Of a stretch of 64,000 nt of DNA, positions 1 to 64,000 are shown piece after piece (position 1 is the first letter of the stretch; each line of letters begins with the position of its first letter). A program made the position numbers and the translations under genes. The notes under the pieces are model-generated. The model was not told the origin of the DNA. It did no database searches and saw nothing but the letters and a program-made list of their open reading frames with translations. The stretch spans positions 62,001-126,000 of the forward strand of contig CAJYIW010000004.1 of assembly GCA_913775095.1 (NCBI GenBank). The letters run 5' to 3'. This DNA comes from an uncultured Siphonobacter sp. Its GTDB lineage: Bacteria; Bacteroidota; Bacteroidia; Cytophagales; Spirosomataceae.

Positions 1-2670
1 GCTTCGCTCATGCAGATACTGGAGGCCATGCAGGCCGAAGGATATCAGCTTACTGATCTTCCGGAAAATGGCACGCAGCTCATTCATGAACTCATTGATC
101 GCTGTTCGTATGATGAGACCTATCTCACCCCCGAACAGCTTTCCCGGGCCATTGCCCGTATTCCCGCGAAAACTTACGAAGGTTGGTTTAAGGAGTTACC
201 AGAGGTTTTACAGCAAAAAATGCTGAAGCAATGGGGACCGCCACCGGGCGAAACCTACGTGCACGAAGGCTGTATCTCGCTGGCCGGAATTGATCTGGGT
301 CATGCCGTCGTATTGCTGCAGCCCCCCCGCGGTTACGGCATGGACCCCGATGCCATTTATCACCAGCCCGATTTACCCCCGACGCATCATTACTACGCCG
401 CCTATCGCTGGATTAAAGAAAGTTATAAAGCCGATGCCATCGTTCACGTCGGAAAACACGGCACGCTCGAATGGTTACCCGGCAAGGGCATCGGCCTGTC
501 CGAAAACTGTTTCCCGGATGCGATTCTGGGCGATATGCCCTTGTTTTATCCCTTCATTATCAACGATCCCGGCGAAGGCTCGCAGGCTAAACGGCGGGCC
601 CATGCCGTAGTGGTCGATCACCTCACCCCGCCGATGACTTCGGCGGATAGTTACGGCGAGCTGGCTCAGCTCACGCAACTGGTGGATGAGTATTATCAGG
701 TCGAAATGCTCGATCCGGCTAAGCTGCCTTTGCTCCAGCGGCAAATCTGGGAGTTAATCCAGAAAACCAATTTGCAGGCTGATCTTTCGGCGATGCTCAG
801 CCGTGATCACGGCGATCATAAGCACGAGTGGGACGATGAGTTAACCCCCGAAGGTGTGCCCGTGACGCTGACGGAAATGGCGGGCAAGGACATTGCTCAC
901 CTCATCGAAGACATTGACGGGTATTTGTGTGAACTGGGGGCGGCTCAGATTCGGAATGGACTGCACACGCTGGGCCAGATGCCGCAGGGCGAGGCTCTGA
1001 CAGATATGCTGCAATCCATGACGCGGCTGGCTAATCTGGAGTATCCCTCCTTACCGGATACCATCGCCCGGCTTTTTGAGGTACCCGATTTACACCAGCC
1101 GAAGGGTCAGCGGTTATGCCACGTTCGGACTGATTTTCAGACCCTGGCCGACCGTCCTGTGGTTACTCTTTCGGATGCGGCTGATGCTATTGATGAATTA
1201 GGGAAACATCTGTTCTCGCTGCTGGCGAAGTATCATTTTCAGCCTTCGCGGATTGATCAGGTTTTAAGCGAAACGTTTTTAAAAGAGGCTTCTGATCTCC
1301 AGTCCTTAAGACCGATTCTGGAATACATTTGTATGAAACTGATTCCGAATCTGGCTCAGACCGAAAACGAGATTCATCACCTCTTGCATGGACTATCTGG
1401 TGGGTACGTTCCCGCTGGACCGAGTGGAGCTCCCACCCGGGGCATGGCTCACATTCTGCCCACGGGACGCAATTTTTATGCCGTGGACCCCCGGGCTCTG
1501 CCTTCGCAGGCGGCCTGGGAAGTAGGTCAGCAACTGGCCCGCGAAGTGCTGGATCGTCACCAGAAAGAAACGGGTACGTATCCTGAAAGTGTAGGAATCA
1601 GTATTTGGGGCACGAGTGCCATGCGAACCCACGGCGACGATGTGGCCGAGGTGCTGGCCCTGCTCGGCGTTCGCCCCGTCTGGCAGGCGGAAAGTCGGCA
1701 GATCATGTCGGTCGAAATCATTCCCATCGAAGTGTTAGGTCGTCCCCGAATTGATGTAACCACCCGCATCAGTGGATTTTTCCGGGATGCGTTTCCGCAT
1801 TTGATTGAGTTGATCGACGAAGCCGTCCAGCAGGTCATTGCTCTGGATGAGTCGGATGAGCAGAATTTTGTTCGTAAACATTACCTCCGCGATTTGGCCG
1901 AGCTTTCTGAGTTACCTATAGAAGAAGCCGAAGAGCGGGCCAGCTTCCGCATTTTTGGAGCCGCTCCGGGCAGTTACGGAGCCGGAATTTTACCCCTGAT
2001 TAACGAAAAAAACTGGCAGACCGACGCCGATTTTGCTCAGGCCTATGTGAACTGGGGGGGCTTTGCCTACGGCAAAAGTGCTCAGGGCGTGGAGGCCCGG
2101 CAGGAATTTCAACAGCGACTCAGCACTGTTCAGGTAGCCCTGCACAATCAGGATAACCGCGAACACGATATCTTTGACAGCGACGATTACCTGCAATTTC
2201 ACGGGGGCATGATTGCTACCATTCGCAGCCTGACGGGTCAGCAACCGAAGCATTACTTCGGGGATTCGCAGAATCCGGCTCAGCCCGTCGTGCGGGATCT
2301 GAAAGAAGAAACCCTGCGGGTATTCCGCTCACGGGTGGTGAATCCGAAATGGCTGGAAAGTATCCAGCGGCACGGGTATAAAGGCGGACTGGAGTTAACG
2401 GCCACGGTGGATTACCTCTTCGGGTACGATGCCACGGCTCAGGTCATGGAAGACTGGATGTACGAAAAGGTAGCCGAAACCTACGCCCTCGATCCCGGAT
2501 TACAGCAGTTTTTTGAACAAAGTAACCCCTGGGCTCTCAACGCCATTACCGAACGACTACTCGAAGCCGCCAAACGCGAACTCTGGGAGAAACCCAATCC
2601 GGAAACCTTACAGGCGTTGCAGCAGATGTATCTGAAGAGTGAAAGTTTGCTGGAAGTACGGTCGGAGTAA
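1..2670 (+). CDS. cobN: Cobaltochelatase subunit CobN (5' end outside window)
   Basis: Large subunit of the ATP-dependent aerobic cobaltochelatase, which inserts Co2+ into hydrogenobyrinate diamide in cobalamin synthesis and works with CobS/CobT or ChlI/ChlD-type AAA+ partners. The reading frame is open to the left edge, so the first visible Met (base 10) is internal. About 890 residues are visible against roughly 1200-1300 for the family, so the N-terminal third is missing. The CobN/magnesium-chelatase H motif [10 protein letters not shown] lies near residue 150 of the visible part, preceded by [10 protein letters not shown] second conserved block ([15 protein letters not shown]) lies near residue 650 and WGGFAYG near 685. 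The magnesium-chelatase BchH paralogue is the alternative, but a CobN assignment fits a non-photosynthetic bacterium. No cobalamin gene follows; the next 400 bases are repeats. Confidence 0.9.
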
Positions 2671-2691
2671 GTGGGTAGAAGATTAGACCAT

Positions 2692-2790
2692 GTTCGTCCG
2701 CGACTGGGTCGCGGATGAACGTCGTTTATAACGCTTAGCGTCGCAGACGCTCTTCTCTGGAATCCGCGTTGGAAACGCGGACTAACGAAG
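2692..2790. repeat. Dispersed hairpin repeat, family A copy 1
   Basis: About 100 bases made of consecutive short hairpins: GTTCGTCCGCGAC pairs with GTCGCGGATGAAC (with G-T wobbles), then a GCGTCGCAGACGC stem, then CCGCGTT pairing with AACGCGG. A near-identical copy occurs at 5323-5427 and its 3' end recurs at 5204-5239. It lies directly downstream of cobN and abuts family C repeats. It is non-coding; function is unknown, and mRNA 3'-end protection or REP-like behaviour is possible. Confidence 0.8.
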
Positions 2791-2828
2791 GGCGGCGGGG
2801 TATACCTCTACCTCCCATACTCCTATGC

Positions 2829-2938
2829 CTGTCATCCTGAGCGAAGCGAGGGACCTTACTTGCCATTGAGATAACTTTCCAGTAGGGAAGTATATCCCAG
2901 CCCTAAGTAAGCTCTCTCCCTGCGGTCAAGATGACAGG
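2829..2938. repeat. Dispersed repeat, family C unit (inverted halves)
   Basis: The unit begins CTGTCATCCTGAGCGAAGCG and ends, on the other strand, with CTGTCATCTTGACCGCAGGG, so two related half-elements face each other. It matches in inverse orientation the tandem units at 8210-8790 and 34513-34830. Spurious translation of the first half gives the HPERSEG peptide often seen in Bacteroidota intergenic DNA. Confidence 0.8.
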
Positions 2939-2963
2939 GCGGGAAAGTAGTTGTTTCTCCAGC

Positions 2964-3059
2964 ACTGTCATCCTGAGCGAAGCGAAGGATCTTACCTACA
3001 TCTCTGGCCACTCCCCGGCAGACGAGTAGTAAGCTCTTTCTTTACAGTCGAGATGACAG
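2964..3059. repeat. Diverged family C repeat unit
   Basis: A second unit with the CTGTCATCCTGAGCGAAGCG head and the inverted tail ending GAGATGACAG. Its middle has diverged from the other copies. It ends 30 bases from the stop codon of the WG-repeat gene, so it lies in that gene's 3' untranslated region. Confidence 0.7.
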
Positions 3060-3088
3060 CCTTGGATACTTTTCAATGTAAAGTAACG

Positions 3089-4507
3089 CTAGGCCTGTAC
3101 GAGCATCTGATTGTTTCTGCGTTTGAAAAACACGCCTAAAGAAACAACCAGTAAAAAACCCAGTACACTAGTTACCAGAATGATTCCCTTTTTATTAAAT
3201 TCTGTCTTCAATTGTTCGTTACGCTGATTAATGGTATATCTGAATAATCCTTTCTCGACAATGGCTTCTCCATTCATGAAATAACTTCCTTTGTCATACT
3301 GAGGCTGAATTAAAACCTGTCCTTTCTTCGTAACGTATCCTACTTTTCCATCCTGTATTGCCAGAGCAATATCCTCATAGAACGGAGATAAATTATCGTA
3401 CACACAAGGAATAATGGTACGCCCATCGTTTCCAATAATTCCTGCTTTTTCTTTTTCTACAATTGCATAATCGCTAAACGATTCCCGAATACCGGAGTAA
3501 ATAAACGGTATTACCGGATCATTTGAACGGGTAATGGCTCCCCATTTCTCTCCTTTTTTTGCCCATACAAAATCTGAATGACTGGCTTTTTTAAAATCCT
3601 CATACGCAGGGGCGATAATGATTTCACCATTATAAGTATTGATAAATCCTTTTTTACCCTGGTCAATCACAGGGCTATATCCCTGAAACCGTTTTGCCCG
3701 GGTTGTATCAATCAGATCATACGTTAAGGGAACTACCAACCGACCCTTCTCTCCTAACAAGCCATACTTTTTATTTTTGGAAACGATCAATAAAGTATCT
3801 TTTTCTATTCTGTAATTAAGTTTTTCTCTAGATTCTATGAAATCAAATCGCTCTGGTATGAGTAATTTCCCGGTATGATCTATATAGTTCCGCTTTTGAT
3901 TGTGAAGCTTTACAGCAGCCACCCCATTATAGAAGTCATCAATAGCTCTAAACCGATTATAAAAGTGCTTATTGTTTTGTTGATCAATGTAATACTGACG
4001 TCCAACAGTGTCATAAACCGCTGCCAACCCTTCCGAAAAATCAGCCACGTAACTGTACATAACGGGTATGACCAGTTTTCCTTTTTTATCAATGAAGCCT
4101 TTCAAACCTATAAAACAGTTCAGATCTGCCCACCGCTTTTTGCTCTTCATGACTCGTGCCAGTCCTTCTTTAAAATCCCCTATATCATTATACTCATCCT
4201 TAGTAATTAATTTTCCCCTGGAAGTATATACGCACGCCTCCGTATGTTTTTCATAATAGATCGTATCCACTCCTTTCAGAACCGGAGTATTGATGTAGTT
4301 CTTACAGATAAATAGTCCATCGCTGTAAAAAACTTCGTCGTAAGACTTCGCCCATGTCGGTTTAGCATGGGCATAAACGATCCTTCCATCATCGTCTTTT
4401 TCAATACTTTTACTTAGGTTTACCTGGTCCTGACCGAAACTACTTAGGTATCCATTCAGGATCAGTAATAAGCTCGCCATTAGCCGGATGATTTTGCTTT
4501 TTTTCAT
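3089..4507 (-). CDS. WG-repeat envelope protein
   Basis: Predicted exported protein of 472 residues. It has an N-terminal signal sequence (about residues 8-26, ending FGQ). Most of the length is then WG/KWG-type beta repeats: the pattern G-hydrophobic-I-D/N-x-x-G-x-hydrophobic-I-x-P-x-Y recurs (for example GFIDKKGKLVIPVMYSYV, NYIDHTGKLLIPERFDF, GIIGNDGRTIIPCVYD, GYVTKKGQVLIQPQYD). A hydrophobic helix of about 20 residues near 445-465 is followed by KRRNN, indicating a C-terminal membrane anchor with the repeat domain outside. WG repeats are thought to form a propeller or solenoid; no ligand can be named. It stands alone with repeats downstream. The family call is secure; the role is unknown. 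Confidence 0.85.
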   Translation of the reverse strand: MKKSKIIRLMASLLLILNGYLSSFGQDQVNLSKSIEKDDDGRIVYAHAKPTWAKSYDEVFYSDGLFICKNYINTPVLKGVDTIYYEKHTEACVYTSRGKLITKDEYNDIGDFKEGLARVMKSKKRWADLNCFIGLKGFIDKKGKLVIPVMYSYVADFSEGLAAVYDTVGRQYYIDQQNNKHFYNRFRAIDDFYNGVAAVKLHNQKRNYIDHTGKLLIPERFDFIESREKLNYRIEKDTLLIVSKNKKYGLLGEKGRLVVPLTYDLIDTTRAKRFQGYSPVIDQGKKGFINTYNGEIIIAPAYEDFKKASHSDFVWAKKGEKWGAITRSNDPVIPFIYSGIRESFSDYAIVEKEKAGIIGNDGRTIIPCVYDNLSPFYEDIALAIQDGKVGYVTKKGQVLIQPQYDKGSYFMNGEAIVEKGLFRYTINQRNEQLKTEFNKKGIILVTSVLGFLLVVSLGVFFKRRNNQMLVQA

Positions 4508-4809
4508 GAGGTATGGAAGGTTAACGTGAGAGGTTATTTTTCCTAAAGTAAGCTTATTTCTTTCAACACAAAGGTTCTGTATCTATTTTTAATTTTATAA
4601 AATTCTGTAATCTTTACAACAATATTTAACTGGTGAATGACCGACGCTATTAAACATCCCTAAAGAGCTTCTGAAACAGCCTTTCTAGTGCTTTCTATCA
4701 TGATTGATTTTCTAATGTAGAATCCCTTCTATTCGAAAGTTGAGCCTTTTACTCCAACCCTTTCATTCCCCCAGGTGTCCTTTGAGTCTACCATCCATTA
4801 AGTTATTCC
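4508..4809. other. AT-rich divergent intergenic region
   Basis: About 300 bases between the divergent WG-repeat and lipoprotein genes. It should hold both promoters, but I see no repeat, clear TAnnTTTG box or hairpin worth naming. Confidence 0.5.
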
Positions 4810-5190
4810 ATGAAAAAAATAATTGCTATCTGTATGGTGATTACCCTATTTTCAGGTTGCAGTAAAGACGACTATCCGCAATGTCTGAAGGGTAAAGTGG
4901 TAGGGGGAAATTGTGCGGGTGTTTACGTACAAATTTTGTCTAAACGATCCCCCGTAAGAAATAAAGTTGGTTTTGGTAATAAAGGCAGTGCTTACTATAA
5001 AGAGGTTACAAACGTTTTTTTCACCGATACCCTGGCGGTCAGAGGTGATTCTATCAGTAAAACCTTTTTATTTCAGTTACAGCCCTTTGTTAGAAGCAGG
5101 AAAAGAGAAGATGGTCCTTGCCTCTTTATCATTGATACGCATATCCTGGAGGGTACCATGGAGTGGTACTCAATAAGAGAATGTAACTAA
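4810..5190 (+). CDS. Small hypothetical lipoprotein
   Basis: 126-residue protein with a type II signal peptide: MKKIIAICMVITLFSGC, giving a lipobox LFSGC with the lipid-modified Cys at residue 17, then SKDD, compatible with export to the envelope. The mature part has several Cys residues (CLKGK, GGNCAG, GPCLF and a C-terminal ECN) that could form disulfides. I do not recognise a domain. It stands alone between the WG-repeat gene, which is divergent, and a block of hairpin repeats. Base composition is more AT-rich than the metabolic genes nearby, which may indicate an accessory gene. Confidence 0.75.
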   Translation: MKKIIAICMVITLFSGCSKDDYPQCLKGKVVGGNCAGVYVQILSKRSPVRNKVGFGNKGSAYYKEVTNVFFTDTLAVRGDSISKTFLFQLQPFVRSRKREDGPCLFIIDTHILEGTMEWYSIRECN

Positions 5191-5203
5191 TAGCATACCC
5201 TAT

Positions 5204-5475
5204 TCTCCGGAATTTGCGTTGAAAACGCGGACTAACGAGGGGCCGCCGCCAGCTTTTTTCGCTGGCAGCGAATTATTCAGCTATACGCGAGAGTTGGTTT
5301 TTATCACAATCGCTCATCCGACGTTCGTCCGCGACTGTGTCGCGGATGCTGGAGAACAGCGTTTATAACGCTCAGCGTCGCAGACGCTGTTCTCTGGAAT
5401 CCGCGTTGGAAACGCGGACTAACGAGGGAAAACGCGGACTAATGAGGGGTCGCTACCAGCTTTTTCGCTGGCAGC
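5204..5475. repeat. Composite hairpin repeat block (families A and B)
   Basis: Mosaic of the same modules. A family A 3' end (5204-5239) is followed by a family B hairpin GCCAGCTTTTTTCGCTGGC (5248-5266). A complete family A copy lies at 5323-5427. The A-end plus B-hairpin composite is then repeated at 5429-5475, with the B hairpin at 5456-5471. Nothing here looks coding. Confidence 0.8.
5248..5320. repeat. 73-base direct repeat, copy 1
   Basis: Begins with a family B hairpin and continues through ATTATTCAGCTATACG to TATCACAATCGCTCATCC. It closely matches 5520-5590. In the second copy the last 15 bases are the final codons and stop of the RES toxin gene, so this copy carries a duplicated fragment of that gene's 3' end. 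Confidence 0.75.
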
Positions 5476-5519
5476 ATGAGCTACAGATAAAGTGTCTGCC
5501 TAATTTCAGAGCGTGGGCT

Positions 5520-5590
5520 GCCAGCGAAAAAAGCTGGCAGCGGATTATTCAGCTATACGGGAGAGTTAGTCTTTATCACAACCGCTCATC
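5520..5590. repeat. 73-base direct repeat, copy 2, overlapping the RES gene end
   Basis: Begins with GCCAGCGAAAAAAGCTGGC (5520-5538, a family B hairpin in the other loop orientation) and ends inside the RES gene. Bases 5576-5590 encode the last four residues and stop of the toxin. The copies differ at only a few positions apart from the loop flip of the hairpin. Confidence 0.75.
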
Positions 5591-6031
5591 CCGCGTATAA
5601 TCTTCCACGGCAACGACTTTCACCAGATCGTAATAACGCGGGAATAAGGGATTAAGAACGACATTATATTCCTGCGGTAAGACGGCACTTCTTACTTTGA
5701 AACCAAGGTATTCCTTCGCTTTCAAAAGAATATCGCCCTGGTGTTTCAAAGCCAGGTTTTCGGTGATTCGCCAGTCGATGGGTAACTCTTCGTCCTGCAC
5801 TTCGTAGAGCAAAGCCGAATCGTCGATTTCGATGGTCATGATGAAGAGATTAGGCGGCAGTTCGGTATCATCCACGTGTACCAGTAATTCCAGTAAGGCC
5901 AGGGCCCGACTCTCGCTGGTGTACAGGGCAAAAACGCCCTCGTTGTTCCAGCGGCCGCCGAACAGTGAAGCTCCCAACCCACTCAGGTCATTGGCTCGTT
6001 CTTTCTTTTTTGCGATGCGATAAACAACCAT
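5576..6031 (-). CDS. RES-domain toxin (RES/Xre type II toxin-antitoxin)
   Basis: 151-residue RES-family protein. Characterised RES toxins (MbcT, ParT) attack NAD+ or ADP-ribosylate a metabolic enzyme. The family features are visible: R5 in the first strand, the GGRWN block at residues 25-29 followed by G32, an ALALLE segment near 43-48, and S115 in VRSAVLPQEYNVVLNP near the C-terminus. The gene starts 5 bases after the stop of the antitoxin gene, so the two are almost certainly translated from one mRNA. The 3' end lies inside a direct repeat, so the last few residues (TRDERL) may come from repeat sequence rather than ancestral coding. No frameshift or missing key residue is evident, so the toxin is probably intact. 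Confidence 0.9.
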   Translation of the reverse strand: MVVYRIAKKKERANDLSGLGASLFGGRWNNEGVFALYTSESRALALLELLVHVDDTELPPNLFIMTIEIDDSALLYEVQDEELPIDWRITENLALKHQGDILLKAKEYLGFKVRSAVLPQEYNVVLNPLFPRYYDLVKVVAVEDYTRDERL

Positions 6032-6036
6032 TAATA

Positions 6037-6549
6037 CTAGGAATACACGCCTTCCTCGATTCGTCCCAAAATCTGGTTAACCAGTTTGATGCCCGTGGGC
6101 GTGTTGAGTAAGTCAAAAGGTTTTTGTCCGCTCAGGGCTTTATTTTCTTTATGTAACCAGCGGTTGAGCTTGTCCGGGTCTTCGAAAATGGCCAGTCCCA
6201 GAGCAATGGTATGGGCAATTTCAATGGAAAGCGAAGAAACCAGCGTGTTCAGCACGTCCGTTTTTTTCTTGCGGGACAGGGTTTTATAGGAAAGATTCAG
6301 CAAATCGGCCATGTCTTTCATGGGAATATCCAGGACATCGGCCAAATGTTCAAGCGACAATTTCGGAATCCCTTTTTCACTGGCTATCAGGAAATCCAGG
6401 CCGGAGACGGGTTCTTTCTCCATGAAATGCGTACTGCCTAAAATCAACCAGGTAATCGTATTGGCAGGGGCTTTTTGCCGGACCATATCGGTTACCATTC
6501 CTAAATTCCAGCCAGAGCCGGGCGTTGACGTAACCATTGATGTTTTCAT
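6037..6549 (-). CDS. Xre/MbcA/ParS-type antitoxin with DUF2384
   Basis: 170-residue antitoxin partner of the downstream RES toxin. The middle region (about 70-110: LSLEHLADVLDIPMKDMADLLNLS) is the Xre-like helix-turn-helix domain. The C-terminal 45 residues (KPFDLLNTPTGIKLVNQILGRIEEGVYS) match the DUF2384 toxin-binding domain, which in this family plugs the toxin active site with its C-terminal tail. A 9-base inverted repeat lies immediately upstream of the ATG, consistent with autorepression by the antitoxin or complex. Alternative internal Met starts exist (residues 5 and 18), but the first keeps the operator just upstream of the start. Confidence 0.9.
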   Translation of the reverse strand: MKTSMVTSTPGSGWNLGMVTDMVRQKAPANTITWLILGSTHFMEKEPVSGLDFLIASEKGIPKLSLEHLADVLDIPMKDMADLLNLSYKTLSRKKKTDVLNTLVSSLSIEIAHTIALGLAIFEDPDKLNRWLHKENKALSGQKPFDLLNTPTGIKLVNQILGRIEEGVYS

Positions 6550-6553
6550 AAAA

Positions 6554-6588
6554 TGGACATTTGGCTCAAATATATAGAAAAATGTCCA
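6554..6588 (-). promoter_or_regulatory. Inverted-repeat operator of the Xre-RES operon
   Basis: TGGACATTT (6554-6562) and AAATGTCCA (6580-6588) form a perfect 9-base inverted repeat with a 17-base AT-rich spacer, beginning 4 bases upstream of the antitoxin ATG. Xre-type antitoxins bind such palindromes over their own promoter, so autorepression is the natural inference. Confidence 0.65.
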
Positions 6589-6609
6589 CTATTAAAGTTA
6601 GTTCCATAA

Positions 6610-6644
6610 AAAAGGTCTGGAAATCAATGATCTCCAGACCTTTT
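6610..6644 (-). terminator. Rho-independent terminator
   Basis: AAAAGGTCTGGA pairs perfectly with TCCAGACCTTTT around an 11-base loop, 18 bases downstream of the phytase-like gene stop and with T-runs on both strands. It separates that gene from the toxin-antitoxin promoter. Confidence 0.85.
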
Positions 6645-6661
6645 ACAAAAGTAGAAACTTA

Positions 6662-7966
6662 TTATTTCAGGGGCGTAGCCAGATTCACGAAGTAAATGCG
6701 GTTTCTGTCTACCTTACCCGTGGCGGGTAATACCTTGGCGGCAAAGCCATTGGCTCCGTTATCTACCACACCAAAATCATCATCATTCGAAATGGCCAGC
6801 GTACTAGTGCCAATCAGAGCAATGCCTTCGGCTTTGTCGTGCGGGTACACGGGGTTAATCTGAGCCAGTAAGTCCAGCACGAGCGTTTTCGTTACGGGCG
6901 TAATCCCTGCACTTTGAAGGCCCGCCGTGTTCTTGAGTTGCTCAACGGTTTGTCCGTTATAGAGCTTGCCATTGTTTCCGTTAGCGGGATCCGAAAGATC
7001 CGTCGCTCCGGCCAGATCAAACTTGAACACTTTCTTGAACGTAGCCGGCTTGGTTGAATTTCCACCGTAATCGCCGTCCCGCTCCAGAGCCAGGAACGTG
7101 GTATTCGTGATAGCCGCCACCTCGCTGCAACCCGTCAGGCTGGCATTCTCCATGACGTAAGCGTATTGGTGCGTTTCGCCGGTAGCGATGTTGAAGGTTA
7201 ACACCCGCAGAATCGTTCCGCCCGAGACCGCCGCCGAAGAGGGGTTATACAAAGGCGATTGCATGAGCCCTACCAGCGTTTTGCCGTCGGGCGTAATCGT
7301 CAGCCCTTCCATGCCGCGATTCGGACGGCGTTTAGCCAATACCTTAGGCAGGGTACGTCCACCCGTTCCTGAACCGAAGGGGTTAATGCGTTCAATGGTT
7401 TTTCCGCTGGCATCCACATGAACGATGTGAGGACCGTATTCATCGCTAACCCAGAACGAACCATCAGCTGCCCGGACCAGTCCTTCCGAATCCAGTCCGT
7501 CGGGATGGGGACTTAAGGTTTTACCCGTCAGATCCAGCGGCGTTTCGCCCGTGCTGCCCTGACCGGAAGGATTAGGCAGACCCGTCAGCAACTGACCGGC
7601 TGCATTTTTCAGGAGAATGGTTTCAATTAATACCAGTTTATCACCCTCGCGGCGAAACTTACCGATTTGTGGAGTAAAATCAGATTTCCCGAAAATGATG
7701 GAATTGGCCGCCACACCCGCCGAGTTAGGACCACGGTCGGTTAAGAGGTAAAAGATGTTGGGATCGTTGGGATCAGTAGCCAGGGCCGAGCCAAATCCAC
7801 CGTTATAAATAGCAGTGCCGTTCGGGGCGGTCGAGAGTAATTTTGGCTCGGAGGCCTCCGCAAAAAGGGGGAAACCCGCCGGAGGTAACACGTGATCGGT
7901 ACAGGCCGCAACCGCCAGCAACAGACTCCCGGCCGTTAAGAGTGTAGGTAAAGATGTAAGCTTCAT
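6662..7966 (-). CDS. Phytase-like esterase lipoprotein (PF13449 type)
   Basis: 434-residue lipoprotein. The signal peptide ends at lipobox VAAC, with Cys at residue 22. The rest matches the esterase-like activity of phytase family (Phytase-like domain): FYLLTDRGPNS, then DGLDSEGLVRAADGSFWVSDEYGPHIVHVD, NRGMEGLTITPDGKTLVG and a C-terminal AEGIALIGTSTLAISNDDDFGV. This is a six-bladed-propeller pattern with acidic metal-binding loops. The substrate is unknown; members are annotated as phytase or phosphodiesterase-like without strong biochemistry. It is monocistronic, with a terminator downstream and a TAGCTTTG box about 25 bases upstream of the start. Confidence 0.85.
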   Translation of the reverse strand: MKLTSLPTLLTAGSLLLAVAACTDHVLPPAGFPLFAEASEPKLLSTAPNGTAIYNGGFGSALATDPNDPNIFYLLTDRGPNSAGVAANSIIFGKSDFTPQIGKFRREGDKLVLIETILLKNAAGQLLTGLPNPSGQGSTGETPLDLTGKTLSPHPDGLDSEGLVRAADGSFWVSDEYGPHIVHVDASGKTIERINPFGSGTGGRTLPKVLAKRRPNRGMEGLTITPDGKTLVGLMQSPLYNPSSAAVSGGTILRVLTFNIATGETHQYAYVMENASLTGCSEVAAITNTTFLALERDGDYGGNSTKPATFKKVFKFDLAGATDLSDPANGNNGKLYNGQTVEQLKNTAGLQSAGITPVTKTLVLDLLAQINPVYPHDKAEGIALIGTSTLAISNDDDFGVVDNGANGFAAKVLPATGKVDRNRIYFVNLATPLK

Positions 7967-7988
7967 GAATATCGAAGGAGTTAGGCCG

Positions 7989-7996
7989 CAAAGCTA
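7989..7996 (-). promoter_or_regulatory. Candidate -7 box (TAGCTTTG)
   Basis: Minus strand reads TAGCTTTG, matching the Bacteroidota TAnnTTTG element, 22 bases upstream of the phytase-like gene ATG. No clear TTTG -33 element is at the usual spacing, so this is tentative. Confidence 0.4.
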
Positions 7997-8108
7997 GGAT
8001 GGGGAATATTACGGAAATGTGATATTACGAAGGGTAATGTTATAAAAATGTGAAGGGTTCTGATCCTTCGTTTTGCTAAGGAAACTAACGACATTTATGG
8101 TGGATGAT

Positions 8109-8126
8109 GCCAGCGAAAAAGCTGGC
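8109..8126. repeat. Dispersed hairpin repeat, family B copy
   Basis: GCCAGCGAAAAAGCTGGC, the same stem as at 5248-5266 and 5520-5538. It stands alone upstream of the tandem family C array. Confidence 0.8.
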
Positions 8127-8209
8127 ATCGGCTGGGCTGAAGTATATAAAGTAACACCGCATTGAGGGATGTCCACATCTTCCTGACCTTGAACGTAGTT
8201 GCATCTTCC

Positions 8210-8790
8210 GGTAAGGTCCCTCGCGTCGCTCAGGATGACAGGGTTGGGAGATAGAGCAGGTAAAGTGAATACCCCGCCCTGTCATCTCGACCGCAGGGAG
8301 ATATCTTACTTAGGGATGGGATTACTTCCCTACTGGAAAGTTACCTCAATAGCAGGTAAGGTCCTTCGCTTTGCTCAGGATGACAGGTATAGGGGTATGG
8401 GAGATAGAGCAGGTAAAGTGAATACCCCGCCCTATCATCTCGACTGTAGGGAGAGATCTTACTTAGGGTTGGGATATACTTCCCTACTGGGACGTTACCT
8501 CAAGAGCAGGTAAGGTCCTTCGCTTCGCTCAGGATGACAGGCATAGGGGTATGGGAGATAGAGTAATACCCCGCCCTGTCATCTCGACCGTAGGGAGAGG
8601 TCTTACTTAGGGTTGAGATATACTTCATTCCTGGAAAGTTATCTGGCAGGTAAGGTCCTTCGCTTCGCTCAGGATGACAGGCATAGGGGTATGGGAGATA
8701 GAGTAATACCCCGCCCCCCCTGTCATCTCGACCGCAGGGAGAGATCTTACTTAGGGTTGGGATATACTCTCCCTACTGGGAAGTTCCTGA
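8210..8790. repeat. Tandem array of four family C units
   Basis: Units start at 8210, 8355, 8509 and 8649 (periods 145, 154 and 140), each beginning GGTAAGGTCCTTCGCTTCGC. Each unit contains two inverted half-elements, one reading CTGTCATCCTGAGCGAAGCG on the minus strand and one reading CTGTCATCTCGACCGCAGGG on the plus strand. Units differ by point changes and short indels (for example C-run length). The array ends 12 bases before the stop of the acyltransferase gene. It has neither the short constant repeats nor the unique spacers of a CRISPR. Confidence 0.9.
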
Positions 8791-8802
8791 ATGACAGATC
8801 CA

Positions 8803-9936
8803 TCACTTCTGAATAATGAACCGCCTTGTCAAATACTTACGCACCGGGACATCGTAAAATTTCAAACTCAGATACGCTAAGACAATACTGCCGATAACCA
8901 GAGCAATGGCTCCCGGTAATGATTCCTGAAAAGTGTATTTATGATTTTTAACCCAGGCGTAATACAGGTAAATGAATGGGTAATGAACCATATATAAAGG
9001 ATACGAAAGGTCCCCCAGAAAATGGCAGATTTTAGCCGTTACGGGAGTAGTAGTCTTCCCGGAAGCTCCGAGGTAGACGAGTATCGGAAAAATAACCACG
9101 CAACAAATCGTATCATACATTCCATTCATCCACAGCTGTTCAGCTCCGCCAATGCGAGGCACTGCCAGTAAGGCGACTATGCATACACTACAAATCCAGA
9201 AGGCTCCTTTGACATTCGCAGGCTTAAAAATTCGGGAGAGTAACAAGCCCGCCGAAAAGGAAAACAATAAGCGTAACGAACCAGCCGTAAATTCTATTTC
9301 AGTCAATGAAAATCCGGCACAAATGTCGCCGTAAGGTCCTGCCATGGCAAAGGTACCCAATCCGATGCCAGCCATGATCACTACTCCGGTCAGGGCTTTC
9401 GTAGGTAGCTTGTGAAGAACGAAGGCATACAGAAGGGTGCCGACGTACTCGAAGAACAAAGACCAGCTGGGTCCATTAAGCGGAAACATCTCGCCTAAAC
9501 CGCGTACTTCATGGCCGGGAATAGCGGGGATTAACAGGGCGTTCATAAAGGTCGCGAATACTAAAGAGGCAACGCTGACTTTCGATACATCCCACACGTC
9601 GCAGACCTGAAAGTAAAACATCATTCCCCCCAGGAATGCTCCCATGACTACCATCGGGTGCAGACGAATGATTCTGCGTTTGAGAAAATCCCCGGCGGTC
9701 ATCGTGCTCCAGCGGTCATCATACGCGTATCCTACTACAAATCCGGAAAGGATAAAGAAAAAATCAACCGCCAGATAGCCATGATTGATTCCCTGATCAA
9801 TGTGACTGGTCGCAAACGCTTCAAATAAGTGAAAACAGACCACCGTAATGGCTGCGACGCCCCGCAATCCATCCAGTATTTTGTAATGGGGTTTGGTGTC
9901 GGCAAAGACGGAACCAGGGATGGGGGTATTTGACAT
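8803..9936 (-). CDS. Acyltransferase 3 family membrane protein (OafA/YrhL-like)
   Basis: 377-residue polytopic membrane acyltransferase of the type that O-acetylates cell-surface polysaccharides or lipids. The N-terminal hallmark is present: YKILDGLRGVAAITVVCFHLFEAF, whose His is the expected catalytic residue, followed by YLAVDFFFILSGFVVGYAY and the R-containing FLKRRIIRLHPM. About ten hydrophobic segments follow, ending with a basic tail. I start at the Met of MSNTPIPG because the 54 upstream codons are hydrophilic and unlike the family N-terminus. No glycan genes adjoin, so the acceptor is unknown. The gene ends at the edge of the tandem repeat array, which becomes its 3' untranslated region. 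Confidence 0.88.
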   Translation of the reverse strand: MSNTPIPGSVFADTKPHYKILDGLRGVAAITVVCFHLFEAFATSHIDQGINHGYLAVDFFFILSGFVVGYAYDDRWSTMTAGDFLKRRIIRLHPMVVMGAFLGGMMFYFQVCDVWDVSKVSVASLVFATFMNALLIPAIPGHEVRGLGEMFPLNGPSWSLFFEYVGTLLYAFVLHKLPTKALTGVVIMAGIGLGTFAMAGPYGDICAGFSLTEIEFTAGSLRLLFSFSAGLLLSRIFKPANVKGAFWICSVCIVALLAVPRIGGAEQLWMNGMYDTICCVVIFPILVYLGASGKTTTPVTAKICHFLGDLSYPLYMVHYPFIYLYYAWVKNHKYTFQESLPGAIALVIGSIVLAYLSLKFYDVPVRKYLTRRFIIQK

Positions 9937-10350
9937 ATAGTATTTAATTTGAATCCGCATGACGGGAACATCATCTCCAGACTCTTCTGAAATGATCCTG
10001 TTTTGAATCGTATCTCCGGGATCTGTATGACGGGGAATGCGAATATACTGGTCGTACCTTAACTGATGCCCTGCCCGCGACGCTTCGGGGAATATCATTG
10101 ATCATCGCCGAAAATGTTCGTTTTTTACCTGACAGCAGTAACCCATGTTCCTCCCTTTTCAGAGGCAATGCTGGAAGCTTACGACCTGAACACTTGAGAA
10201 AAGTTTGTCACTGCTGACATAGGGTTGTCACTAAAGCCTTCTAGGTTTACAACGTGATTAACCTAAGATGCTGCTGAGAGCTTGCTGGACATTTTCCAGA
10301 GCTGCTCCTCTCGTTCGACACTCAATCTTACACTACTAATCCTATACGCA
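9937..10350. other. Divergent intergenic region
   Basis: About 410 bases between the acyltransferase (minus) and effector-binding (plus) genes. The only thing of note is a direct repeat TTGTCACT at 10205-10212 and 10225-10232, 20 bases apart (two helical turns), about 120 bases upstream of the effector-binding gene. It could be a paired activator site, but the evidence is thin. Confidence 0.4.
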
Positions 10351-10818
10351 ATGACTGCTCAAACCATTCAGAAATTTCATGTGATCGGAATTTCGACGAG
10401 AACCACCAATGAAAACGGCCAGGCTGCCGCGGACCTTGAGGCATTATGGGGTCGGTTTTGGGGTGAAGACATTCAAAAACAAATTCCTGCTAAGGTCAGC
10501 GACGACATCTATGCGGTTTACACGGAGTATGAAACAGATTTCACGCGTCCGTATACCACCATTATTGGGTTAGCCGTAAGCTCCCTGGAAAATATCCCAC
10601 AGGGCTTTACCGGAATAACCATAGAAACTTCAGTGTACGAGAAATTTGTTTCCAGGGGAAAAATGCCCGAAGCGGTTTTCAATACCTGGCTGGAAATATG
10701 GGCGAACGAAGAACTGAATGCAAAGCGGGCGTATCAGGCGGACTTTACCGTACACGGAAAAAAATACTACGATGGCGATCAGGCTGAAGTAGAAACATTT
10801 ATTTCTGTAAAAAGCTAG
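10351..10818 (+). CDS. GyrI-like / Cass2-type effector-binding protein
   Basis: 155-residue stand-alone effector-binding domain. Members of this GyrI/SOUL-fold family bind amphipathic small molecules, often as the sensing part of AraC or MerR regulators; stand-alone versions such as Cass2 occur in integrons. The pattern is visible: KFHVIGISTRTTNENGQAAADLEALWGRFW at the N-terminus, then IYAVYTEYETDFTRPYTTIIG, IPQGFTGITIE and a C-terminal AYQADFTVHGKKYYDGDQAEVETFISV. No DNA-binding domain is fused. I start at MTAQTIQ rather than 23 codons earlier because that is where family similarity begins. A terminator follows. Ligand and partner are unknown. Confidence 0.8.
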   Translation: MTAQTIQKFHVIGISTRTTNENGQAAADLEALWGRFWGEDIQKQIPAKVSDDIYAVYTEYETDFTRPYTTIIGLAVSSLENIPQGFTGITIETSVYEKFVSRGKMPEAVFNTWLEIWANEELNAKRAYQADFTVHGKKYYDGDQAEVETFISVKS

Positions 10819-10853
10819 ACTCTTCCGCTACCGTGTTCATTTGGTTTTATATA

Positions 10854-10881
10854 AAAAGGGACCGCTTTCGCCGTCCCTTTT
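10854..10881. terminator. Bidirectional terminator
   Basis: AAAAGGGAC pairs perfectly with GTCCCTTTT around a 10-base loop, between the convergent effector-binding and sugar-isomerase-like genes. T-runs are present on both strands. Confidence 0.85.
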
Positions 10882-10897
10882 CTGTTACTTTTACTGA

Positions 10898-11767
10898 CTA
10901 AACACTAAGTTTTTTCATATACTCAGCGTCTTTTTTCAGACTGTCCATGGGAGAGCCGGGATATTCTTCCTGCTCAACAAGGAAATATTTGATGCTGCTG
11001 TTATCCAGTACACTGCGAAGCGTTTTCTTGAAATCTACCGCTCCTTCTCCAATGTCGTTTTGTACGGGCTTGCCACCTTTAACGGTATAATCCTTGATGT
11101 GACACAGTTCGTAGCGTTTGCCGTATTTCTTGAGGTGTTCGGTCGTGTTTACGCCCGCCACGTCAATCCAGCAAAGATCCAGCTCAAACATCACGTTTTT
11201 AGGCTCAGTGTTCGCCAATAAGAAATCCTGGGGTAATTTACCGTCAAGGGGCTTGAAGGAATAATCGTGGTTATGGTAACCGAATTTCAAACCGCTTTTC
11301 TTTACTTCTTCACCTACTTTGTTAAAATCATCGGCAATTTTCTTCCAGTCATCCCAGCTCTTCTGTGCACCGATGTAAGGGCACAGCAGGTAACTCAGAC
11401 CCGCCCCTTTCGCCATTTCGATGTCTTTTTTCAGTTGATCGGGGCTACTGGCGGCTTTGCGGAAATCAAAGTGCGTAGAGATCATCTTTACACCCAGACC
11501 GTCCAGAAAACTTTTGATTTCTTTGGGTTCCATACCCCACAGAAAACCTTTAGGTCCGCTGTAGCTTTCGAATTGTTTGTAGCCAAATTGAGCCAGCTGG
11601 GTCATAATGCCCTTAGGATCTTTGGGAAGTACATCCCGGGCACTGTATAATTGAACGCCGAACGGACTGATGGTTTTTGCGGGGGCAGCCCAGAGGTTGG
11701 ACTGTTGAAGAGTTAAAGCACCGGCAGCAAGAAGACCGGATTGTTTCAAAAAGTTACGACGTTGCAT
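10898..11767 (-). CDS. Tat-exported sugar phosphate isomerase/epimerase-like protein
   Basis: 289-residue xylose-isomerase-like TIM-barrel protein. The N-terminus MQRRNFLKQSGLLAAGALTL is a Tat-type signal (RRNFLK), so the folded protein is probably exported. Barrel features follow: FGVQLYSARD, GVKMISTHFDF, LKFGYHNHDYSF (metal-binding His), MFELDLCWIDVAG, ELCHIKDYT, FLVEQEEY. These give the usual His/Glu/Asp metal ligands of the family. In Bacteroidota these proteins usually accompany sugar or inositol catabolism, but no such gene adjoins. The start was moved 17 codons in from the longest frame so that the Tat motif is N-terminal. The exact reaction is not predictable. Confidence 0.87.
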   Translation of the reverse strand: MQRRNFLKQSGLLAAGALTLQQSNLWAAPAKTISPFGVQLYSARDVLPKDPKGIMTQLAQFGYKQFESYSGPKGFLWGMEPKEIKSFLDGLGVKMISTHFDFRKAASSPDQLKKDIEMAKGAGLSYLLCPYIGAQKSWDDWKKIADDFNKVGEEVKKSGLKFGYHNHDYSFKPLDGKLPQDFLLANTEPKNVMFELDLCWIDVAGVNTTEHLKKYGKRYELCHIKDYTVKGGKPVQNDIGEGAVDFKKTLRSVLDNSSIKYFLVEQEEYPGSPMDSLKKDAEYMKKLSV

Positions 11768-12040
11768 GTTTATGGATATAAATGCCTGTTCAGAGAAAAG
11801 CAAATGTGCGTATTTCACGGGGTCTATCCAACCCTCACCGGAAGAATCTGCTGTTAATAATTCAAAAACAACTTTTTCGGGGACGGCTTTTTTGCCTCTG
11901 ATTTCTAATTTAACAAAAACTGATACTTTTTAAACATCCACCCTCCGTTCGGCTAGCCGTGTTAATTATTCGTGAATAGTTAAGAAACTGGTTAACTTCC
12001 TGGCTATTCTGTGGTTTATAAGTCAGTTAGATGAGATCCC

Positions 12041-12958
12041 ATGAACCCCCGCCGAAAAAAACTTAAAGAGCGAAAGTTGATTAAACTTTCCATTGCCATT
12101 GGCTCTCTGCTGACCCTCTGGGCCGTCGTTATTGGCATTCTGGGCGATTCGAAATCCATTATTTTTGATGCCCTTTTTTCCCTCGTGGGTATTAGCATGT
12201 CCGGGGTTTCCCTGTTCGTTACCAATTTCATCCGAAAACCCGACGACGATCACCTGCCTTTTGGTCGGTCGCAGTTTGAGCCTTTTTACATTTCGGTTCA
12301 GTCGCTGATCATCATTTTTCTCTGCTTGTATTCCTTTGCCACGTCCACAATTGATATTTTAAACGGCGGGCGGGAAGTAGAAATTACCATTGCCCTTCCT
12401 TACCTGATCACTTCCATCGTTGTCTGTATTGTTCTAGGGCTTCATTTTCGCAAGAAAGCCCGGCTGCTACGATCCAATTACCTCCTGATTGAAGCAAACG
12501 AGTGGCAGCTGGATGCTTTGCTGAGTTTCGGGGTTCTGGTAGTGCTCTCGCTGAGTTACTTTTTCAGAAACACGTCGTTAGCCCGCTTCATCCCTTTCCT
12601 GGATCCAGTAACGGTTCTGATCATTTCCTTGCTCTTCATGCGTATTCCGGCCCGTACGTTCTGGAAAAACATTAAGGAATTATTACAGTATGCTCCCGAT
12701 GATGAAGTAGAAGACAAGATTCACGAAGCTTCGGAAAAAATCGCCCGTCAGTATCATTTTCTGGATTCACTGGTTCGGGTCGCTAAAACGGGCAGCAGTT
12801 ATACCGTAGAAATTGATTTTCTTTTACCCAAAAGTCAGGCCCATACCCCCCTGATTGAACTGGACAGCATTCGTCAGGAATTGTATGAGCTAATCAAAGG
12901 CGATTACCAGATGTGGCTGACCATCTCGTTTACTACCGAGCGGAAATGGATGTTATAA
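12041..12958 (+). CDS. Cation diffusion facilitator transporter with atypical metal site
   Basis: 305-residue CDF family protein, expected to export a divalent cation (Zn, Fe, Mn or Co) in exchange for protons. About six transmembrane segments are followed by a C-terminal cytoplasmic domain from about residue 220. Family landmarks: IFDALFSLVGI in helix 2, DDDHLPFGRSQFEPF after it (the usual H-P-F/Y-G-H/R motif), and EANEWQLDALLS in helix 5. Canonical members have two acidic or His ligands four residues apart in each of helices 2 and 5. Here helix 2 has D43 with S47, and helix 5 has E154 with D158. The site is therefore unusual, and the substrate should not be assumed to be zinc. A second, more typical paralogue lies at 42845-43750. 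Confidence 0.88.
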   Translation: MNPRRKKLKERKLIKLSIAIGSLLTLWAVVIGILGDSKSIIFDALFSLVGISMSGVSLFVTNFIRKPDDDHLPFGRSQFEPFYISVQSLIIIFLCLYSFATSTIDILNGGREVEITIALPYLITSIVVCIVLGLHFRKKARLLRSNYLLIEANEWQLDALLSFGVLVVLSLSYFFRNTSLARFIPFLDPVTVLIISLLFMRIPARTFWKNIKELLQYAPDDEVEDKIHEASEKIARQYHFLDSLVRVAKTGSSYTVEIDFLLPKSQAHTPLIELDSIRQELYELIKGDYQMWLTISFTTERKWML

Positions 12959-13051
12959 AAGGGAATATTAATTATTCTTATAATGTATTAAAAATAGATA
13001 ACTTACAGAACCGTATCTGATCAACCGCCCGACATTAACTCGCTGATTCTT

Positions 13052-13795
13052 ATGAAACCTCACTATCTTCTCCTTTTACTGGGATCTTTCATGATTTGCG
13101 TATCCTGCCAGAAAAAAGAAGTGATCCCAAATCCGGATTTTCAGTACGCGTTGTCCAGTGAATTATTACGTAAGCATTTATCCGTTTTTCCAGTAAACGA
13201 ATCCATTACTTTTTCTAATCGTAGTGTAGACGGAGTAAATTATATCTGGAATTTTGGAAATGGTATTACCTCTAAGGAAAGCAATCCGGTGGTTCAGTTT
13301 CAGCAAGCAGGTAACTATTCGGTTCAACTCACCACAGTCAGCAAAACCGGAACCCGTGCTACAACAACCCAAAACATTAAGATTGTGGATCGTATGATTA
13401 AGAGAGTTTTGATCAATCGCTTGAATTACGAAACAATTCCAGGTTGGAATAATACGAAGAAAGTCGATTTGACGATGGAAGTTGTCTTAAAAGGAACTTC
13501 TCAGGGTTCTAGCCTACTCTATAAATCAGAAACGCTCAAAAATATTCCCGGTACACGAACCTCTCTGGAGCTTCCGGTTGAGCTTCACACGGTACTAAAT
13601 GTTAATGATTCTGAATGGCCCGATTTAGTCATTAATCTGATTGGTAATGACGGTTCAGGACCTCGCACTATCGCTTCAACTCAGTATTCAGGTGGAGGCT
13701 GCGTGATTAATTTTTCACCGGAACATTCTTCTTACCTCATTATAGGTAGCTTTTTGGGTAACAGCATTACCATCGAATTAGGATATGACCAGTAA
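13052..13795 (+). CDS. PKD-domain lipoprotein
   Basis: 247-residue exported lipoprotein: signal MKPHYLLLLLGSFMICVSC with lipobox CVSC. Residues about 45-115 form one PKD domain: ITFSNRSVDGVNYIWNFGNGITSKESNPVVQFQQAGNYSVQLTTVSKTG, where WNFGNG corresponds to the canonical WDFGDG core. The remaining about 130 residues are beta-rich and not recognised. PKD domains mediate surface protein or carbohydrate contacts. It is preceded by the CDF gene on the same strand with a 93-base gap, and followed by a strong bidirectional terminator, so it may be monocistronic. Function unknown. Confidence 0.85.
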   Translation: MKPHYLLLLLGSFMICVSCQKKEVIPNPDFQYALSSELLRKHLSVFPVNESITFSNRSVDGVNYIWNFGNGITSKESNPVVQFQQAGNYSVQLTTVSKTGTRATTTQNIKIVDRMIKRVLINRLNYETIPGWNNTKKVDLTMEVVLKGTSQGSSLLYKSETLKNIPGTRTSLELPVELHTVLNVNDSEWPDLVINLIGNDGSGPRTIASTQYSGGGCVINFSPEHSSYLIIGSFLGNSITIELGYDQ

Positions 13796-13819
13796 AATAT
13801 TCCCATAGTACTAAACACA

Positions 13820-13849
13820 AAAACGGACCCACTTTCGCGGGTCCGTTTT
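13820..13849. terminator. Bidirectional terminator
   Basis: AAAACGGACCC pairs perfectly with GGGTCCGTTTT around an 8-base loop, between the convergent PKD lipoprotein and purL genes. Confidence 0.9.
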
Positions 13850-13866
13850 CTATTCATTAACGCTGA

Positions 13867-16800
13867 TTATTGTTTTTCAACCAGCCAGTTCTTGGCGTTG
13901 ACAAAGGCTTCCATCCAGGGAGATACTTCGTCTTTACGACCTGCTGGATAATACGGCCACTGCCATTGCAGGGCCGAACGTTCCGCGTGGGGCATCATGA
14001 CAAGGTGACGACCTGTTTGGTCGCACATCATCGCGGTATCAAAGCTAGAGCCATTCGGATTAGCCGGATACGTGTGATAGGTATATTTCGCCGTGATCTG
14101 ATATTCGCTTTCGTCGTAAGGAAGCTCAAAACGACCTTCGCCGTGCGAAATCCACACGCCAAGCGTGCTACCCGCCAGCGTAGAAAGCATCACCGAGTTA
14201 TTCTCCTGAATCGTTACCGAGGTGAACAGACTTTCGTGTTTGTGACTTTCATTATGCTTCATTTTCGGCTTCACCTCGTGGTCAGGGTTGATTAATCCTA
14301 ACTCGATGAAAAGCTGACAACCGTTACAGATCCCTACCGAAAGGGTGTCTTCGCGTTGGAAAAACTTCTCAATCGCCTGTTTCGCTTTTTCGTTGTACAG
14401 GAACGAACCGGCCCAGCCTTTGGCTGAACCCAGCACGTCGGAGTTAGAAAAACCACCCACGGCCCCGAGGAACTGAATATCTTCCAGCGTTTCCCGACCC
14501 GAAATCAAATCCGTCATGTGAACGTCTTTCACTTCGAAGCCTGCCAGGTATAAAGCATTCGCCAGTTCGCGTTCGGAGTTACTTCCTTTTTCACGAAGAA
14601 CGGCCGCTTTCGGGCGGTAGCCTTCAATCACTGGTTTTTTACCCGTGAACTGCGTGGGAAACGTGTATTGTAACAAATGATTTTTATAATTCTCAAAACG
14701 CTCCGTTGCTTTCGCGACGCCACTTTGCTTCTGATCGAGTAGATACGACGTTTTGAACCATACATCACGCAGCTGATCGACGTTCAAGGTCCAGCTGGCG
14801 TCCTGATCTTTGATCGTTACCGTTGCTTCAGCGGTTACTTCGCCAATTTTATGGAAGGTTACTCCTTTAGCCGTCAGAATTTCCTCCACCGAAGCATCCG
14901 CCTGGAAGACGATACTGATGTTTTCGGAGAACAGTTTCGCCACGCTATCCTGCTGACCTAAAGCAGTCAGATCATACGTAGCACCGAGGTTCCGATCCGC
15001 GAAGCACAGTTCGAGTAAGGTCGTAATCAACCCACCACTGCCGACGTCGTGACCCGCCTGGATTTTTCCGGCTTTGATCAGTTCCTGAAGGGTATCAAAA
15101 GCAGTTTTGAACGCTTCGGCATTGACCACGTCAGGCGTTTCGTTACCGATTCGATTTAAAATCTGAGCCAGTGAAGACCCGCCCAGCTTGTATTGATCAC
15201 CCGAAAGGTTGATGTAATAAATCGAACCACCATCTTTTTGCAGAACGGGCTCAATCACACCCCGCACGTCGTTACAGGGAGCACCCGCTGAAATAATTAC
15301 CGTACCGGGAGCAATCACATCCGCGTTGGGATATTTCTGCTTCATCGACAGTGAATCCTTACCCGTCGGGATGTTAATTCCCAGGCTGATGGCAAAGTCA
15401 GAACAGGCCTGAACGGCTTTGTACAAACGAGCATCTTCGCCTTTGTTCTTACAGGCCCACATCCAGTTGGCCGACAGCGAAACGCTTTTCAGACCTTCTT
15501 CGAGCGGAGCCCAAACGATGTTTGATAATGATTCAGCAATAGCATTCCGACTACCCGCCGCCGGATCAATCAGAGCCGAGATAGGAGCATGTCCGATGGA
15601 AGTGGCAATGCCGTCTTTACCCTGAAAATCCAGAGCCATGACGCCCACGTTGTTCAGGGGCAAGTGCAGGGGACCTACATTTTGCTGCTTGGCCACGCGG
15701 CCACCCACGCAACGATCTACTTTATTGGTTAACCAATCTTTACTGGCAACGGCTTCGAGTTGAAGAACGGCCTCCAGATAGGTTTCTAATTCCTTTACTT
15801 CATAGGTAACGGGCTGATAGGTACGTTCTACCGTTTCATCGTTCATGATGGTCTTGGGAGCACTGCCAAACATATCAGCCAGGGCCAGATCCATCGGTTT
15901 TGCCTCTTTCGTGTGCGAGGCAATCGTGAAGCGATGATCGGCGGTTACTTCACCCACGTTATACATCGGTGCCCGCTCGCGGTCGGCAATGCGTTGCAGC
16001 GTTTCCAGATCGGCGGAACCGATGACCAGACCCATCCGCTCCTGTGACTCGTTACCCACGATTTCTTTGGCCGAAAGCGTAGGATCACCCACGGGTAACT
16101 TATCCAGATCAATGGAACCGCCCGTATCTTCGATCAATTCCGAGAGACAGTTCAGGTGTCCACCGGCTCCGTGATCGTGAATCGAAACGATGGGGTTATT
16201 ACCACTTTCTACTAATCCCCGAACGGCGTTTGCCACGCGTTTCTGCATTTCAGGGTTGGAACGCTGAATGGCGTTCAACTCAATGCCTGAACCGAATTTG
16301 CCCGTATCGGCAGAAGAAACCGCCGCACCGCCCAGGCCAATTCGATAGTTATCGCCTCCCATGACCACGATCTGGTCGCCCTGTTTCGGCTCGTGTTTGA
16401 TGGCTTGCTCGGCCTTACCGTAGCCAATGCCACCGGCCTGCATGATGACTTTATCGTAACCCAGCGTGCGACCGTCTTCTTCGTGTTCGAAGGTTAATAC
16501 CGAACCCGTGATGAGCGGCTGACCGAATTTATTACCAAAATCAGTGGCCCCGTTGGATGCTTTAATCAGAATGTCCATTGGCGTCTGGTACAGCCATTTA
16601 CGCTCGGCTACGCCCTGCTCCCAGGGACGATCCTGTTGCAGACGCGAAAGGGCCGTCATATACACCGCCGTTCCCGCCAGAGGAATGGCTCCCTGTCCAC
16701 CAGCCAGGCGGTCACGAATTTCTCCACCAGAACCCGTGGCAGCACCACTAAAAGGTTCTACTGTGGTGGGGAAGTTATGCGTTTCCGCTTTCAGCGAGAT

Positions 16801-17523
16801 TACGGAATCAAATTCGGTTACCTCGTAGAATTCGGGAACGTCGGGACGCTTGGGTGCGAACTGTTGCACGCGGGGCCCTTTTACGAAGGCTACGTTATCT
16901 TTATACGCCGAGACAATACCATTAGGGTTCGTTTCGGACGTTTTACGAATCAGTTTGAAAAGAGAAGTAGGCTTTGCCTCGCCGTCAATCACGAACGTAC
17001 CGTTGAAGATTTTGTGACGGCAGTGCTCGGAGTTCACCTGCGAAAAGCCAAAGACTTCCGCATCGGTGAGCTTGCGACCCAGTTTTTCCGAGAGCTTATT
17101 CAGGTAATCCACCTCTTCATCGCTCAGGGAAAGACCTTCCTGTTTGTTATAAGCCGCGATGTCGTCCAGCTCAATAATCGGTTCAGGTTCGATGTTAACG
17201 GTAAAGATTTCCTGATTGAGTTCCTCATATTTCTGAGAAATCATCGGATCAAAACCCGTGAAATCAGCCGCTACTTTCGTAAACTCCTCGATTCGGCTGA
17301 TTCCCGTAATATTCATATTCTGGGTAATCTCTACAGCATTGGTACTCCAGGGGGTGATCATGGCTGCCCGTGGGCCCGTAAACACCTGATTGATTGTAGT
17401 TTCCGGCAACAAGGATGAGTCTCCGAAGAGCCAGTTCAATTTAGAAATGTCCGCGTCAGTCAACGACTGCTGGGTTTCAACCGCGTAAACAGTAACCTGA
17501 TCGGCAGAAAAGAAATAAATCAT
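13867..17523 (-). CDS. purL: Phosphoribosylformylglycinamidine synthase (large single-chain PurL)
   Basis: Fourth step of purine synthesis: formylglycinamide ribonucleotide plus glutamine and ATP to the amidine. This is the large single-chain form (1218 residues) that fuses the N-terminal PurS-like domain, the linker and two AIR-synthase-like halves, and the C-terminal glutaminase. Visible landmarks: SEHCRHKIFNG (linker), LKAETHNFPTTVEPFSGAATGSGGEIRD (ATP site), VGNESQERMGLV, IPTGKDSLSMKQK, then the glutaminase VGICNGCQLFIELG with its nucleophile Cys and a C-terminal MMPHAERS with the catalytic His. I start at MIYFFSADQV, because the 32 upstream codons of the longest frame are not family-like. 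A TACCTTTG box lies 42 bases upstream. It stands alone rather than in a pur operon. Confidence 0.96.
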   Translation of the reverse strand: MIYFFSADQVTVYAVETQQSLTDADISKLNWLFGDSSLLPETTINQVFTGPRAAMITPWSTNAVEITQNMNITGISRIEEFTKVAADFTGFDPMISQKYEELNQEIFTVNIEPEPIIELDDIAAYNKQEGLSLSDEEVDYLNKLSEKLGRKLTDAEVFGFSQVNSEHCRHKIFNGTFVIDGEAKPTSLFKLIRKTSETNPNGIVSAYKDNVAFVKGPRVQQFAPKRPDVPEFYEVTEFDSVISLKAETHNFPTTVEPFSGAATGSGGEIRDRLAGGQGAIPLAGTAVYMTALSRLQQDRPWEQGVAERKWLYQTPMDILIKASNGATDFGNKFGQPLITGSVLTFEHEEDGRTLGYDKVIMQAGGIGYGKAEQAIKHEPKQGDQIVVMGGDNYRIGLGGAAVSSADTGKFGSGIELNAIQRSNPEMQKRVANAVRGLVESGNNPIVSIHDHGAGGHLNCLSELIEDTGGSIDLDKLPVGDPTLSAKEIVGNESQERMGLVIGSADLETLQRIADRERAPMYNVGEVTADHRFTIASHTKEAKPMDLALADMFGSAPKTIMNDETVERTYQPVTYEVKELETYLEAVLQLEAVASKDWLTNKVDRCVGGRVAKQQNVGPLHLPLNNVGVMALDFQGKDGIATSIGHAPISALIDPAAGSRNAIAESLSNIVWAPLEEGLKSVSLSANWMWACKNKGEDARLYKAVQACSDFAISLGINIPTGKDSLSMKQKYPNADVIAPGTVIISAGAPCNDVRGVIEPVLQKDGGSIYYINLSGDQYKLGGSSLAQILNRIGNETPDVVNAEAFKTAFDTLQELIKAGKIQAGHDVGSGGLITTLLELCFADRNLGATYDLTALGQQDSVAKLFSENISIVFQADASVEEILTAKGVTFHKIGEVTAEATVTIKDQDASWTLNVDQLRDVWFKTSYLLDQKQSGVAKATERFENYKNHLLQYTFPTQFTGKKPVIEGYRPKAAVLREKGSNSERELANALYLAGFEVKDVHMTDLISGRETLEDIQFLGAVGGFSNSDVLGSAKGWAGSFLYNEKAKQAIEKFFQREDTLSVGICNGCQLFIELGLINPDHEVKPKMKHNESHKHESLFTSVTIQENNSVMLSTLAGSTLGVWISHGEGRFELPYDESEYQITAKYTYHTYPANPNGSSFDTAMMCDQTGRHLVMMPHAERSALQWQWPYYPAGRKDEVSPWMEAFVNAKNWLVEKQ

Positions 17524-17564
17524 GTTTGGAGTCGTAATGCTAGATAAAAGCTTAGTACTTGCTA

Positions 17565-17572
17565 CAAAGGTA
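17565..17572 (-). promoter_or_regulatory. Candidate -7 box of purL (TACCTTTG)
   Basis: Minus strand reads TACCTTTG, a match to the TAnnTTTG element, 42 bases upstream of the chosen purL start. It overlaps the longest possible reading frame, which supports the shorter start. Confidence 0.45.
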
Positions 17573-17901
17573 GCGTGATTCGACCGTTTTTTAGAAAAAA
17601 ATCCAAGTTGTCGATACACAGGGTATTTCTCAGAAGATTTTCTTCCAACCTTCTATCAAAAATCACATTTATTCTATTTCCGGATAAGACCCTGAGCACC
17701 TTTCCGAACTACACTACCGGAGCAACGCAGGGAGCCGGGGGATGATTCAGTTCACTAAAAAATTTTCCATTGACTATAGGTGTGAAGGTATGGTTTTTTT
17801 CAGGTACCTGAATTTTGAGCCGTTTTATCCGAATTTTATACCAAAAAGAGGGCAAAATTAACATTTGATCAAATAGCCCTGCGGTCCACTCTGCGGGGCA
17901 T

Positions 17902-17909
17902 TACTTTTG
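17902..17909 (+). promoter_or_regulatory. Candidate -7 box (TACTTTTG)
   Basis: Matches TAnnTTTG, 48 bases upstream of the glycosyltransferase ATG. A TTTG occurs upstream at 17864 but at too long a spacing to be its -33 partner. Confidence 0.4.
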
Positions 17910-17957
17910 GTTCAGGCTTCCACACAATAAACAATTCTCAGTCAAATTTTTGCGAGT

Positions 17958-18740
17958 ATGAGTCAGGTCTTTGCTAACGTCACTTTGCTGATTACCAACT
18001 ATAACAGAAGTCTTTCTCTGGAAAATCTATTGACCCGGTTTGAACAGCTGGACTGCCGTTTCGGAAATATCATCGTAACGGATGATGGCAGTAAAGCTAT
18101 CCATCTGGATCGCATCAGGCGTTTTCAGCAAAAAGTTTCGTTTGAATTACTAACCTCCCCGAAAAATCAGGGAGCTGGTCATAACATGAACAAGGGACAA
18201 CGGGCCGTCAAGACGCCTTATACCCTATTCATCGAAGATGATTTTGAACCCAGTGAGAAGTTTCCAACGATGTTGAGAAAGGCTCTTGAGGAGATGGACA
18301 ATCGACTGGATCTGGATATTGTTCGGTTCTATGCTTACTTCCGTTATCCGTATCTGAAGCCCTACAATGAGCACTTTTCCGAAATGGTGGTACCCAGGTT
18401 TGCTCTGAATTACCGGAAGATTCATTATTACAGCGATCACCCGCACCTGCGTCGAACTTCCTTTCTGGATAAATTCGGGGATTTCAACGAAACTACCCGC
18501 CCGGATCAGACGGAATACCGCATGTGCATCTCCTTCCTCCAGCATGGGGGCAAAGGTTTGTTCTATAACGATCATCAGAACCTCCTGTATCACAATAACT
18601 CCGTCGAAGGAAGTACCATCGAACGGAAAGGCTGGACCATGAGTGAAAGTAAACCCGTGCAGTTGCTCAAACTGATTTACCGTCAGATCAAGCACAATTA
18701 TGATCTGTATTTCATGAAAACCGGGTATCGGTATTCTTAG
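17958..18740 (+). CDS. Glycosyltransferase family 2 protein
   Basis: 260-residue GT-A fold transferase. The nucleotide-sugar binding half is clear: VTLLITNYNRSLSLENLL at residues 8-25, TDDGS at 41-45, NQGAGHNMNKG at 70-80, and the DxD-like metal motif IEDDFEPS at 92-99. No transmembrane segment is present, so it is a cytoplasmic or peripheral enzyme. The C-terminal half is less conserved and contains a Tyr/His-rich stretch (YRKIHYYSDHPHLRR). It is isolated from other glycan genes, so neither donor nor acceptor can be predicted. Its downstream gene is convergent, with a shared terminator. Confidence 0.85.
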   Translation: MSQVFANVTLLITNYNRSLSLENLLTRFEQLDCRFGNIIVTDDGSKAIHLDRIRRFQQKVSFELLTSPKNQGAGHNMNKGQRAVKTPYTLFIEDDFEPSEKFPTMLRKALEEMDNRLDLDIVRFYAYFRYPYLKPYNEHFSEMVVPRFALNYRKIHYYSDHPHLRRTSFLDKFGDFNETTRPDQTEYRMCISFLQHGGKGLFYNDHQNLLYHNNSVEGSTIERKGWTMSESKPVQLLKLIYRQIKHNYDLYFMKTGYRYS

Positions 18741-18834
18741 CAAGAGAAAGCTCTGCGTCTTTGGTCCGCCCACACCCGAACCGGAATTTCCCGGCAACTA
18801 TAAAGCGTATAGTCATTAGCGTAAGTAAATCCTA

Positions 18835-18868
18835 AAAAAGCCCCGACCTTATAAGGCCGAGGCTTTTT
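18835..18868. terminator. Bidirectional terminator
   Basis: AAAAAGCCCCGACCTT pairs with AAGGCCGAGGCTTTTT (two wobble positions) around a two-base centre. It lies between the glycosyltransferase gene and the end of the RND efflux operon. Confidence 0.85.
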
Positions 18869-18889
18869 CAGGATTGGGTTTTAATGCCT

Positions 18890-20290
18890 CTAACGCCAGC
18901 CCCCGCCTAAAGCCCGGTACAGCTCAATGGTGGCCGCCGCTTTTTGGCGTTCCAGCTGGGTAACACTCAGCCGGGACTGGAGGTAATTACTCTGGGCAGA
19001 AATGATTTCCAGGTAGTTAGCCATCCCGTTTTTAAACAAAAGCTGCGTCGAACCGATCCCCTCCTCCAGGGCCTGACGCCGGGCCAGAGCCGAAGTAATC
19101 TGTTCATCGAGTTTCTGCGTGGCCGCTAAAGCGGTCGAGACCTCCGTATAGCCCGTGAGTAAGGCCTGCTGAAAGGAAATCAGAGCTTTATCTTTTTCGA
19201 TGTTGGCCAGTTCCAGTTGCGTTTGAAGCTGGCGACGCTGAAAAATGGGCTGGGTTAAGCCTCCCAGAAAGTTCCAGAAAAAGGAACCCGGAATACTAAA
19301 CCAGTTGGAGGCCTGAAAAGACGTGAGGCCCGTTTGAGCCGTAATGGTGAGTTGCGGATACATGGCAATCTGAGCAATGCCGACCCGGGCAAACTGCTGG
19401 CGAAGCATCAGTTCCGCCGAATGAATGTCAGGGCGAGCCGCCAGCAAAGAAACCGGGTAACCTCCCCTGACATTCAGCCGGAAGGCATCCCCTGCTTCCG
19501 CCCGCCGTACGATTCCCCGGGCGTACTGGCCGCATAACAGACTTAACGCATTTTCCTGCTGGATGATGCTTTGTTCAATTTGCGGGATTAACTGCTTCGT
19601 TTCCTCCAGTTGAGCCTTCGCCTGCTGGATGGCCAGATTAGTGGCCTCGCCTACTCTATACTGAGCCTGGGTTACAAAAACGGTGCTGTCACTGAGTTCT
19701 TTGCTGTGAATGGCAATTTTGAGCTGTTCATCGAGCATCAGGAGGTTATAATACCCATTGGCTACGTCGGCTACCAGTCGGGTTTGTACGCCTCGCCTGT
19801 ATTCCTGGTTTTGCAGAAGTCCGGCCAGAGCATCGATTTTTTGCTGCTTTACCCGGCCCCAGATATCCACTTCCCAGTTTAATCCCAGATTCAGGCTAAA
19901 GTCATTGACGCTCAGGGTTCCGATGAAGGCTTCGTTTCCCAGTCCCGCGAAGCTGTTCCGGGCCGTGCGGTTGCGGCTGGCCTGAAGATTGGCATTGATA
20001 GTAGGCAGATAATTGAGCTTCACCTGCCGAAGCGTGGCTTGAGCGGACTCGATATTTTTTACGGCAAGTCTCAGGTCATTGTTATACGCAAACGCCGTAT
20101 CGATTAGCTGACGCAGGGTTTCGTTCGCAAAAAATTCCTGTAAATCAGGTAAGCTTTTGAGGAGGGTATCAGCCGTTGTTTCATTTCTGAATGTTTCGGG
20201 AAGACGAGTCTCCGGACGCTGATAATTCTTACCCACCTGGCAGGACATAACCAGCAATAAAAAGACAGGTATATAAATTAGAATTTTCAT
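18890..20290 (-). CDS. RND efflux outer-membrane lipoprotein (TolC/NodT family)
   Basis: 466-residue outer-membrane factor of a tripartite drug exporter. It is a lipoprotein with signal MKILIYIPVFLLLVMSC (lipobox VMSC, Cys 17), followed by VGKNYQRPETRLPETF, the typical N-terminus of the NodT/OprM group. Two internally similar halves form the trimeric barrel and periplasmic alpha-tunnel; repeated long amphipathic helices with NLGLNWEVDIWGRVKQQK in the first half and FWNFLGGLTQPIFQRRQLQTQLELA in the second are the standard OEP signatures. It is the last gene of the operon, 57 bases after the RND pump gene, and is followed by a terminator. Confidence 0.93.
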   Translation of the reverse strand: MKILIYIPVFLLLVMSCQVGKNYQRPETRLPETFRNETTADTLLKSLPDLQEFFANETLRQLIDTAFAYNNDLRLAVKNIESAQATLRQVKLNYLPTINANLQASRNRTARNSFAGLGNEAFIGTLSVNDFSLNLGLNWEVDIWGRVKQQKIDALAGLLQNQEYRRGVQTRLVADVANGYYNLLMLDEQLKIAIHSKELSDSTVFVTQAQYRVGEATNLAIQQAKAQLEETKQLIPQIEQSIIQQENALSLLCGQYARGIVRRAEAGDAFRLNVRGGYPVSLLAARPDIHSAELMLRQQFARVGIAQIAMYPQLTITAQTGLTSFQASNWFSIPGSFFWNFLGGLTQPIFQRRQLQTQLELANIEKDKALISFQQALLTGYTEVSTALAATQKLDEQITSALARRQALEEGIGSTQLLFKNGMANYLEIISAQSNYLQSRLSVTQLERQKAAATIELYRALGGGWR

Positions 20291-20347
20291 CTGTTGAAAG
20301 AACTGGGGAATCGGGCAAAGGACTGAATCCCTTCGCCCGACCCGATG

Positions 20348-23300
20348 TTAGGAATGAACCGGCTGTTTACGGGGCTTTTTACGACCCACTTTTTCCTGCA
20401 AAGACTGGAAGATGACGAACAGCATGGGAATGACCATCAGTCCGAACAGAACCCCGGTGACCATTCCTCCGGCCGCACTGATACTGATGGAACGATTACC
20501 CATGGCGGAAGCTCCGGTGGCAAACATCAGCGGCACCAGACCGGCCACAAAGGCCAGCGACGTCATCAGAATAGGCCGAAACCGCTGACGGGCTCCCTCA
20601 ATGGCGGCGTCGATCAGGGGCATTCCCGACTGCCGGGCCTGAACGGCGAATTCCACAATCAGAATGGCGTTCTTGGCCAGTAGTCCGATGAGCATAATCA
20701 GACCTACCTGTACGTAAATGTTATTCGTGATTCCCGTCAGGCCAATGGCCAGATATACACCCAGAATACCCGTTGGAATGGAAAGAATAACGGCCAAAGG
20801 AAGCAGGTAACTTTCGTACTGAGCGGCCAGCAGGAAATAGGTAAACACCACGCACATGCCGAAAATCAAGACCATCTGCCCGCCCGCTTCTTTTTCTTCC
20901 CGGCTTAACCCTGACCATTCGTAGCCGTAATTATCCGGGAGCTTCTCGCGTAAAATCCGTTCGCTGGCGTCCATGATCTGGCTGTTGCTGAATCCCTCTT
21001 TGGGCAGGATGTTGATCGTAATACTATTAAATAAGTTATAGCGATTCACCACTTCAGGACCGTAGACTTTCTGCAAACGCACGAGGTTACCAATGGGAAT
21101 CATCTGTCCGCTGGTGTTTTTCACGAAAACCTGGTTCAGCGATTCTTCATCCATGCGGTATTGCCCTTCGGCTTTTACATTCACCCGGTAGAACTTTCCA
21201 AAACGAACGAAATCGCTGGATTGAGCCCCCCCGTAGAACAGTTGCAGGGTGGTCATAACATCCCGGGGCGTAGTCCCCAATTGATACGCCTTGTCTTCAT
21301 CCACGATTACTTCATACTGGGGAAAATCGCTTCGGAAGGTTGTAAACGCCGCTTCGATGGAGGGATCTTTAAACATCTCGCCAATGATCTCCTGAGCTTT
21401 CTGACTAAAGACATCCAGACTGCTGCCGGACTTATCCTGAAGCACCAGCTCGGCCCCGGAAACGCTGCCAAACCCTTCTACCGGAGGAGAACGGAATAAA
21501 CTCAACTCCCCTTCTTTCACACTGCTCAGACGTTCGTTCATGGCTTCGATGATCCGGTCCATATCCTGGATTTCCCCCCGTTCTTTGATAGGTTTCAGAC
21601 GAACGAAACCCAGGGCATACGAAGGGCCGGCACTGTTGCTGAGGATATTAAATCCTGAAATGCCTGTAACGCTCTCCACTTCCGGCATTTTCCGAAATGC
21701 CACGTCGATTTTTCGGAGTACTTCGGTGGTGAATTTCAGATTATTACCCGCGGGTAATGACAGGGAAAAGGTTACAAAGCGGTCGTCCTCCGCGGGCACA
21801 AAGTCCTTCGGAGCCCGGTTCATCAGGAAGAACGCAAAACCCGCTACCACCGCCAATAATCCAATGCCGATCCATTTTTTATGAATCAGAAAAGCAATCC
21901 CCCGAACGTACTTGTTCGTCAGGGACTCAAAGCCCGTATTGAAGGCGTTGACAAACCGCTGCTTGAAACTCTGATTCTTAGTCTCCCCGTGCGTACTTCT
22001 TAAAAATAAGGCACAAAGGGCCGGACTCAGCGTCAGGGCATTAACGGCCGAAATCAGAATGGCAATGGCCAGCGTGAAAGAAAATTGCTTATAAAAAATT
22101 CCCGACGGGCCTTCCATGAACCCGACGGGCAGGAACACCGCCGCCATCACCAGGGTAATGGAAATGATGGAACTGGTAATCTCCTGCATAGCCGTCGTAG
22201 TGGCTTCTTCCGGTTCCAGGTGTTCTTTTTCCATTTTGGAGTGCACGGCCTCTACCACCACAATGGCATCATCCACTACAATCCCGATGGCCAGTACTAA
22301 GGCAAAAAGCGTAAGTACGTTAATGGAAAATCCGATGATATTCAGGAAGAAAAACGTCCCGATAATGGCCACCGGAACGGCAATGGCCGGAATAAGCGTG
22401 GACCGCCAGTCCTGAAGGAATAGAAACACCACAATGAACACGAGAATGAAAGCCTCGATCAGGGTGCTTTTCACCTGGTCAATGGACTGGTCAAGCCGTT
22501 CTTTTACGCTCTGAATGATGTGATACTCCACGCCTTTGGGGAACGAACGGCTTAACTCATCCAGGTTTTTACGAACGGCAATTTCAATTTCATTGGCATT
22601 GGAACCGCTGATCTGCTGGATGGCCAGGGTAACGGCGGGTTTGCCATTTTCCTTGTTATCGCCGGAATAAAAGGCTGAACCAAACTCCACGCGGGCCACG
22701 TCCTTCAGCCGCAGCATCGAACCGTCCGTCTTGGCTTTCAGCACAATACGTTCGAAATCCTCCGGCCGGTTGAGTTTACCTTTATACTTGACGATGTATT
22801 GCAGGGGAGCCTCTGATTCTTCCCCGAGTTTCCCCGGCGAAGCCTCCAGACTGCTATTATTGATAGCGGTCTCAATATCCTGAGGCACCAGATTGTTGAC
22901 GGTCAGTTTCTGAGGATCCAGCCAGATCCGCATGGAGTAATCTTTTCCCCCAAAAAGCTGCACGTTACCAATTCCCTTGATGCGTTTCAGCGAAGGAATC
23001 AGGTTGATTTTTGCGTAGTTCTGGAGGAAAAGTTCGTCGAACTTCGCCGAATCCTGACTCATCACGTTGAAGAACATGATGTTACTGTTCTGCTGCTTGG
23101 TGGTCGTAATACCCGCCCGAATAACCTCCGCGGGAATCTGGCTGTTAACCTGAGCCACCCGGTTCTGAACGTTCACGGCCGCCTGATCGGGATCGGTACC
23201 CTGGCTGAAAATGACCTGAATGGAAAACGAACCATCACTTCCGGCTGTCGATTTGATGTACTGCATATTCTCGACGCCATTGATGGCCTCTTCCAGCGGC

Positions 23301-23488
23301 GTAATGACCGATCGGGTAACGCTTTCGCTGTTTCCTCCGGGGTACGTACCCGCCACGAAAATCGTGGGCGGAGCAATATCGGGAAATTGAGTAATGGGCA
23401 GCCGGGTCAGCGAAATAAGCCCCAGCAACACCAGAACGATGGATATAACCGTTGCAAGAACGGGTCGGTTAATAATATTTTTTAGCAT
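20348..23488 (-). CDS. RND multidrug efflux pump, HAE1 family (AcrB-like)
   Basis: 1046-residue inner-membrane proton/drug antiporter, normal length for HAE1. Visible features: N-terminal helix LATVISIVLVLLGLISLTRLPITQFPDIAPP, periplasmic porter region with IKSTAGSDGSFSIQVIFSQGTDP, the helix 4 proton-relay motif LVLAIGIVVDDAIVVVE with the paired Asp, EATTTAMQEITSSIISITLVM, and the duplicated second half with GLLAKNAILIVEFA, the usual Lys in helix 10. All key relay residues appear present, so the pump should work. It is flanked by its membrane-fusion protein (57 bases upstream) and outer-membrane factor (57 bases downstream). Substrates cannot be predicted from sequence. Confidence 0.96.
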   Translation of the reverse strand: MLKNIINRPVLATVISIVLVLLGLISLTRLPITQFPDIAPPTIFVAGTYPGGNSESVTRSVITPLEEAINGVENMQYIKSTAGSDGSFSIQVIFSQGTDPDQAAVNVQNRVAQVNSQIPAEVIRAGITTTKQQNSNIMFFNVMSQDSAKFDELFLQNYAKINLIPSLKRIKGIGNVQLFGGKDYSMRIWLDPQKLTVNNLVPQDIETAINNSSLEASPGKLGEESEAPLQYIVKYKGKLNRPEDFERIVLKAKTDGSMLRLKDVARVEFGSAFYSGDNKENGKPAVTLAIQQISGSNANEIEIAVRKNLDELSRSFPKGVEYHIIQSVKERLDQSIDQVKSTLIEAFILVFIVVFLFLQDWRSTLIPAIAVPVAIIGTFFFLNIIGFSINVLTLFALVLAIGIVVDDAIVVVEAVHSKMEKEHLEPEEATTTAMQEITSSIISITLVMAAVFLPVGFMEGPSGIFYKQFSFTLAIAILISAVNALTLSPALCALFLRSTHGETKNQSFKQRFVNAFNTGFESLTNKYVRGIAFLIHKKWIGIGLLAVVAGFAFFLMNRAPKDFVPAEDDRFVTFSLSLPAGNNLKFTTEVLRKIDVAFRKMPEVESVTGISGFNILSNSAGPSYALGFVRLKPIKERGEIQDMDRIIEAMNERLSSVKEGELSLFRSPPVEGFGSVSGAELVLQDKSGSSLDVFSQKAQEIIGEMFKDPSIEAAFTTFRSDFPQYEVIVDEDKAYQLGTTPRDVMTTLQLFYGGAQSSDFVRFGKFYRVNVKAEGQYRMDEESLNQVFVKNTSGQMIPIGNLVRLQKVYGPEVVNRYNLFNSITINILPKEGFSNSQIMDASERILREKLPDNYGYEWSGLSREEKEAGGQMVLIFGMCVVFTYFLLAAQYESYLLPLAVILSIPTGILGVYLAIGLTGITNNIYVQVGLIMLIGLLAKNAILIVEFAVQARQSGMPLIDAAIEGARQRFRPILMTSLAFVAGLVPLMFATGASAMGNRSISISAAGGMVTGVLFGLMVIPMLFVIFQSLQEKVGRKKPRKQPVHS

Positions 23489-23545
23489 AACAAAGTGGGA
23501 AGTAGTCCATGCGTTCAGGCACGGACTAACCTATGACACGATAAA

Positions 23546-24673
23546 TCAAGGCTGAACCTGTTCTCCTTCAGTAACCAGATTGGCGTCCTTGGCAATGACC
23601 CGATCTCCTGGCTTAAGTCCCTGAGAAAGAATGTAGTTATCACCGCTTTTACCATTAACGGTAATCGCTATACGCTCTGCGTGATTATCGGGAGTTAGTC
23701 TGAACACGTAAATCTTATCCTGGATATCCGTGGTGGCCTGAACCGGAACGAGGATGACGTTCTGACGGGTTTCGGGAAGAACGATGCGACCCGTATTGCC
23801 CGAACGCAGCAGGTAGCGGGGATTTGAAAACGCAGCCCGAACGCTGATACTGCTGGTCCCCGTATCAAATTTTCCATCCACCATCTGAATCTTTCCTTTT
23901 TGTTCGAAAGGTTTTCCATCCGCCAGAATAAGCTGAACCTCAGGCAAATGACTTAACCTCTGAGTAACGGACTGATCAGAGGCCCGGCTCATTTCCAGAA
24001 AATCCTGTTCGGTCATTGAGAAATAAGCATATACCTGACTAATGTCCGATAGCGTAGTCATCGGATCCGCATCCGCTTTAGAAACCAGATTTCCCAGTCG
24101 CTTCGGAATACGTCCGATGTAGCCGCTCACGGGGGCTTTCACCAGCGTAAATCCTAAGTTGATTCGGGCCGTCGCCACGGCCGCCTGCTGCAAAGCCACG
24201 TTGGCTTTAGCCGTTTCGTAAGCAGCCGTTGCCGTTTTCAGCTGGAAATTGGAGGTAACTTTGCTCTGACTCAATTCCGTAAACTTCTCAACTTCCAGAC
24301 TGGCCTTTTTCAGTTCCGCCTGAGCGGCTCCGAGATTTGCCTGAGCCGTGTGAAGCTGTTCCTGATAGGGTGCATCCGCAATTTTGAATAAGGGCTGGCC
24401 CGCTTTCACGAAGGCTCCTTCTTCAATGAAAATTTTTTCCAGATAGCCTTCCGCCTGCGGACGTATATCAACGTTCACTTTGCCTTCGATTCGGGCCGGG
24501 TAATCCCTGCTGACCGTTACCGTACGCTGATCGAGGGTAACCACCGTGCGTTTCTGGGCGGCCGGTGATGCAGTGGTTTGATTATCGGCGGCGGACTGAC
24601 ACGCTTCAAGCCCGATGAAGGTGCTTAAGACGAGTAAAGTCCGTATCAGTTGAGGTTTGAAAGACTGTTTCAC
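23546..24673 (-). CDS. RND efflux periplasmic adaptor lipoprotein (AcrA-like)
   Basis: 375-residue membrane-fusion protein that bridges the pump and the outer-membrane channel. Lipoprotein signal ends at LEAC (Cys 25). Domain order follows the family: first lipoyl half GKVNVDIRPQAEGYLEKIFIEEGAFVKAGQPLFKI, a helical hairpin at about residues 105-165 (QLHTAQANLGAAQAELKKA and the following helix), second lipoyl half with VKAPVSGYIGRIPKRLGNLVSK, then beta-barrel and membrane-proximal domains (VLLRS-GNTGRIVLPE region, then DRVIAKDANLVTEGEQV). It is the first gene of the operon. No regulator gene adjoins, in contrast to many such operons with a TetR gene next door. Confidence 0.95.
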   Translation of the reverse strand: MKQSFKPQLIRTLLVLSTFIGLEACQSAADNQTTASPAAQKRTVVTLDQRTVTVSRDYPARIEGKVNVDIRPQAEGYLEKIFIEEGAFVKAGQPLFKIADAPYQEQLHTAQANLGAAQAELKKASLEVEKFTELSQSKVTSNFQLKTATAAYETAKANVALQQAAVATARINLGFTLVKAPVSGYIGRIPKRLGNLVSKADADPMTTLSDISQVYAYFSMTEQDFLEMSRASDQSVTQRLSHLPEVQLILADGKPFEQKGKIQMVDGKFDTGTSSISVRAAFSNPRYLLRSGNTGRIVLPETRQNVILVPVQATTDIQDKIYVFRLTPDNHAERIAITVNGKSGDNYILSQGLKPGDRVIAKDANLVTEGEQVQP

Positions 24674-24694
24674 TTGTATTGCTTTTTGTTAGGT

Positions 24695-24702
24695 CAAAAG
24701 TA
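24695..24702 (-). promoter_or_regulatory. Candidate -7 box of the RND operon (TACTTTTG)
   Basis: Minus strand reads TACTTTTG, 21 bases upstream of the adaptor gene ATG, giving a short leader. No TTTG is at the expected -33 spacing. Confidence 0.45.
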
Positions 24703-25051
24703 GCCATCAAAACAAGAAGTCTAAGGCTAAAAGTACCCAAACCACTAAAAAGACGACTCAACCGGAAAGAAGACGAACCCAATCCCTTTCATCTGAACAG
24801 AATTAAAACCTGATTACTACCTCTGCCATGGACAAGATATGGCATCAAAGGATTAACTTTTGAATAGGGATGAATGGCTTTAAAAACTGTGGCTGATGGA
24901 GTGATCATCCGGGATCGTTTCACGCGTATAATCGATTCCAACGTCTGTAGTTTAAAAGGAATTTCACCCCATTCAGGTAAACCCATTCGTTGGAAATAAT
25001 GACGTGCTGCCGTACATTAGCCCGACGTTCATCTGCTTCCATCTCAAATCA
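24703..25051. other. Divergent intergenic region
   Basis: About 350 bases between the efflux operon and the small membrane protein gene. It contains short frames on both strands that do not resemble proteins, and no hairpin or repeat that I could support. Confidence 0.4.
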
Positions 25052-25564
25052 ATGGTTCATCTGCTCTGGGCATTACTAAATATATTTCTGGGTTTATTTT
25101 TTCTGTTGACCTGTGTTCGGGCAATGAAGCTGGTTCGGGAACGATGGGGAATGGTTTCGGCCCTTGTGTTTACGCTCGGGCTGTTATCCTTCTGCGGTCG
25201 TTCTTCCGTTACTAATACTGAACATGCAGCTTTAGCAAAAAAATGGAATGTTCGGGCGGACTCTACGCTGATTCCGAACACAATCCGTACCCTTCAGGTC
25301 ACCTTGGATGAAACGCTCATTGCTCAGTTTGACTTAAGGATCAATTACGGAACCGATCCATTAAGCTTACAAAAAGTGCCCAGTTCGGTATATGTCACTA
25401 CGAACGGGTTGGTGCTGGGGTCGCAGTGGCAACCCGAAGTGCTTTCGACTACGCCTCTCAAAGAAGGGATTCAATATACGGTTACCGGAACTTACGACTG
25501 GAAATTCCTGGGATACCCGGTTTATTCTCAGGCCAAAACGTACACCGGATTCGCAAAATGGTAA
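25052..25564 (+). CDS. Hypothetical membrane protein
   Basis: 170-residue protein, not recognised. Two hydrophobic segments lie near the N-terminus (VHLLWALLNIFLGLFFLLT and MVSALVFTLGLLSFC) separated by a basic loop (KLVRERWG). They are followed by a soluble domain of about 110 residues that is beta-rich (TLQVTLDETLIAQFDLRINYG ends the first part, then YVTTNGLVLGSQWQPEVL and YTVTGTYDWKFLG). Topology suggests both termini face one side with the C-terminal domain possibly outside. I start at MVHLLWAL because the 16 preceding codons do not extend the helix. It lies alone between the efflux operon and a small beta-barrel-like gene. Confidence 0.6.
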   Translation: MVHLLWALLNIFLGLFFLLTCVRAMKLVRERWGMVSALVFTLGLLSFCGRSSVTNTEHAALAKKWNVRADSTLIPNTIRTLQVTLDETLIAQFDLRINYGTDPLSLQKVPSSVYVTTNGLVLGSQWQPEVLSTTPLKEGIQYTVTGTYDWKFLGYPVYSQAKTYTGFAKW

Positions 25565-25779
25565 GCTCCGGGAGCACTTCCTGTTCTATTCATGGCAGTT
25601 TCTTTGGTTATCGATCCCTTAATCGCCTTTTAGTAGCTGATGACAGCGGGAATTGACCTCTTGACTGCTAACCGCTGGACCGCTGGAAAACCTATTTTAA
25701 AAGAATATTAAAGCTTTTGGTAACAACCTAACCTACCTTTAGGTTTTGGTTAATAGTTGGTCTTATCTTGAGCTTTATC

Positions 25780-26271
25780 ATGAAAATAACGTTTACTTTA
25801 TTAATCTCCTTCATTATAACAGGTATAGCTTCAGGACAAACCTTAAGCCCTTCGTATACCAATTTATCCCAGCACATGGTTTACGCCGAAGCGGGTGGTG
25901 CCGGCTTATACGGATCGCTTAATTACGAATTACAGGTAACGGATAAACCTCAGGTGGGCATTCGGGCAGGATTAGGCTACTATTACAAAAAAACCAACTT
26001 TTTAACGATTCCTGTCGGGGCTAACTATCTGTTTACCCTTGAAGAGGAAAAATCATACATTGAAACGGGTTTTGGGGTAACCTTCGCCCGGGCGGATGGC
26101 AAACTGCGAGGTACCTCTCCCTACGCGGATCACTTCACCAGCTATGTTCCCAGCGTTGGTTATCGCCGGCATACGTCCGATGAATGGGTGTGGCGAATTA
26201 TGTTTACTCCCATTATCAATACGTTTGGTTTAAATCCCTGGCTGGGAGCTTCTTTCGGTAAGCGATTTTAG
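25780..26271 (+). CDS. Small outer-membrane beta-barrel-like protein
   Basis: 163-residue secreted protein. A cleavable signal MKITFTLLISFIITGIASG ends before QTLSPS. The rest alternates hydrophobic and polar residues with many aromatics and glycines (VYAEAGGAGLYGSLNYELQV, VGIRAGLGYYYKK, YIETGFGVTFARADGK, LGASFGKRF). It ends in Phe, the usual C-terminal residue of outer-membrane beta-barrels. About eight short strands would fit an OmpW/OmpX-size barrel. No function can be assigned. The longer frame begins 4 codons earlier (MSFI), but the signal peptide fits better from MKI. A perfect 14-base hairpin follows. Confidence 0.7.
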   Translation: MKITFTLLISFIITGIASGQTLSPSYTNLSQHMVYAEAGGAGLYGSLNYELQVTDKPQVGIRAGLGYYYKKTNFLTIPVGANYLFTLEEEKSYIETGFGVTFARADGKLRGTSPYADHFTSYVPSVGYRRHTSDEWVWRIMFTPIINTFGLNPWLGASFGKRF

Positions 26272-26298
26272 CTGTTCGGATTCATGCTTTATACTATA

Positions 26299-26332
26299 AT
26301 GAGTGCTCATCGTGGAAGCGATGAGCACTCAT
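26299..26332. terminator. Perfect hairpin between convergent genes
   Basis: ATGAGTGCTCATCG pairs perfectly with CGATGAGCACTCAT around a 6-base loop, between the barrel-like and reductase genes. There is no clear T-run on either strand, so termination may depend on other signals. Confidence 0.65.
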
Positions 26333-26341
26333 TCGTTTAGC

Positions 26342-27331
26342 TTACCAAAGTTTTACCAGCGTTCTTCCTACGGTTTTTCCAGCCAGCATTTGCTCCATCC
26401 GTTCCGGAAGTTTTTCCAGCGTTACTTCTTCCGTAAAGCTTAAGAGTTGATCCGGCTTCCATTCGTCAGCCAATAAGTTCCAGACGCGTTGCCGCAGGGG
26501 CATGGATGCCCGAACGGAATCCACTCCCAGCAGGCTGACGCCATTAAGTATGAAGGGAAAAACCGTCATGGACAACTCTCCTGACTGGGCCATGCCGCAG
26601 GCTGATACCACGCCATTGTAGAAGAGGGTCCGGAGCAGGGTGGTTAATACCGTACCTCCCACGGTGTCAATTGCTCCGGCAAAACGTGGCTTTAATAAGG
26701 CTCGCTTACTTTCGTCAATAAATTCGCTGCGATCGATCCATTCCGTTACCTTTAATCGTTGCTGTAAATCAGCGTCTTTCTTTCCCGAAATGGCTACGGT
26801 ATCGTAGCCCAGTTTCGCTAAGATCTGTAAACTGATACTTCCCACGCCACCCGACGCTCCACTCACGGCAATGAGGCCATCCGAAGGACTGACGCCAGCC
26901 TGAACCAGTTTATTCACGCATAGTCCGGCGGTAAACCCAGCCGTTCCTAATGCCATGGCCTCCTGCGGAGAAAGGTTTTCCGGTAAGGCCACGGCCCATT
27001 CGCCGGGAATGCGAATGTACTGCCCGTACCCACCCCAGGTATTCATTCCCAGATCAAACCCGGTTACTAAAACCTGATCCCCTTTTTTCCAGAGACTTCC
27101 GGATGATTCTTCCACCGTACCAACGGCGTCAATTCCCGGAACGTGCGGAAATTTCTGGGTAACGCCCCGGTTTCCCGTGGCAGACAGAGCGTCTTTGTAG
27201 TTAAGCGAAGAGTACTGTACCCGCATCAGGGTATCATTTTCGGGCAGGGAACTTAAAGGTATGGACTGAACTTGTTTTAAAAACTGGCCGTTTTCTTCAC
27301 TGATCAGTAAGGCTTTGAACGTATTTTCCAT
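26342..27331 (-). CDS. YhdH/YhfP (AcuI-like) quinone oxidoreductase family protein
   Basis: 329-residue zinc-free medium-chain reductase. The best characterised relative, AcuI, reduces acryloyl-CoA with NADPH. Family marks: SSLNYKDALSATG near residue 45, VPGIDAVGTVEESSG, GFDLGMNTWGGYGQYIRIP, the cofactor loop AVSGASGGVGSISLQILAKLGY near residue 155, and a C-terminal KTVGRTLVKLW. Length is normal. It is transcribed divergently from an AraC-type regulator gene with about 100 bases between starts, so that regulator may control it. The exact substrate is inferred from the family only and may be a different enoyl compound. Confidence 0.85.
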   Translation of the reverse strand: MENTFKALLISEENGQFLKQVQSIPLSSLPENDTLMRVQYSSLNYKDALSATGNRGVTQKFPHVPGIDAVGTVEESSGSLWKKGDQVLVTGFDLGMNTWGGYGQYIRIPGEWAVALPENLSPQEAMALGTAGFTAGLCVNKLVQAGVSPSDGLIAVSGASGGVGSISLQILAKLGYDTVAISGKKDADLQQRLKVTEWIDRSEFIDESKRALLKPRFAGAIDTVGGTVLTTLLRTLFYNGVVSACGMAQSGELSMTVFPFILNGVSLLGVDSVRASMPLRQRVWNLLADEWKPDQLLSFTEEVTLEKLPERMEQMLAGKTVGRTLVKLW

Positions 27332-27435
27332 GAGCTTTTGTCGAATAATGCAGTCGAAACCTAGAAAAAACTGTTCTTGTAAACAAGCCTAGCTCCGAAT
27401 CAGCCCCCGTTGAGGCGGGCTTATAAGTATAGAAA

Positions 27436-28266
27436 ATGAGCGAAAGTATAGCCTATAAACAAAAGCCGGATTCGCGTCTTCAGGGAGTAGTGGATCATTT
27501 CTACAGCGTCCGGATACCGCCCCATTCTGCAATCAGCATTCAGCATTTGTCCCCTAATCTGGAACTGATGCTGGTCTTTAATTTTGGCCATGCCATCCGG
27601 TATTCTTTCGGAAAAAATCCGATTGCGGAGCAGACTTTTCATCACGTTATGCTGATTGGACCGCTTCGCCAGATGCTTAATTATGAGTTAAAGCCGGGTG
27701 TTGATTTACTGATTGCGGGTTTTACGCTCGATGGGTTTTTCCGTTTCTTATCGCTCGAAAAAATCAGCATTGAAAGTCTGACTGCTGGTGAATCCATCCT
27801 GCCACTTCCGGAGCTGGAAGCCTTGCACACGTCCCTGGTTCCGAATAGGGACCAGCGGACCGAAGTTCTTACCCAACACATTCTACGGGTATTGAGCCCG
27901 TCCGCAGAGGCCGCCTTACCCTTGCTGGAAAGTGCTGATTTGTTTCTCCAGACGTCCCGAAGTCCCGTAAAAGTCATGGCGGATCAGCACTCGCTCTCGG
28001 AACGAACGGTTCAGTTACGCTTCAAAAAATACGTAGGGTATTCCCCGAAAGAATTACTGCGTTTTTTACGATTCAAGCAGGTTCTGCTAAGCCTGATTCA
28101 GCAGCCGGACCAATCCTGGTTTGATTTGGTTGTCACTTTTGGTTACCACGACCAGAGTCATTTCATTAAGGACTTTAAACACTACACGGGCCTGAGCCCG
28201 AAGGAATTCCGGAAACTTCAGGAACAAGGTAACTTCTGCGTCAGCTTTCCGGAAATACGTTTCTGA
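27436..28266 (+). CDS. AraC family transcriptional regulator
   Basis: 276-residue regulator. The C-terminal about 100 residues contain the two AraC helix-turn-helix motifs: VKVMADQHSLSERTVQLRFKKYVGYSPKELLRFLRFKQVL and FDLVVTFGYHDQSHFIKDFKHYTGLSPKEFRK, the last being the family signature. The N-terminal half, with VDHFYSVRIPPHSAISIQHLSPNLELMLVFNFGH, resembles the cupin-like sensing domain seen in Bacteroidota AraC regulators. It is divergent from the AcuI-like reductase gene, which is its most likely target, and convergent with a small lipoprotein gene 6 bases away. The ligand is unknown. Confidence 0.88.
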   Translation: MSESIAYKQKPDSRLQGVVDHFYSVRIPPHSAISIQHLSPNLELMLVFNFGHAIRYSFGKNPIAEQTFHHVMLIGPLRQMLNYELKPGVDLLIAGFTLDGFFRFLSLEKISIESLTAGESILPLPELEALHTSLVPNRDQRTEVLTQHILRVLSPSAEAALPLLESADLFLQTSRSPVKVMADQHSLSERTVQLRFKKYVGYSPKELLRFLRFKQVLLSLIQQPDQSWFDLVVTFGYHDQSHFIKDFKHYTGLSPKEFRKLQEQGNFCVSFPEIRF

Positions 28267-28272
28267 ACACGC

Positions 28273-28635
28273 TTATTTTCCGGTAGCCACACTTCCCAGC
28301 CCTTTCGAAAAAGCCTGAATCCGGGTGTAGGCCTCGGCACTATTGGCCTTTTTATCGAATTTTAAATGAAGCTCTCCTTCGGAAGATTCCACCCAGAACT
28401 TGGTCTGATCGGGCAACGTAACTTCATGGTTAACTTCTCCGGAAGCTAAAGGAATGACCTGCGTGGGCTTATAAAAATCATTGATGTATTCACGAACGCC
28501 TGCGGTCCGGGAGTCATCAAATTTTGCGTCAAGTTTGTAGACGTCCGTGTTATCAGTCACGGAGATTTTAGTCTCCTTTGAACAGGCCGTCAGGGCGGCC
28601 CAGCTGGCCAGCATTAAAAGTGCAGATGATTTCAT
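28273..28635 (-). CDS. Small hypothetical lipoprotein
   Basis: 120-residue exported lipoprotein: MKSSALLMLASWAALTAC with lipobox LTAC, Cys 18, then SKETK. The mature part reads like a compact alpha/beta domain (DVYKLDAKFDDSRTAGVREYINDFYKP; VNHEVTLPDQTKFWVESSEGELHLKFDKKANSAEAYTRI in segments) and is unrecognised. It is convergent with the AraC gene, with only 6 bases between stops. A 9-base inverted repeat lies 5-33 bases upstream of its start. Confidence 0.75.
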   Translation of the reverse strand: MKSSALLMLASWAALTACSKETKISVTDNTDVYKLDAKFDDSRTAGVREYINDFYKPTQVIPLASGEVNHEVTLPDQTKFWVESSEGELHLKFDKKANSAEAYTRIQAFSKGLGSVATGK

Positions 28636-28639
28636 GACT

Positions 28640-28668
28640 ATATTGCATTACAAGGTACTATGCAATAT
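28640..28668 (-). promoter_or_regulatory. Inverted repeat upstream of small lipoprotein gene
   Basis: ATATTGCAT (28640-28648) and ATGCAATAT (28660-28668) form a perfect 9-base inverted repeat with an 11-base spacer, starting 5 bases upstream of the lipoprotein ATG. The spacer includes a TACCTTG box on the minus strand, so this could be an operator over the promoter. Confidence 0.45.
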
Positions 28669-28756
28669 TAAGTTCATTATCTGCCCTCTATTATGGCTTT
28701 GGTATGAACGGTCAAAATTCCATATTCAGTGGAAACGACTCTGATTTTTTAACAAC

Positions 28757-28787
28757 AGGGGCCTGAGTATCAACTACCCAGGCCCCT
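28757..28787 (-). terminator. Hairpin terminator
   Basis: AGGGGCCTG pairs perfectly with CAGGCCCCT around a 13-base loop, 12 bases downstream of the Gfo/Idh/MocA gene stop. The T-run on the minus strand is weak. Confidence 0.7.
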
Positions 28788-28798
28788 TCTTTCATTCC

Positions 28799-30142
28799 CT
28801 ATAATCGGGGTTCCCAGCCTTTTTCATAGTCCCGGCTCCAGAGCTTCATCGCTTCTTTATCCAGAATATGTCCATTTTTTGAATCCACCCTGAACGATTT
28901 GTTCGTTCGGTAGGCAATATTGGCCAGGTGACACAGCAGCGTACTTTTCGCTCCTTCATCAATGGGCGAATTCTGCTTGGCTTTCCCCCGGATGGCCTCG
29001 AAGAAATTAACCATATGCCCGGTGGTCATGTCGCCCCCGCCACCCAGGGCCGTGCCCGCTTCGGAGCCTTTGGCCTTACTGTCTTTCAGGAGTTTTCCTT
29101 CACGACTGTATAATTTGTACCCGTCCCGATCCACGTAAACACTGCCCGTTGACCCGTAAATGACCGTTCCCCGGTCCGTCCCGTACGTTTTGTATCCACT
29201 ACGACTCTTTCCGTCCCACTTGATAATTTTATTATCCCTGAACTTGAAGGTAGCATCCATGGTGTCGTAAACCGCCCAGCCATCGTTCAGAAAGTGGCGT
29301 TTGGCGGCTTCCACCTCCACAAATTCCGGGTATTCTACCTGAAGAGCCCAGCGAGCCACGTCGAGTTCGTGGGTGGCGTTATTCCCACTTTCTGCCGTAC
29401 CGTACATCCAGCCGTACCAGTGCCAGTTGTAATCCCAGGTATCGTGGGTATAAGCCGTTCGGGGAGCGGGCCCCTGGAATAAATCCCAGTCCAGTCCGTC
29501 GGGAATGGGGGCTTTTTTAGGAATGGGAACTTCGCCCCGCGTAGCCGAGTAAAAGGCAACGGCTTTATAGGGCGTACCGATGGCCCCGTTGTGAATCTGG
29601 TGAATAATGTCAATGGTTTCAGGCGAAGACCGTTGCTGATTTCCCATCTGAATGACCTTGTTGTATTTCTTCTGGAACGCCACCAGTAACTCCCCTTCAT
29701 GGGGATTATGGCTACAGGGTTTCTCCACGTACACGTGCTTACCACCCTGCACGGCCATCCATGTGCCGGGAGCGTGCCAGTGATCGGGGGTCGCGTTGAT
29801 CAGGACATCAATCGATGGATCTTCGATGACTTTCCGGATATCGTTTTCCAGCTTGGGCGTGTAATCAATGTGTTTGGAAAATTGCTTCACGGCAGATTCC
29901 CGCTGTTTTTTCATGACATCACAGAGGGTAATCAGCTGCACGTTATTTTCTTTCTGTCTGATGGGCTCAAAGTAAGCCCCCAGCCGACGGCCCAGACCCG
30001 CAATGGCCAGATTTAAACGATCATTGGCTCCAATGATTCGGGAATAGCTACGGGCTGACATGCCCTGAGCCACGCCACCGAAAGTGACACCAGCGGCTCC
30101 TAAAGCGGCTTTTACCAGGAACTCTCTCCGGGATTTTTGCAT
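28799..30142 (-). CDS. Tat-exported Gfo/Idh/MocA family oxidoreductase
   Basis: 447-residue NAD(P)-dependent sugar or inositol oxidoreductase-like protein with an N-terminal Tat signal (MQKSRREFLVKAALGAAGVTFGG), as in many Bacteroidota relatives. Landmarks: LNLAIAGLGRRLGAYFEPI for the Rossmann fold, LITLCDVM, DVLINATPDHWHAPGTWMAVQGGKHVYVEKP (the family EKP motif with catalytic Lys), and the second domain with GNNATHELDVARWAL containing the catalytic His/Asp. Start moved 18 codons in so that the Tat motif is at the N-terminus. It stands alone; the substrate is unknown, though other sugar-processing genes are scattered through the window. Confidence 0.9.
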   Translation of the reverse strand: MQKSRREFLVKAALGAAGVTFGGVAQGMSARSYSRIIGANDRLNLAIAGLGRRLGAYFEPIRQKENNVQLITLCDVMKKQRESAVKQFSKHIDYTPKLENDIRKVIEDPSIDVLINATPDHWHAPGTWMAVQGGKHVYVEKPCSHNPHEGELLVAFQKKYNKVIQMGNQQRSSPETIDIIHQIHNGAIGTPYKAVAFYSATRGEVPIPKKAPIPDGLDWDLFQGPAPRTAYTHDTWDYNWHWYGWMYGTAESGNNATHELDVARWALQVEYPEFVEVEAAKRHFLNDGWAVYDTMDATFKFRDNKIIKWDGKSRSGYKTYGTDRGTVIYGSTGSVYVDRDGYKLYSREGKLLKDSKAKGSEAGTALGGGGDMTTGHMVNFFEAIRGKAKQNSPIDEGAKSTLLCHLANIAYRTNKSFRVDSKNGHILDKEAMKLWSRDYEKGWEPRL

Positions 30143-30275
30143 GGAAATAAAGGTGATTAGAGGAATTGTCGGGCCAAATGGCCTTTCGCCTGACAATTTA
30201 TTATTAATTTAGTTACCAACCGTTCCTTTATTCCGCCAAATCACATTGGTCTGGTGTTACTTCCCGCCGCCTTCT

Positions 30276-31249
30276 ATGAATCGTTTGCTATCTATTGGAT
30301 TTGCAGTGATTACCCTGCCGTTGTTCGCTCAGACCTCTATCCAGGTTGAAACCCGCGATCTGACCCACTTTTACCAGACCTTCGACCGGGTTCGTTCCGA
30401 ACCCGATTCCGTCAAAGCGGTGGCCCTCATCCAACGCCATTACCTGGATCAAGGCACCAGAGGCCTGAAGCTCCTGTTGGATTCCAGAAAGTATAAAGCC
30501 TCGGACTGGTACCAGCTCATGAAAGAAAATCCGGACTATCTGACGGCGTTGCGTCCTCGTACCCTTCAGGTCATGAGGGATACAATGGCCATTCGGAAAG
30601 CTCTGGTTGCTCTCCAGACCCTTTATCCTGCGGCCCACACGCCCGGTATTTATTTCTGCGTGGTATCATGGGCATTGGGGCGACTGCCCGGGAAGGTCAG
30701 ATCATCGTAGGCACGGAGCTGATTCTGGGGGATACGTTGTTACCCATGCATGAGTTACCCGCTTTTTACAAAACGATTTTTAACAGTATTCTCAAAAACA
30801 GAAGTTATATCGCTTTGCACGAATCGGTGCATACGTTCCAGAAAAATCAGGGTTACGGTAAGAAAACGCCTTTACTGGGCCATGCCCTGCTGGAAGGCAT
30901 GTGTGATTTTATGGCTGAGCTGGCCCAGGGTAAGGAAATCGACTACCTGCCCTATCTCTCGTACGGCAGAAAGCACCGGTCCGAACTATGGAACGAGTTC
31001 AGACCTCACCTCATCAGTACGGACTGGGACCTTCGCAATCGCTGGTTTTACAATGCGTCCGAGTATCCCTCAGTCCAGGCTGATCTGGGTTATTTCATTG
31101 GCTATGACATCTGCAAGGCTTATTACCGGAAGGCTGAAGACCAGAAAAAAGCCATCCGGGAAATTATTGAACTGGACACGGACAACCCGGAAGCGGTAAT
31201 GAAATTTCTGAAGAATTCCGGTTATGAATCGATGGTAACGCGGGATTAG
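30276..31249 (+). pseudogene. Frameshifted DUF2268-type putative zinc peptidase
   Basis: Two frames together make one protein. 30276-30710 gives a signal peptide (MNRLLSIGFAVITLPLFAQ) and the N-terminal half through YPAAHTPGIYF. The second half continues in another frame as LRGIMGIGATAREGQIIVGTELILG to 31249. It carries ALHESVHTFQ, an HExxH zinc-peptidase motif, then EGMCDFMAEL, the expected downstream Glu. The first frame's last about 15 codons (VVSWALGRLPGKVRSS) do not match the family, while the second frame picks up exactly where the family motif should continue. The break lies near 30645-30660 and would be repaired by one extra base. It may be a real inactivating mutation, a sequencing error or, less likely, recoding. 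No canonical slippery heptamer was seen. Confidence 0.7.
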
Positions 31250-31257
31250 AGGGGTAA

Positions 31258-32169
31258 CTACTTCGTTTCCACGATCTTCTTCGCCGCCTCCATATCTTCC
31301 ATAGTACCCTTGATTCTCATGGACAGCTTACTGTTTTTAAGCATCTCATTATCAGAAACAATCTGCGAGCGAAGATGAACCGTGAACGGAAAATTCTTTC
31401 CCTGAAACAGCATTTGTGTTCCGGCATTAATCATTTTGCCCAACTCCACCTGCACGGGAATCTGGTACACTTTATCGCTTCTGGCGGGTACGCGGGTTAC
31501 CCCCGATGACTGCCCGTTAATCGTCGTTTTTTCTTTTCCCAGATCAATGGAGTAACGCATATTTTTAAAGGAGAAGACAAAATCGTTTTTATTAATAAAC
31601 CGCAGGCCGATGTTGAGTTCAGATTTTTTGAGTCTGAATTTTTCTAGATCAATAGCTACCACTTCAATTTCAGGAAGATGATACAGAGGCAACTTTTTCT
31701 CCATTTCAATCCGCAACGTATCGTGACCCAGTACAGGCTTTGCCAGCTTTAAGAACACTTGAAACTGATACATCGCACTATCCTGTCCCGCCGCTTCTCC
31801 TCGTTTGCCCACTCTGGAAAACTTGTCGATCTTTAATTCCGTGGCAATATCCAATGTAACGCTGTCCTGCGGTTCAATCTGAAGCGGTTTCGCATAATCG
31901 CTTTCAATGATTGGGACGCCGTCTACTTTTACCTGATAAGCAAAACTTTTAATATCCATGCCGAGGGGCAGTGGGTTATCGATCAGTACTTTCATGGACA
32001 TATCAAGCGTTGAATCCGTAATGGACGAAATCTCCGCCAGACTCATTTCTACCCGGGGCTTCAGCCCGGACACCGGATTGGCGTGTTTGCTTTTGTAGTT
32101 CTGGAACAGATACCATCCTAATCCCCCCAGTACAACGAGGATTAATAAAATTATAAGCGTTTTTTTCAT
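31258..32169 (-). CDS. LEA type 2 (LEA2/WHy-like) family protein
   Basis: 303-residue protein with an N-terminal transmembrane anchor (MKKTLIILLILVVLGGLGWYLF) and a large extracytoplasmic part. Two LEA2-like beta-sandwich repeats are suggested: one around residues 45-120 (LAEISSITDSTLDMSMKVLIDNPLPLGMDIKSFAYQVKVDG in segments, including the conserved NP) and one around 165-285 (VVAIDLEKFRLKKSELNIGLRFINKNDF, then NMRYSIDLG). LEA2 domains occur in desiccation proteins and bacterial WHy proteins; the function here is unknown. Start chosen at MKKTLII so the anchor is N-terminal. It is 45 bases downstream of the LysR gene on the same strand. Confidence 0.75.
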   Translation of the reverse strand: MKKTLIILLILVVLGGLGWYLFQNYKSKHANPVSGLKPRVEMSLAEISSITDSTLDMSMKVLIDNPLPLGMDIKSFAYQVKVDGVPIIESDYAKPLQIEPQDSVTLDIATELKIDKFSRVGKRGEAAGQDSAMYQFQVFLKLAKPVLGHDTLRIEMEKKLPLYHLPEIEVVAIDLEKFRLKKSELNIGLRFINKNDFVFSFKNMRYSIDLGKEKTTINGQSSGVTRVPARSDKVYQIPVQVELGKMINAGTQMLFQGKNFPFTVHLRSQIVSDNEMLKNSKLSMRIKGTMEDMEAAKKIVETK

Positions 32170-32214
32170 GGTGGGTTGCGTTGCATCAACCACAAAACCC
32201 ACAGAAAAGCATGC

Positions 32215-33114
32215 CTAGGGAAGACTGGGCAAGATGTGTATCATTTCTTTTAATCGGAGCGTAAGATTTTCCGGATTATAAGCCATCGCGTATTCAATTT
32301 CGATGGGTTGCTGTTCCCACTCGATCTCTTTAACGACAATATCCGGGTAACGGGTCCAGTCGAACAGGATGGGAACCATCGCAATGCCCCGGTTCATACT
32401 GACCAGTTCGCCGACCAGGTCCAGCGATGAAACTTCCTGCGTGATGGAGGCCTTCCGATTGATGCCCACCCGTTGAAAGATAGATTCTACCTGCGTATAA
32501 AACGGGTGAAGCGTCGCCGGAATTTCAATCCATTTTTCCTTTTTCAGGGATTGTAACCGAACCGTGGACTGATCGGCCAGCCGATGATTTTTAGGCAAGA
32601 TGACGCACAGATGACCTTTGCGGTAGACATGCCCCTGCAGCGATTCCAACCGAAGCGGCCAGAGCGTCATTCCCAGCTGAATGCTTCCCTCCATCAGGGC
32701 TTCCTGTACGCTTATGTACGTGGGTAACTCAACCAGCTGGATATTTACGTCAGGAAAATGCCGCGAAAAAAGAGTCAGGATTTCAACGATACGCTCGCGA
32801 AGTAACATTTTGTAGATTCCCAGCTTTACTACCGTGCCTTTTTCAGCCGTCTGACGAGTCAGCTCCACGGCCCGCTGGGAAGCCCGTATCACTTTCTGAG
32901 CCTCCGACAGAAACACCTGCCCGGCGGGAGTGAGTTCTACCCTTCGGAATTGCCTGCGTTTGGTGGCATCGAATAAGGCCACACCCAGCTCGGCTTCCAG
33001 CAATTGAATTTGTTGGCTCAGAGCCGGTTGGGATACAAACAGATTCTGGGCAGCTTTGCCAAAGTGCAGTTCTTTCGCAACCTCAATAAAATACCTTAGC
33101 TGACGTAATTCCAC
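32215..33114 (-). CDS. LysR family transcriptional regulator
   Basis: 299-residue LysR regulator with a GTG start (MELRQLRYFIEVAKELHFGKAAQNLFVSQPALSQQIQLLEAELGVALFD). The N-terminal winged helix is complete. It is followed by the periplasmic-binding-protein-like inducer domain from about residue 90, opening with VKLGIYKMLLRERIVEIL. It lies 53 bases downstream of a Bcr/CflA-type exporter gene on the same strand. Co-transcription with the exporter, and control of it, is plausible. Inducer unknown. Confidence 0.92.
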   Translation of the reverse strand: MELRQLRYFIEVAKELHFGKAAQNLFVSQPALSQQIQLLEAELGVALFDATKRRQFRRVELTPAGQVFLSEAQKVIRASQRAVELTRQTAEKGTVVKLGIYKMLLRERIVEILTLFSRHFPDVNIQLVELPTYISVQEALMEGSIQLGMTLWPLRLESLQGHVYRKGHLCVILPKNHRLADQSTVRLQSLKKEKWIEIPATLHPFYTQVESIFQRVGINRKASITQEVSSLDLVGELVSMNRGIAMVPILFDWTRYPDIVVKEIEWEQQPIEIEYAMAYNPENLTLRLKEMIHILPSLP

Positions 33115-33167
33115 GAATACCGGCGTTCACAGGGACAAATGTCACGCTAAGGTACAGGATTTGATTT

Positions 33168-34370
33168 TTAGGAACCGCTTAGGGGCTGAAGATTTCGTCT
33201 GCTTAAGGAGGGGGCAATCAGTAAAAAATAGCCCAGTGTGGACGAAAGAGCCATTCCAATAACCATCGGCATTGCCGTGCCGTTGTGAAAATAACTCACT
33301 AGTCCTGAAGCGGCGGCTCCAATCAACATCTGAATGCAGCCTAACAGAGCCGAGGCACTTCCGGCGTAACGCTTGAAGGGAAACAAAGCGGTCGCCGCTG
33401 CATTAGGGCTGATGAACCCGTGGAAGAACAGATAAATAAACATAACGGCCAGTAAACCCAGGGCGTTAAACAGATTCAGCACGGTTCCCATAATCAGGAA
33501 TAGGGCCGTCATCCACTGAAAGGCACTTACCTTCCGAAGAATGTCTTCACTCTTGCTACGCTTGAGCCAGAAACGGTTGACCTGGCTACCCAGGATCATG
33601 CCGCAGGCGTTAAACCCAAACGCCCAGCCGTATTCGGTCTGAGACAGGTTGTGCAGTTTCATGAATACAAAAGGCGAACCTGCGATGTACGAAAACATAC
33701 TTCCCGAGGCCAGACCCGCGACGAGCGAATGAATGGAAAAAACCGGCTCTTTCAACACCGTACCGTAATCTTTCAGAATCTGCGAAGGTCTCAGCGAGAT
33801 ACTGGCGTCGGCGGGTTTGCTTTCGGGTAAAAACCGAATGACCAGCAGGATAAGCGTTATTCCTACGAAAGCCAGAAACCCGAAAATGTATCGCCAGCCC
33901 GCTACTTCGGAGATATATCCTCCGATGGTAGGAGCAATGATGGGTGACACGCCCATGATCAGCATCAGCGTGGATAACACCCCTGCCATTTCCTGAGGAG
34001 TAAACAAATCCCGGACGACGGCCCGACTGGCCACCATCCCTACGCAACCGCCCAGAGCCAGCAGAAAACGGATGGCAATCAGCCAGTTGACACTTTGTAC
34101 GCTGGCACAGGCCAGGGCAGCCAATACGTAAAGACTCAGGCCGATCAACAGAGGTTTTTTTCTTCCGAATCGATCCAGCAAGGGTCCGCACAGGGCCTGT
34201 CCTAACGAGATACCAATGAAAAAACTGGTTAACGAGTACGCAACGTAACTGATTTCAGCGTGAAGATCGCGGGAAATAACGGTGAAGGCTGGTAAGTAGG
34301 TATCAATGGAAAAGGGAGCTACTGCCGTCAGTAAACCAAGTGTGATGATGAGCCCCTGTTTCTGTTTCAT
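33168..34370 (-). CDS. Bcr/CflA family MFS multidrug exporter
   Basis: 400-residue twelve-helix major facilitator. Landmarks of the Bcr/CflA drug-resistance group: MKQKQGLIITLGLLTAVAPFSIDTYLPAF at the N-terminus (the DTYLPAF motif), GPLLDRFGRKKPLLIG in the loop after helix 2 (motif A), RAVVRDLF, and LMLIMGVSPIIAPTIGGYI in helix 5 (motif C-like antiporter motif). Length is normal. Start chosen at MKQKQ, as the 12 upstream codons are not family-like. It precedes a LysR regulator gene in the same orientation. Substrate not predictable; bicyclomycin or sulfonamide-type compounds are what relatives export. Confidence 0.92.
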   Translation of the reverse strand: MKQKQGLIITLGLLTAVAPFSIDTYLPAFTVISRDLHAEISYVAYSLTSFFIGISLGQALCGPLLDRFGRKKPLLIGLSLYVLAALACASVQSVNWLIAIRFLLALGGCVGMVASRAVVRDLFTPQEMAGVLSTLMLIMGVSPIIAPTIGGYISEVAGWRYIFGFLAFVGITLILLVIRFLPESKPADASISLRPSQILKDYGTVLKEPVFSIHSLVAGLASGSMFSYIAGSPFVFMKLHNLSQTEYGWAFGFNACGMILGSQVNRFWLKRSKSEDILRKVSAFQWMTALFLIMGTVLNLFNALGLLAVMFIYLFFHGFISPNAAATALFPFKRYAGSASALLGCIQMLIGAAASGLVSYFHNGTAMPMVIGMALSSTLGYFLLIAPSLSRRNLQPLSGS

Positions 34371-34512
34371 GCTATTAATTTGTCTTATTTCCAGATTTAA
34401 ACCCAAATTTCGCGTTATATGTTATCCTTTTCCAATATTGATTACTTATAGGTTAATAAGAAAAAATTATTGGGCATTTGAGCAAACGTAGTTAGTGGAG
34501 ATTGACGGTCAA

Positions 34513-34830
34513 AGCGAGTGAATTGAAGCGACAGGTAAGGTCCTTCGCTTCGCTCAGGATGCCAGGTATGGGAGATAGACGTATACCCCGCCCCCCTGTC
34601 ATCTCGACCGTAGGGAGAGAACTTACTTAGGGTTGGGATATACTTTCCTGCTGGCGAGCGAGCTGAAGCGACAGGTAAGGTCCTTCGCTTCGCTCAGGAT
34701 GACAGACATAGGGGTATGGGAGATAGACGTATACCCCACCCCCCCTGTCATCTCGACCGCAGGGAGAGAACTTACTTAGGGTAGGGATGTACTTTACTGC
34801 TGGCGATTGAATTGAAGCGACCGTACGGTC
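34513..34830. repeat. Tandem array of two family C units plus a truncated third
   Basis: Units beginning near GACAGGTAAGGTCCTTCGCT at 34530 and 34670 (period 140), each with the inverted half-elements described for the array at 8210. A linker with GAATTGAAGCGA recurs at 34521, 34661 and near 34810, where the array stops. It lies upstream of the Bcr/CflA exporter gene and downstream of the pentose phosphate operon. Confidence 0.9.
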
Positions 34831-34883
34831 TGCCGCCTGGGATGGCAGGATTGTAAATAAGTCTACTAGGGCAGAAATTAAAA

Positions 34884-34909
34884 AAGCTGACCTAATTACA
34901 GATCAGCTT
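34884..34909 (-). terminator. Terminator of the pentose phosphate operon
   Basis: On the minus strand a 7-base stem (AAGCTGA with TCAGCTT) with a 12-base loop is followed by TTTTTAATTT, 25 bases downstream of the pgl stop codon. Short stem but good T-run. Confidence 0.7.
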
Positions 34910-34933
34910 CCAATAGAACTACTACCAGTATCT

Positions 34934-35680
34934 TTAGCTCAGTACACCCGTAGGGTCTTTCATGGCAAGCTCTGAAGCGGCCTCTTTATCGAGGAACCAC
35001 ATCAGGAAGCCGTTTGAAGGTATAATCAACTGAGCCGGATATTCGGCAATATTGATGGGGTCTTCAATGACGTGTCTTACGGCTTCTGCTTTGCCTTTGC
35101 CGTATACCAGAAAAGCCGTCCGGCTGGCCTGATTGATCAGGGGAAACGTAAATGAAATCCGATATACTTTTTCTTCGGGAAGAAATACGGATTTTACTGA
35201 TATACTATCGTCTTCCAGAATATCCGTATGCGGGAATAAGGAAGCCGTATGCGAGTTATCGCCCAAACCTAACAGGATTAGATCAAAGCTGGCCTTTTCT
35301 CCTTTAAAAAAAGTATCTATGGTCTGCGTATACGCAGCAGCGGCAGCGACTGGTTCCAGACTGGTATCTACGGCATAAACGTGATTAGGATGAATACCCA
35401 AAGGCGTAAATAAGGTCTTCTTCGCCATCAGATAATTGCTATCTGCGTGATCCTGGGGCACGTAACGCTCGTCACCGAAAAAGAAATACACTTTTTGCCA
35501 GTCCAAAGCATTTGCATACGTGGAAGCCAGTATTTCATAGAGTTTCCGGGGAGAACTCCCACCCGACAGAGCTACCGAAAAACTTCCTTTTTTTTCAATA
35601 TTCCGTACCGCCGTATCTACAAAATACCGGGCGGCATTCTGCAGGGTCTCTTCAACGGTATCACCAATCGTAATTTTCAT
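34934..35680 (-). CDS. pgl: 6-phosphogluconolactonase
   Basis: 248-residue lactonase of the DevB/SOL type that hydrolyses 6-phosphogluconolactone to 6-phosphogluconate. Conserved blocks: SVALSGGSSPRKLYE near residue 38 and VYFFFGDERYVPQDHADSNY near 70 (the DERYVP motif), then LGLGDNSHTASLFP near 130, with the phosphate-binding region following. Start moved 11 codons in to MKITIGD. Last gene of the pentose phosphate cluster; a perfect 32-base palindrome separates it from zwf, so its level may differ from the upstream genes. Confidence 0.95.
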   Translation of the reverse strand: MKITIGDTVEETLQNAARYFVDTAVRNIEKKGSFSVALSGGSSPRKLYEILASTYANALDWQKVYFFFGDERYVPQDHADSNYLMAKKTLFTPLGIHPNHVYAVDTSLEPVAAAAAYTQTIDTFFKGEKASFDLILLGLGDNSHTASLFPHTDILEDDSISVKSVFLPEEKVYRISFTFPLINQASRTAFLVYGKGKAEAVRHVIEDPINIAEYPAQLIIPSNGFLMWFLDKEAASELAMKDPTGVLS

Positions 35681-35767
35681 AAGGTCTTCTAATATGCAAT
35701 GGTTTACAGGCATTTAACTATTTCATACCGGTGCAGCCATTCGTTGCTAACCATGTTGATAAAAGTA

Positions 35768-35799
35768 TCCATAGAATACGAAAGTTCGTATTCTATGGA
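35768..35799. repeat. Perfect palindrome in the zwf-pgl gap
   Basis: TCCATAGAATACGAA (35768-35782) and TTCGTATTCTATGGA (35785-35799) are perfect 15-base arms with a two-base centre. On the minus strand it is followed by TACTTTTATC. It lies 88 bases upstream of pgl and 19 bases after the zwf stop. It may be an attenuator hairpin or an operator. Confidence 0.85.
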
Positions 35800-35818
35800 G
35801 TTAACAATCGGACAGCCT

Positions 35819-37330
35819 TTACTGTTTTTTTGTTTTCAAAGGAAGAGAAAACCAGTGGAATCCATCGCGGGCGATGAGTGCCTCGGCGGACTCAGGGCCC
35901 CAGGAATCGGCAGCGTAGTTCGGGAAACTCAGACTGGGTTTTGAGGCCCAGGTATTCAACACGGGCATTAATAAATCCCAGGCAGCTTCCACCTGGTCAC
36001 CCCGCATAAAGAGCGTCTGATCCCCCAGCATGGTATCGAGCAATAAGGTCTCGTACGCTTCGGGAGTCTGGTGAGTGTAAGTACCCTTGTAGTCAAATAC
36101 CATGTCAACGGTATTCAGCACCATGTCCAGTCCGGGGCGTTTGGCCTGCACTTGCAGACGGATACTCATTTCAGGCTGAATGCTGATAATCAATCGGTTC
36201 TGTGGAAGACTATCCTTGATGCCCGAAGGAAAAATATCATGAGGAACTTCCTTGAACTGGATCGAAATTACCGAAGCCGACTGATGCATTCGTTTCCCCG
36301 TTCTCAGGTAAAACGGAACGCCCTGCCACCGCCAGTTATCGACAAAGAATTTAATGGCCGCGAAGGTTTCGGTATTGGAGTTTTCTTCTACCTTGGGTTC
36401 TTCCCGGTAGCCATTTACTTCTTTACCTTCCATCCAGCCACCGCCGTATTGACCCCGAACGGCGGACAAACGAACGTCTTCCGCAGAAAAGCGACGCATG
36501 GCTTTGAGTACGTCTACCTTACGGTTTCTCACTTCGTCGGCACTGAAACTCACGGGAGGTTCCATGGCCACCAGACACAGCAACTGCAAGAGGTGATTCT
36601 GAATCATATCCCGCAGAGCACCGGCTCCGTCGTAATAATCCCCCCGTTCACCGACTCCTAATTGTTCCGTTACCGAAATCTGTACGTGTTCAATGTGGTT
36701 TCGGTTCCAGAGCGGTTCAAGGATGGAATTCGCAAAGCGGAATGCCATGATATTCTGAACCGTCTCCTTGCCTAAGTAATGATCAATGCGGTAGATCTGT
36801 TTTTCGTGGAAGATACTCGCCAGCAGATCATTCAGCTTTTTGGAGGACTCCAGATCGTGTCCGAACGGTTTTTCAATCACAATCCGAACGCGTTCGGTAT
36901 CCGTGGAAAGACCCGCTTTGGAGATGTTTTCCGCAATGATGGGAAAGAAGTTGGGAGAAACCGCCAGGTAATAAATCACATTGGCTTTTTCGCCCCAGGC
37001 TTGCTGGTATTCATCAATGCGGCGACCAAATTCCTGATAGGTTTCTTCCGCATTCAGGTCCGAAACCTGATACGCCACGTGCTTGGAAAACTCCGCCCAT
37101 TTTTCAGAAGCTGCTTTTCCACTACGCGAAAACGAATTAATTCCTTCCAGAATTTTATCGTTGAAAACCTTATCCGTCAGCTTGGTACGGCCCGTGCCAA
37201 TGATGGCAAACTGTTCGGGCAGATACCCGTCCAGGTAGAGATTATATAAAGCGGGGGCCAGTTTGCGGGAGTTCAAATCCCCCGTACCACCAAAGATAAC
37301 GAAGATGGTAGGCCTTGTAGTTGATTCCAT
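35819..37330 (-). CDS. zwf: Glucose-6-phosphate 1-dehydrogenase
   Basis: 503-residue enzyme that oxidises glucose 6-phosphate to the lactone with NADP+, the entry to the oxidative pentose phosphate branch. Conserved: IFVIFGGTGDLNSRKLAPALYNL at the N-terminus (dinucleotide-binding fingerprint), RIDHYLGKETVQN near residue 185 (active site with the catalytic His and the substrate-binding Lys), and IVIEKPFGHDL in between. Length normal. It lies 120 bases after gnd. A stretch of its N-terminal coding DNA resembles a tRNA T-arm on the other strand, by coincidence. Confidence 0.96.
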   Translation of the reverse strand: MESTTRPTIFVIFGGTGDLNSRKLAPALYNLYLDGYLPEQFAIIGTGRTKLTDKVFNDKILEGINSFSRSGKAASEKWAEFSKHVAYQVSDLNAEETYQEFGRRIDEYQQAWGEKANVIYYLAVSPNFFPIIAENISKAGLSTDTERVRIVIEKPFGHDLESSKKLNDLLASIFHEKQIYRIDHYLGKETVQNIMAFRFANSILEPLWNRNHIEHVQISVTEQLGVGERGDYYDGAGALRDMIQNHLLQLLCLVAMEPPVSFSADEVRNRKVDVLKAMRRFSAEDVRLSAVRGQYGGGWMEGKEVNGYREEPKVEENSNTETFAAIKFFVDNWRWQGVPFYLRTGKRMHQSASVISIQFKEVPHDIFPSGIKDSLPQNRLIISIQPEMSIRLQVQAKRPGLDMVLNTVDMVFDYKGTYTHQTPEAYETLLLDTMLGDQTLFMRGDQVEAAWDLLMPVLNTWASKPSLSFPNYAADSWGPESAEALIARDGFHWFSLPLKTKKQ

Positions 37331-37450
37331 GGGGTTAACAGATAAAAGGTTTGACTTTTACGAACCAATGGCAAACGCCGCTGGAGTTAATAATAAACTC
37401 AGACACGATCCCCTTATCCGTCCGAGATTATTACGTTTTAACGATGATCC

Positions 37451-38884
37451 TTACACCAGGTTTACATCTTCCTTGCTCACCCATTCGGTATGGAAAACGC
37501 CTTCTTTGCCGATGAGTTCGTAGGTATGGGCACCGAAGTAATCCCGCTGAGCCTGAATCAGGTTAGAGGGCAGACGTTTGGTGCGGAAAGCATCGAAGTA
37601 ACTAATGGCTGACGTAAAGGCTGGAGCCGCAATACCGCTCTGAATGGCCGCCGTTACGACTTTACGCGTGCCGGGAAGAGCCGCAATGATTTGCTGCTTG
37701 ATTTCTTCGTCCAGTAACAAATGCTCCAGTTGAGGATTTTTCTCGTAAGCATTGGTAATATCGGTCAGGAATTCGGAACGAATAATACATCCACCCCGCC
37801 AGATCTGAGCAATCGCGGCCAGATTAAGATTATACGCGTAGGAAACGGACGACTTGTAAAGCATGTGCATACCCTGAGCGTAGGTAATAACCATGCTCGC
37901 AAAGAACGCCTGCTCCAGTGCTTCGATAAACTCTTCTTTCACCGCATCGATTCCGTGGTTCTGCGTACTGTACAGATCGGAAGCCTGCTCGCGGAGTTTC
38001 TTGTATTTGGATAAGTCGCGTTGTTCAACGGCCGTATCAATCGTAGCGATGGGTACTTCCAGATCCATGGAAGCCTGGGAAGTCCATTTACCCGTTCCTT
38101 TGGCCTTAGCTTCGTCTTTGATGTCGTCCAGCAATTCGCGATCCGTACCGGGAATTTTATACGCAAAAATATCCTTGGTAATGTCAATCAGGAAAGACTT
38201 CAGACGGCCTTCGTTCCACCTGGCAAAAATCTGACCAATGGCCTCATTGTCAAGCTTCAGACCGTTTTTCAGTAAGCCGTAGGTTTCGGCAATGAGCTGC
38301 ATGATGCCGTACTCGATGCCGTTGTGTACCATTTTCACGAAGTGACCCGAAGCTCCGGGACCAATGTACGTGACGCAGGGAACGCCGTCCACTTTCGCCG
38401 CAATGGCTTCGAACACGGGTTTCATTACTTCGTACGCGTGCTTATCGCCACCCGGCATCATACTGGGACCGCGACGGGCACCCGACTCACCCCCTGAGAT
38501 CCCCATTCCGAAGAAATGAATTCCTTTGGTTTGCAGGTAATCCACGCGGCGATTGGTATCCGTAAAATGCGAGTTACCCGAATCAATCAGGATGTCGCCT
38601 TCAGAAAGTAAAGGGGTGATGTTCTCGATAACACTGTCCACGGCCTTACCGGCTGGAACCAGCATGATAATCGTGCGGGGAATGGTAAGACTTTGCACGA
38701 ACTCGGGCAGAGCTACGAATCCTTTCACTTTTTTGCCTTCTCCTTCTTTTTCGAGAAGATCGGCTTTGGATTGATCGGTATCATGGCCGGCTACTGATAC
38801 GCCATGATCCGCCATATTCAACAGGAGATTACGGCCCATCGTACCCAGACCGATCATCCCCATCGTATACTGTTCAGTGCTCAT
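37451..38884 (-). CDS. gnd: 6-phosphogluconate dehydrogenase, decarboxylating
   Basis: 477-residue NADP-dependent enzyme that converts 6-phosphogluconate to ribulose 5-phosphate and CO2. Marks: GMIGLGTMGRNLLLNMADHG (Rossmann GxGxxG), GISGGESGARRGPSMMPGG near residue 130, GHFVKMVHNGIEYGIMQLIAE near residue 185 (catalytic Lys in KMVHNGIEY), and the long C-terminal helical domain with the usual IRSEFL block. It follows tal, separated by a strong inverted repeat. Confidence 0.96.
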   Translation of the reverse strand: MSTEQYTMGMIGLGTMGRNLLLNMADHGVSVAGHDTDQSKADLLEKEGEGKKVKGFVALPEFVQSLTIPRTIIMLVPAGKAVDSVIENITPLLSEGDILIDSGNSHFTDTNRRVDYLQTKGIHFFGMGISGGESGARRGPSMMPGGDKHAYEVMKPVFEAIAAKVDGVPCVTYIGPGASGHFVKMVHNGIEYGIMQLIAETYGLLKNGLKLDNEAIGQIFARWNEGRLKSFLIDITKDIFAYKIPGTDRELLDDIKDEAKAKGTGKWTSQASMDLEVPIATIDTAVEQRDLSKYKKLREQASDLYSTQNHGIDAVKEEFIEALEQAFFASMVITYAQGMHMLYKSSVSYAYNLNLAAIAQIWRGGCIIRSEFLTDITNAYEKNPQLEHLLLDEEIKQQIIAALPGTRKVVTAAIQSGIAAPAFTSAISYFDAFRTKRLPSNLIQAQRDYFGAHTYELIGKEGVFHTEWVSKEDVNLV

Positions 38885-38899
38885 TAGGTTGAGTTTTAC

Positions 38900-39006
38900 G
38901 TTTTGAGTTGCGGGTTTAGCGTTTAGAGTTTTGGATCAGTAAATGTCTTTCAAACCTAGGAGGAATGAGAACAATAACCCAAAACTCTAAACACAACACT
39001 CAAAAC
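38900..39006. repeat. Long inverted repeat in the tal-gnd gap
   Basis: GTTTTGAGTTG...GTTTAGAGTTTTGG (38900-38934) is mirrored by CCAAAACTCTAAAC...ACTCAAAAC (38979-39006). The inner 14 bases are perfect and the outer about 9 nearly so, with a gapped middle. It fills almost the whole gap between the two genes and would fold in the mRNA. Confidence 0.75.
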
Positions 39007-39010
39007 AGAT

Positions 39011-40096
39011 TTAGAAAGAAGCTACTTTGTCGGCGATGGCCTTGAGGAGTTTCTGGTAAGGTGCGATGAATTTTTCGATGCCCTCTTCTTCGAGTTTCGT
39101 CGTGATTTCATCGAGGTTAACACCTAAATCTTTCAGAGAATCCAGCGTTTGCGTGGCCTCATCCAGACCCGTTTCCAGATTTGGAGCTGCATTACCGTGA
39201 TCACGGAACGCTACCAGTGTTTCCATCGGAACGGTATCCACCGTGTTAGGTCCGATCAGGGCTTCTACGTAATACGTATCCGAAATAGCGGGATCTTTAC
39301 TGCTCGTACTGGCCCACAGCAGACGCTGAGGTTTCGCTCCTTTTTCTTCTAATTTTTTGAAGCGTTCGCTGGAGAAGATTTCCTTATAGATTTCGTACGA
39401 TTTCTTCGCTGAAGCAACGGCTACTTTCGCTTTCAGGTCGCTGCCTTCGGGTAACTTCGGATCAACGGCTACGTCAATACGGCTCAGGAAGAAACTGGCT
39501 ACTGAAGCGATGTTATCGATGGGCTGACCAACGGCCAGACGATCTTCCAGTCCCTCGATGTAGGCATTGGCTACGGCTGCATAACGATCCAGGCTAAACA
39601 GCAGGGTAACGTTGATGTTAAGGCCTTCGCTGATGGCTTTGCGAATGGCAGGAAGGCCTTCGGCCGTTCCCGGAATTTTAATCATTACGTTTTTACGATC
39701 CACCCGCTTCCAGAGATCCAGAGCCTGTTCAATCGTTCCTTCGGTATCACGAGCCAGTTCGGGAGAAACTTCCAGACTTACGTATCCATCCGCACCTACT
39801 ACTTTATCGTTATAGACGCCATCGAATAAGTCAGCAGCATCCTGAATATCCTTGATTGCCAGGGCATAAAAAATATCTTCTTCGCTCTGACCCACCAGCT
39901 CTTTCATTTGCTCATCGTACTCGGAGCTGCCGCTGATGGCTTTTTCAAAAATGGCGGGGTTGGAAGTAATCCCGCGAACGCCATCTTCATCTATTAATTT
40001 CTGTAACTCGCCAGACTTGATAAATTTCCGTTCAATGAAATCGAGCCAGATGCTCTGTCCGTGTTCATAAATTGCTTTTACACGATTGGTTGCCAT
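39011..40096 (-). CDS. tal: Transaldolase
   Basis: 361-residue transaldolase that transfers a dihydroxyacetone unit between sedoheptulose 7-phosphate and glyceraldehyde 3-phosphate. Conserved: GVRGITSNPAIFEKAISGSSEYDEQM near residue 40, VNKNVMIKIPGT-like NVMIKIPGTAEGLPAIRKAI near residue 135 with the Schiff-base Lys, and INVTLLFSLDRY near 160. The length and sequence blocks fit the longer bacterial type also found in actinobacteria. Coding begins 27 bases downstream of the rpiB stop, so it should be co-transcribed. Confidence 0.95.
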   Translation of the reverse strand: MATNRVKAIYEHGQSIWLDFIERKFIKSGELQKLIDEDGVRGITSNPAIFEKAISGSSEYDEQMKELVGQSEEDIFYALAIKDIQDAADLFDGVYNDKVVGADGYVSLEVSPELARDTEGTIEQALDLWKRVDRKNVMIKIPGTAEGLPAIRKAISEGLNINVTLLFSLDRYAAVANAYIEGLEDRLAVGQPIDNIASVASFFLSRIDVAVDPKLPEGSDLKAKVAVASAKKSYEIYKEIFSSERFKKLEEKGAKPQRLLWASTSSKDPAISDTYYVEALIGPNTVDTVPMETLVAFRDHGNAAPNLETGLDEATQTLDSLKDLGVNLDEITTKLEEEGIEKFIAPYQKLLKAIADKVASF

Positions 40097-40123
40097 AGGT
40101 GATAGTAACTGTTTAAATGAAAA

Positions 40124-40573
40124 CTAAACGATATGTTCTAAAGAGTGAACCTTTTGAAGACGACGAAGGTGCCGTTCGGCCCCGGAAAATTTTGCATTTA
40201 AGAATGCATCGACATATTCCTGAGCTGCCATGAAACCCGTAATGCGACCGCCCAGGCACAGTAAGTTGAGGTCGTCGTCCTCAACGCCCTGATGAGCCGA
40301 AAAGTGGTCATTAATCAAAGCGGCCCGAACGCCGGCGATTTTATTAGCCACCACGGAAGCTCCCACGCCACTGCCACAAACCGCAATGCCGCGTTCCACT
40401 TCCTGATTTGCAATGGCTTTTCCCAAAGGAATCACAAAATCGGGGTAATCGTCCTGCGTATCCAGGGCATGAGCTCCGAAGTCTACTATTTCATACCCTT
40501 TCGCCAGCAAAAACTGATACAGGGTCTGTTTGAGGTCATAGCCTCCATGATCGGCTGCGATTCCTATTTTCAT
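40124..40573 (-). CDS. rpiB: Ribose 5-phosphate isomerase B
   Basis: 149-residue RpiB/LacAB-family isomerase for ribose 5-phosphate and ribulose 5-phosphate. N-terminal MKIGIAADHGGYDLKQTL carries the phosphate-binding Asp-His pair. IAVCGSGVGASVVANKIAGVRAAL contains the active-site Cys (residue about 66). C-terminal LNLLCLGGRITG is typical. A terminator-like hairpin lies between it and the upstream tkt gene. No rpiA is seen in this window. Confidence 0.93.
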   Translation of the reverse strand: MKIGIAADHGGYDLKQTLYQFLLAKGYEIVDFGAHALDTQDDYPDFVIPLGKAIANQEVERGIAVCGSGVGASVVANKIAGVRAALINDHFSAHQGVEDDDLNLLCLGGRITGFMAAQEYVDAFLNAKFSGAERHLRRLQKVHSLEHIV

Positions 40574-40594
40574 AGCTATAATGGTTAAAGAAAG

Positions 40595-40620
40595 GGCTGA
40601 TACTCTATTGTACCAGCCCC
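40595..40620 (-). terminator. Terminator-like hairpin in the tkt-rpiB gap
   Basis: On the minus strand GGGCTGGTAC pairs with GTATCAGCCC (one mismatch) around a 6-base loop, followed by TTTCTTT. It sits in the 54-base gap between two genes of one pathway, so partial termination is plausible. Confidence 0.65.
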
Positions 40621-40627
40621 TCGTTCA

Positions 40628-42640
40628 TTATTTATTCAGCAACGCTTTAGCCCTGCTGACTACATTCTCCACAGTAAATCCGAATTCTTTAAAAAGATCC
40701 TTCGCCGGTGCCGACTCGCCAAAGGTAGTCATACCAATGACATCTCCTTCATCCGAGACGTATTTATGCCAGCCTACGGGCGAAGCTGCTTCCACTGCCA
40801 GTCGTTTTTTCAGCGATTTTGGAAGCACACGTTCCTTGTAGGCTTCATCCTGTTTCTCAAAAAACTCCCAGCAGGGCATACTCACCACCCGGGCCTGAAT
40901 GGACTCCTCGGCCAGTTTCTGCTGAGCATCCAAAATTAAGGAAACTTCTGAGCCCGTCGCTAATAAAATTAAGTCGGGTTCGCCCTCTGAATCAGAAAGG
41001 ATATAAGCCCCCTTGCTTAGATTTTCGGCTTTACCGTATGTATTCTGATCAAGGATGGGAATATCCTGACGCGTCAGAACGATCACTACCGGACCCGTCG
41101 TATGCTCAATGGCCGCTTTCCAGGCCTGAGCCGTTTCGTTGGCATCCGCCGGACGAATAACCACAATGTTGGGCATGGCCCGTAAGGCAATCAGCTGCTC
41201 GACGGGCTGGTGCGTAGTGCCGTCTTCCCCCAGACCGATACTGTCATGCGTATAAACAAAGATCGTTCGGATCTTCATAATTGCCGCCATCCGAATGGGG
41301 GGCCGCATGTACTCCGAGAAAATCAGGAACGTCGCCCCGTACGGTATGATACCCTTCGTCATGGTCATGCCATTCAGAATAGCACCCATGGAATGCTCGC
41401 GAACACCAAAATGGAAATTCCGACCCGAACGATCTTCGGCCGAAAACGAAGGATAATCTTTCAGCATGGTATCCGTCGAGGGAGCCAGATCCGCGGCCCC
41501 TCCCATCAGACTGGGTAAGACGGGAGCCAGAGCATTCAGAACTTTCCCCGAAGCTTTGCGAGTAGCCATTTTTCCGTCTTCCGCACTGAACGTCGGGATG
41601 ACATCCTGCCAGTTTTCGGGTAATTGCAGGGTACGTTCCTGCTCATACTGAGCTGCTAATTCGGGATATTTTTCTTTGTAAGCCGAGAAAAGCTCGTCCC
41701 AGCTTTTTTCGAGTTCTTCTCCTTTAGCTCCGATACTGCGGTAATAATCAAATACTTCGTCAGGAACGTAGAATGATTTTTCAGGGTCAAAGCCAAAATT
41801 CTGCTTCACCAGTTTCACTTCTTCCTCTCCCAGCGGCGAACCGTGCGAACCAGCCGTATTTACTTTATTTGGGCTACCGTAAGCAATCTGCGTGCGGACT
41901 TTGATTAGCGAAGGACGCTCTGTTTCATGCTTTGCGTTTTCTACGGCCCGCGAAATTGCTTCGATGTCATTGCCGTCCTCCACCGACTGAACATGCCAGC
42001 CGTAGGCTTCAAAACGTTTGGCTACGTCTTCATCGAAGGTCATGGCTGTGTTGCCTTCAATGGAAATGTTATTGTCATCGTAGAGGTAAATCAGATTACC
42101 TAGCTTGAGATGCCCAGCAATGGAAGCCGCCTCTGCCGTTACGCCTTCCATCAAATCACCGTCACTACAGATCGCGTAAATATGGTAGTTAAATAAGTCA
42201 AAATCAGGCTTGTTATACCGGGCAGCCAGGTGTTTTTGAGCAATGGCAAAACCTACGCCGTTGGCAAAACCCTGCCCCAGTGGGCCCGTGGTAATGTCAA
42301 TGCCGTCGAGTAAACCATATTCGGGATGCCCCGGAGTTTTGCTGTGCAGCTGACGAAAGTTTTTGATATCATCCATCGTCAGGTTATACCCCGTCAGATA
42401 CAGGTACGCGTATTGCAGCATGCATCCATGTCCCGCCGATAAAAGAAAGCGATCCCGGTTAGGCCATTCTGCATTTTTCGGATTGTATTTCATGTGATGG
42501 GCCCAAAGCACGTGACCCATTGGGGCTGCCCCCATCGGCATTCCGGGGTGACCGGAGTTCGCTTTCTGAACGGCATCAGCGGCCAGAATCCGGACGGTAT
42601 TAATGCCTAGTTGTTCAATGTCGGTTGTCGTTACTGTCAT
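40628..42640 (-). CDS. tkt: Transketolase
   Basis: 670-residue thiamine-diphosphate enzyme that moves two-carbon units between pentose and other sugar phosphates. Marks: [24 protein letters not shown] near residue 25, [16 protein letters not shown], the ThDP-binding [22 protein letters not shown] followed by DDNNISIEG, the pyrimidine domain [13 protein letters not shown], and the C-terminal domain with [15 protein letters not shown]. Length normal. First gene of the pentose phosphate cluster and divergent from a CDF transporter; promoters for both should lie in the 204-base gap, where no clear box was seen. Confidence 0.96.
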
Positions 42641-42844
42641 TTTCTTAAAAAATTAAGATTTCACCGCATGCTAACACTTCGTTGCGGTGAACTTTACACA
42701 GGTGATTACGTAGCCAGGTCAGCAAAAGAATCATACAAGCACTTATTTTTTTAGAGATAATCGCCTGATTTTAAGTGGAATTAATTTTTACTTAAATGTA
42801 CCGAAATCGTCTCAAGGATCATTCAGCCGAATCGTTCATACCCT

Positions 42845-43750
42845 ATGCCTTCAACCAAATTCGCCATTTACACTGCTCTTGGAGCAAACCTGGCTATTGC
42901 TGTTACCAAATTCATTGCGGCCTCCATCAGCGGAAGCTCCGCCATGCTTTCGGAGGGCATTCATTCCCTGGTAGATACTCTAAACGAATTTCTGCTGTTA
43001 CTGGGCATTCGGCGTAGCCAGAAACCAGCCGATGACAAGCGGCCTTTTGGATACGGCAAAGAAGTGTATTTCTACTCCTACATTGTTTCCCTGCTGATCT
43101 TTTCAGTAGGGGGCGGGGTGTCTTTTTATGAAGGAATTACTCACATCCAGCATCCCCACGCCATTGAAGATCCGTTCTGGAACTACGTAGTTCTGGGTAT
43201 CGCTTTCCTGCTGGACGGCTTTTCCCTGATCACAGCTCTGAAGGCATTCAACGCCCAGCGTGGCAGCGTCCCCTTCTGGAAGGCTGTTAAAGAGAGTAAA
43301 GATCCCTCTTCGTTCGTGGTTTTATTTGAAGATGCGTCGGACGTCTTAGGATTGGTTATTGCCTTTCTGGGCGTTTTTCTGGGACATCAATTACAGAATC
43401 CTTACATCGACGGAGCGGCCTCTATTCTGATTGGTTGTATCTTAATGGGAGTAGCTATAGTTCTGGCCCGTGAAAGCAAGAGTTTATTATTAGGAGAAGG
43501 AGCTAATATCGAAATCAGAACTAAAATTTCAGCCATTACCAATGACTTTCAAAACACCCGTCAATTACAAAAACAATTAACTTTTCAAATGGGTCCGGAT
43601 CAGGTAGTAGTAATCGAGCAGGTTCATTTTAACAGTAATCTTTCGAATGAGGATCTTATACGTACCATTGAAGAATTAAAGGGTAAGATTATTCAGGAAA
43701 TCGATCCGGTTACCCATGTTTTTATTGAGCCGGTTCATTTTAAATCGTAA
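42845..43750 (+). CDS. Cation diffusion facilitator (ZnT9-like group)
   Basis: 301-residue CDF transporter for divalent cations. Helix 2 has AMLSEGIHSLVDTLNEF (H40 and D44, the HxxxD metal site). Helix 5 has VLFEDASDVLGLVIAF (E162, D166), a pairing seen in ZnT9-like members. RPFGYGKEVYFYSYI near residue 66 is the motif after helix 2. The C-terminal cytoplasmic domain (about 205-301) is a ferredoxin-like dimerisation module. It differs clearly from the atypical paralogue at 12041-12958. It is divergent from tkt and followed by a 455-base palindrome-containing region. Confidence 0.9.
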   Translation: MPSTKFAIYTALGANLAIAVTKFIAASISGSSAMLSEGIHSLVDTLNEFLLLLGIRRSQKPADDKRPFGYGKEVYFYSYIVSLLIFSVGGGVSFYEGITHIQHPHAIEDPFWNYVVLGIAFLLDGFSLITALKAFNAQRGSVPFWKAVKESKDPSSFVVLFEDASDVLGLVIAFLGVFLGHQLQNPYIDGAASILIGCILMGVAIVLARESKSLLLGEGANIEIRTKISAITNDFQNTRQLQKQLTFQMGPDQVVVIEQVHFNSNLSNEDLIRTIEELKGKIIQEIDPVTHVFIEPVHFKS

Positions 43751-43948
43751 GTATATAACTCAGAAAACCATAACAAGAACTGGTTTATCCTGCGATCTGA
43801 ATTTACGATCTCCAGGCAATGAACACTGAAGCATTCAGGTGATTGATAATAATGTTAGTTCTATCGAAATGCAGGATAGAGTAATCAAACCTGTGTGTGT
43901 ATTCTCTCGTATCAATCGAGTTAATGTTAAGGTTCGTAGTTATTGTTT

Positions 43949-43980
43949 TACTCATCACTAGTATCAGTTAGTGATGAGTA
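43949..43980. repeat. Perfect 12-8-12 inverted repeat
   Basis: TACTCATCACTA and TAGTGATGAGTA are perfect 12-base arms around an 8-base loop. No T-run follows on either strand, so it is not a standard terminator for the upstream CDF gene. Confidence 0.8.
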
Positions 43981-44096
43981 GGGTATTACTGCTGTAAAAT
44001 AGTTTTACGATTTTTAAAATAAGTAAATATTATATAGTATAAATATACATTCTGGAATTATTAAGTAGTATAGCTCAAATTATTACTAATTATGTC

Positions 44097-44128
44097 AACA
44101 TATAGCATATAATTTTATGCTATATGTT
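44097..44128. promoter_or_regulatory. Perfect 12-8-12 inverted repeat, possible operator
   Basis: AACATATAGCAT and ATGCTATATGTT are perfect 12-base arms around an 8-base AT spacer, 77 bases upstream of the LuxR-type regulator start. The position and symmetry suit a dimer-binding site, perhaps for the regulator itself. Confidence 0.55.
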
Positions 44129-44205
44129 ATATTCACCCTAACATTTCACACCCAACCATTTTGCATTAGGGTCCCTAACCACTAAAACGCATTAAACTTA
44201 CCCTC

Positions 44206-44835
44206 ATGAAGAAGTTTATAGTAGCGGAAGATCATTCACTCATTGCCATTGGAATTATAGAGCTGATCAAAAATCAATATCCCGATGCCCAGGTGTCAGT
44301 GGTTAATACATTTGGTGCATTGATTGATACCATAAAAAAGACTAACTTCGATACTTTAATCCTCAATACCAGCCTGCTCGGAGACCATAACTTCGAAATG
44401 ATTTATACCATTAAAAATGCGAACCAGCAGTTACCTATATTGATAGTCGCGAATCAGGAAAACTCGTCTTACGCTATTCCTTACCTGAGAGCAGGGGCAG
44501 AAGGATACCTTGATAAAGGAGCGTGTCCGGAGGAATTTAAAGTTGCTATTAAAAATATGATTGAGACAGGCCGGTACATTAGTGAACAAACGACTAATCT
44601 TACGATCGATCTTCTCCTGAATAATTCAGAAGCTAAATATGATATTTATTCCATCTTAAAAAGTAAAGAAATAGAGGTTGCTAAATTATTAATCAAAGGA
44701 TTTTCGAATAAACAAATAAGTGAGCGTATGCAGTTATCTGCTCCTTCCATCAGTAACTATAAAGCGAAGATATTTTCTAAATTGGGAATAAATAATATCA
44801 TTGATCTTCATGCTTATTTTAACAATCATTCCTGA
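44206..44835 (+). CDS. LuxR-type regulator with degenerate receiver domain
   Basis: 209-residue NarL/FixJ-like protein: receiver domain (1-120) and LuxR helix-turn-helix (about 145-205: KSKEIEVAKLLIKGFSNKQISERMQLSAPSISNYKAKIFSKLGI). The acidic pair near the start is present as E8 D9 and the conserved Lys is in GYLDKG. However, the position that should hold the phosphorylated Asp reads FDTLILNTSLLG, so residue 54 is Asn. It therefore cannot be phosphorylated in the usual way and may act constitutively or respond to something else. No kinase adjoins. Its base composition is AT-richer than the window average. A terminator follows; a perfect palindrome lies upstream. Confidence 0.85.
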   Translation: MKKFIVAEDHSLIAIGIIELIKNQYPDAQVSVVNTFGALIDTIKKTNFDTLILNTSLLGDHNFEMIYTIKNANQQLPILIVANQENSSYAIPYLRAGAEGYLDKGACPEEFKVAIKNMIETGRYISEQTTNLTIDLLLNNSEAKYDIYSILKSKEIEVAKLLIKGFSNKQISERMQLSAPSISNYKAKIFSKLGINNIIDLHAYFNNHS

Positions 44836-44860
44836 GTATTCCTTAATTTTATAGATCCAC

Positions 44861-44897
44861 CAAAAGCTCAATTCATAGGTTACGGATTGAGCTTTTG
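44861..44897 (+). terminator. Hairpin terminator
   Basis: CAAAAGCTCAAT pairs perfectly with ATTGAGCTTTTG around a 13-base loop, 26 bases downstream of the regulator stop codon. Confidence 0.8.
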
Positions 44898-45293
44898 CTT
44901 AGTACCAAAAATTCATTAACCCTGATCATTTCGCCAGCCTTCGGTTAGACTGGCAGCTGATTGGTTTCTTTCGTTACTAGTTCTGGAGAGGGCCTACTCT
45001 CCACTTTTTTCAAATTCATTCCTCCCCTGTTCTGAGTCATCAAACGTATGCGTAAATCATTCGTTACCCGAAGACTCGACCCTAAATTCCAGATTAAGGT
45101 CCATTTTGGATACGCTCTGAGAATGCTGCCTACATAGACTTATCCTTTTGCTGGCGTCTCTGCACCATTCTCAGGCCCCAGGTAAAGTCATTTTTCAACT
45201 TAACGTTTTACAAATGTCCGTTTATAAAATGTTATATTCGGGTTTTTTAGGCTAGTTTTGTACACATTTACCGATCAGTTTTTCTTATAATCC
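44898..45293. other. Intergenic region upstream of the serine recombinase
   Basis: About 400 bases with no credible gene. The promoter-proximal part contains GTTTATAAAATGTTATAT (45220-45237), which resembles a motif just downstream of the recombinase gene, and a TAGTTTTG box at 45253-45260. Confidence 0.5.
45253..45260 (+). promoter_or_regulatory. Candidate -7 box of the recombinase gene (TAGTTTTG)
   Basis: Matches TAnnTTTG, 33 bases upstream of the recombinase ATG, with an AT-rich stretch upstream. Confidence 0.4.
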
Positions 45294-45950
45294 ATGCAAT
45301 ACGTTGCTTACTACCGGGTTTCTACGCTCACTCAGGGAAAATCAGGACTGGGCCTGGCCGCTCAACAGGAAATTGTCCGAAGATTTGTGCGGGGAGAAGA
45401 AATCATCCTGAAAGAATTCATTGAAGTAGAGTCAGGCAAAAAATCGGATCGTCCGCAACTGAAAGCAGCCATTGCCTATGCCAAAGAGCAGAAAGCCCGA
45501 TTGCTGATTGCCAAGCTCGACCGGCTCTCCAGGAATGCGGAATTTATTTTCACCCTTCGGAACGCCGAAGTTGATTTCGTTGCCTGTGACATCCCCGATG
45601 CCAATACCCTGACCATTGGCATTATGGCCGTCCTGGCCCAACACGAGCGGGAGCTGATTTCGGAGCGGACGAGAAACGCTCTGCAACAAAAGAAACGGCA
45701 GGGCTTCCAGTTAGGAAAACCCGAAAACCTGAATTCGCTGGCCGTCGAAAAGGGCCGGAGTATTCGGATTGAAAATGCCCGTACGCACCAGGCCAACCGA
45801 CAGGCTGCCGAGCTGGCCCGGCTGTATCGGGGGCAGGGACTGACCTACGCTCACATTGCTGAAAAATTGAATGGCAATGGATTCCGTACCCGGCGGGGAA
45901 AAATGTTCCACGCCATGAGCGTTCAGCGGCTGGTACTGCGTTTTTCATGA
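45294..45950 (+). CDS. Serine recombinase (resolvase/invertase family)
   Basis: 218-residue site-specific recombinase. The resolvase domain covers about residues 1-145: YVAYYRVSTLTQGKSGLGLAAQQE contains the catalytic Ser (RVSTLTQ), then ARLLIAKLDRLSRNAEFIF (the conserved R in LDRLSR), IPDANTLTIGIMAVLAQHERELISERTRNALQQKK, all matching the fold. The C-terminal about 70 residues (ANRQAAELARLYRGQGLTYAHIAEKLNGNGFRTRRGKMFHAMSVQRLVLR) are a DNA-binding helix-turn-helix. It is a small resolvase/invertase, not a large phage integrase. No transposase, integron or invertible segment was identified, but similar AT-rich motifs flank it on both sides. Confidence 0.92.
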   Translation: MQYVAYYRVSTLTQGKSGLGLAAQQEIVRRFVRGEEIILKEFIEVESGKKSDRPQLKAAIAYAKEQKARLLIAKLDRLSRNAEFIFTLRNAEVDFVACDIPDANTLTIGIMAVLAQHERELISERTRNALQQKKRQGFQLGKPENLNSLAVEKGRSIRIENARTHQANRQAAELARLYRGQGLTYAHIAEKLNGNGFRTRRGKMFHAMSVQRLVLRFS

Positions 45951-45989
45951 GTTTATGCAAACGTTATATCTATACGTAAACTGCATAAA
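45951..45989. promoter_or_regulatory. Candidate recombination site downstream of the recombinase
   Basis: TTTATGCA (45952-45959) and TGCATAAA (45982-45989) are perfect 8-base arms with a 22-base AT-rich middle. The left part GTTTATGCAAACGTTATAT (45951-45969) resembles 45220-45237 upstream of the gene. This fits a pair of directly repeated sites, but a chance AT-rich similarity is possible. Confidence 0.4.
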
Positions 45990-46000
45990 TTCTGTTAGCC

Positions 46001-46600
46001 ATGACTCCTCAACATAACGATCTGCACGGCAATGTTCCTGACTCCTGTCCGGTTGCCCTCATCATAATTGACATGATCAATGACCTGGAATTTCCTGAGG
46101 GTGCTGATTTTGTGGACTCATCGGTACGGGTGGCTGAGCGAATTCGTGGCCTGAAAAACCAGGCCCGCAGCCTGAAAATACCCGTCATCTATGCCAATGA
46201 TAATTTTGGACGATGGCGTTCGGACTTTACGGAAGTCATTGATCATGTGTTATATGACAACGTAAAAGGCCAGCAACTGGCAGAAATTCTGAAGCCGGAA
46301 GAGGACGATTACTTTGTGTTGAAACCCAAGCATTCGGCTTTCTTTGCCACTACGTTATCAACGTTGCTGAGCTACTTTAAAGTGAAACGTTTAATACTGA
46401 CCGGTATCTCTACGGATTCGTGTATTGTCTTTACCGCCACTGATGCCTATATGCGTGATTATGAACTTTACGTCCCTTCGGATTGCACCACGGCCCGTAA
46501 CGAAGATTACACGCAAAATTCCCTCACCTTCCTGGAACGAACGGTAAGGGCTAACCTCACGCCCTCGACGGAACTTGATTTAAAACCTTTAACGGAGTAA
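46001..46600 (+). CDS. Isochorismatase-like cysteine hydrolase
   Basis: 199-residue hydrolase of the isochorismatase/nicotinamidase superfamily. The usual catalytic triad can be placed: D24 in LIIIDMINDLEFPEG, K108 in FVLKPKHSAFF, and C141 in LTGISTDSCIVFTATDAYMRDY. Cytoplasmic and monomer-sized. Members hydrolyse amides or vinyl ethers such as nicotinamide, biuret, carbamoylsarcosine or isochorismate; the N-terminus and the absence of the nicotinamidase metal site argue for an uncharacterised subgroup. It lies just downstream of the recombinase gene with about 50 bases between them, so it may have arrived with it or be read from the same promoter. Confidence 0.85.
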   Translation: MTPQHNDLHGNVPDSCPVALIIIDMINDLEFPEGADFVDSSVRVAERIRGLKNQARSLKIPVIYANDNFGRWRSDFTEVIDHVLYDNVKGQQLAEILKPEEDDYFVLKPKHSAFFATTLSTLLSYFKVKRLILTGISTDSCIVFTATDAYMRDYELYVPSDCTTARNEDYTQNSLTFLERTVRANLTPSTELDLKPLTE

Positions 46601-46723
46601 GTAATGGATCAGGGCGACTGATGCACTTTGGTAGTGGAGGAATTTTTGTGACTAAGCCTTTCCCATTCATTCCAGGAGCCAGGATCAGGAGATTTCCGGC
46701 AAGGCCCGTCATGCGGTTACTAC

Positions 46724-47617
46724 TCATGGCTTCGGAAGGACTTTTCGGTTTTTCAGGTCATACTTCTGTCCTTCACTCAGGAGAACGAAGCCACCACTGG
46801 AAGCCGTAAACTCTTCTTTGTTACCGCTCACGTGCGTGGCTCCATTTCCACTGATACTCTGATAATTATACACCGCTACAAAGGATTTACCGAGCACTTC
46901 GAACGTATCCTTTTGTACCACAACAGAAGTCGATTCATCCAGCCCGATGCCGATCAGCTCAGGAGCTTTACGGATAAAATCAATGAGATCAAACTGCCGA
47001 TTCCGTTTCAGTAAATGCTGGTCAATGGCTGAATTTTTCAGAAAACCAAAACCCTGCGTGTGGTCCCCAACCAGAATGTGAGCTCCTCTCGTATCGCCTC
47101 GCCACAGGAATGAACCCTGAATACTGGCCCCCGCCGAACTTCCGGCGATTACCCCTCCCCGATTCAGAACCTCAAAAAATGCCTGATGCGTCAGCGTATT
47201 CAGGTAAGAATCCGCCAGCCGCCACTGTCGCCCCCCGATGAAGTAAACGCCCGTAGCTTCCCTGAGCGGAGCGATAAAGGCTTCACTGTTGGCTTCGGTC
47301 AGACGCTTGGTGTGCAACAGTGTAACCTTCGAAACCCCGGTCTGTTTCCTGATGCTTTCCAGGTGTTCGGGGTTTAGAGCTTCCTCGTCTCCCGCCGCCG
47401 CCGTCACGACTACCAGCCGGGCCTTTTCTTTTCCTCCCGCCAGTTCGACAAATTTATTCCATATCTCAGGGCCCACTTTCCCCCCGCCAATGATGAGTAA
47501 GGTCCCCTTTTCGGGACCATGCCGGGTCGTACTTTTTTCATGGATGACGAGTGGCGTCTGAGCCACCAAAGTCCAGGACAACAGGCCAAACAGGCAGGTA
47601 AAACAGAAGCGAAGCAT
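46724..47617 (-). CDS. Secreted cyanophycinase-like peptidase (S51 family)
   Basis: 297-residue serine peptidase family S51 member with a signal peptide (MLRFCFTCLFGLLSWTLVAQ). Cyanophycinase splits the storage polymer cyanophycin (Asp-Arg) into dipeptides. Features: GTLLIIGGGKVGPEIWNKFVELAGG, VVVTAAAGDEE, GVYFIGGRQWRLADSYL (the GGxQ motif), and the nucleophile in VIAGSSAGASIQG, where S161 is expected. C-terminal GLDESTSVVVQKDTFEVLGKSFVAVY is typical. It stands alone; no cyanophycin synthetase is in the window, so an imported or environmental peptide substrate is possible. Convergent with the hydrolase gene upstream. Confidence 0.9.
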   Translation of the reverse strand: MLRFCFTCLFGLLSWTLVAQTPLVIHEKSTTRHGPEKGTLLIIGGGKVGPEIWNKFVELAGGKEKARLVVVTAAAGDEEALNPEHLESIRKQTGVSKVTLLHTKRLTEANSEAFIAPLREATGVYFIGGRQWRLADSYLNTLTHQAFFEVLNRGGVIAGSSAGASIQGSFLWRGDTRGAHILVGDHTQGFGFLKNSAIDQHLLKRNRQFDLIDFIRKAPELIGIGLDESTSVVVQKDTFEVLGKSFVAVYNYQSISGNGATHVSGNKEEFTASSGGFVLLSEGQKYDLKNRKVLPKP

Positions 47618-47844
47618 GGTGTTAAGGCAGAAAAATTCGATAGAAACGGAATTTAACCTGATTCATACAAATGGTCTGAAAAGATCGATTCATACGCGGG
47701 TAATGGCGACCAAACGGAAGCTTCGTTCGTAGTAGTAATAGCCAAACCAACACCTTATCCCTCTTAACTACTTTTAACGTCGCAACTCTTTGGTATGTAT
47801 CCGGAATGCTTGGTAGATTTCCGAACCATCATCATTCAATCGCC

Positions 47845-48405
47845 ATGAAACTCTTTGCTATCCTTCTCCTTCTGATCAATACGATCACTTATGCCCAGGA
47901 AAGACCTGCGTACGATCAACTGACGAAAAGCGAAATTGAACAGCACCTGTTACAGGAAGGCTACGTTTCGAAAACGGGCTGGGTGCTTCGGGAGGGCGAA
48001 GATATTACTCTGGGAAGTGGCACCATGCCTAATAAGTATTTTGCCTTTATTTATGAGACTCCCAGCAATTGGAACGTTCCGGATCGGGAGCGGCTCACCT
48101 CTTTCTCTAATGGGAAAAAAGCCAAAGTGAAAACTTTGCTGGTCAGAGGCTCCAAACGAGCTGGTTATCAGATCATTGCCCGCATTGGGATAGGAACCCT
48201 GACCAATTACTGGGTGGAACTCGATAATGCCATTGAATCCGGCGAAGTAGCCATTCCCGAGCCTTATGCTTCACGCCTGAACCCACCCGCTGGTACGTCT
48301 TTCAGCGTGGCGGATGAAATCCGGAAACTGAAGAATCTACTCGATGAAGGCGTATTAACTAAAGAAGAATTTGAGGCTCAGAAAAGAAAGCTACTGAGTC
48401 TGTAG
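47845..48405 (+). CDS. Secreted SHOCT-domain protein
   Basis: 186-residue protein. Signal peptide MKLFAILLLLINTITYAQ, then a beta-rich unrecognised region (about 20-135, with LVRGSKRAGYQIIARIGIGTLTNYWVELDNAIESGEV) and a C-terminal SHOCT module: VADEIRKLKNLLDEGVLTKEEFEAQKRKLLSL, the short helical domain usually at the end of envelope or oligomerising proteins. Start chosen at MKLFAIL, because the 13 upstream codons precede a signal peptide. No operon partner. Function unknown. Confidence 0.8.
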   Translation: MKLFAILLLLINTITYAQERPAYDQLTKSEIEQHLLQEGYVSKTGWVLREGEDITLGSGTMPNKYFAFIYETPSNWNVPDRERLTSFSNGKKAKVKTLLVRGSKRAGYQIIARIGIGTLTNYWVELDNAIESGEVAIPEPYASRLNPPAGTSFSVADEIRKLKNLLDEGVLTKEEFEAQKRKLLSL

Positions 48406-48449
48406 CAGCTAAAATTCTTTTTTAGCTGGGCTCTGGCTTCACTACTTCC

Positions 48450-48457
48450 TACTTTTG
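48450..48457 (+). promoter_or_regulatory. Candidate -7 box of panE (TACTTTTG)
   Basis: Matches TAnnTTTG, 30 bases upstream of the panE ATG. It also lies upstream of the longest frame's start, so it does not decide between starts on its own. Confidence 0.45.
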
Positions 48458-48487
48458 CAGAATTATTCATCATTTTCTGCCAGAGTT

Positions 48488-49408
48488 ATGGTCATTTCAG
48501 TCATTGGAACGGGAGCAATCGGGGGATTTTACGGAGGAATGCTGGCTCATGCCGGACAAGAGGTTCATTTTCTGTTAAACAGCGATTACGACTGGGTGAA
48601 GGAACACGGGTTAACCATTGATTCTCCGAATCTGGGCATCATCCGTCTTCCGAGAGTAAAGGCTTATTCGAAGGCTACTGATATGCCTCCTTCAGACGTG
48701 ATTCTGGTGTGCCTTAAAAGTATTCAGAACGAAAAGTTACTACCGGATTTATTACCACCACTCCTGAAAAAAGACAGCCTGGTGGTATTGATTCAAAATG
48801 GCTTAGGAGTGGAAAAAGACGTAGCCAATCTTTTCCCCGAGGTTTCCATTGCCGGAGGCATTGCCCGGGTTTCGGCCAGTAAAGTTAGTCCGGGCGTGAT
48901 CAGGCATTTTGATCATGGGCGACTGGAACTGGGTTCCTACAACCCGGCTCATTCCCGAAGACTAGAGGAAGTAGCCGTAACTTTTCAGACGACGGGTTTG
49001 CCCATCGTTCCCGTTGCCGATTTACAGGCACTCCGCTGGCGTAAGCTGGTCTGGAATATTACCTTCAACGGTCTGTCGGTCGTCCTGAATACCACGACGG
49101 ATCAGTTGGTGGGGCATCCGGAAACCGCCCGGCTCTGCCGGGAAATCATGCTGGAAGTGATTGCCGGAGCTACGGCCTGCGGTATGGAGTTACCGTCCTC
49201 TTTTGCCGACGAAATGATGGCCTATACGCAACGCATGCGACCCTATTCGCCCAGTATGAAAGTGGATTTCGATCAGAAGCGACCGCTGGAGATTCAGTAC
49301 ATCTACCAAAACCCCGTTGCGGCGGCCCGGGCGGCTGGGTATGAGATGGTTCGGGTCGATATGCTGGCGAAACAGCTGGCCTTCCTGAATGAGAAGAATG
49401 GGTATTAA
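48488..49408 (+). CDS. panE: 2-dehydropantoate 2-reductase (ketopantoate reductase)
   Basis: 306-residue NADPH-dependent reductase of the pantothenate pathway. MVISVIGTGAIGGFYGGMLAHAGQEVHFL is the N-terminal cofactor fingerprint. VILVCLKSIQNEKLLPDL and LVVLIQNGLGVEKDV follow, with the catalytic Lys in LRWRKLVWNITFNGLSVVLNTTTDQLV near residue 190 and the C-terminal block with substrate Glu/Asn near YTQRMRPYSPSMKVDFDQKRPLEIQYI. Start at MVISVIG avoids an 11-codon extension that precedes the fingerprint. Other enzymes of this family (2-hydroxyacid reductases) are possible, but the match is close. It is not linked to other pan genes here. Confidence 0.88.
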   Translation: MVISVIGTGAIGGFYGGMLAHAGQEVHFLLNSDYDWVKEHGLTIDSPNLGIIRLPRVKAYSKATDMPPSDVILVCLKSIQNEKLLPDLLPPLLKKDSLVVLIQNGLGVEKDVANLFPEVSIAGGIARVSASKVSPGVIRHFDHGRLELGSYNPAHSRRLEEVAVTFQTTGLPIVPVADLQALRWRKLVWNITFNGLSVVLNTTTDQLVGHPETARLCREIMLEVIAGATACGMELPSSFADEMMAYTQRMRPYSPSMKVDFDQKRPLEIQYIYQNPVAAARAAGYEMVRVDMLAKQLAFLNEKNGY

Positions 49409-49647
49409 TTTATTCAAAGAAACAATCCTAGTTTCCTGGTAAGGATACATTCGAATTATTCTATTTTAATCATTCAATTAAGTAAAGCAATTGAATGGTT
49501 AACCAGGTCTGAAATAACATTCAATTACTGTAAAGCTTATTACCTATATACGAGTAAAATAACTCATAATTAAGTATCATTCTCTACTGTTTATTCTTTA
49601 AACAAGTATTAATCAAAATTCACCCTATTCTCTCCATGAATACCCAT
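49409..49647. other. AT-rich intergenic region
   Basis: About 240 bases between panE and the terminator. Contains AT-rich sequence and the palindrome-like pair CATTCAATTA and TTGAATGG, but nothing that I can call a feature. Confidence 0.4.
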
Positions 49648-49681
49648 AAAAAAGGGAAGAACCCGAATTCTTCCCTTTTTT
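49648..49681 (-). terminator. Terminator of the amino-acid permease gene
   Basis: AAAAAAGGGAAGAA pairs perfectly with TTCTTCCCTTTTTT around a 6-base loop, 12 bases downstream of the permease stop on the minus strand. It would also terminate plus-strand reading from panE about 240 bases away. Confidence 0.88.
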
Positions 49682-49693
49682 ATTACACCTGTC

Positions 49694-51157
49694 TTACCGA
49701 TTCTGATGTTCATCGAACGTGGAAACGTTTTTGGCCTGTTGCCGGGGCAATAGCCAGTAATAGATGGGAATGCCCATCAGAATAATTCCCAGACCCGGCA
49801 GGGTATATTCCTTTTCAAAAATCAGTAACAGAAGGGCTAAACCGGAAGCTACGATCAGATAAATAGCGGGTAAAACGGGGTATCCCCAGGCTTTGTAAGG
49901 TCTCGGAATGTCGGGTCTTTTCACGCGTAACAGATAGATGCCCGCAATGGTGAGTATGTAGAAAATCAATACGCCGAAAATCACCAGAGCCAGCAGTCGG
50001 TTATACTCGCCACTGAGGCACAATACGCAGGCCCAGCCGCACTGAATCCATAGACTGTACGCCGGAACCTGAGCCTTATTTAACCGGGCAGCTTTGGGAA
50101 GAAACAAGCCATCCTGTGCCATGGTATAGTACACCCGTGCTCCGGCCAGGATAAGTCCGTTGTTACAGCCAAAGGTGGAAATCATGATTAACACCGCCAT
50201 GACGGTTGTACCCGCCGGGCCAAAAATGTATTCGGCGGCGACGACCCCAACCCGGGCATTGGGAGCAAAGGCAATGTCTTTCAGCGGAATAACGGCCAGA
50301 TACATGACGTTGGTCAGCAGGTATAAAACGGTGACAATCAGGGTTCCCAGAATCAGACTCAGGCCGATGTTCTTTTTGGGATTTTTCACTTCTCCGGCAA
50401 CAGAGGTAATGGAATGCCAGGAATCGCTGGAGAAAAGGGTTCCTTTCATGGCGATGGCAATGGCTCCCCAGCTGGCAAGTCCGGTTAATAGCGTCCGATT
50501 CAATCCGCCGTCAGCGGCGGGTGCCAGCTGAGCGAGCGTCCAGGCCTGCTGCCAGTTCTGTTCCCAGGTTTCGGCTTTGGCTCCCCAGATCAGGCCGGCG
50601 GCGGTTAAACCCACCAGCGATAAGATTTTGATGATGGTTAGTCCCGTCTGTACCACTACCCCATCCTTCACGCCCCGGCTGTTCAGGTAGGTTAAGCCGG
50701 TGATGATAGCAATGGACACCAGCTGGGCAGCATTAAGCTGGAAAAAAGATGTTTGTACCAGCACATTCGTTTCGCTGAAGGCCGGAAATACATACGCCGC
50801 AAACTTGGCAAAAGCCACGCCCACCGCCGCGATGGTTCCGGTTTGAATGACCGCAAAAAAAGCCCAGCCGTACAGAAATCCGACCAGCGGCACGTAGGCT
50901 TCCCGCAGATACACGTACTGCCCGCCGGCTCGTGGAAACATGGCGGCCAGCTCGCCGTAACTAATGGCGGCAATGATGGTCACCAGTCCCGCCAATACCC
51001 ACATCAATAGCATATACCCGGCTCCGCCAATACTCGAGGTAATTTCAGCACTGACAATAAATATGCCCGAACCAATCATGGAACCTGCGACCAGCATCGT
51101 GGCATCCAGCAGGGTAACTCTGGGTTTAAAACCCGGGTCTGTCAGCTTTTCCATCAC
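49694..51157 (-). CDS. APC family amino-acid permease
   Basis: 487-residue transporter of the amino acid-polyamine-organocation superfamily with about twelve hydrophobic segments. The first helix has TLLDATMLVAGSMIGSGIFIVSAEI (the GSGIF substrate-backbone motif), then GGQYVYLREAYVPLVGFLYGWAF in helix 3, and SSDSWHSITSVAGEVKNPKKNIGLSL after helix 6. The set resembles the LAT/YkbA-like group. A short Asp/Glu-rich tail follows (STFDEHQNR). Cytoplasmic-membrane uptake of an amino acid is expected, but the substrate cannot be inferred. It stands alone with its own terminator. Confidence 0.92.
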   Translation of the reverse strand: MMEKLTDPGFKPRVTLLDATMLVAGSMIGSGIFIVSAEITSSIGGAGYMLLMWVLAGLVTIIAAISYGELAAMFPRAGGQYVYLREAYVPLVGFLYGWAFFAVIQTGTIAAVGVAFAKFAAYVFPAFSETNVLVQTSFFQLNAAQLVSIAIITGLTYLNSRGVKDGVVVQTGLTIIKILSLVGLTAAGLIWGAKAETWEQNWQQAWTLAQLAPAADGGLNRTLLTGLASWGAIAIAMKGTLFSSDSWHSITSVAGEVKNPKKNIGLSLILGTLIVTVLYLLTNVMYLAVIPLKDIAFAPNARVGVVAAEYIFGPAGTTVMAVLIMISTFGCNNGLILAGARVYYTMAQDGLFLPKAARLNKAQVPAYSLWIQCGWACVLCLSGEYNRLLALVIFGVLIFYILTIAGIYLLRVKRPDIPRPYKAWGYPVLPAIYLIVASGLALLLLIFEKEYTLPGLGIILMGIPIYYWLLPRQQAKNVSTFDEHQNR

Positions 51158-51414
51158 CTTAACTTATAAAATTTTCTATGGATATTCGTCTGATAACCCA
51201 TAGAATGAAATCCCTATGAGCGTTTGTACGTAAATAAAACTATCCTGATTAAAGAATTTACCTACTCGTTAGAATAGTATTACTATTAGCGAATTGGAGT
51301 CGCAAAAGCACGTCCGGATTTGTTCCAATTTTGTAGAGGAACAGAAATGTATCCAGACTCATAGTAAAATCACCCTTTCGTTTACGGACATACCCCTTGA
51401 TCTAACCTGTCGCC

Positions 51415-53775
51415 ATGAGCAGATTTAATCCGGTAGTAAAACTTTTACTGGGACTCGTCCTCCTGAATGGAACCGCGTTTGGTCAGTCCCTGACCCCTGA
51501 ACTAACCAACCGGAAAGTGAAGGTTTCACCCGTGGTTCCGATTCGGGCCTATGCCTTTCCTCTCGAACAGGTGGAGTTACTGGAGAGCCCTTTTCGGCAG
51601 GCCATGCAGGCCGACGTTGCTTTTCTGAAAGAACTCGAGCCCGACCGGCTGTTATCCGAATTCCGGAGTCATTCGGGACTCAAGCCGAAAGCCGAAAAGT
51701 ACGGCGGCTGGGAAACTTCGGGGCTGGCGGGACATACCCTTGGGCATTACCTTTCGGCCTGTGCCATGCATTATGCCAGTACGAAAGATCCGGAATACCT
51801 GAAGCGGGTTAACTACATGATTGATGAGCTGGAGGAATGTCAGAAAGCCCGCCAAACGGGTTACATCGGAGCCATTCCCAGGGAAGATACCGTGTTTGCG
51901 GAGGTAGCGAAGGGCGACATCCGCTCCCGGGGCTTTGATCTCAACGGAGCCTGGTCGCCGTGGTACACGGTGCATAAAGTCATGGCGGGCCTGCTCGATG
52001 CCCACCTCTATGCTGATAATAAAAAAGCACTTGCCCTCAATGTACGGATGGCCCACTGGGTGGGAGAAACCCTGAAAAATCTGACGGACGAGCAGATCCA
52101 GAAAATGTTGCTGTGCGAATACGGAGGCATGAATGAGCTACTGGTTAATACGTACGCCCTGACCAAAAACAAAAAATTTCTGGATTTATCGTATAAGTTC
52201 CACGACCGCTGGATTCTGGATTCACTGGCTCATCACAAGGACATTCTACCCGGCAAGCACTCCAATACGCAGATTCCCAAGCTCATCGGTACCATTCGCC
52301 GGTATGAATTAACGGGGAATCAGGCCGACTACGAAAGTGCCTCGTTTTTCTGGAATACCGTCGTATCTCATCACTCCTACGCTACGGGCGGCAACAGCAA
52401 TTATGAATACCTGAGTACGCCCGACCAGCTCAGCGAGAAGCTGACGGAAAACACCATGGAGACCTGCAATACCTATAATATGCTGAAGCTCACGCGGCAT
52501 TTGTTCGCCCTCCAACCCTCAGCTCATTACATGGACTATTACGAACGCGGCCTCTACAACCACATTCTGGCCTCTCAAAACCACACCACGGGCATGATGT
52601 GTTACTTCGTGCCGCTGCGAATGGGGGCTAAAAAGCAGTTCAGCAGTCGCTTACACGATTTTACCTGTTGCGTAGGCTCGGGGATGGAAAACCATGTCAA
52701 GTATAACGAAAGTATTTACTTCAAAGGATCGGACGGCAGTCTGTACGTAAACCTGTTCATTCCCTCCAAACTCAACTGGGCTGAAAAAGGGCTGCATCTG
52801 ACGATGGAAACGACGTTACCGGCGGATTCTTCCGTTCGTCTTCTCCTGAACCCTAAAACTCCGGTTTCATTACCCCTCCGAATCCGCAAACCGCACTGGG
52901 CCGGCACCATGGTTGTTTTACTGAACGGTAAACCCCTCACGGACCTGAAGGAAGAGCAGGGTTATCTGGTGGTCCAGCGTACCTGGAAAGCGGGTGATCA
53001 GGTGGAGCTGAGCGTACCGAGTAACCTCTATACGGTCGCTATGCCCGATAACCCCGACCGCAAGGCTTATTTCTACGGTCCCGTCATTCTGGCGGGAAAC
53101 CTCGGCCCCGAAGAAACGGATCCGGCCGTGGGTGTTCCCGTTCTGGTCAGTAACGATTCCAATCCTAACCATTACATCCGGTCCACGGGTAAACCGCTGG
53201 AGTTTCAGACGACTCACCTGGGTAAGCCGGGCACCTTAACCCTGCAACCCTTTTATGCCCTTCAGGATGATCACTACAGCGTATACTGGGATGTGTTCAC
53301 CACCCAAACCTGGCAGCAACAGCAGCAACGCTACGAAGAACAACGCCGGCAGGCCCGTGAACTGGAACTTCGTACGGTTGATAACCTTCGTGTGGGTGAA
53401 ATGCAGCCCGAACGTGACCACGAGTTTTCGGGAGAAAAGCTGGAAACGGGAGAATCGCACACGCGTAAATTCCGGGCAGCTAACGAAGGCGGATTCTTCC
53501 AGTTCACCATGAAAACAGACCCCAGGGCAAAAAACACCCTGATCGCTACCTATTGGGGCATGGACAACCGGGGGCGGCAATTTGATATTCTCGTCGACGG
53601 CAAACCCCTGGCCAGCGAAGATGTGAACAAGTATAAGGAAAGCCGTTTTTATGAAATTCCTTACGAGTTACCGCAGGAATTAACCAAAGGGAAAAGTTCC
53701 GTTCTGATCAGGTTTCAGGCGAAAAAAGGCAATCAGGCGGGGCCCGTGTACGGGCTTCGGATGCTGAAAGAGTAA
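51415..53775 (+). CDS. GH127 beta-L-arabinofuranosidase-like protein (DUF1680)
   Basis: 786-residue exported glycoside hydrolase. Signal peptide ends near GTAFGQ. The alpha/alpha barrel domain covers about 45-500: GGWETSGLAGHTLGHYLSACAMHYA near 97, then SPWYTVHKVMAGLLDA, GMNELLVNTYALT. The GH127 metal/catalytic residues can be placed by their spacing in HypBA1: E349 and C351 in NTMETCNTYNMLKL and the C418-C419 pair in HDFTCCVGSGMENH. C-terminal beta-sandwich domains follow. It should release L-arabinofuranose residues from plant or hydroxyproline-linked glycans. The sugar acid dehydrogenase at 61333-62865 could act further along an arabinose route, but other sugar genes are lacking here. Confidence 0.93.
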   Translation: MSRFNPVVKLLLGLVLLNGTAFGQSLTPELTNRKVKVSPVVPIRAYAFPLEQVELLESPFRQAMQADVAFLKELEPDRLLSEFRSHSGLKPKAEKYGGWETSGLAGHTLGHYLSACAMHYASTKDPEYLKRVNYMIDELEECQKARQTGYIGAIPREDTVFAEVAKGDIRSRGFDLNGAWSPWYTVHKVMAGLLDAHLYADNKKALALNVRMAHWVGETLKNLTDEQIQKMLLCEYGGMNELLVNTYALTKNKKFLDLSYKFHDRWILDSLAHHKDILPGKHSNTQIPKLIGTIRRYELTGNQADYESASFFWNTVVSHHSYATGGNSNYEYLSTPDQLSEKLTENTMETCNTYNMLKLTRHLFALQPSAHYMDYYERGLYNHILASQNHTTGMMCYFVPLRMGAKKQFSSRLHDFTCCVGSGMENHVKYNESIYFKGSDGSLYVNLFIPSKLNWAEKGLHLTMETTLPADSSVRLLLNPKTPVSLPLRIRKPHWAGTMVVLLNGKPLTDLKEEQGYLVVQRTWKAGDQVELSVPSNLYTVAMPDNPDRKAYFYGPVILAGNLGPEETDPAVGVPVLVSNDSNPNHYIRSTGKPLEFQTTHLGKPGTLTLQPFYALQDDHYSVYWDVFTTQTWQQQQQRYEEQRRQARELELRTVDNLRVGEMQPERDHEFSGEKLETGESHTRKFRAANEGGFFQFTMKTDPRAKNTLIATYWGMDNRGRQFDILVDGKPLASEDVNKYKESRFYEIPYELPQELTKGKSSVLIRFQAKKGNQAGPVYGLRMLKE

Positions 53776-53777
53776 TC

Positions 53778-53817
53778 TAACTGAAAAGGGGCTGTTTAGG
53801 CAGCCCCTTTTCAGTTA
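53778..53817. terminator. Bidirectional terminator overlapping a stop codon
   Basis: 17-base arms 53778-53794 and 53801-53817 pair perfectly around a 6-base loop (inner stem AAAAGGGGCTG with CAGCCCCTTTT). The last three bases of the right arm are the stop codon of the minus-strand gene that begins at 54402. Confidence 0.9.
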
Positions 53818-54402
53818 ATAATACTGGCGTTTTTCGTACGTCCCGTCGCTGTTGAAAATGATCGCTATCTGGCCCGCTCCTCCCGTCATGTCTCTGCTAT
53901 TACCAATTTTTCTGGGTCGGTTACTGATGGGCATGACATCACTAGTCCATCGCTCCTTAGTCGTAGGTCTGGTAAATACCCGATCACCAATAATCTTTTC
54001 CAGACATTTATTTAATACTTCTTTATCCTTCGCAGCTTTGAGGGGACGTCGCTTTTCATCGCCCTGATACACCAAAACAATATCTCCTTGAAAGTCCATG
54101 AATTGCGAAGGGGGATTGTCTTTATAACTGTCATCAATGCGGGCATATAAGTCCCAGCATGGTTTACCTTCCTCGTTGGTGTATTGGGTTAAATACACGA
54201 TTCCTTTATTATACCGAACGCTGAATCCGTTTTCATTTAAACAACTCTGAATGAATTCGTATAGTATTCTTCTTTTGACCGAATCGGTCAAAAGATTTAC
54301 CTGCTCCACTTCGGTACAGGGCGGCGGATACCCCTGCTGAGCACCTGCTTTACTGCTCAGAAAAACAAATAGACTTACGATTAAAAGAAACGAAACTTTC
54401 AT
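53815..54402 (-). CDS. Hypothetical secreted protein
   Basis: 195-residue protein with a signal peptide (MKVSFLLIVSLFVFLSSKAGA, then QQG). It has three Cys residues in the mature part (PPPCTE, QSCLNE, KPCWDL and KCLEK give four), possibly forming disulfides. No domain recognised. The C-terminus (GGAGQIAIIFNSDGTYEKRQYY) resembles a beta hairpin. Its stop codon lies within the shared terminator hairpin. Upstream are tandem ACACGTGT palindromes, about 120 bases from its start, which might regulate it. Confidence 0.75.
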   Translation of the reverse strand: MKVSFLLIVSLFVFLSSKAGAQQGYPPPCTEVEQVNLLTDSVKRRILYEFIQSCLNENGFSVRYNKGIVYLTQYTNEEGKPCWDLYARIDDSYKDNPPSQFMDFQGDIVLVYQGDEKRRPLKAAKDKEVLNKCLEKIIGDRVFTRPTTKERWTSDVMPISNRPRKIGNSRDMTGGAGQIAIIFNSDGTYEKRQYY

Positions 54403-54519
54403 GAGTCTGAGGCTAGGGTTGGCGTTAAATCACTACGCAAAATAGTAAGGAATCCGAGTTTACGAACCTTTTCTTCGTAGATCGGCCCGTACTCAGACCA
54501 CCTGTTCTACCCCCCAAAA

Positions 54520-54547
54520 AACACGTGTATTGGAGAACACGTGTATT
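54520..54547. promoter_or_regulatory. Tandem ACACGTGT palindromes
   Basis: AACACGTGTATT occurs twice, at 54520-54531 and 54536-54547, so the palindrome ACACGTGT is repeated at a 16-base pitch. It lies about 120 bases upstream of the secreted-protein gene (minus strand). A pair of dimer-binding sites is a reasonable guess. Confidence 0.45.
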
Positions 54548-55103
54548 CGGTCTGTTCCGGTGCTTCTGTATTTCGGACCTTTGTCACAGAAACGATGAGC
54601 AATTCATTATGCCTCCCGGTTCATTGTAAGCTTGTGTATAGTGAATTAACCCATCATACCTTTAATTCCAACCTGACAAAGCCCACGAGCGTGTTCGTAC
54701 GTTTGGAAGGTTTTGAGTTGATGTGAAAGAAAAGACAGCTATCCAGTAGGCATTGAGATGGTGTGGATGGCGGTCCCATGATTAAAGCTGCCGAACGCAT
54801 AGCTGTCTTCATTTCACAGACTGAATCTGCTCTAGTATTTGCTCTATCCCTCAACGCCAAATCCGGTTGTTATGAAACGTAAAATTCATGATTCAGGTAA
54901 GAAATTGATTCGCTTACAGAATTTCCTGCCGAGAACCATTTATAGACAAGCATTCGTACCGAAACCCCTTCGGGAAACCTCCCGTCAGTCCATGGCGGTC
55001 TGGTCTCCGCTTCTGGGGAATTGGTAAACGATGCGATAGTCCCTTCCTCTACCTATTTAGGGATTCACGAACAATCTTCAACCAACCACCTTGATTTGAA
55101 TAG
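54548..55103. other. Nearly gene-free region
   Basis: About 560 bases with no convincing gene. Reading frames such as 54872-55027 (a 51-residue basic peptide starting MKRKIHDSGKK) cannot be supported from sequence alone. The region contains the long inverted repeat at 54723-54816. Confidence 0.45.
54723..54816. repeat. Long imperfect inverted repeat
   Basis: GTGAAAGAAAAGACAGCTAT (54723-54742) pairs with ATAGCTGTCTTCATTTCAC (54798-54816) with one mismatch and a bulge, around a 56-base middle. Ends of this kind could bound a decayed miniature element or a structured small RNA. No target-site duplication was identified. Confidence 0.6.
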
Positions 55104-55175
55104 TCACCGATTTCTGTGGTGCACACGCAGGAATTGGTGATTCGTCAAGTGGGAAAAACCACCGGCCTCCTTGAC
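55104..55175. other. Two nested hairpins (possible structured RNA leader)
   Basis: TCACCGATTTC (55104-55114) and GGAATTGGTGA (55130-55140) pair with two wobbles. Immediately after, GTCAAG (55144-55149) and CTTGAC (55170-55175) frame an inner GTGG/CCAC stem. Both lie within 130 bases upstream of a small orphan gene that has a good terminator, so a leader or a small RNA is possible. Confidence 0.45.
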
Positions 55176-55228
55176 AAATGCCCAGTAAAGACTACCTCCG
55201 CACGGTAAGCAGTGCTGTTCCCATTATC

Positions 55229-55483
55229 ATGAAAAAAGATTTAATTCAGCCGCAACAACAGATCACCTTTGACGCCAAACCTTACGGATACGTAGTTCAG
55301 ATCCGCAAGCAGCTCTGGACACAGCCCGTTCAGTTCATGGCTCAGGATTCATGCAACAACCAGACGATAGCCAGCGGTAACGTTGAATCCCATAGGTTCA
55401 TGCATGAATTTCGTGTTTGCCCGGAAGTCGCCTTAACTCTGGCGAACACGGGCGAATGGCCACTGGTCATAAAGTGGCTTTAA
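55229..55483 (+). CDS. Small orphan protein
   Basis: 84-residue protein starting MKKDLIQPQQQ, unrecognised. It has no signal peptide or membrane helix. Two Cys residues (DSCNNQT and RVCPEVA) are about 25 apart. A start 17 codons earlier (MPSKDYL) is possible, but would place the ATG right behind a hairpin. I include it because an intrinsic terminator on the same strand follows 32 bases later and the flanking region is transcription-like (hairpins upstream). It may be a genuine small gene or a chance frame; coding-potential comparison with relatives would settle this. Confidence 0.5.
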   Translation: MKKDLIQPQQQITFDAKPYGYVVQIRKQLWTQPVQFMAQDSCNNQTIASGNVESHRFMHEFRVCPEVALTLANTGEWPLVIKWL

Positions 55484-55515
55484 CCGTTAGTTAACCCTCC
55501 CTTTAATAGATCGGT

Positions 55516-55547
55516 CCCACGGTTATTCGTCACTGAATAACTGTGGG
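55516..55547 (+). terminator. Intrinsic terminator (plus strand)
   Basis: CCCACGGTTATTC pairs with GAATAACTGTGGG (one G-T wobble) around a 6-base loop, followed by CATTTTTT. It follows the orphan small gene and lies between it and the convergent response-regulator gene. Confidence 0.8.
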
Positions 55548-55561
55548 CATTTTTTGAAAGA

Positions 55562-56215
55562 TCAAACCGTCCAGAGCTTATGACGGATGGCATACACCAC
55601 GAGACTAACGGAATTATTTGCTCCGGTTTTTTCCAGAAGATTCTTACGGTGGCCTTCCACCGTGCGGTAGCTGATGAACAGGCGTTCGGCTATTTCGGCG
55701 GTGTTTAAGCCCTGGCACAGCAGTTCGAGCACTTCCATTTCCCGGCCCGTCAGAAGCCCCTCGCCTGCGGTTTTTTTTGCCGATTCTTCCGGCTGCTGAA
55801 GTCCCTGACGCAGGGCCTGAGCCGTGTCGTCATTCATGTAATAGCCCCGCGTGCTGACATCCTCGATGGCCTGTACAAGGGTATTGCGGTCAATATCCTT
55901 GGGTAAATAGCCGTGAACGCCGACCCGCATGAGCTTCATGATGTGCTCCTGAGAGTAGCTCATGGACAGAATAATGATTTTAATCTCGGGGTATTCCTTC
56001 AGAATGATCCGGCTGATTTCCTCGCCGTCCATGCCTTTCATGTGCAAATCCAGCAGGATGACATCGACGGGATTCGAGGGTAACTGATCAAATAATTCCT
56101 TTGCGCTACTGGCTTGCAGCGTGATTTCGTACTGCGGAAACTTCTTTAAAATCTGGGCGATGCCTAATCGGAATAGCTGATGATCATCGACCAGAGCAAG
56201 TCTGCGATTTTCCAT
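55562..56215 (-). CDS. NarL-family response regulator
   Basis: 217-residue response regulator. Receiver domain (1-120): LALVDDHQLFRLGIAQIL with the acidic pair D10 D11, DVILLDLHMKGMDGEEI with the phosphoacceptor D56, and GYLPKD with the conserved Lys. C-terminal LuxR-type helix-turn-helix (LTGREMEVLELLCQGLNTAEIAERLFISYRTVEGHRKNLLEKTG). All key residues are present, unlike the regulator at 44206. The kinase gene ends 19 bases upstream, so this is its cognate partner. Start placed at MENRRLA rather than 14 codons upstream because the receiver begins there and this removes an overlap with the kinase gene. Confidence 0.92.
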   Translation of the reverse strand: MENRRLALVDDHQLFRLGIAQILKKFPQYEITLQASSAKELFDQLPSNPVDVILLDLHMKGMDGEEISRIILKEYPEIKIIILSMSYSQEHIMKLMRVGVHGYLPKDIDRNTLVQAIEDVSTRGYYMNDDTAQALRQGLQQPEESAKKTAGEGLLTGREMEVLELLCQGLNTAEIAERLFISYRTVEGHRKNLLEKTGANNSVSLVVYAIRHKLWTV

Positions 56216-56234
56216 ACGGTCTGAATAGTAAGCC

Positions 56235-57020
56235 TTACAAAGGCACAAGCATTTCAATACGGGTTCCGGCTCCCGGAGCGGAATCCATCGTGAGCCGGGC
56301 GTTCAAAAAGCTGGCCCGGGCCCGGATTCCACTCAGTCCAATTCCGGTTGCGGGCGAGTCTTTCGGGTTATCAAAACCCTTGCCGTCGTCCTCGATCCAG
56401 AGCCGGAGAAATCCGGGCTGCTGGGTTAATTCGAGGGTGACCCGCCGGGCTTCGGCGTGTTTGATGATGTTTACGGATACTTCCTGCACGACGCGATACA
56501 AAGCCAGTTGCTGCTCCCGGTTCAGCATTTTTTCTTCCAGGGAAAAGTGGTGCTCAATCACCAGTCCGTTCACTTCCAGTTGCTGAAACAGGGTTCTCAG
56601 GGCTCCGGTAAAGCCGAGTTTTTCAACCACCAGTGGCGAAAGGTGATGCGACACCCGGCGGACTTCCTGCACCAGTGTTCCCAGCACGCCGTGGGCCTGA
56701 TCGGCCAGTTCAATCATATCCGGCAGGGTTTCCTCGTACTGGATCTGATTGATAAACAACCGGGCTGCGGATAGCGAAGCTCCGACTTCGTCGTGCAAAT
56801 CCTGAGCAATGCGTTCGCGTTCGTTCTCCTGAGCCTGCACGATGCCCTCCGTGATTTCCTTCTGGTGACGAATTTCCAGCTGGTGCATCTCCCGTTGCTG
56901 CCGGAAAAATTTACGCTGGTAAAAGACCACGAAGATTACCACCATCAAGGTTAACAGAAGCATAAAGCCTAAGCCAGCCAGTATTAAATAAGCAAACGTT
57001 CCTTCCTGGGGAGCTTCCAT
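56235..57020 (-). CDS. Sensor histidine kinase (HisKA_3 type)
   Basis: 261-residue kinase of the NarX/DesK group. One transmembrane helix (residues about 10-34: YLILAGLGFMLLLTLMVVIFVVF) at the N-terminus with almost no outside part, a coiled-coil linker (about 38-66), then the dimerisation domain with phosphorylated H76 (RIAQDLHDEVGASLSAARL). The HATPase domain has the N-box residue N184 (VVQEVSVNIIKHAEA), G1 DDGKGFD (211-217) and G2 GIGLSGIRAR (226-235). It lacks its own sensor domain, so the adjoining seven-helix protein, whose gene overlaps it by 37 bases, is a plausible input partner. Confidence 0.9.
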   Translation of the reverse strand: MEAPQEGTFAYLILAGLGFMLLLTLMVVIFVVFYQRKFFRQQREMHQLEIRHQKEITEGIVQAQENERERIAQDLHDEVGASLSAARLFINQIQYEETLPDMIELADQAHGVLGTLVQEVRRVSHHLSPLVVEKLGFTGALRTLFQQLEVNGLVIEHHFSLEEKMLNREQQLALYRVVQEVSVNIIKHAEARRVTLELTQQPGFLRLWIEDDGKGFDNPKDSPATGIGLSGIRARASFLNARLTMDSAPGAGTRIEMLVPL

Positions 57021-57664
57021 AGGGCAATCGAGTAAGCCACGTATAACAAAAAGTTCACTGCCGCATGCACTACCCAGAACGATTGGTTAAATCCCTGAGA
57101 ATACCGCCGGGCGAAATTGGCGAATATATACAGGATGATCGTGCTGGAAAAATAAATGAGTAATCCACCAGAAACCCAGAAAGCGGGTTCCCGATGGATA
57201 TGAGGCGTCTTGATTTCGCTGAATGATTTAAGAAAATAAGCACTCACCAGGGCGATTACAATTCCCCCCTCAATGATTCTGCTTAACCCATCAATTACAT
57301 CGTGATTAATGAAGTCCTGAAACGAGTGGAATGAGAAATACTTGCTGCAAACGGCGAAGGCTAGTAAAAGTATCAGCCAAATTCGAGCCTTGTCCAGCCA
57401 GGTCGATTTCAGCATCAAACTGTACATCCAGATAAATAAGCTTCCTTCAAGGGTGATGTAAATAGGATAGAGAAACAGATTCGTCATCTTCCTATGCCAT
57501 AAAAAATCTGAATAAGCCTGGGTAATAAAGGCAAGAAACTGAATGTAACACAACACTTTCGTCCAACCCTCAGCTCGTCTGAATCGAATAACCGCAATGA
57601 TACCAGCAATCCAGGTTGGTATTACTAATATCGAAAGCATAATCTGTTGTACTGAATACTGCAT
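56984..57664 (-). CDS. Seven-helix membrane protein upstream of the kinase
   Basis: 226-residue integral membrane protein. Seven hydrophobic segments can be counted (about 9-26, 37-56, 63-85, 94-110, 127-145, 162-184, 196-216) with basic loops, giving a 7TM topology. I do not recognise the family. Its gene overlaps the kinase gene by 37 bases, which argues for translational coupling. A role as the sensor that feeds a single-helix kinase is the simplest inference, but direct evidence is lacking. The 57678-58352 gene lies just upstream, 13 bases away. Confidence 0.75.
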   Translation of the reverse strand: MQYSVQQIMLSILVIPTWIAGIIAVIRFRRAEGWTKVLCYIQFLAFITQAYSDFLWHRKMTNLFLYPIYITLEGSLFIWMYSLMLKSTWLDKARIWLILLLAFAVCSKYFSFHSFQDFINHDVIDGLSRIIEGGIVIALVSAYFLKSFSEIKTPHIHREPAFWVSGGLLIYFSSTIILYIFANFARRYSQGFNQSFWVVHAAVNFLLYVAYSIALWKLPRKERLLI

Positions 57665-57677
57665 GGGAAAAATCCGA

Positions 57678-58352
57678 TTAACAGGTAGGCGGACAGGGAC
57701 TCGCTAAATCAAAATACCCATCGTCATCATCATCGTCGTCCTTTAGTTTCTGAAGATCAGTCTGGGCGTGCAGGAGGAGTCCGAAGGTATAGACGGGAGG
57801 CTGGCCTTCCTGGTACGTGACGGGTAAATGTTCGTGAAGGACAAAATTGATTCGAACATCGTTTGCCTTCCGATCCAGCAGCAGAGCCTCCATGAATTCA
57901 TCCATTTCGTAGTTGTACCCCTTCAGAAACCCGCGGGATACCTGAAAATTCTGAACCCCGATTTCATTATCATTCGCCCGGGTCAGCCAGTAATACCTCC
58001 ATTGCTTTTCCAGCTCCATCGGCACCCGCCCCCCGTTGGACTTACCCGGACGCGGGTGATAGATTGGATCTTTGGCTACGTAATAAGGGCTTACCCGCTG
58101 CCCCGTCTCATCTACGCCCCAGAGAATCAGCCAAAAGGAAGTTTCTTCCGTTGAGAATCCAAACCTGATTTTGATGGTACTCGTACCGGGCGTGGAAAGC
58201 AGATACTCCAGCGTTTTCTGGTTGAGAACTACTCCGGTCTGGATGCGATCGGAGTCGGCAAAGAATGGGAAAGTAGTCGTTTCAAATTCAAGGGACTTCC
58301 AGTCGGAAGTCAGGGTTTTAAATACCTCTTCGGTGATGGTGTGGACAGTCAT
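57678..58352 (-). CDS. Unrecognised Asp-rich protein ending in CPPTC
   Basis: 224-residue protein with no signal peptide or membrane helix. The bulk is soluble and beta-rich, with PYYVAKDPIYHPRPGKSNGG near 89-108. The C-terminal tail is odd: seven consecutive Asp (205-211), then GYFDLASPCPPTC to the end, so the last five residues hold two Cys around a Pro-Pro-Thr turn. This resembles a tail that could be processed, cross-linked or metal-bound. First gene of the four-gene cluster with the 7TM protein, kinase and regulator. No family recognised, so no function is claimed. The Asp run is encoded by a short trinucleotide tract (about 57719-57743). Confidence 0.75.
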   Translation of the reverse strand: MTVHTITEEVFKTLTSDWKSLEFETTTFPFFADSDRIQTGVVLNQKTLEYLLSTPGTSTIKIRFGFSTEETSFWLILWGVDETGQRVSPYYVAKDPIYHPRPGKSNGGRVPMELEKQWRYYWLTRANDNEIGVQNFQVSRGFLKGYNYEMDEFMEALLLDRKANDVRINFVLHEHLPVTYQEGQPPVYTFGLLLHAQTDLQKLKDDDDDDDGYFDLASPCPPTC

Positions 58353-58541
58353 AAAAGTTTAGGTCAATAGCGGTGAAGGGGCGAATATAAATAATTATCC
58401 GTCTCGACTGAGCTATTTTTCCTAGGACTGTTCTTTTGTTTAGCAGTCAGGCTCTACCTGAATTATACTCAAAAAGACTTTTCCTGAAATAATCCGGCCT
58501 CCCGTCATGGGTTCAAACCGGGTTATTTCAAATTAACCGGG

Positions 58542-61289
58542 TTACCTGGTCGCCGGAGTCAGTTCTATTTCCACTGCGTTTTTCGTCAGGGGAATCACAA
58601 AGGCTTCCCGTTCCTGAGCAAAGGTCTGCGTAGGTTTATAGAGATTCGGATGCTGCTGAGCAGGATATTCCAGTCGAAGGTAAGCCCTTGGGGTGACTTC
58701 GGAAGCAGACCCTAAGGTAATTTTAACCGCTTTAGTTACGGGATTATAGCTCACCCGTTCCATCTGTCCGGCATCCAGACTGATTTGAAGTCCAATGGGC
58801 GAAAGATACACACTTGACCGGGCCGCTGTGCTGGGTTTGAGTATCACTTCATTCCCCTGCTGACTAACGTTACCACCAAAGCTCAACCAGCCGAATTCGG
58901 GATGTTGCGTTAAGTACGAGGTGGTGTTCACGGCATAACCGAAGAATCCACAGCCATAATCGCCCGATAAGGCATCGATTTCCAGCGTCGAAGGATAGGA
59001 ATGGAAAGCTGCCGGTCCGAATCCATCTTCGGTGATGTTGGCAATGGCTCCCATCAGGCCCCCGTAGCCCACGCGTAGCAGATAAAAATCATCCGGCTGA
59101 CTGCGATACGCCATCAGGACTGGGATGGCATTAAGTCCCGAACCATAGTGGTGAATCTGCCGCTCCACGCGGGACAACTTGCCACCGTATAAAAAGTCCC
59201 AGTAGCGGCGGGCGTTGCCGTTGTAAGCCCAGTGCGGAAGCGTCGGCATATACCCCAGAATGGCATTCAGGGTTACTTCGGCTTTATCCCGATACCCAAA
59301 GTAATACGACCAGACGTAAACCTCCTCCTGCCCCGTGGAATCCCAGGGCATTTCACTACCAAAGGGGTACTCCAGCGAACGCCAGAGATCGGCCCGTTTT
59401 TTCATGGTGCTCTCCAGTTCGGTAGCCAGATCCGTTAACCCTTCCCGCTTTAAATCCGTTAGAATGAGGTAGAAGATCGTTCCTTCCATCTGCCCGAACT
59501 GGGCATAATACGGAGCAAACTTCATCATGGCCAGGGCCGTCTGAGCCGCGTGTTCGAGGTAACTTTTCCAGTTTCCCTGTTTGACGAGGTTCTGATGATT
59601 TCGCTGCAGGCGGTATAATACCCAGTGAGCCGCCGCCACGTGCGGATAGTTATACGAACGTCCCAGTGACTCCGCTTCCTTACGGGGCCAGGCCGACCAG
59701 CTTTTGTAGTTCACCGTTGGGCTATAAGTATGAGCGGGCATGGAGTCTGGCTGGTAATAGAACAGACTTTTCCGAATGCCGTATTGATACGGACCTTCCT
59801 TGTGCTGAATGTTGCCCCAGAGGGTTTCATTCACAAACCGTTCCAGCTTCTGTACTTCTTCCGGTTGGGGTAACACGAGTTGTTTCATGGTTGCTCCGAG
59901 CCAGCTTCCCGCTCCGCCTTCATCGCTCAGCCCCGCCACCCAGGCCCGGCTGTCCTGCGTTACCTGCTGTTTGGTTTCGTAATCGTAGCTAATGACAGAA
60001 GGGCTACGATGAAAGGTATCTTTAGGTACTTCAAACCATTGCTTTGTCGTCAGGAAATTGCCAAAATCGGCGATGGTTTCGCTTTCGGGTTTGATGATTT
60101 TGTAATGAATCGTTTGTTTCAATCCATCCTGATACTGAATGGTTAAGCGGGCACGTCCCCATTTTTTTCCCCGAATCAGGTAACTCTGCAGATTCTTTTT
60201 TGGGGAGGGAATCGCCTGCCAGCTGAGAGCATCGGCCGGCTCTACTTGCATCGACTTTACTTTTCCTGAATGTTGCAGGAAAAGCCTGGCTTCCACATTC
60301 TGCGGTACCACATAGCCCGGAATGCCTACCGCAACCGGACGTTTGTGAGCAATCAGGGTTTTTTCAATCTCCCGAATGCCGGGAGCCAGTACCAGTTTCA
60401 GTCCATACGTTTTCGTTTCGCCGGGTTTCAGCGTAACGGAAGTAGCCGTGTTCCAGGGCTGAGCTTTCGCCCAGTCTTTCTCCGCGTGGGCTTTACTGTG
60501 AATCATCCATTCGTGAAATCCTTCAAAGACGATGCCCCGCGGCGTGGGGTCATCCAGCAAAGGATTATATGCCTCAAAGGGCGTATTCCCCTCGGGTAAA
60601 ACCAGCAGGACGGGTCCTTTGCCGTGCAGTCGGGCCACCTGTAGGTATCCGGCATCCGCTCCGATGTAGGGATCAAAAAAGACGTTTCGGGCGTGGGCCT
60701 GCTCAAGAGTATTTCCTTCCAGAATGTTATTAAAAATCAGCGGAATGCCTAGTGAACCTATTTCAATCGCTTCTTTGCCAGGATTGCTGATCCGGAATTT
60801 CAGGATGATTCCGCCCTGGGTCTGTTCCCAGGAACGCTGAACATTCAGGGGAAAATCAGCCGGAAAGCTGGGCGAAAGATTCGCCAGGGCCCAGACTTTG
60901 CCAGATTTGGGGGCTAATGCTTCTACGTCTGAACGTTTGGTGGCCGAAGAAAAGGACTTCCATTCCTCCCCTACTTTCAGCCGGAAGTTAATGTCTCCGA
61001 GCTGATACAGTCCGTCACCGCTTCGCACCTTGAGTCGGTCTCCCGGCGTGTAATCGAAGCTTTTCTCAGTCACTGGCGAGAGGCTTGCCACGGTTTGGGA
61101 AGACTTCACCAGTTTCAACTCCAGCTCGGGGGAAGTGAAGGTCTGAAATCCTCGCTCCAGATGAAGCGTGGACGGTTTTTCCTCCAGCTTTTTCCAGGGC
61201 GACTGCTGGGACCAGCCCGCCTGAGCCATCGTCAATAGCCCGGCGATCAGCAGACCCCGGTACTTGTTCAGGTACGTAGAAGTAGTCAT
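58542..61289 (-). CDS. Large exported protein (DUF5695-like, possible carbohydrate-active)
   Basis: 915-residue protein with a signal peptide (MTTSTYLNKYRGLLIAGLLTMAQAGWSQ). An N-terminal beta-rich part (to about 420) is followed by a helical part with many aromatic and Gly residues (SRAWVAGLSDEGGAGSWLGATMKQ; YFGYRDKAEVTLNAILGYMPTLPHWAYNGNARRYWDFLYGG in pieces; HHYGSGLNAIPVLMAYR). The pattern resembles an alpha/alpha toroid, as in glycoside hydrolases, and fits DUF5695-type proteins, but I cannot name catalytic residues. Start moved 21 codons in so the signal peptide is N-terminal and overlap with the dehydrogenase gene is avoided. Third gene of the minus-strand operon. Confidence 0.7.
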   Translation of the reverse strand: MTTSTYLNKYRGLLIAGLLTMAQAGWSQQSPWKKLEEKPSTLHLERGFQTFTSPELELKLVKSSQTVASLSPVTEKSFDYTPGDRLKVRSGDGLYQLGDINFRLKVGEEWKSFSSATKRSDVEALAPKSGKVWALANLSPSFPADFPLNVQRSWEQTQGGIILKFRISNPGKEAIEIGSLGIPLIFNNILEGNTLEQAHARNVFFDPYIGADAGYLQVARLHGKGPVLLVLPEGNTPFEAYNPLLDDPTPRGIVFEGFHEWMIHSKAHAEKDWAKAQPWNTATSVTLKPGETKTYGLKLVLAPGIREIEKTLIAHKRPVAVGIPGYVVPQNVEARLFLQHSGKVKSMQVEPADALSWQAIPSPKKNLQSYLIRGKKWGRARLTIQYQDGLKQTIHYKIIKPESETIADFGNFLTTKQWFEVPKDTFHRSPSVISYDYETKQQVTQDSRAWVAGLSDEGGAGSWLGATMKQLVLPQPEEVQKLERFVNETLWGNIQHKEGPYQYGIRKSLFYYQPDSMPAHTYSPTVNYKSWSAWPRKEAESLGRSYNYPHVAAAHWVLYRLQRNHQNLVKQGNWKSYLEHAAQTALAMMKFAPYYAQFGQMEGTIFYLILTDLKREGLTDLATELESTMKKRADLWRSLEYPFGSEMPWDSTGQEEVYVWSYYFGYRDKAEVTLNAILGYMPTLPHWAYNGNARRYWDFLYGGKLSRVERQIHHYGSGLNAIPVLMAYRSQPDDFYLLRVGYGGLMGAIANITEDGFGPAAFHSYPSTLEIDALSGDYGCGFFGYAVNTTSYLTQHPEFGWLSFGGNVSQQGNEVILKPSTAARSSVYLSPIGLQISLDAGQMERVSYNPVTKAVKITLGSASEVTPRAYLRLEYPAQQHPNLYKPTQTFAQEREAFVIPLTKNAVEIELTPATR

Positions 61290-61332
61290 AGAAGAGAAAT
61301 CGTCCGGGTAAGTATGACCCGGACGACCGTTT

Positions 61333-62865
61333 TTATTGTTGGAAGACGCCATCCACCAGACGGAAAATGCCGAGCGGATTACTGTCCTTTAATTCATCGG
61401 GTAAGAGTCCCTGCGGAAAGCCCTGGTAACACACCGGACGGACAAAGCGTTTGATGGCATTCGTACCCACGGAAGTGCTCCGGGAATCCGTTGTAGCGGG
61501 GTAAGGACCGCCGTGCTGCATGGCGTGACTTACTTCAACACCCGTGGGGAAGGCATTGATAATCAGTCGGCCTACTTTCTGTTCCAGCTCGGATAATAAC
61601 TCAGCATTGGCCAGTAACTCCTCCTCAGTGCCAAACACCGTAGCCGTCAGGTGGCCTTCCAGCGAACGGGCTACCTGGAGTAACTCTTCACTGTTTTCCG
61701 CCTGAACAATCACGCTACTCGGACCAAACACTTCGTGAGCCAGCAAAGGATTGGCCAGCAAAGCCGTTACCGAACTTTTCAATAATACCGGACGACCCGC
61801 CGCGAAGCCTTCCAGCTCCTGAGCTTCGGCAATAACCTCTACGTTCTCCTGCTCTTTTAATTTGGTAATACCCTGAGCAAAAGCCTTTTGAATGCCCTGC
61901 GTTAACATGGCCGTGGGCGAAAGCGTCGCCAGTGATTCCCGGGCAGTCTGGATAAACGCCTGCGAATCTTCCGAAGCGGGCAGAATGCTGATGCCGGGAT
62001 TGGTGCAGAATTGTCCCGTTCCCAGTGTTAAGGAAGATACATAATTCTGAGCTAACGCCGCTCCCTGCTGTTTCAGGATCTGGGGTAAGAAGAAGACTGG
62101 GTTCGTACTGCCCATTTCGGCGTACACCGGAATGGGCTCGGGACGTTGATTGGCCGCATCGAACAGAGCTTTACCGCCCTGAAATGATCCTGTAAAGCCA
62201 ATGGCTTTGATGGAAGGATGACGAACCAGGTCCAGCCCGGTGGCCGTGGTGCGACCCTGAATCAACTGGAAGGTGTCTTTCGGAACGCCCGTTATTTCAA
62301 TTGCTTTCCGAATGGCCTGGGCCACCAGTTCAGACGTGCCGGGATGGGCAGGATGGGCCTTTACCACCACGGGGCAACCCGCAGCCAGAGCTGAAGCCGT
62401 ATCGCCACCCGCTACTGAAAACGCCAGGGGAAAGTTACTGGCCCCGAAAATACCTACCGGACCGAGGGGCCGCAGCATTTGCCGCAAATCAGGACGTGGC
62501 AAAGGCTGACGCTCGGGCAGAGCCGGATCAATGCGGGCTTCTACCCAGGAACCCTCCCGCAGGTAACTGGCAAACAGGCGTAACTGTCCCGTAGTACGGC
62601 CTCTTTCTCCCGTCAGACGGGCCAGCGGTAAAGCTGTTTCGGCATGGGCCCGTTGCAGGAGTTCATCGCCCAATGCTTCGATCTGACGGGCCATTTCTTC
62701 TAAAAAATCAGCTTTGGCTGACCCGGAAAGCAATCGGTATTCGGCAAAAGCCTGGGCCGCCCGAAGTCCGGCTTCGTTTATTTCCTGAGACGTAGATTCC
62801 TGAAAAACACCCGGTAAAGATTCGCCCGTAGCGGGATTAATGGCTTGAAAATCAGATTCATTCAT
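61333..62865 (-). CDS. 2,5-dioxovalerate (alpha-ketoglutaric semialdehyde) dehydrogenase-like enzyme
   Basis: 510-residue NADP-type aldehyde dehydrogenase of the group that oxidises 2,5-dioxovalerate to 2-oxoglutarate in pentose, glucarate or hydroxyproline breakdown. Features: GPVGIFGASNFPLAFSVAGGDTASALAAGCPVVVKAHPAHPGTSE near residue 135-180 (cofactor-binding, NFPLAFS signature of this group), IGFTGSFQGGKALFDAA near 220, EMGSTNPVFF near 250 (the Glu), and LTLGTGQFCTNPG near 285 with catalytic Cys. It starts 12 bases after the DUF885 gene stop and 43 bases before the next gene. A role in arabinose oxidation would fit the GH127 enzyme in this window, but is inference. Confidence 0.9.
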   Translation of the reverse strand: MNESDFQAINPATGESLPGVFQESTSQEINEAGLRAAQAFAEYRLLSGSAKADFLEEMARQIEALGDELLQRAHAETALPLARLTGERGRTTGQLRLFASYLREGSWVEARIDPALPERQPLPRPDLRQMLRPLGPVGIFGASNFPLAFSVAGGDTASALAAGCPVVVKAHPAHPGTSELVAQAIRKAIEITGVPKDTFQLIQGRTTATGLDLVRHPSIKAIGFTGSFQGGKALFDAANQRPEPIPVYAEMGSTNPVFFLPQILKQQGAALAQNYVSSLTLGTGQFCTNPGISILPASEDSQAFIQTARESLATLSPTAMLTQGIQKAFAQGITKLKEQENVEVIAEAQELEGFAAGRPVLLKSSVTALLANPLLAHEVFGPSSVIVQAENSEELLQVARSLEGHLTATVFGTEEELLANAELLSELEQKVGRLIINAFPTGVEVSHAMQHGGPYPATTDSRSTSVGTNAIKRFVRPVCYQGFPQGLLPDELKDSNPLGIFRLVDGVFQQ

Positions 62866-62877
62866 AAGTTCAGATGA

Positions 62878-64000
62878 TTACTTATTAATCGTATAAAACC
62901 GCCAGCTGGTTTTAAAATCCTTCTGAAGCGGCTGTTTCGTAAGCAAAGCCCGAATGAATTCCACGGGCAATTGATTGAGTTGCAATATAGAATCATGAAA
63001 TTGTTTGTCCGTCATTTTTCCACTGTCTACCAATTCTTTTCGCAGGGCTACAAACTGCAAACCACCCACCATATAGGCCAGCTGATACAGCGGTTCGTAC
63101 CCTCCAATGAACGAACGACGGACTTCCCCTTCGGCATTCGCCCGCTCGTGCCCGACCCGATCCACCAGAAAGTCGATGCACTGCTGCGGCGTCCATTTGC
63201 CGAGGTGATAATTGAGCGAAAAGATAATCCGGGCACAGCGGTGCATCCGCCAGAAGAGCATCCCGATTTTGTCTTCGGGGGACTGAGGAAACCCTTTGTC
63301 CCACAGCACCATTTCCCAGTATAAAGACCAGCCTTCAATCCAGAACGGCGAGTTAAAGCGACGGCGATGCGTCTCGAAACGGTTATTCATAAACTGTTGC
63401 AGGTGATGCCCGGCGATGAGTTCGTGGTGAACCGTCGAGCGGGAAAAATGGGGGTTATTCCCCCGCATGCTCATCAGTTTATCGGCGTGTTCCATACTCG
63501 CCGTCGGGTAAGAGATCAGGATTTGTTCCCCTCCCAGAAAAAAGGGATTCACCAGTTGACGCTCGGGCGTCATCATGCCCATTCGCCAGGTTTCTTCGGC
63601 CAGCGGCGGAATGGTGACCAGGTCGTGTTTTTTGAGAAAATCAACCGATTCGTTATACAATCGCAGAATTAACTCCGGTTGTTTACCCACGGGAACGTAG
63701 CTGTTTTTGACTTTCTCCTGAGCCGCCCGCCAGTTTTCACCAAAGCCCATTTCCTTACTGGCTTTCAGTAATTCCCTGTCGCACCAGGCAAATTCCTGAT
63801 TAGCAATGGCCAGTAATTCTTCGGGTGAATAAGGAATGTATTCCAGCTTTAACTGACGGATTAATTCATCACGACCCACCGCAACGCCCTGAATACCGCT
63901 GCCGTCGTTAGCCATCGTACCGAGTTGGACTTTGGGCTGAAAGAATTTCGTTAATTTCTCCAGTTGTTCATTCAATCGCGGATAAGGTTTTTCCATCCAC
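62878..64000 (-). CDS. DUF885 family protein (5' end outside window)
   Basis: At least 373 residues of a DUF885 protein, a family with a thermolysin-like zinc motif, probably an exported or periplasmic metallopeptidase-like hydrolase. The motif VHHELIAGHHLQ is at about residue 189-200 counting from the Met at 63996, and the downstream FWIEGWSLYWE supplies the expected third ligand Glu. The frame is open to the right edge, so the N-terminus is missing (full-length members run to about 550-600 residues). First known gene of the operon with the dehydrogenase, 12 bases upstream. Substrate unknown. Confidence 0.85.
   Translation of the reverse strand, partial: WMEKPYPRLNEQLEKLTKFFQPKVQLGTMANDGSGIQGVAVGRDELIRQLKLEYIPYSPEELLAIANQEFAWCDRELLKASKEMGFGENWRAAQEKVKNSYVPVGKQPELILRLYNESVDFLKKHDLVTIPPLAEETWRMGMMTPERQLVNPFFLGGEQILISYPTASMEHADKLMSMRGNNPHFSRSTVHHELIAGHHLQQFMNNRFETHRRRFNSPFWIEGWSLYWEMVLWDKGFPQSPEDKIGMLFWRMHRCARIIFSLNYHLGKWTPQQCIDFLVDRVGHERANAEGEVRRSFIGGYEPLYQLAYMVGGLQFVALRKELVDSGKMTDKQFHDSILQLNQLPVEFIRALLTKQPLQKDFKTSWRFYTINK

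Follow-up and report, generated by a model that had tools for sequence, protein, structure and literature searches.

Four genes on the minus strand of the window (the whole 64,000-nt stretch of DNA analysed here, in which all coordinates are positions) encode a small protein (SM), a seven-helix membrane protein (7TM), a histidine kinase and a response regulator, and this order recurs across many Bacteroidota. We hold, with somewhat more confidence than doubt, that they form a two-component system with a sensor divided among separate proteins, SM and the 7TM protein being one input unit. The features of the locus are as follows; relatives are referred to by locus numbers (L001 etc.).

57678–58352, minus strand: small protein SM (P0001), 224 aa; two core domains and a C-terminal PCPPTC tail, no signal peptide.
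58053–58352, minus strand: first core domain of SM, approximately residues 1–100 (profile match at 6–88; AlphaFold model elements).
57741–58019, minus strand: second core domain of SM, approximately residues 112–204 (profile match at 110–224, tail included; AlphaFold model elements).
57720–57740, minus strand: run of seven Asp codons, residues 205–211 of P0001, conserved in close relatives only.
57681–57698, minus strand: PCPPTC tail, better conserved in the alignment rows than any other part of the SM family.
56984–57664, minus strand: 7TM receptor-like protein P0002, 226 aa; the positive-inside rule places its N-terminus outside and its C-terminus inside.
56235–57020, minus strand: histidine kinase P0003, 261 aa; one TM helix, HisKA_3 and HATPase_c.
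55562–56215, minus strand: NarL/LuxR-type response regulator P0004, 217 aa from ATG; Response_reg and GerE.

The layout agrees with that of the initial annotation: all four genes were found at the place given there, with a 13-base gap between P0001 and P0002, a 37-base overlap of the kinase gene with the 7TM gene, and a terminal CPPTC in the small protein, the C-terminus of which reads SPCPPTC. The kinase had been described as having one helix, and by eye P0003 indeed has a single hydrophobic stretch at approximately residues 9–34. The listed start of P0004 is a TTG at 56257 (231 aa); the ATG at 56215 (217 aa) agrees with the frames of its relatives. Pfam analysis found HisKA_3 and HATPase_c in P0003, and Response_reg and GerE in P0004, all above cut-off; by these domains the two proteins are a two-component system, with phosphotransfer predicted. 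The best model for P0003 was MctS (3.6e-39, far below its cut-off), and UhpB was also matched (4.8e-34, below its cut-off).

To compare the gene order, 145 other 7TM loci were examined, mostly best matches rather than a random draw. SM was recognised upstream of the 7TM gene in 130 of the 143 loci with room for it, 136 of 142 had a kinase on the downstream side, and 125 of 140 had both; a regulator followed the kinase in 119 of 142 loci, summed over the sets. In a more distant set of 20 loci the counts were 14 for SM, 16 for the kinase and 11 for the regulator. The SM profile was trained on ORFs from the upstream position, so the figure of 130 is not independent and a genome-wide search is the better test. 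Such a search, which missed the window's own SM, returned 47 rows (two from one ORF) in 34 of 146 genomes. Thirty-four rows adjoin a listed 7TM row, one is a second copy in L091, and the other 12 were inspected individually: 11 are immediate neighbours of a 7TM gene, and in one an IS4/5-type transposase gene intervenes. Counting this last case, all 47 rows in the 146 genomes are close to a 7TM gene. SM and 7TM genes are thus tightly paired.

Thirteen loci yielded no recognised SM on the upstream side. Of these, L151 matches the profile weakly, a transposase gene interrupts L162, and the SM at L166 goes with an adjacent 7TM gene; the remaining ten gave no SM profile match even at E ≤ 10. The upstream ORF resembles the SM core by eye in L100, L110 and L158, which are without SM by profile. 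Six loci were scored as having no downstream kinase, but L141 does have one and L167 carries its kinase upstream. Among the neighbouring genes compared, no general partner beyond the four genes was found. An association with a collar gene is limited to a subset of loci, and no collar match was found in the window's genome at E ≤ 1e-5.

The initial annotation had named as an alternative that the first two genes are unrelated neighbours; the kinase and the regulator would then be an ordinary pair. Short intergenic distances are indeed common, and at L090, L145, L147 and L152 no kinase was found with the 7TM gene. However, the conservation spans classes of the phylum and the locus counts contradict this explanation, which we regard as exceedingly improbable. 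Nor do homologues of the two proteins lie far from kinases in most genomes. Comparative genomics thus supports the initial proposal of a sensor distributed over separate genes for a receptor, a transmitter kinase and a signal or accessory protein.

Structure prediction of P0002 gave a model with a pLDDT of 93.6. This predicted model superposes on the GPCR chain 7xp6_R with a Z of 14.0 and an rmsd of 3.4 over 208 of 226 residues, a likeness of fold that does not prove kinship, as Z values of about 13–14 can also arise for helical bundles; 929 of 1000 structure chains reach Z ≥ 8 against it. The modelled seven-helix arrangement is GPCR-like over the entire length of the protein. The predicted inner loops are richer in Lys + Arg in 113 of 114 7TM rows. 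Searches of P0002 and its relatives against Pfam and NCBIfam found no credible family, only scattered single-member matches. There was no Pfam match to indicate sequence kinship with GPCRs among the 114 members, and none for the membrane part to 7TMR-DISM, other named bacterial 7TM families or LytS input families. PDB profiles yielded nothing credible either, the best being an SMR transporter (E 0.12) and a rhodopsin (0.19). A second 7TM match in the window's genome (E 0.95) was rejected, since it sits in a different membrane protein of 523 aa.

Foldseek found no match to the 7TM model at E ≤ 0.001; the top four rows were microbial rhodopsins, the first with a TM-score of 0.61. These rows, and the position of a 7TM receptor adjoining a separate transmembrane transducer, would suit a rhodopsin-type photoreceptor beside a transducer kinase. 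According to PMC12917780 and PMC3274258, sensory rhodopsin II, a 7TM receptor, signals to the separate transmembrane transducer HtrII. That system, however, consists of a retinal photoreceptor and a two-helix chemotaxis transducer, whereas here the kinase has one helix, SM is present, and helix 7 has no conserved Lys, this residue occurring in at most 4 of 114 rows at each of positions 195–212. With a Pfam rhodopsin match in 0 of 114 members at E ≤ 0.01, a photoreceptor is hardly credible. BtsS, a LytS-type 7TM kinase, has a 7TM input with the N-terminus outside that controls the histidine kinase, according to PMC10653868. There receptor and kinase are one protein, whereas here they are separate genes in every match listed, and no 7TM-kinase fusion was found among the matches listed in the order, class and phylum searches. 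The longest 7TM open frame among them (432 aa, L119) was considered as a fusion and rejected, as it appears to be upstream read-through.

The SM-7TM pair occurs with three kinase classes, HisKA_3, HisKA and LytS. In L139, L140 and L146 the kinase has PAS and HATPase_c, the first and third also showing HisKA; L161 has a HisKA kinase without PAS; and in L155 and L167 the pair is found with LytS-type His_kinase proteins and LytTR regulators. This exchange of kinases, together with the likeness of the 7TM model to GPCRs and microbial rhodopsins, suggests that the pair behaves as an input unit.

The SM family profile matches P0001 twice, at residues 6–88 (3e-12) and 110–224 (7.7e-19), and the protein thus consists of two core domains plus a tail. 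The initial annotation had treated Asp richness as a hallmark of this protein, but this is local to Siphonobacter: the Siphonobacter relative L003 has DDSDDDD, most others lack such a run, and what is conserved instead is a PCPPxC tail. In alignments A3 and A4, which hold the better-matching SMs, the tail Pro residues are present in 98–99% of rows and the Cys residues in 85–88%. Of 100 upstream proteins, 75 have CPxxC among their 45 C-terminal residues, a frequency exceeding chance, as shuffled tails gave a mean of 0.62. The two tail Cys are kept or lost jointly more often than expected (97 with both, 18 with neither, 13 with the first only, 0 with the second only and 6 without a recognisable tail), in counts that ignore relatedness.

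P0001 and its relatives matched no credible family in Pfam or NCBIfam, giving only scattered single-member matches, and PDB sequence profiles gave no credible match. PF18698, a histidine kinase sensor domain, was matched by one of 62 SMs (L059; E 0.0013) and was rejected, its 19.5 bits being below the cut-off of 27.3. The structure prediction proposed for this protein in the initial annotation yielded a model with a folded core (pLDDT 82) and no Foldseek match at E ≤ 0.001, the absence of which does not demonstrate a new fold. The best match on a second look, a sliding clamp, was not accepted as fold kin, its Z of 5.7 being in the range usual for common arrangements.

By the rule used, about 106 of 134 SMs, including that of the window, carry no export or anchor signal. 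This would suit a cytoplasmic sensor or regulator that acts on the 7TM-kinase complex from within the cell, as NreA does for NreBC, with the exported forms as later relocations. NreABC likewise combines a small soluble protein with a HisKA_3 kinase and a NarL-type regulator, but NreA is a GAF protein, whereas SM has no match to a GAF model and is accompanied by a 7TM protein. Against a cytoplasmic SM, about 28 of 134 (about a fifth) carry signals of lipoprotein or membrane-anchor types, these proteins being spread over several families and at least two classes, while the 7TM topology is unchanged; the Cys pair also fits an oxidising compartment. We consider this explanation unlikely.

A small protein with a conserved C-terminal tail beside a membrane protein, a kinase and a LuxR-type regulator also recalls the ComQXPA and Agr operons, in which a small protein, a membrane protein, a kinase and a regulator are encoded together. 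SM would then be a precursor whose tail is freed as a peptide pheromone, processed or received by the 7TM protein. However, pheromones diversify, whereas the SM tail is conserved across the phylum; SM has a folded core domain; L083 and L093 have a second core copy C-terminal to the tail; and the surroundings hold no generally conserved gene for modification or export. The 7TM protein matched no ComQ- or AgrB-type processing enzyme family in Pfam or NCBIfam. A pheromone precursor is thus quite improbable.

Among systems with a separate membrane protein, UhpABC is similar in that a membrane receptor is separate from an UhpB-type kinase and a NarL-type regulator; its receptor UhpC resembles a transporter, and the kinase UhpB carries a multi-helix domain of its own. 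UhpABC differs in having no SM. In liaF-liaS-liaR, genes for a membrane protein, a kinase and a regulator follow one another, the order found here for the 7TM protein, the HisKA_3 kinase and the NarL-type regulator, and P0003 matches the LiaS model (6.7e-24), though far below its cut-off. The 7TM protein could accordingly be a LiaF-like inhibitor that senses envelope stress itself and holds the kinase off, with SM as an accessory factor and not a ligand. In LiaFSR/VraTSR, where genes for a HisKA_3 kinase and a NarL-type regulator are likewise joined by one for a membrane protein, this membrane protein controls the kinase, and LiaS is inhibited by LiaF in Streptococcus pyogenes (PMC7492735). 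However, the two membrane proteins share no Pfam family, LiaF families being matched by neither P0002 nor any of 114 7TM members at E ≤ 0.01; the protein here has seven helices in a GPCR-like arrangement; and it is paired with an SM encoded in front of it and found with other kinase classes. A LiaF-like inhibitor has, in our judgement, a small chance of being right. No paper describing the module was found in the open-licence PMC literature, as judged by title or the beginning of the abstract.

In the split-sensor reading that we prefer, the 7TM protein would serve as the inner-membrane receptor, the kinase would supply one membrane helix and the catalytic transmitter, and the regulator would be a LuxR-type transcription factor. 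SM may bind the 7TM protein as a ligand or co-receptor, probably via the PCPPxC tail, and so set its state; the 7TM protein would relay the change sideways to the kinase helix through membrane contact, and the change in this helix would alter phosphorylation of the regulator. The SM-7TM binding, the lateral coupling in the membrane and the sign of the effect are steps that we infer. More tentatively, and with appreciable doubt, the module may represent a phylum-wide class of GPCR-like receptors, in which the SM tail would dock in an outer pocket of the 7TM protein and the latter would activate the adjacent one-helix kinase, a modular arrangement of separate proteins serving HisKA_3, HisKA and LytS kinases. 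If the 7TM protein truly signals to a separate kinase, the system would be a simple and tractable model of a 7TM receptor acting by lateral contact, and the protein encoded with it offers itself as a candidate ligand, which makes the question directly testable.

The split-sensor reading would also explain how many "sensorless" one-helix kinases of Bacteroidota receive their input, and would make two families with no credible Pfam or NCBIfam match a common input unit for two-component systems. Among genomes sampled from the order, 149 of 291 have the 7TM family, as do 130 of 396 sampled from the class; outside the class it was found in 8 genomes among the 296 sampled from the phylum, the three samples overlapping.

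Re-reading of the window confirmed the four minus-strand genes of the initial annotation at the same coordinates, together with the 13-base gap between the first two genes and the 37-base overlap of the second and third. The module and its immediate neighbours are:

55562-58352, minus strand: the module, encoding P0001 (the small protein, SM, with its PCPPTC tail), P0002 (the seven-helix protein, 7TM), P0003 (a one-helix histidine kinase) and P0004 (a NarL/LuxR-type response regulator)
58542-61352, minus strand: 936-aa DUF5695 protein, immediately upstream of the module and kept in Siphonobacter relatives
51415-53775, plus strand: GH127-type protein (beta-L-arabinofuranosidase domains), convergent with the module

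Pfam analysis gave one membrane helix, HisKA_3 and HATPase_c for P0003, and Response_reg and GerE for P0004; P0001 and P0002 matched no family in the Pfam and NCBIfam scans. The module is a two-component system, and thus of a known kind, with an input pair that is undescribed in the libraries and literature searched. A search with P0001 returned two records, both from Siphonobacter, to which the genes of and around the module showed about 70-96% protein identity. A genome search found one credible 7TM copy in the window's genome. In Siphonobacter sp. SORGH_AS_0500 (L003:5692-6534), the 7TM match starts only at P0002 residue 28; a shift or break in the 5′ part of that gene, or an assembly error, may account for this.

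P0002 found matches in 24 of 59 relatives. A HisKA_3 kinase lay downstream in nearly all of these loci, followed mostly by a NarL-type regulator, and a short ORF lay upstream of the 7TM gene, mostly with CPxxC or PP at its C-terminus. P0001 itself matched only four of the 59 genomes because the SM family diverges fast. With a 7TM profile, matches were obtained in 149/291 genomes of the order (E <= 0.001), 130/396 of the class (E <= 1e-4) and 58/296 of the phylum (8 of the 58 outside the class), these samples overlapping. Regions were taken for inspection in sets of 80, 20 (long), 20, 12 (SM-chosen) and 20 (later).

The initial annotation proposed to look for the four genes as a block in other Cytophagales; their occurrence together was counted over 145 loci, a count that left out the window itself, other duplicates, the unrelated L120, the 20 later regions and, as repeats, 15 of the 20 long regions. 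SM was found upstream of 7TM at 130 of the 143 loci with room. Most of the loci had been chosen as best matches, and the training set of the SM profile was ORFs at this same position. The kinase followed 7TM at 136/142 loci, so that 7TM and SM homologues lying mostly far from kinases, the pattern that would have spoken against a module, did not occur; both partners were present together at 125/140, and a regulator followed the kinase at 119/142 (summed over sets).

SM upstream and kinase downstream of the 7TM gene, by set of loci
Relatives from the P0001 and P0002 searches: SM 28/29, kinase 27/27
Set of 80 regions: SM 75/79, kinase 79/80
Long-region set: SM 4/4, kinase 4/4
Second 20-region set, the more distant one: SM 14/20, kinase 16/20
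SM-chosen set: SM 9/11, kinase 10/11

Thirteen loci were counted as SM-less. L151 among them has a weak SM-profile match, the SM of L166 serves a neighbouring 7TM gene, and in L162 (G088) SM and 7TM are parted by an IS4/5-type transposase gene (1803-2672; PF13340, PF01609), which seems to have inserted into a module that is normal in other respects. At ten others the profile finds nothing even at E <= 10; certain upstream ORFs at such profile-negative loci look core-like by eye. Six loci were counted as kinase-less: the kinase of L141, of PAS + HisKA_3 type, is encoded in an overlapping frame, that of L167 lies upstream, and no kinase was found in the stretches of L090 (G013), L145 (G872), L147 (G784) and L152 (G645). 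L090 has SM upstream of 7TM, and in L145, where neither SM nor kinase was recognised, a response regulator directly follows the 7TM gene. Two or three 7TM frames were seen at 10 of the counted loci (the third of L021 is doubtful), not all being a 7TM tandem with one SM. One SM gene precedes two or three tandem 7TM genes in L115, L116, L139, L082, L092 and L159; the order is 7TM-SM-7TM-kinase in L020 (G006) and SM-7TM-SM-7TM-kinase in L143 (G895).

A better test of pairing than the upstream counts is the genome-wide search with a single-domain SM profile, which yielded 47 rows, two of them from a single ORF, in 34/146 genomes. Thirty-four rows had a listed 7TM row on their own strand at most 351 bases away, and one was a second copy in L091. 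The other 12 were inspected as regions, 11 being directly beside a 7TM gene and L162 having the transposase gene between. The two-domain SM of the window itself escaped this profile, and the search is therefore not exhaustive.

The SM-7TM pair occurs with HisKA_3 kinases, and other types are also found: PAS-containing kinases in L139, L140 and L146, the last a hybrid (HisKA being detected in the first and last of these), HisKA without PAS in L161, PAS + HisKA_3 in L141 and L143, and a LytS-type kinase with a LytTR regulator in L155 and in L167, where the genes run kinase-regulator-SM-7TM. Each of these other kinases has, by eye, a single N-terminal hydrophobic stretch, and no 7TM-kinase fusion was seen among the matches listed in the order, class and phylum 7TM searches. 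A constant pair with variable transmitters is the pattern expected of an input unit.

The SM consensus is a core followed by a PCPPxC tail, often continued by xxxSPL(N). In alignments A3 (74 rows) and A4 (62 rows), picked from about 120 SMs with the most divergent omitted, the tail prolines are conserved at 98-99% and both cysteines at 85-88%. CPxxC lies within the last 45 residues of 75/100 upstream proteins, with a mean of 0.62 for shuffled tails. Among 134 SM ORFs, six of them without a recognisable tail, 97 have both cysteines, 18 have neither, 13 have only the first and none has only the second (counts uncorrected for relatedness); therefore the cysteines mostly behave as a pair, and the prolines are what the family rarely loses. 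P0001 is matched twice by the family profile (residues 6-88, 3e-12; 110-224, 7.7e-19), a similar succession of elements appears twice in its model (pLDDT 82), and it accordingly comprises two core copies. Two matches were also obtained in 17/105 other candidates with the domain, at a lenient threshold and some of them weak. The SM ORFs of L083 and L093 have a second core copy after a CPxxC-type tail. Structure comparison of the P0001 model found no credible PDB relative. The SM of L059 (2161-2469) matches PF18698, a histidine kinase sensor domain, below threshold (E 0.0013), possibly a distant hint at a sensor fold.

By our own hydrophobicity rule, 23/134 SMs are lipoprotein-like (L140 among these doubtful) and a further six have another N-terminal hydrophobic stretch (that of L052 is internal and probably false), giving about 28/134 with export or anchor signals. 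P0001 has no upstream room for such a signal. We favour SM as a putative cognate protein ligand or co-receptor of 7TM, working through its tail. It could instead be a cytoplasmic NreA-like regulator or a pheromone precursor, both of which we consider unlikely.

The P0002 model (alignment of 114 rows) reached pLDDT 93.6 and pTM 0.90. Foldseek returned nothing at E <= 0.001; microbial rhodopsins and GPCRs make up most of its top rows, beside a few designed helical proteins, and the first row has a TM-score of 0.61. In a second comparison 208/226 residues superposed on a class T GPCR with Z 14.0 and rmsd 3.4; every one of the 50 matches listed was a GPCR-type receptor, GPR155, or a designed fold resembling a GPCR. 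The library is GPCR-rich and helical bundles can reach Z near 13, as the tool cautions; therefore we claim a GPCR-like helix arrangement for the predicted model, and not kinship. In 113/114 sequences lysine and arginine are commoner in the predicted inner loops, which places the N-terminus outside and the C-terminus inside. By this predicted topology, polar residues of moderate conservation, namely Asn62 (87% of rows), His67 (57%; proline in P0002), Glu73 (66%), Glu132 (46%) and His200 (52%), fall in or near the outer helix halves, where they would fit an outward-facing pocket, as inferred from helix order and not from measured coordinates. A retinal protein is counted against by the scarcity of lysine in helix 7 (at most 4/114 rows at any of positions 195-212). 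That 7TM is a LiaF-like inhibitor seems improbable; the readings are told apart by the membrane side on which SM acts and by the sign of a 7TM deletion. As the probable receptor, 7TM would pass its state to the transmitter through contact with the kinase's single helix.

Neighbourhood comparison of the loci found no general neighbour gene beyond the module, which therefore appears self-contained. Some loci have genes for phage-collar-domain proteins of about 180 aa (PF07484) adjoining the module, often accompanied by one for a giant protein. Within the examined stretches the giant proteins measure 1335-1958 aa, several running off the stretch end, and that of L133 has Ig-like domains.

Collar genes at most about 2 kb from 7TM
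Loci: L172, L177, L178, L187, L188, L133, L171
Genomes: G232, G033, G298, G495, G299, G233, G227, G571

Collar genes were present in 31/40 genomes, and in eight of these one lay <=2.5 kb from a 7TM match against 0.17 expected, a biased comparison as six of the eight were known beforehand to have the neighbour; the remaining 25 genomes gave two against 0.15 (P ~0.01). The collar and giant-protein genes are possibly a target operon of the module. A search of the window's genome found no collar match. In the Spirosoma oryzicola plasmid NZ_CP089539.1, the module, its first two genes annotated 'hypothetical protein', is followed by three collar genes.
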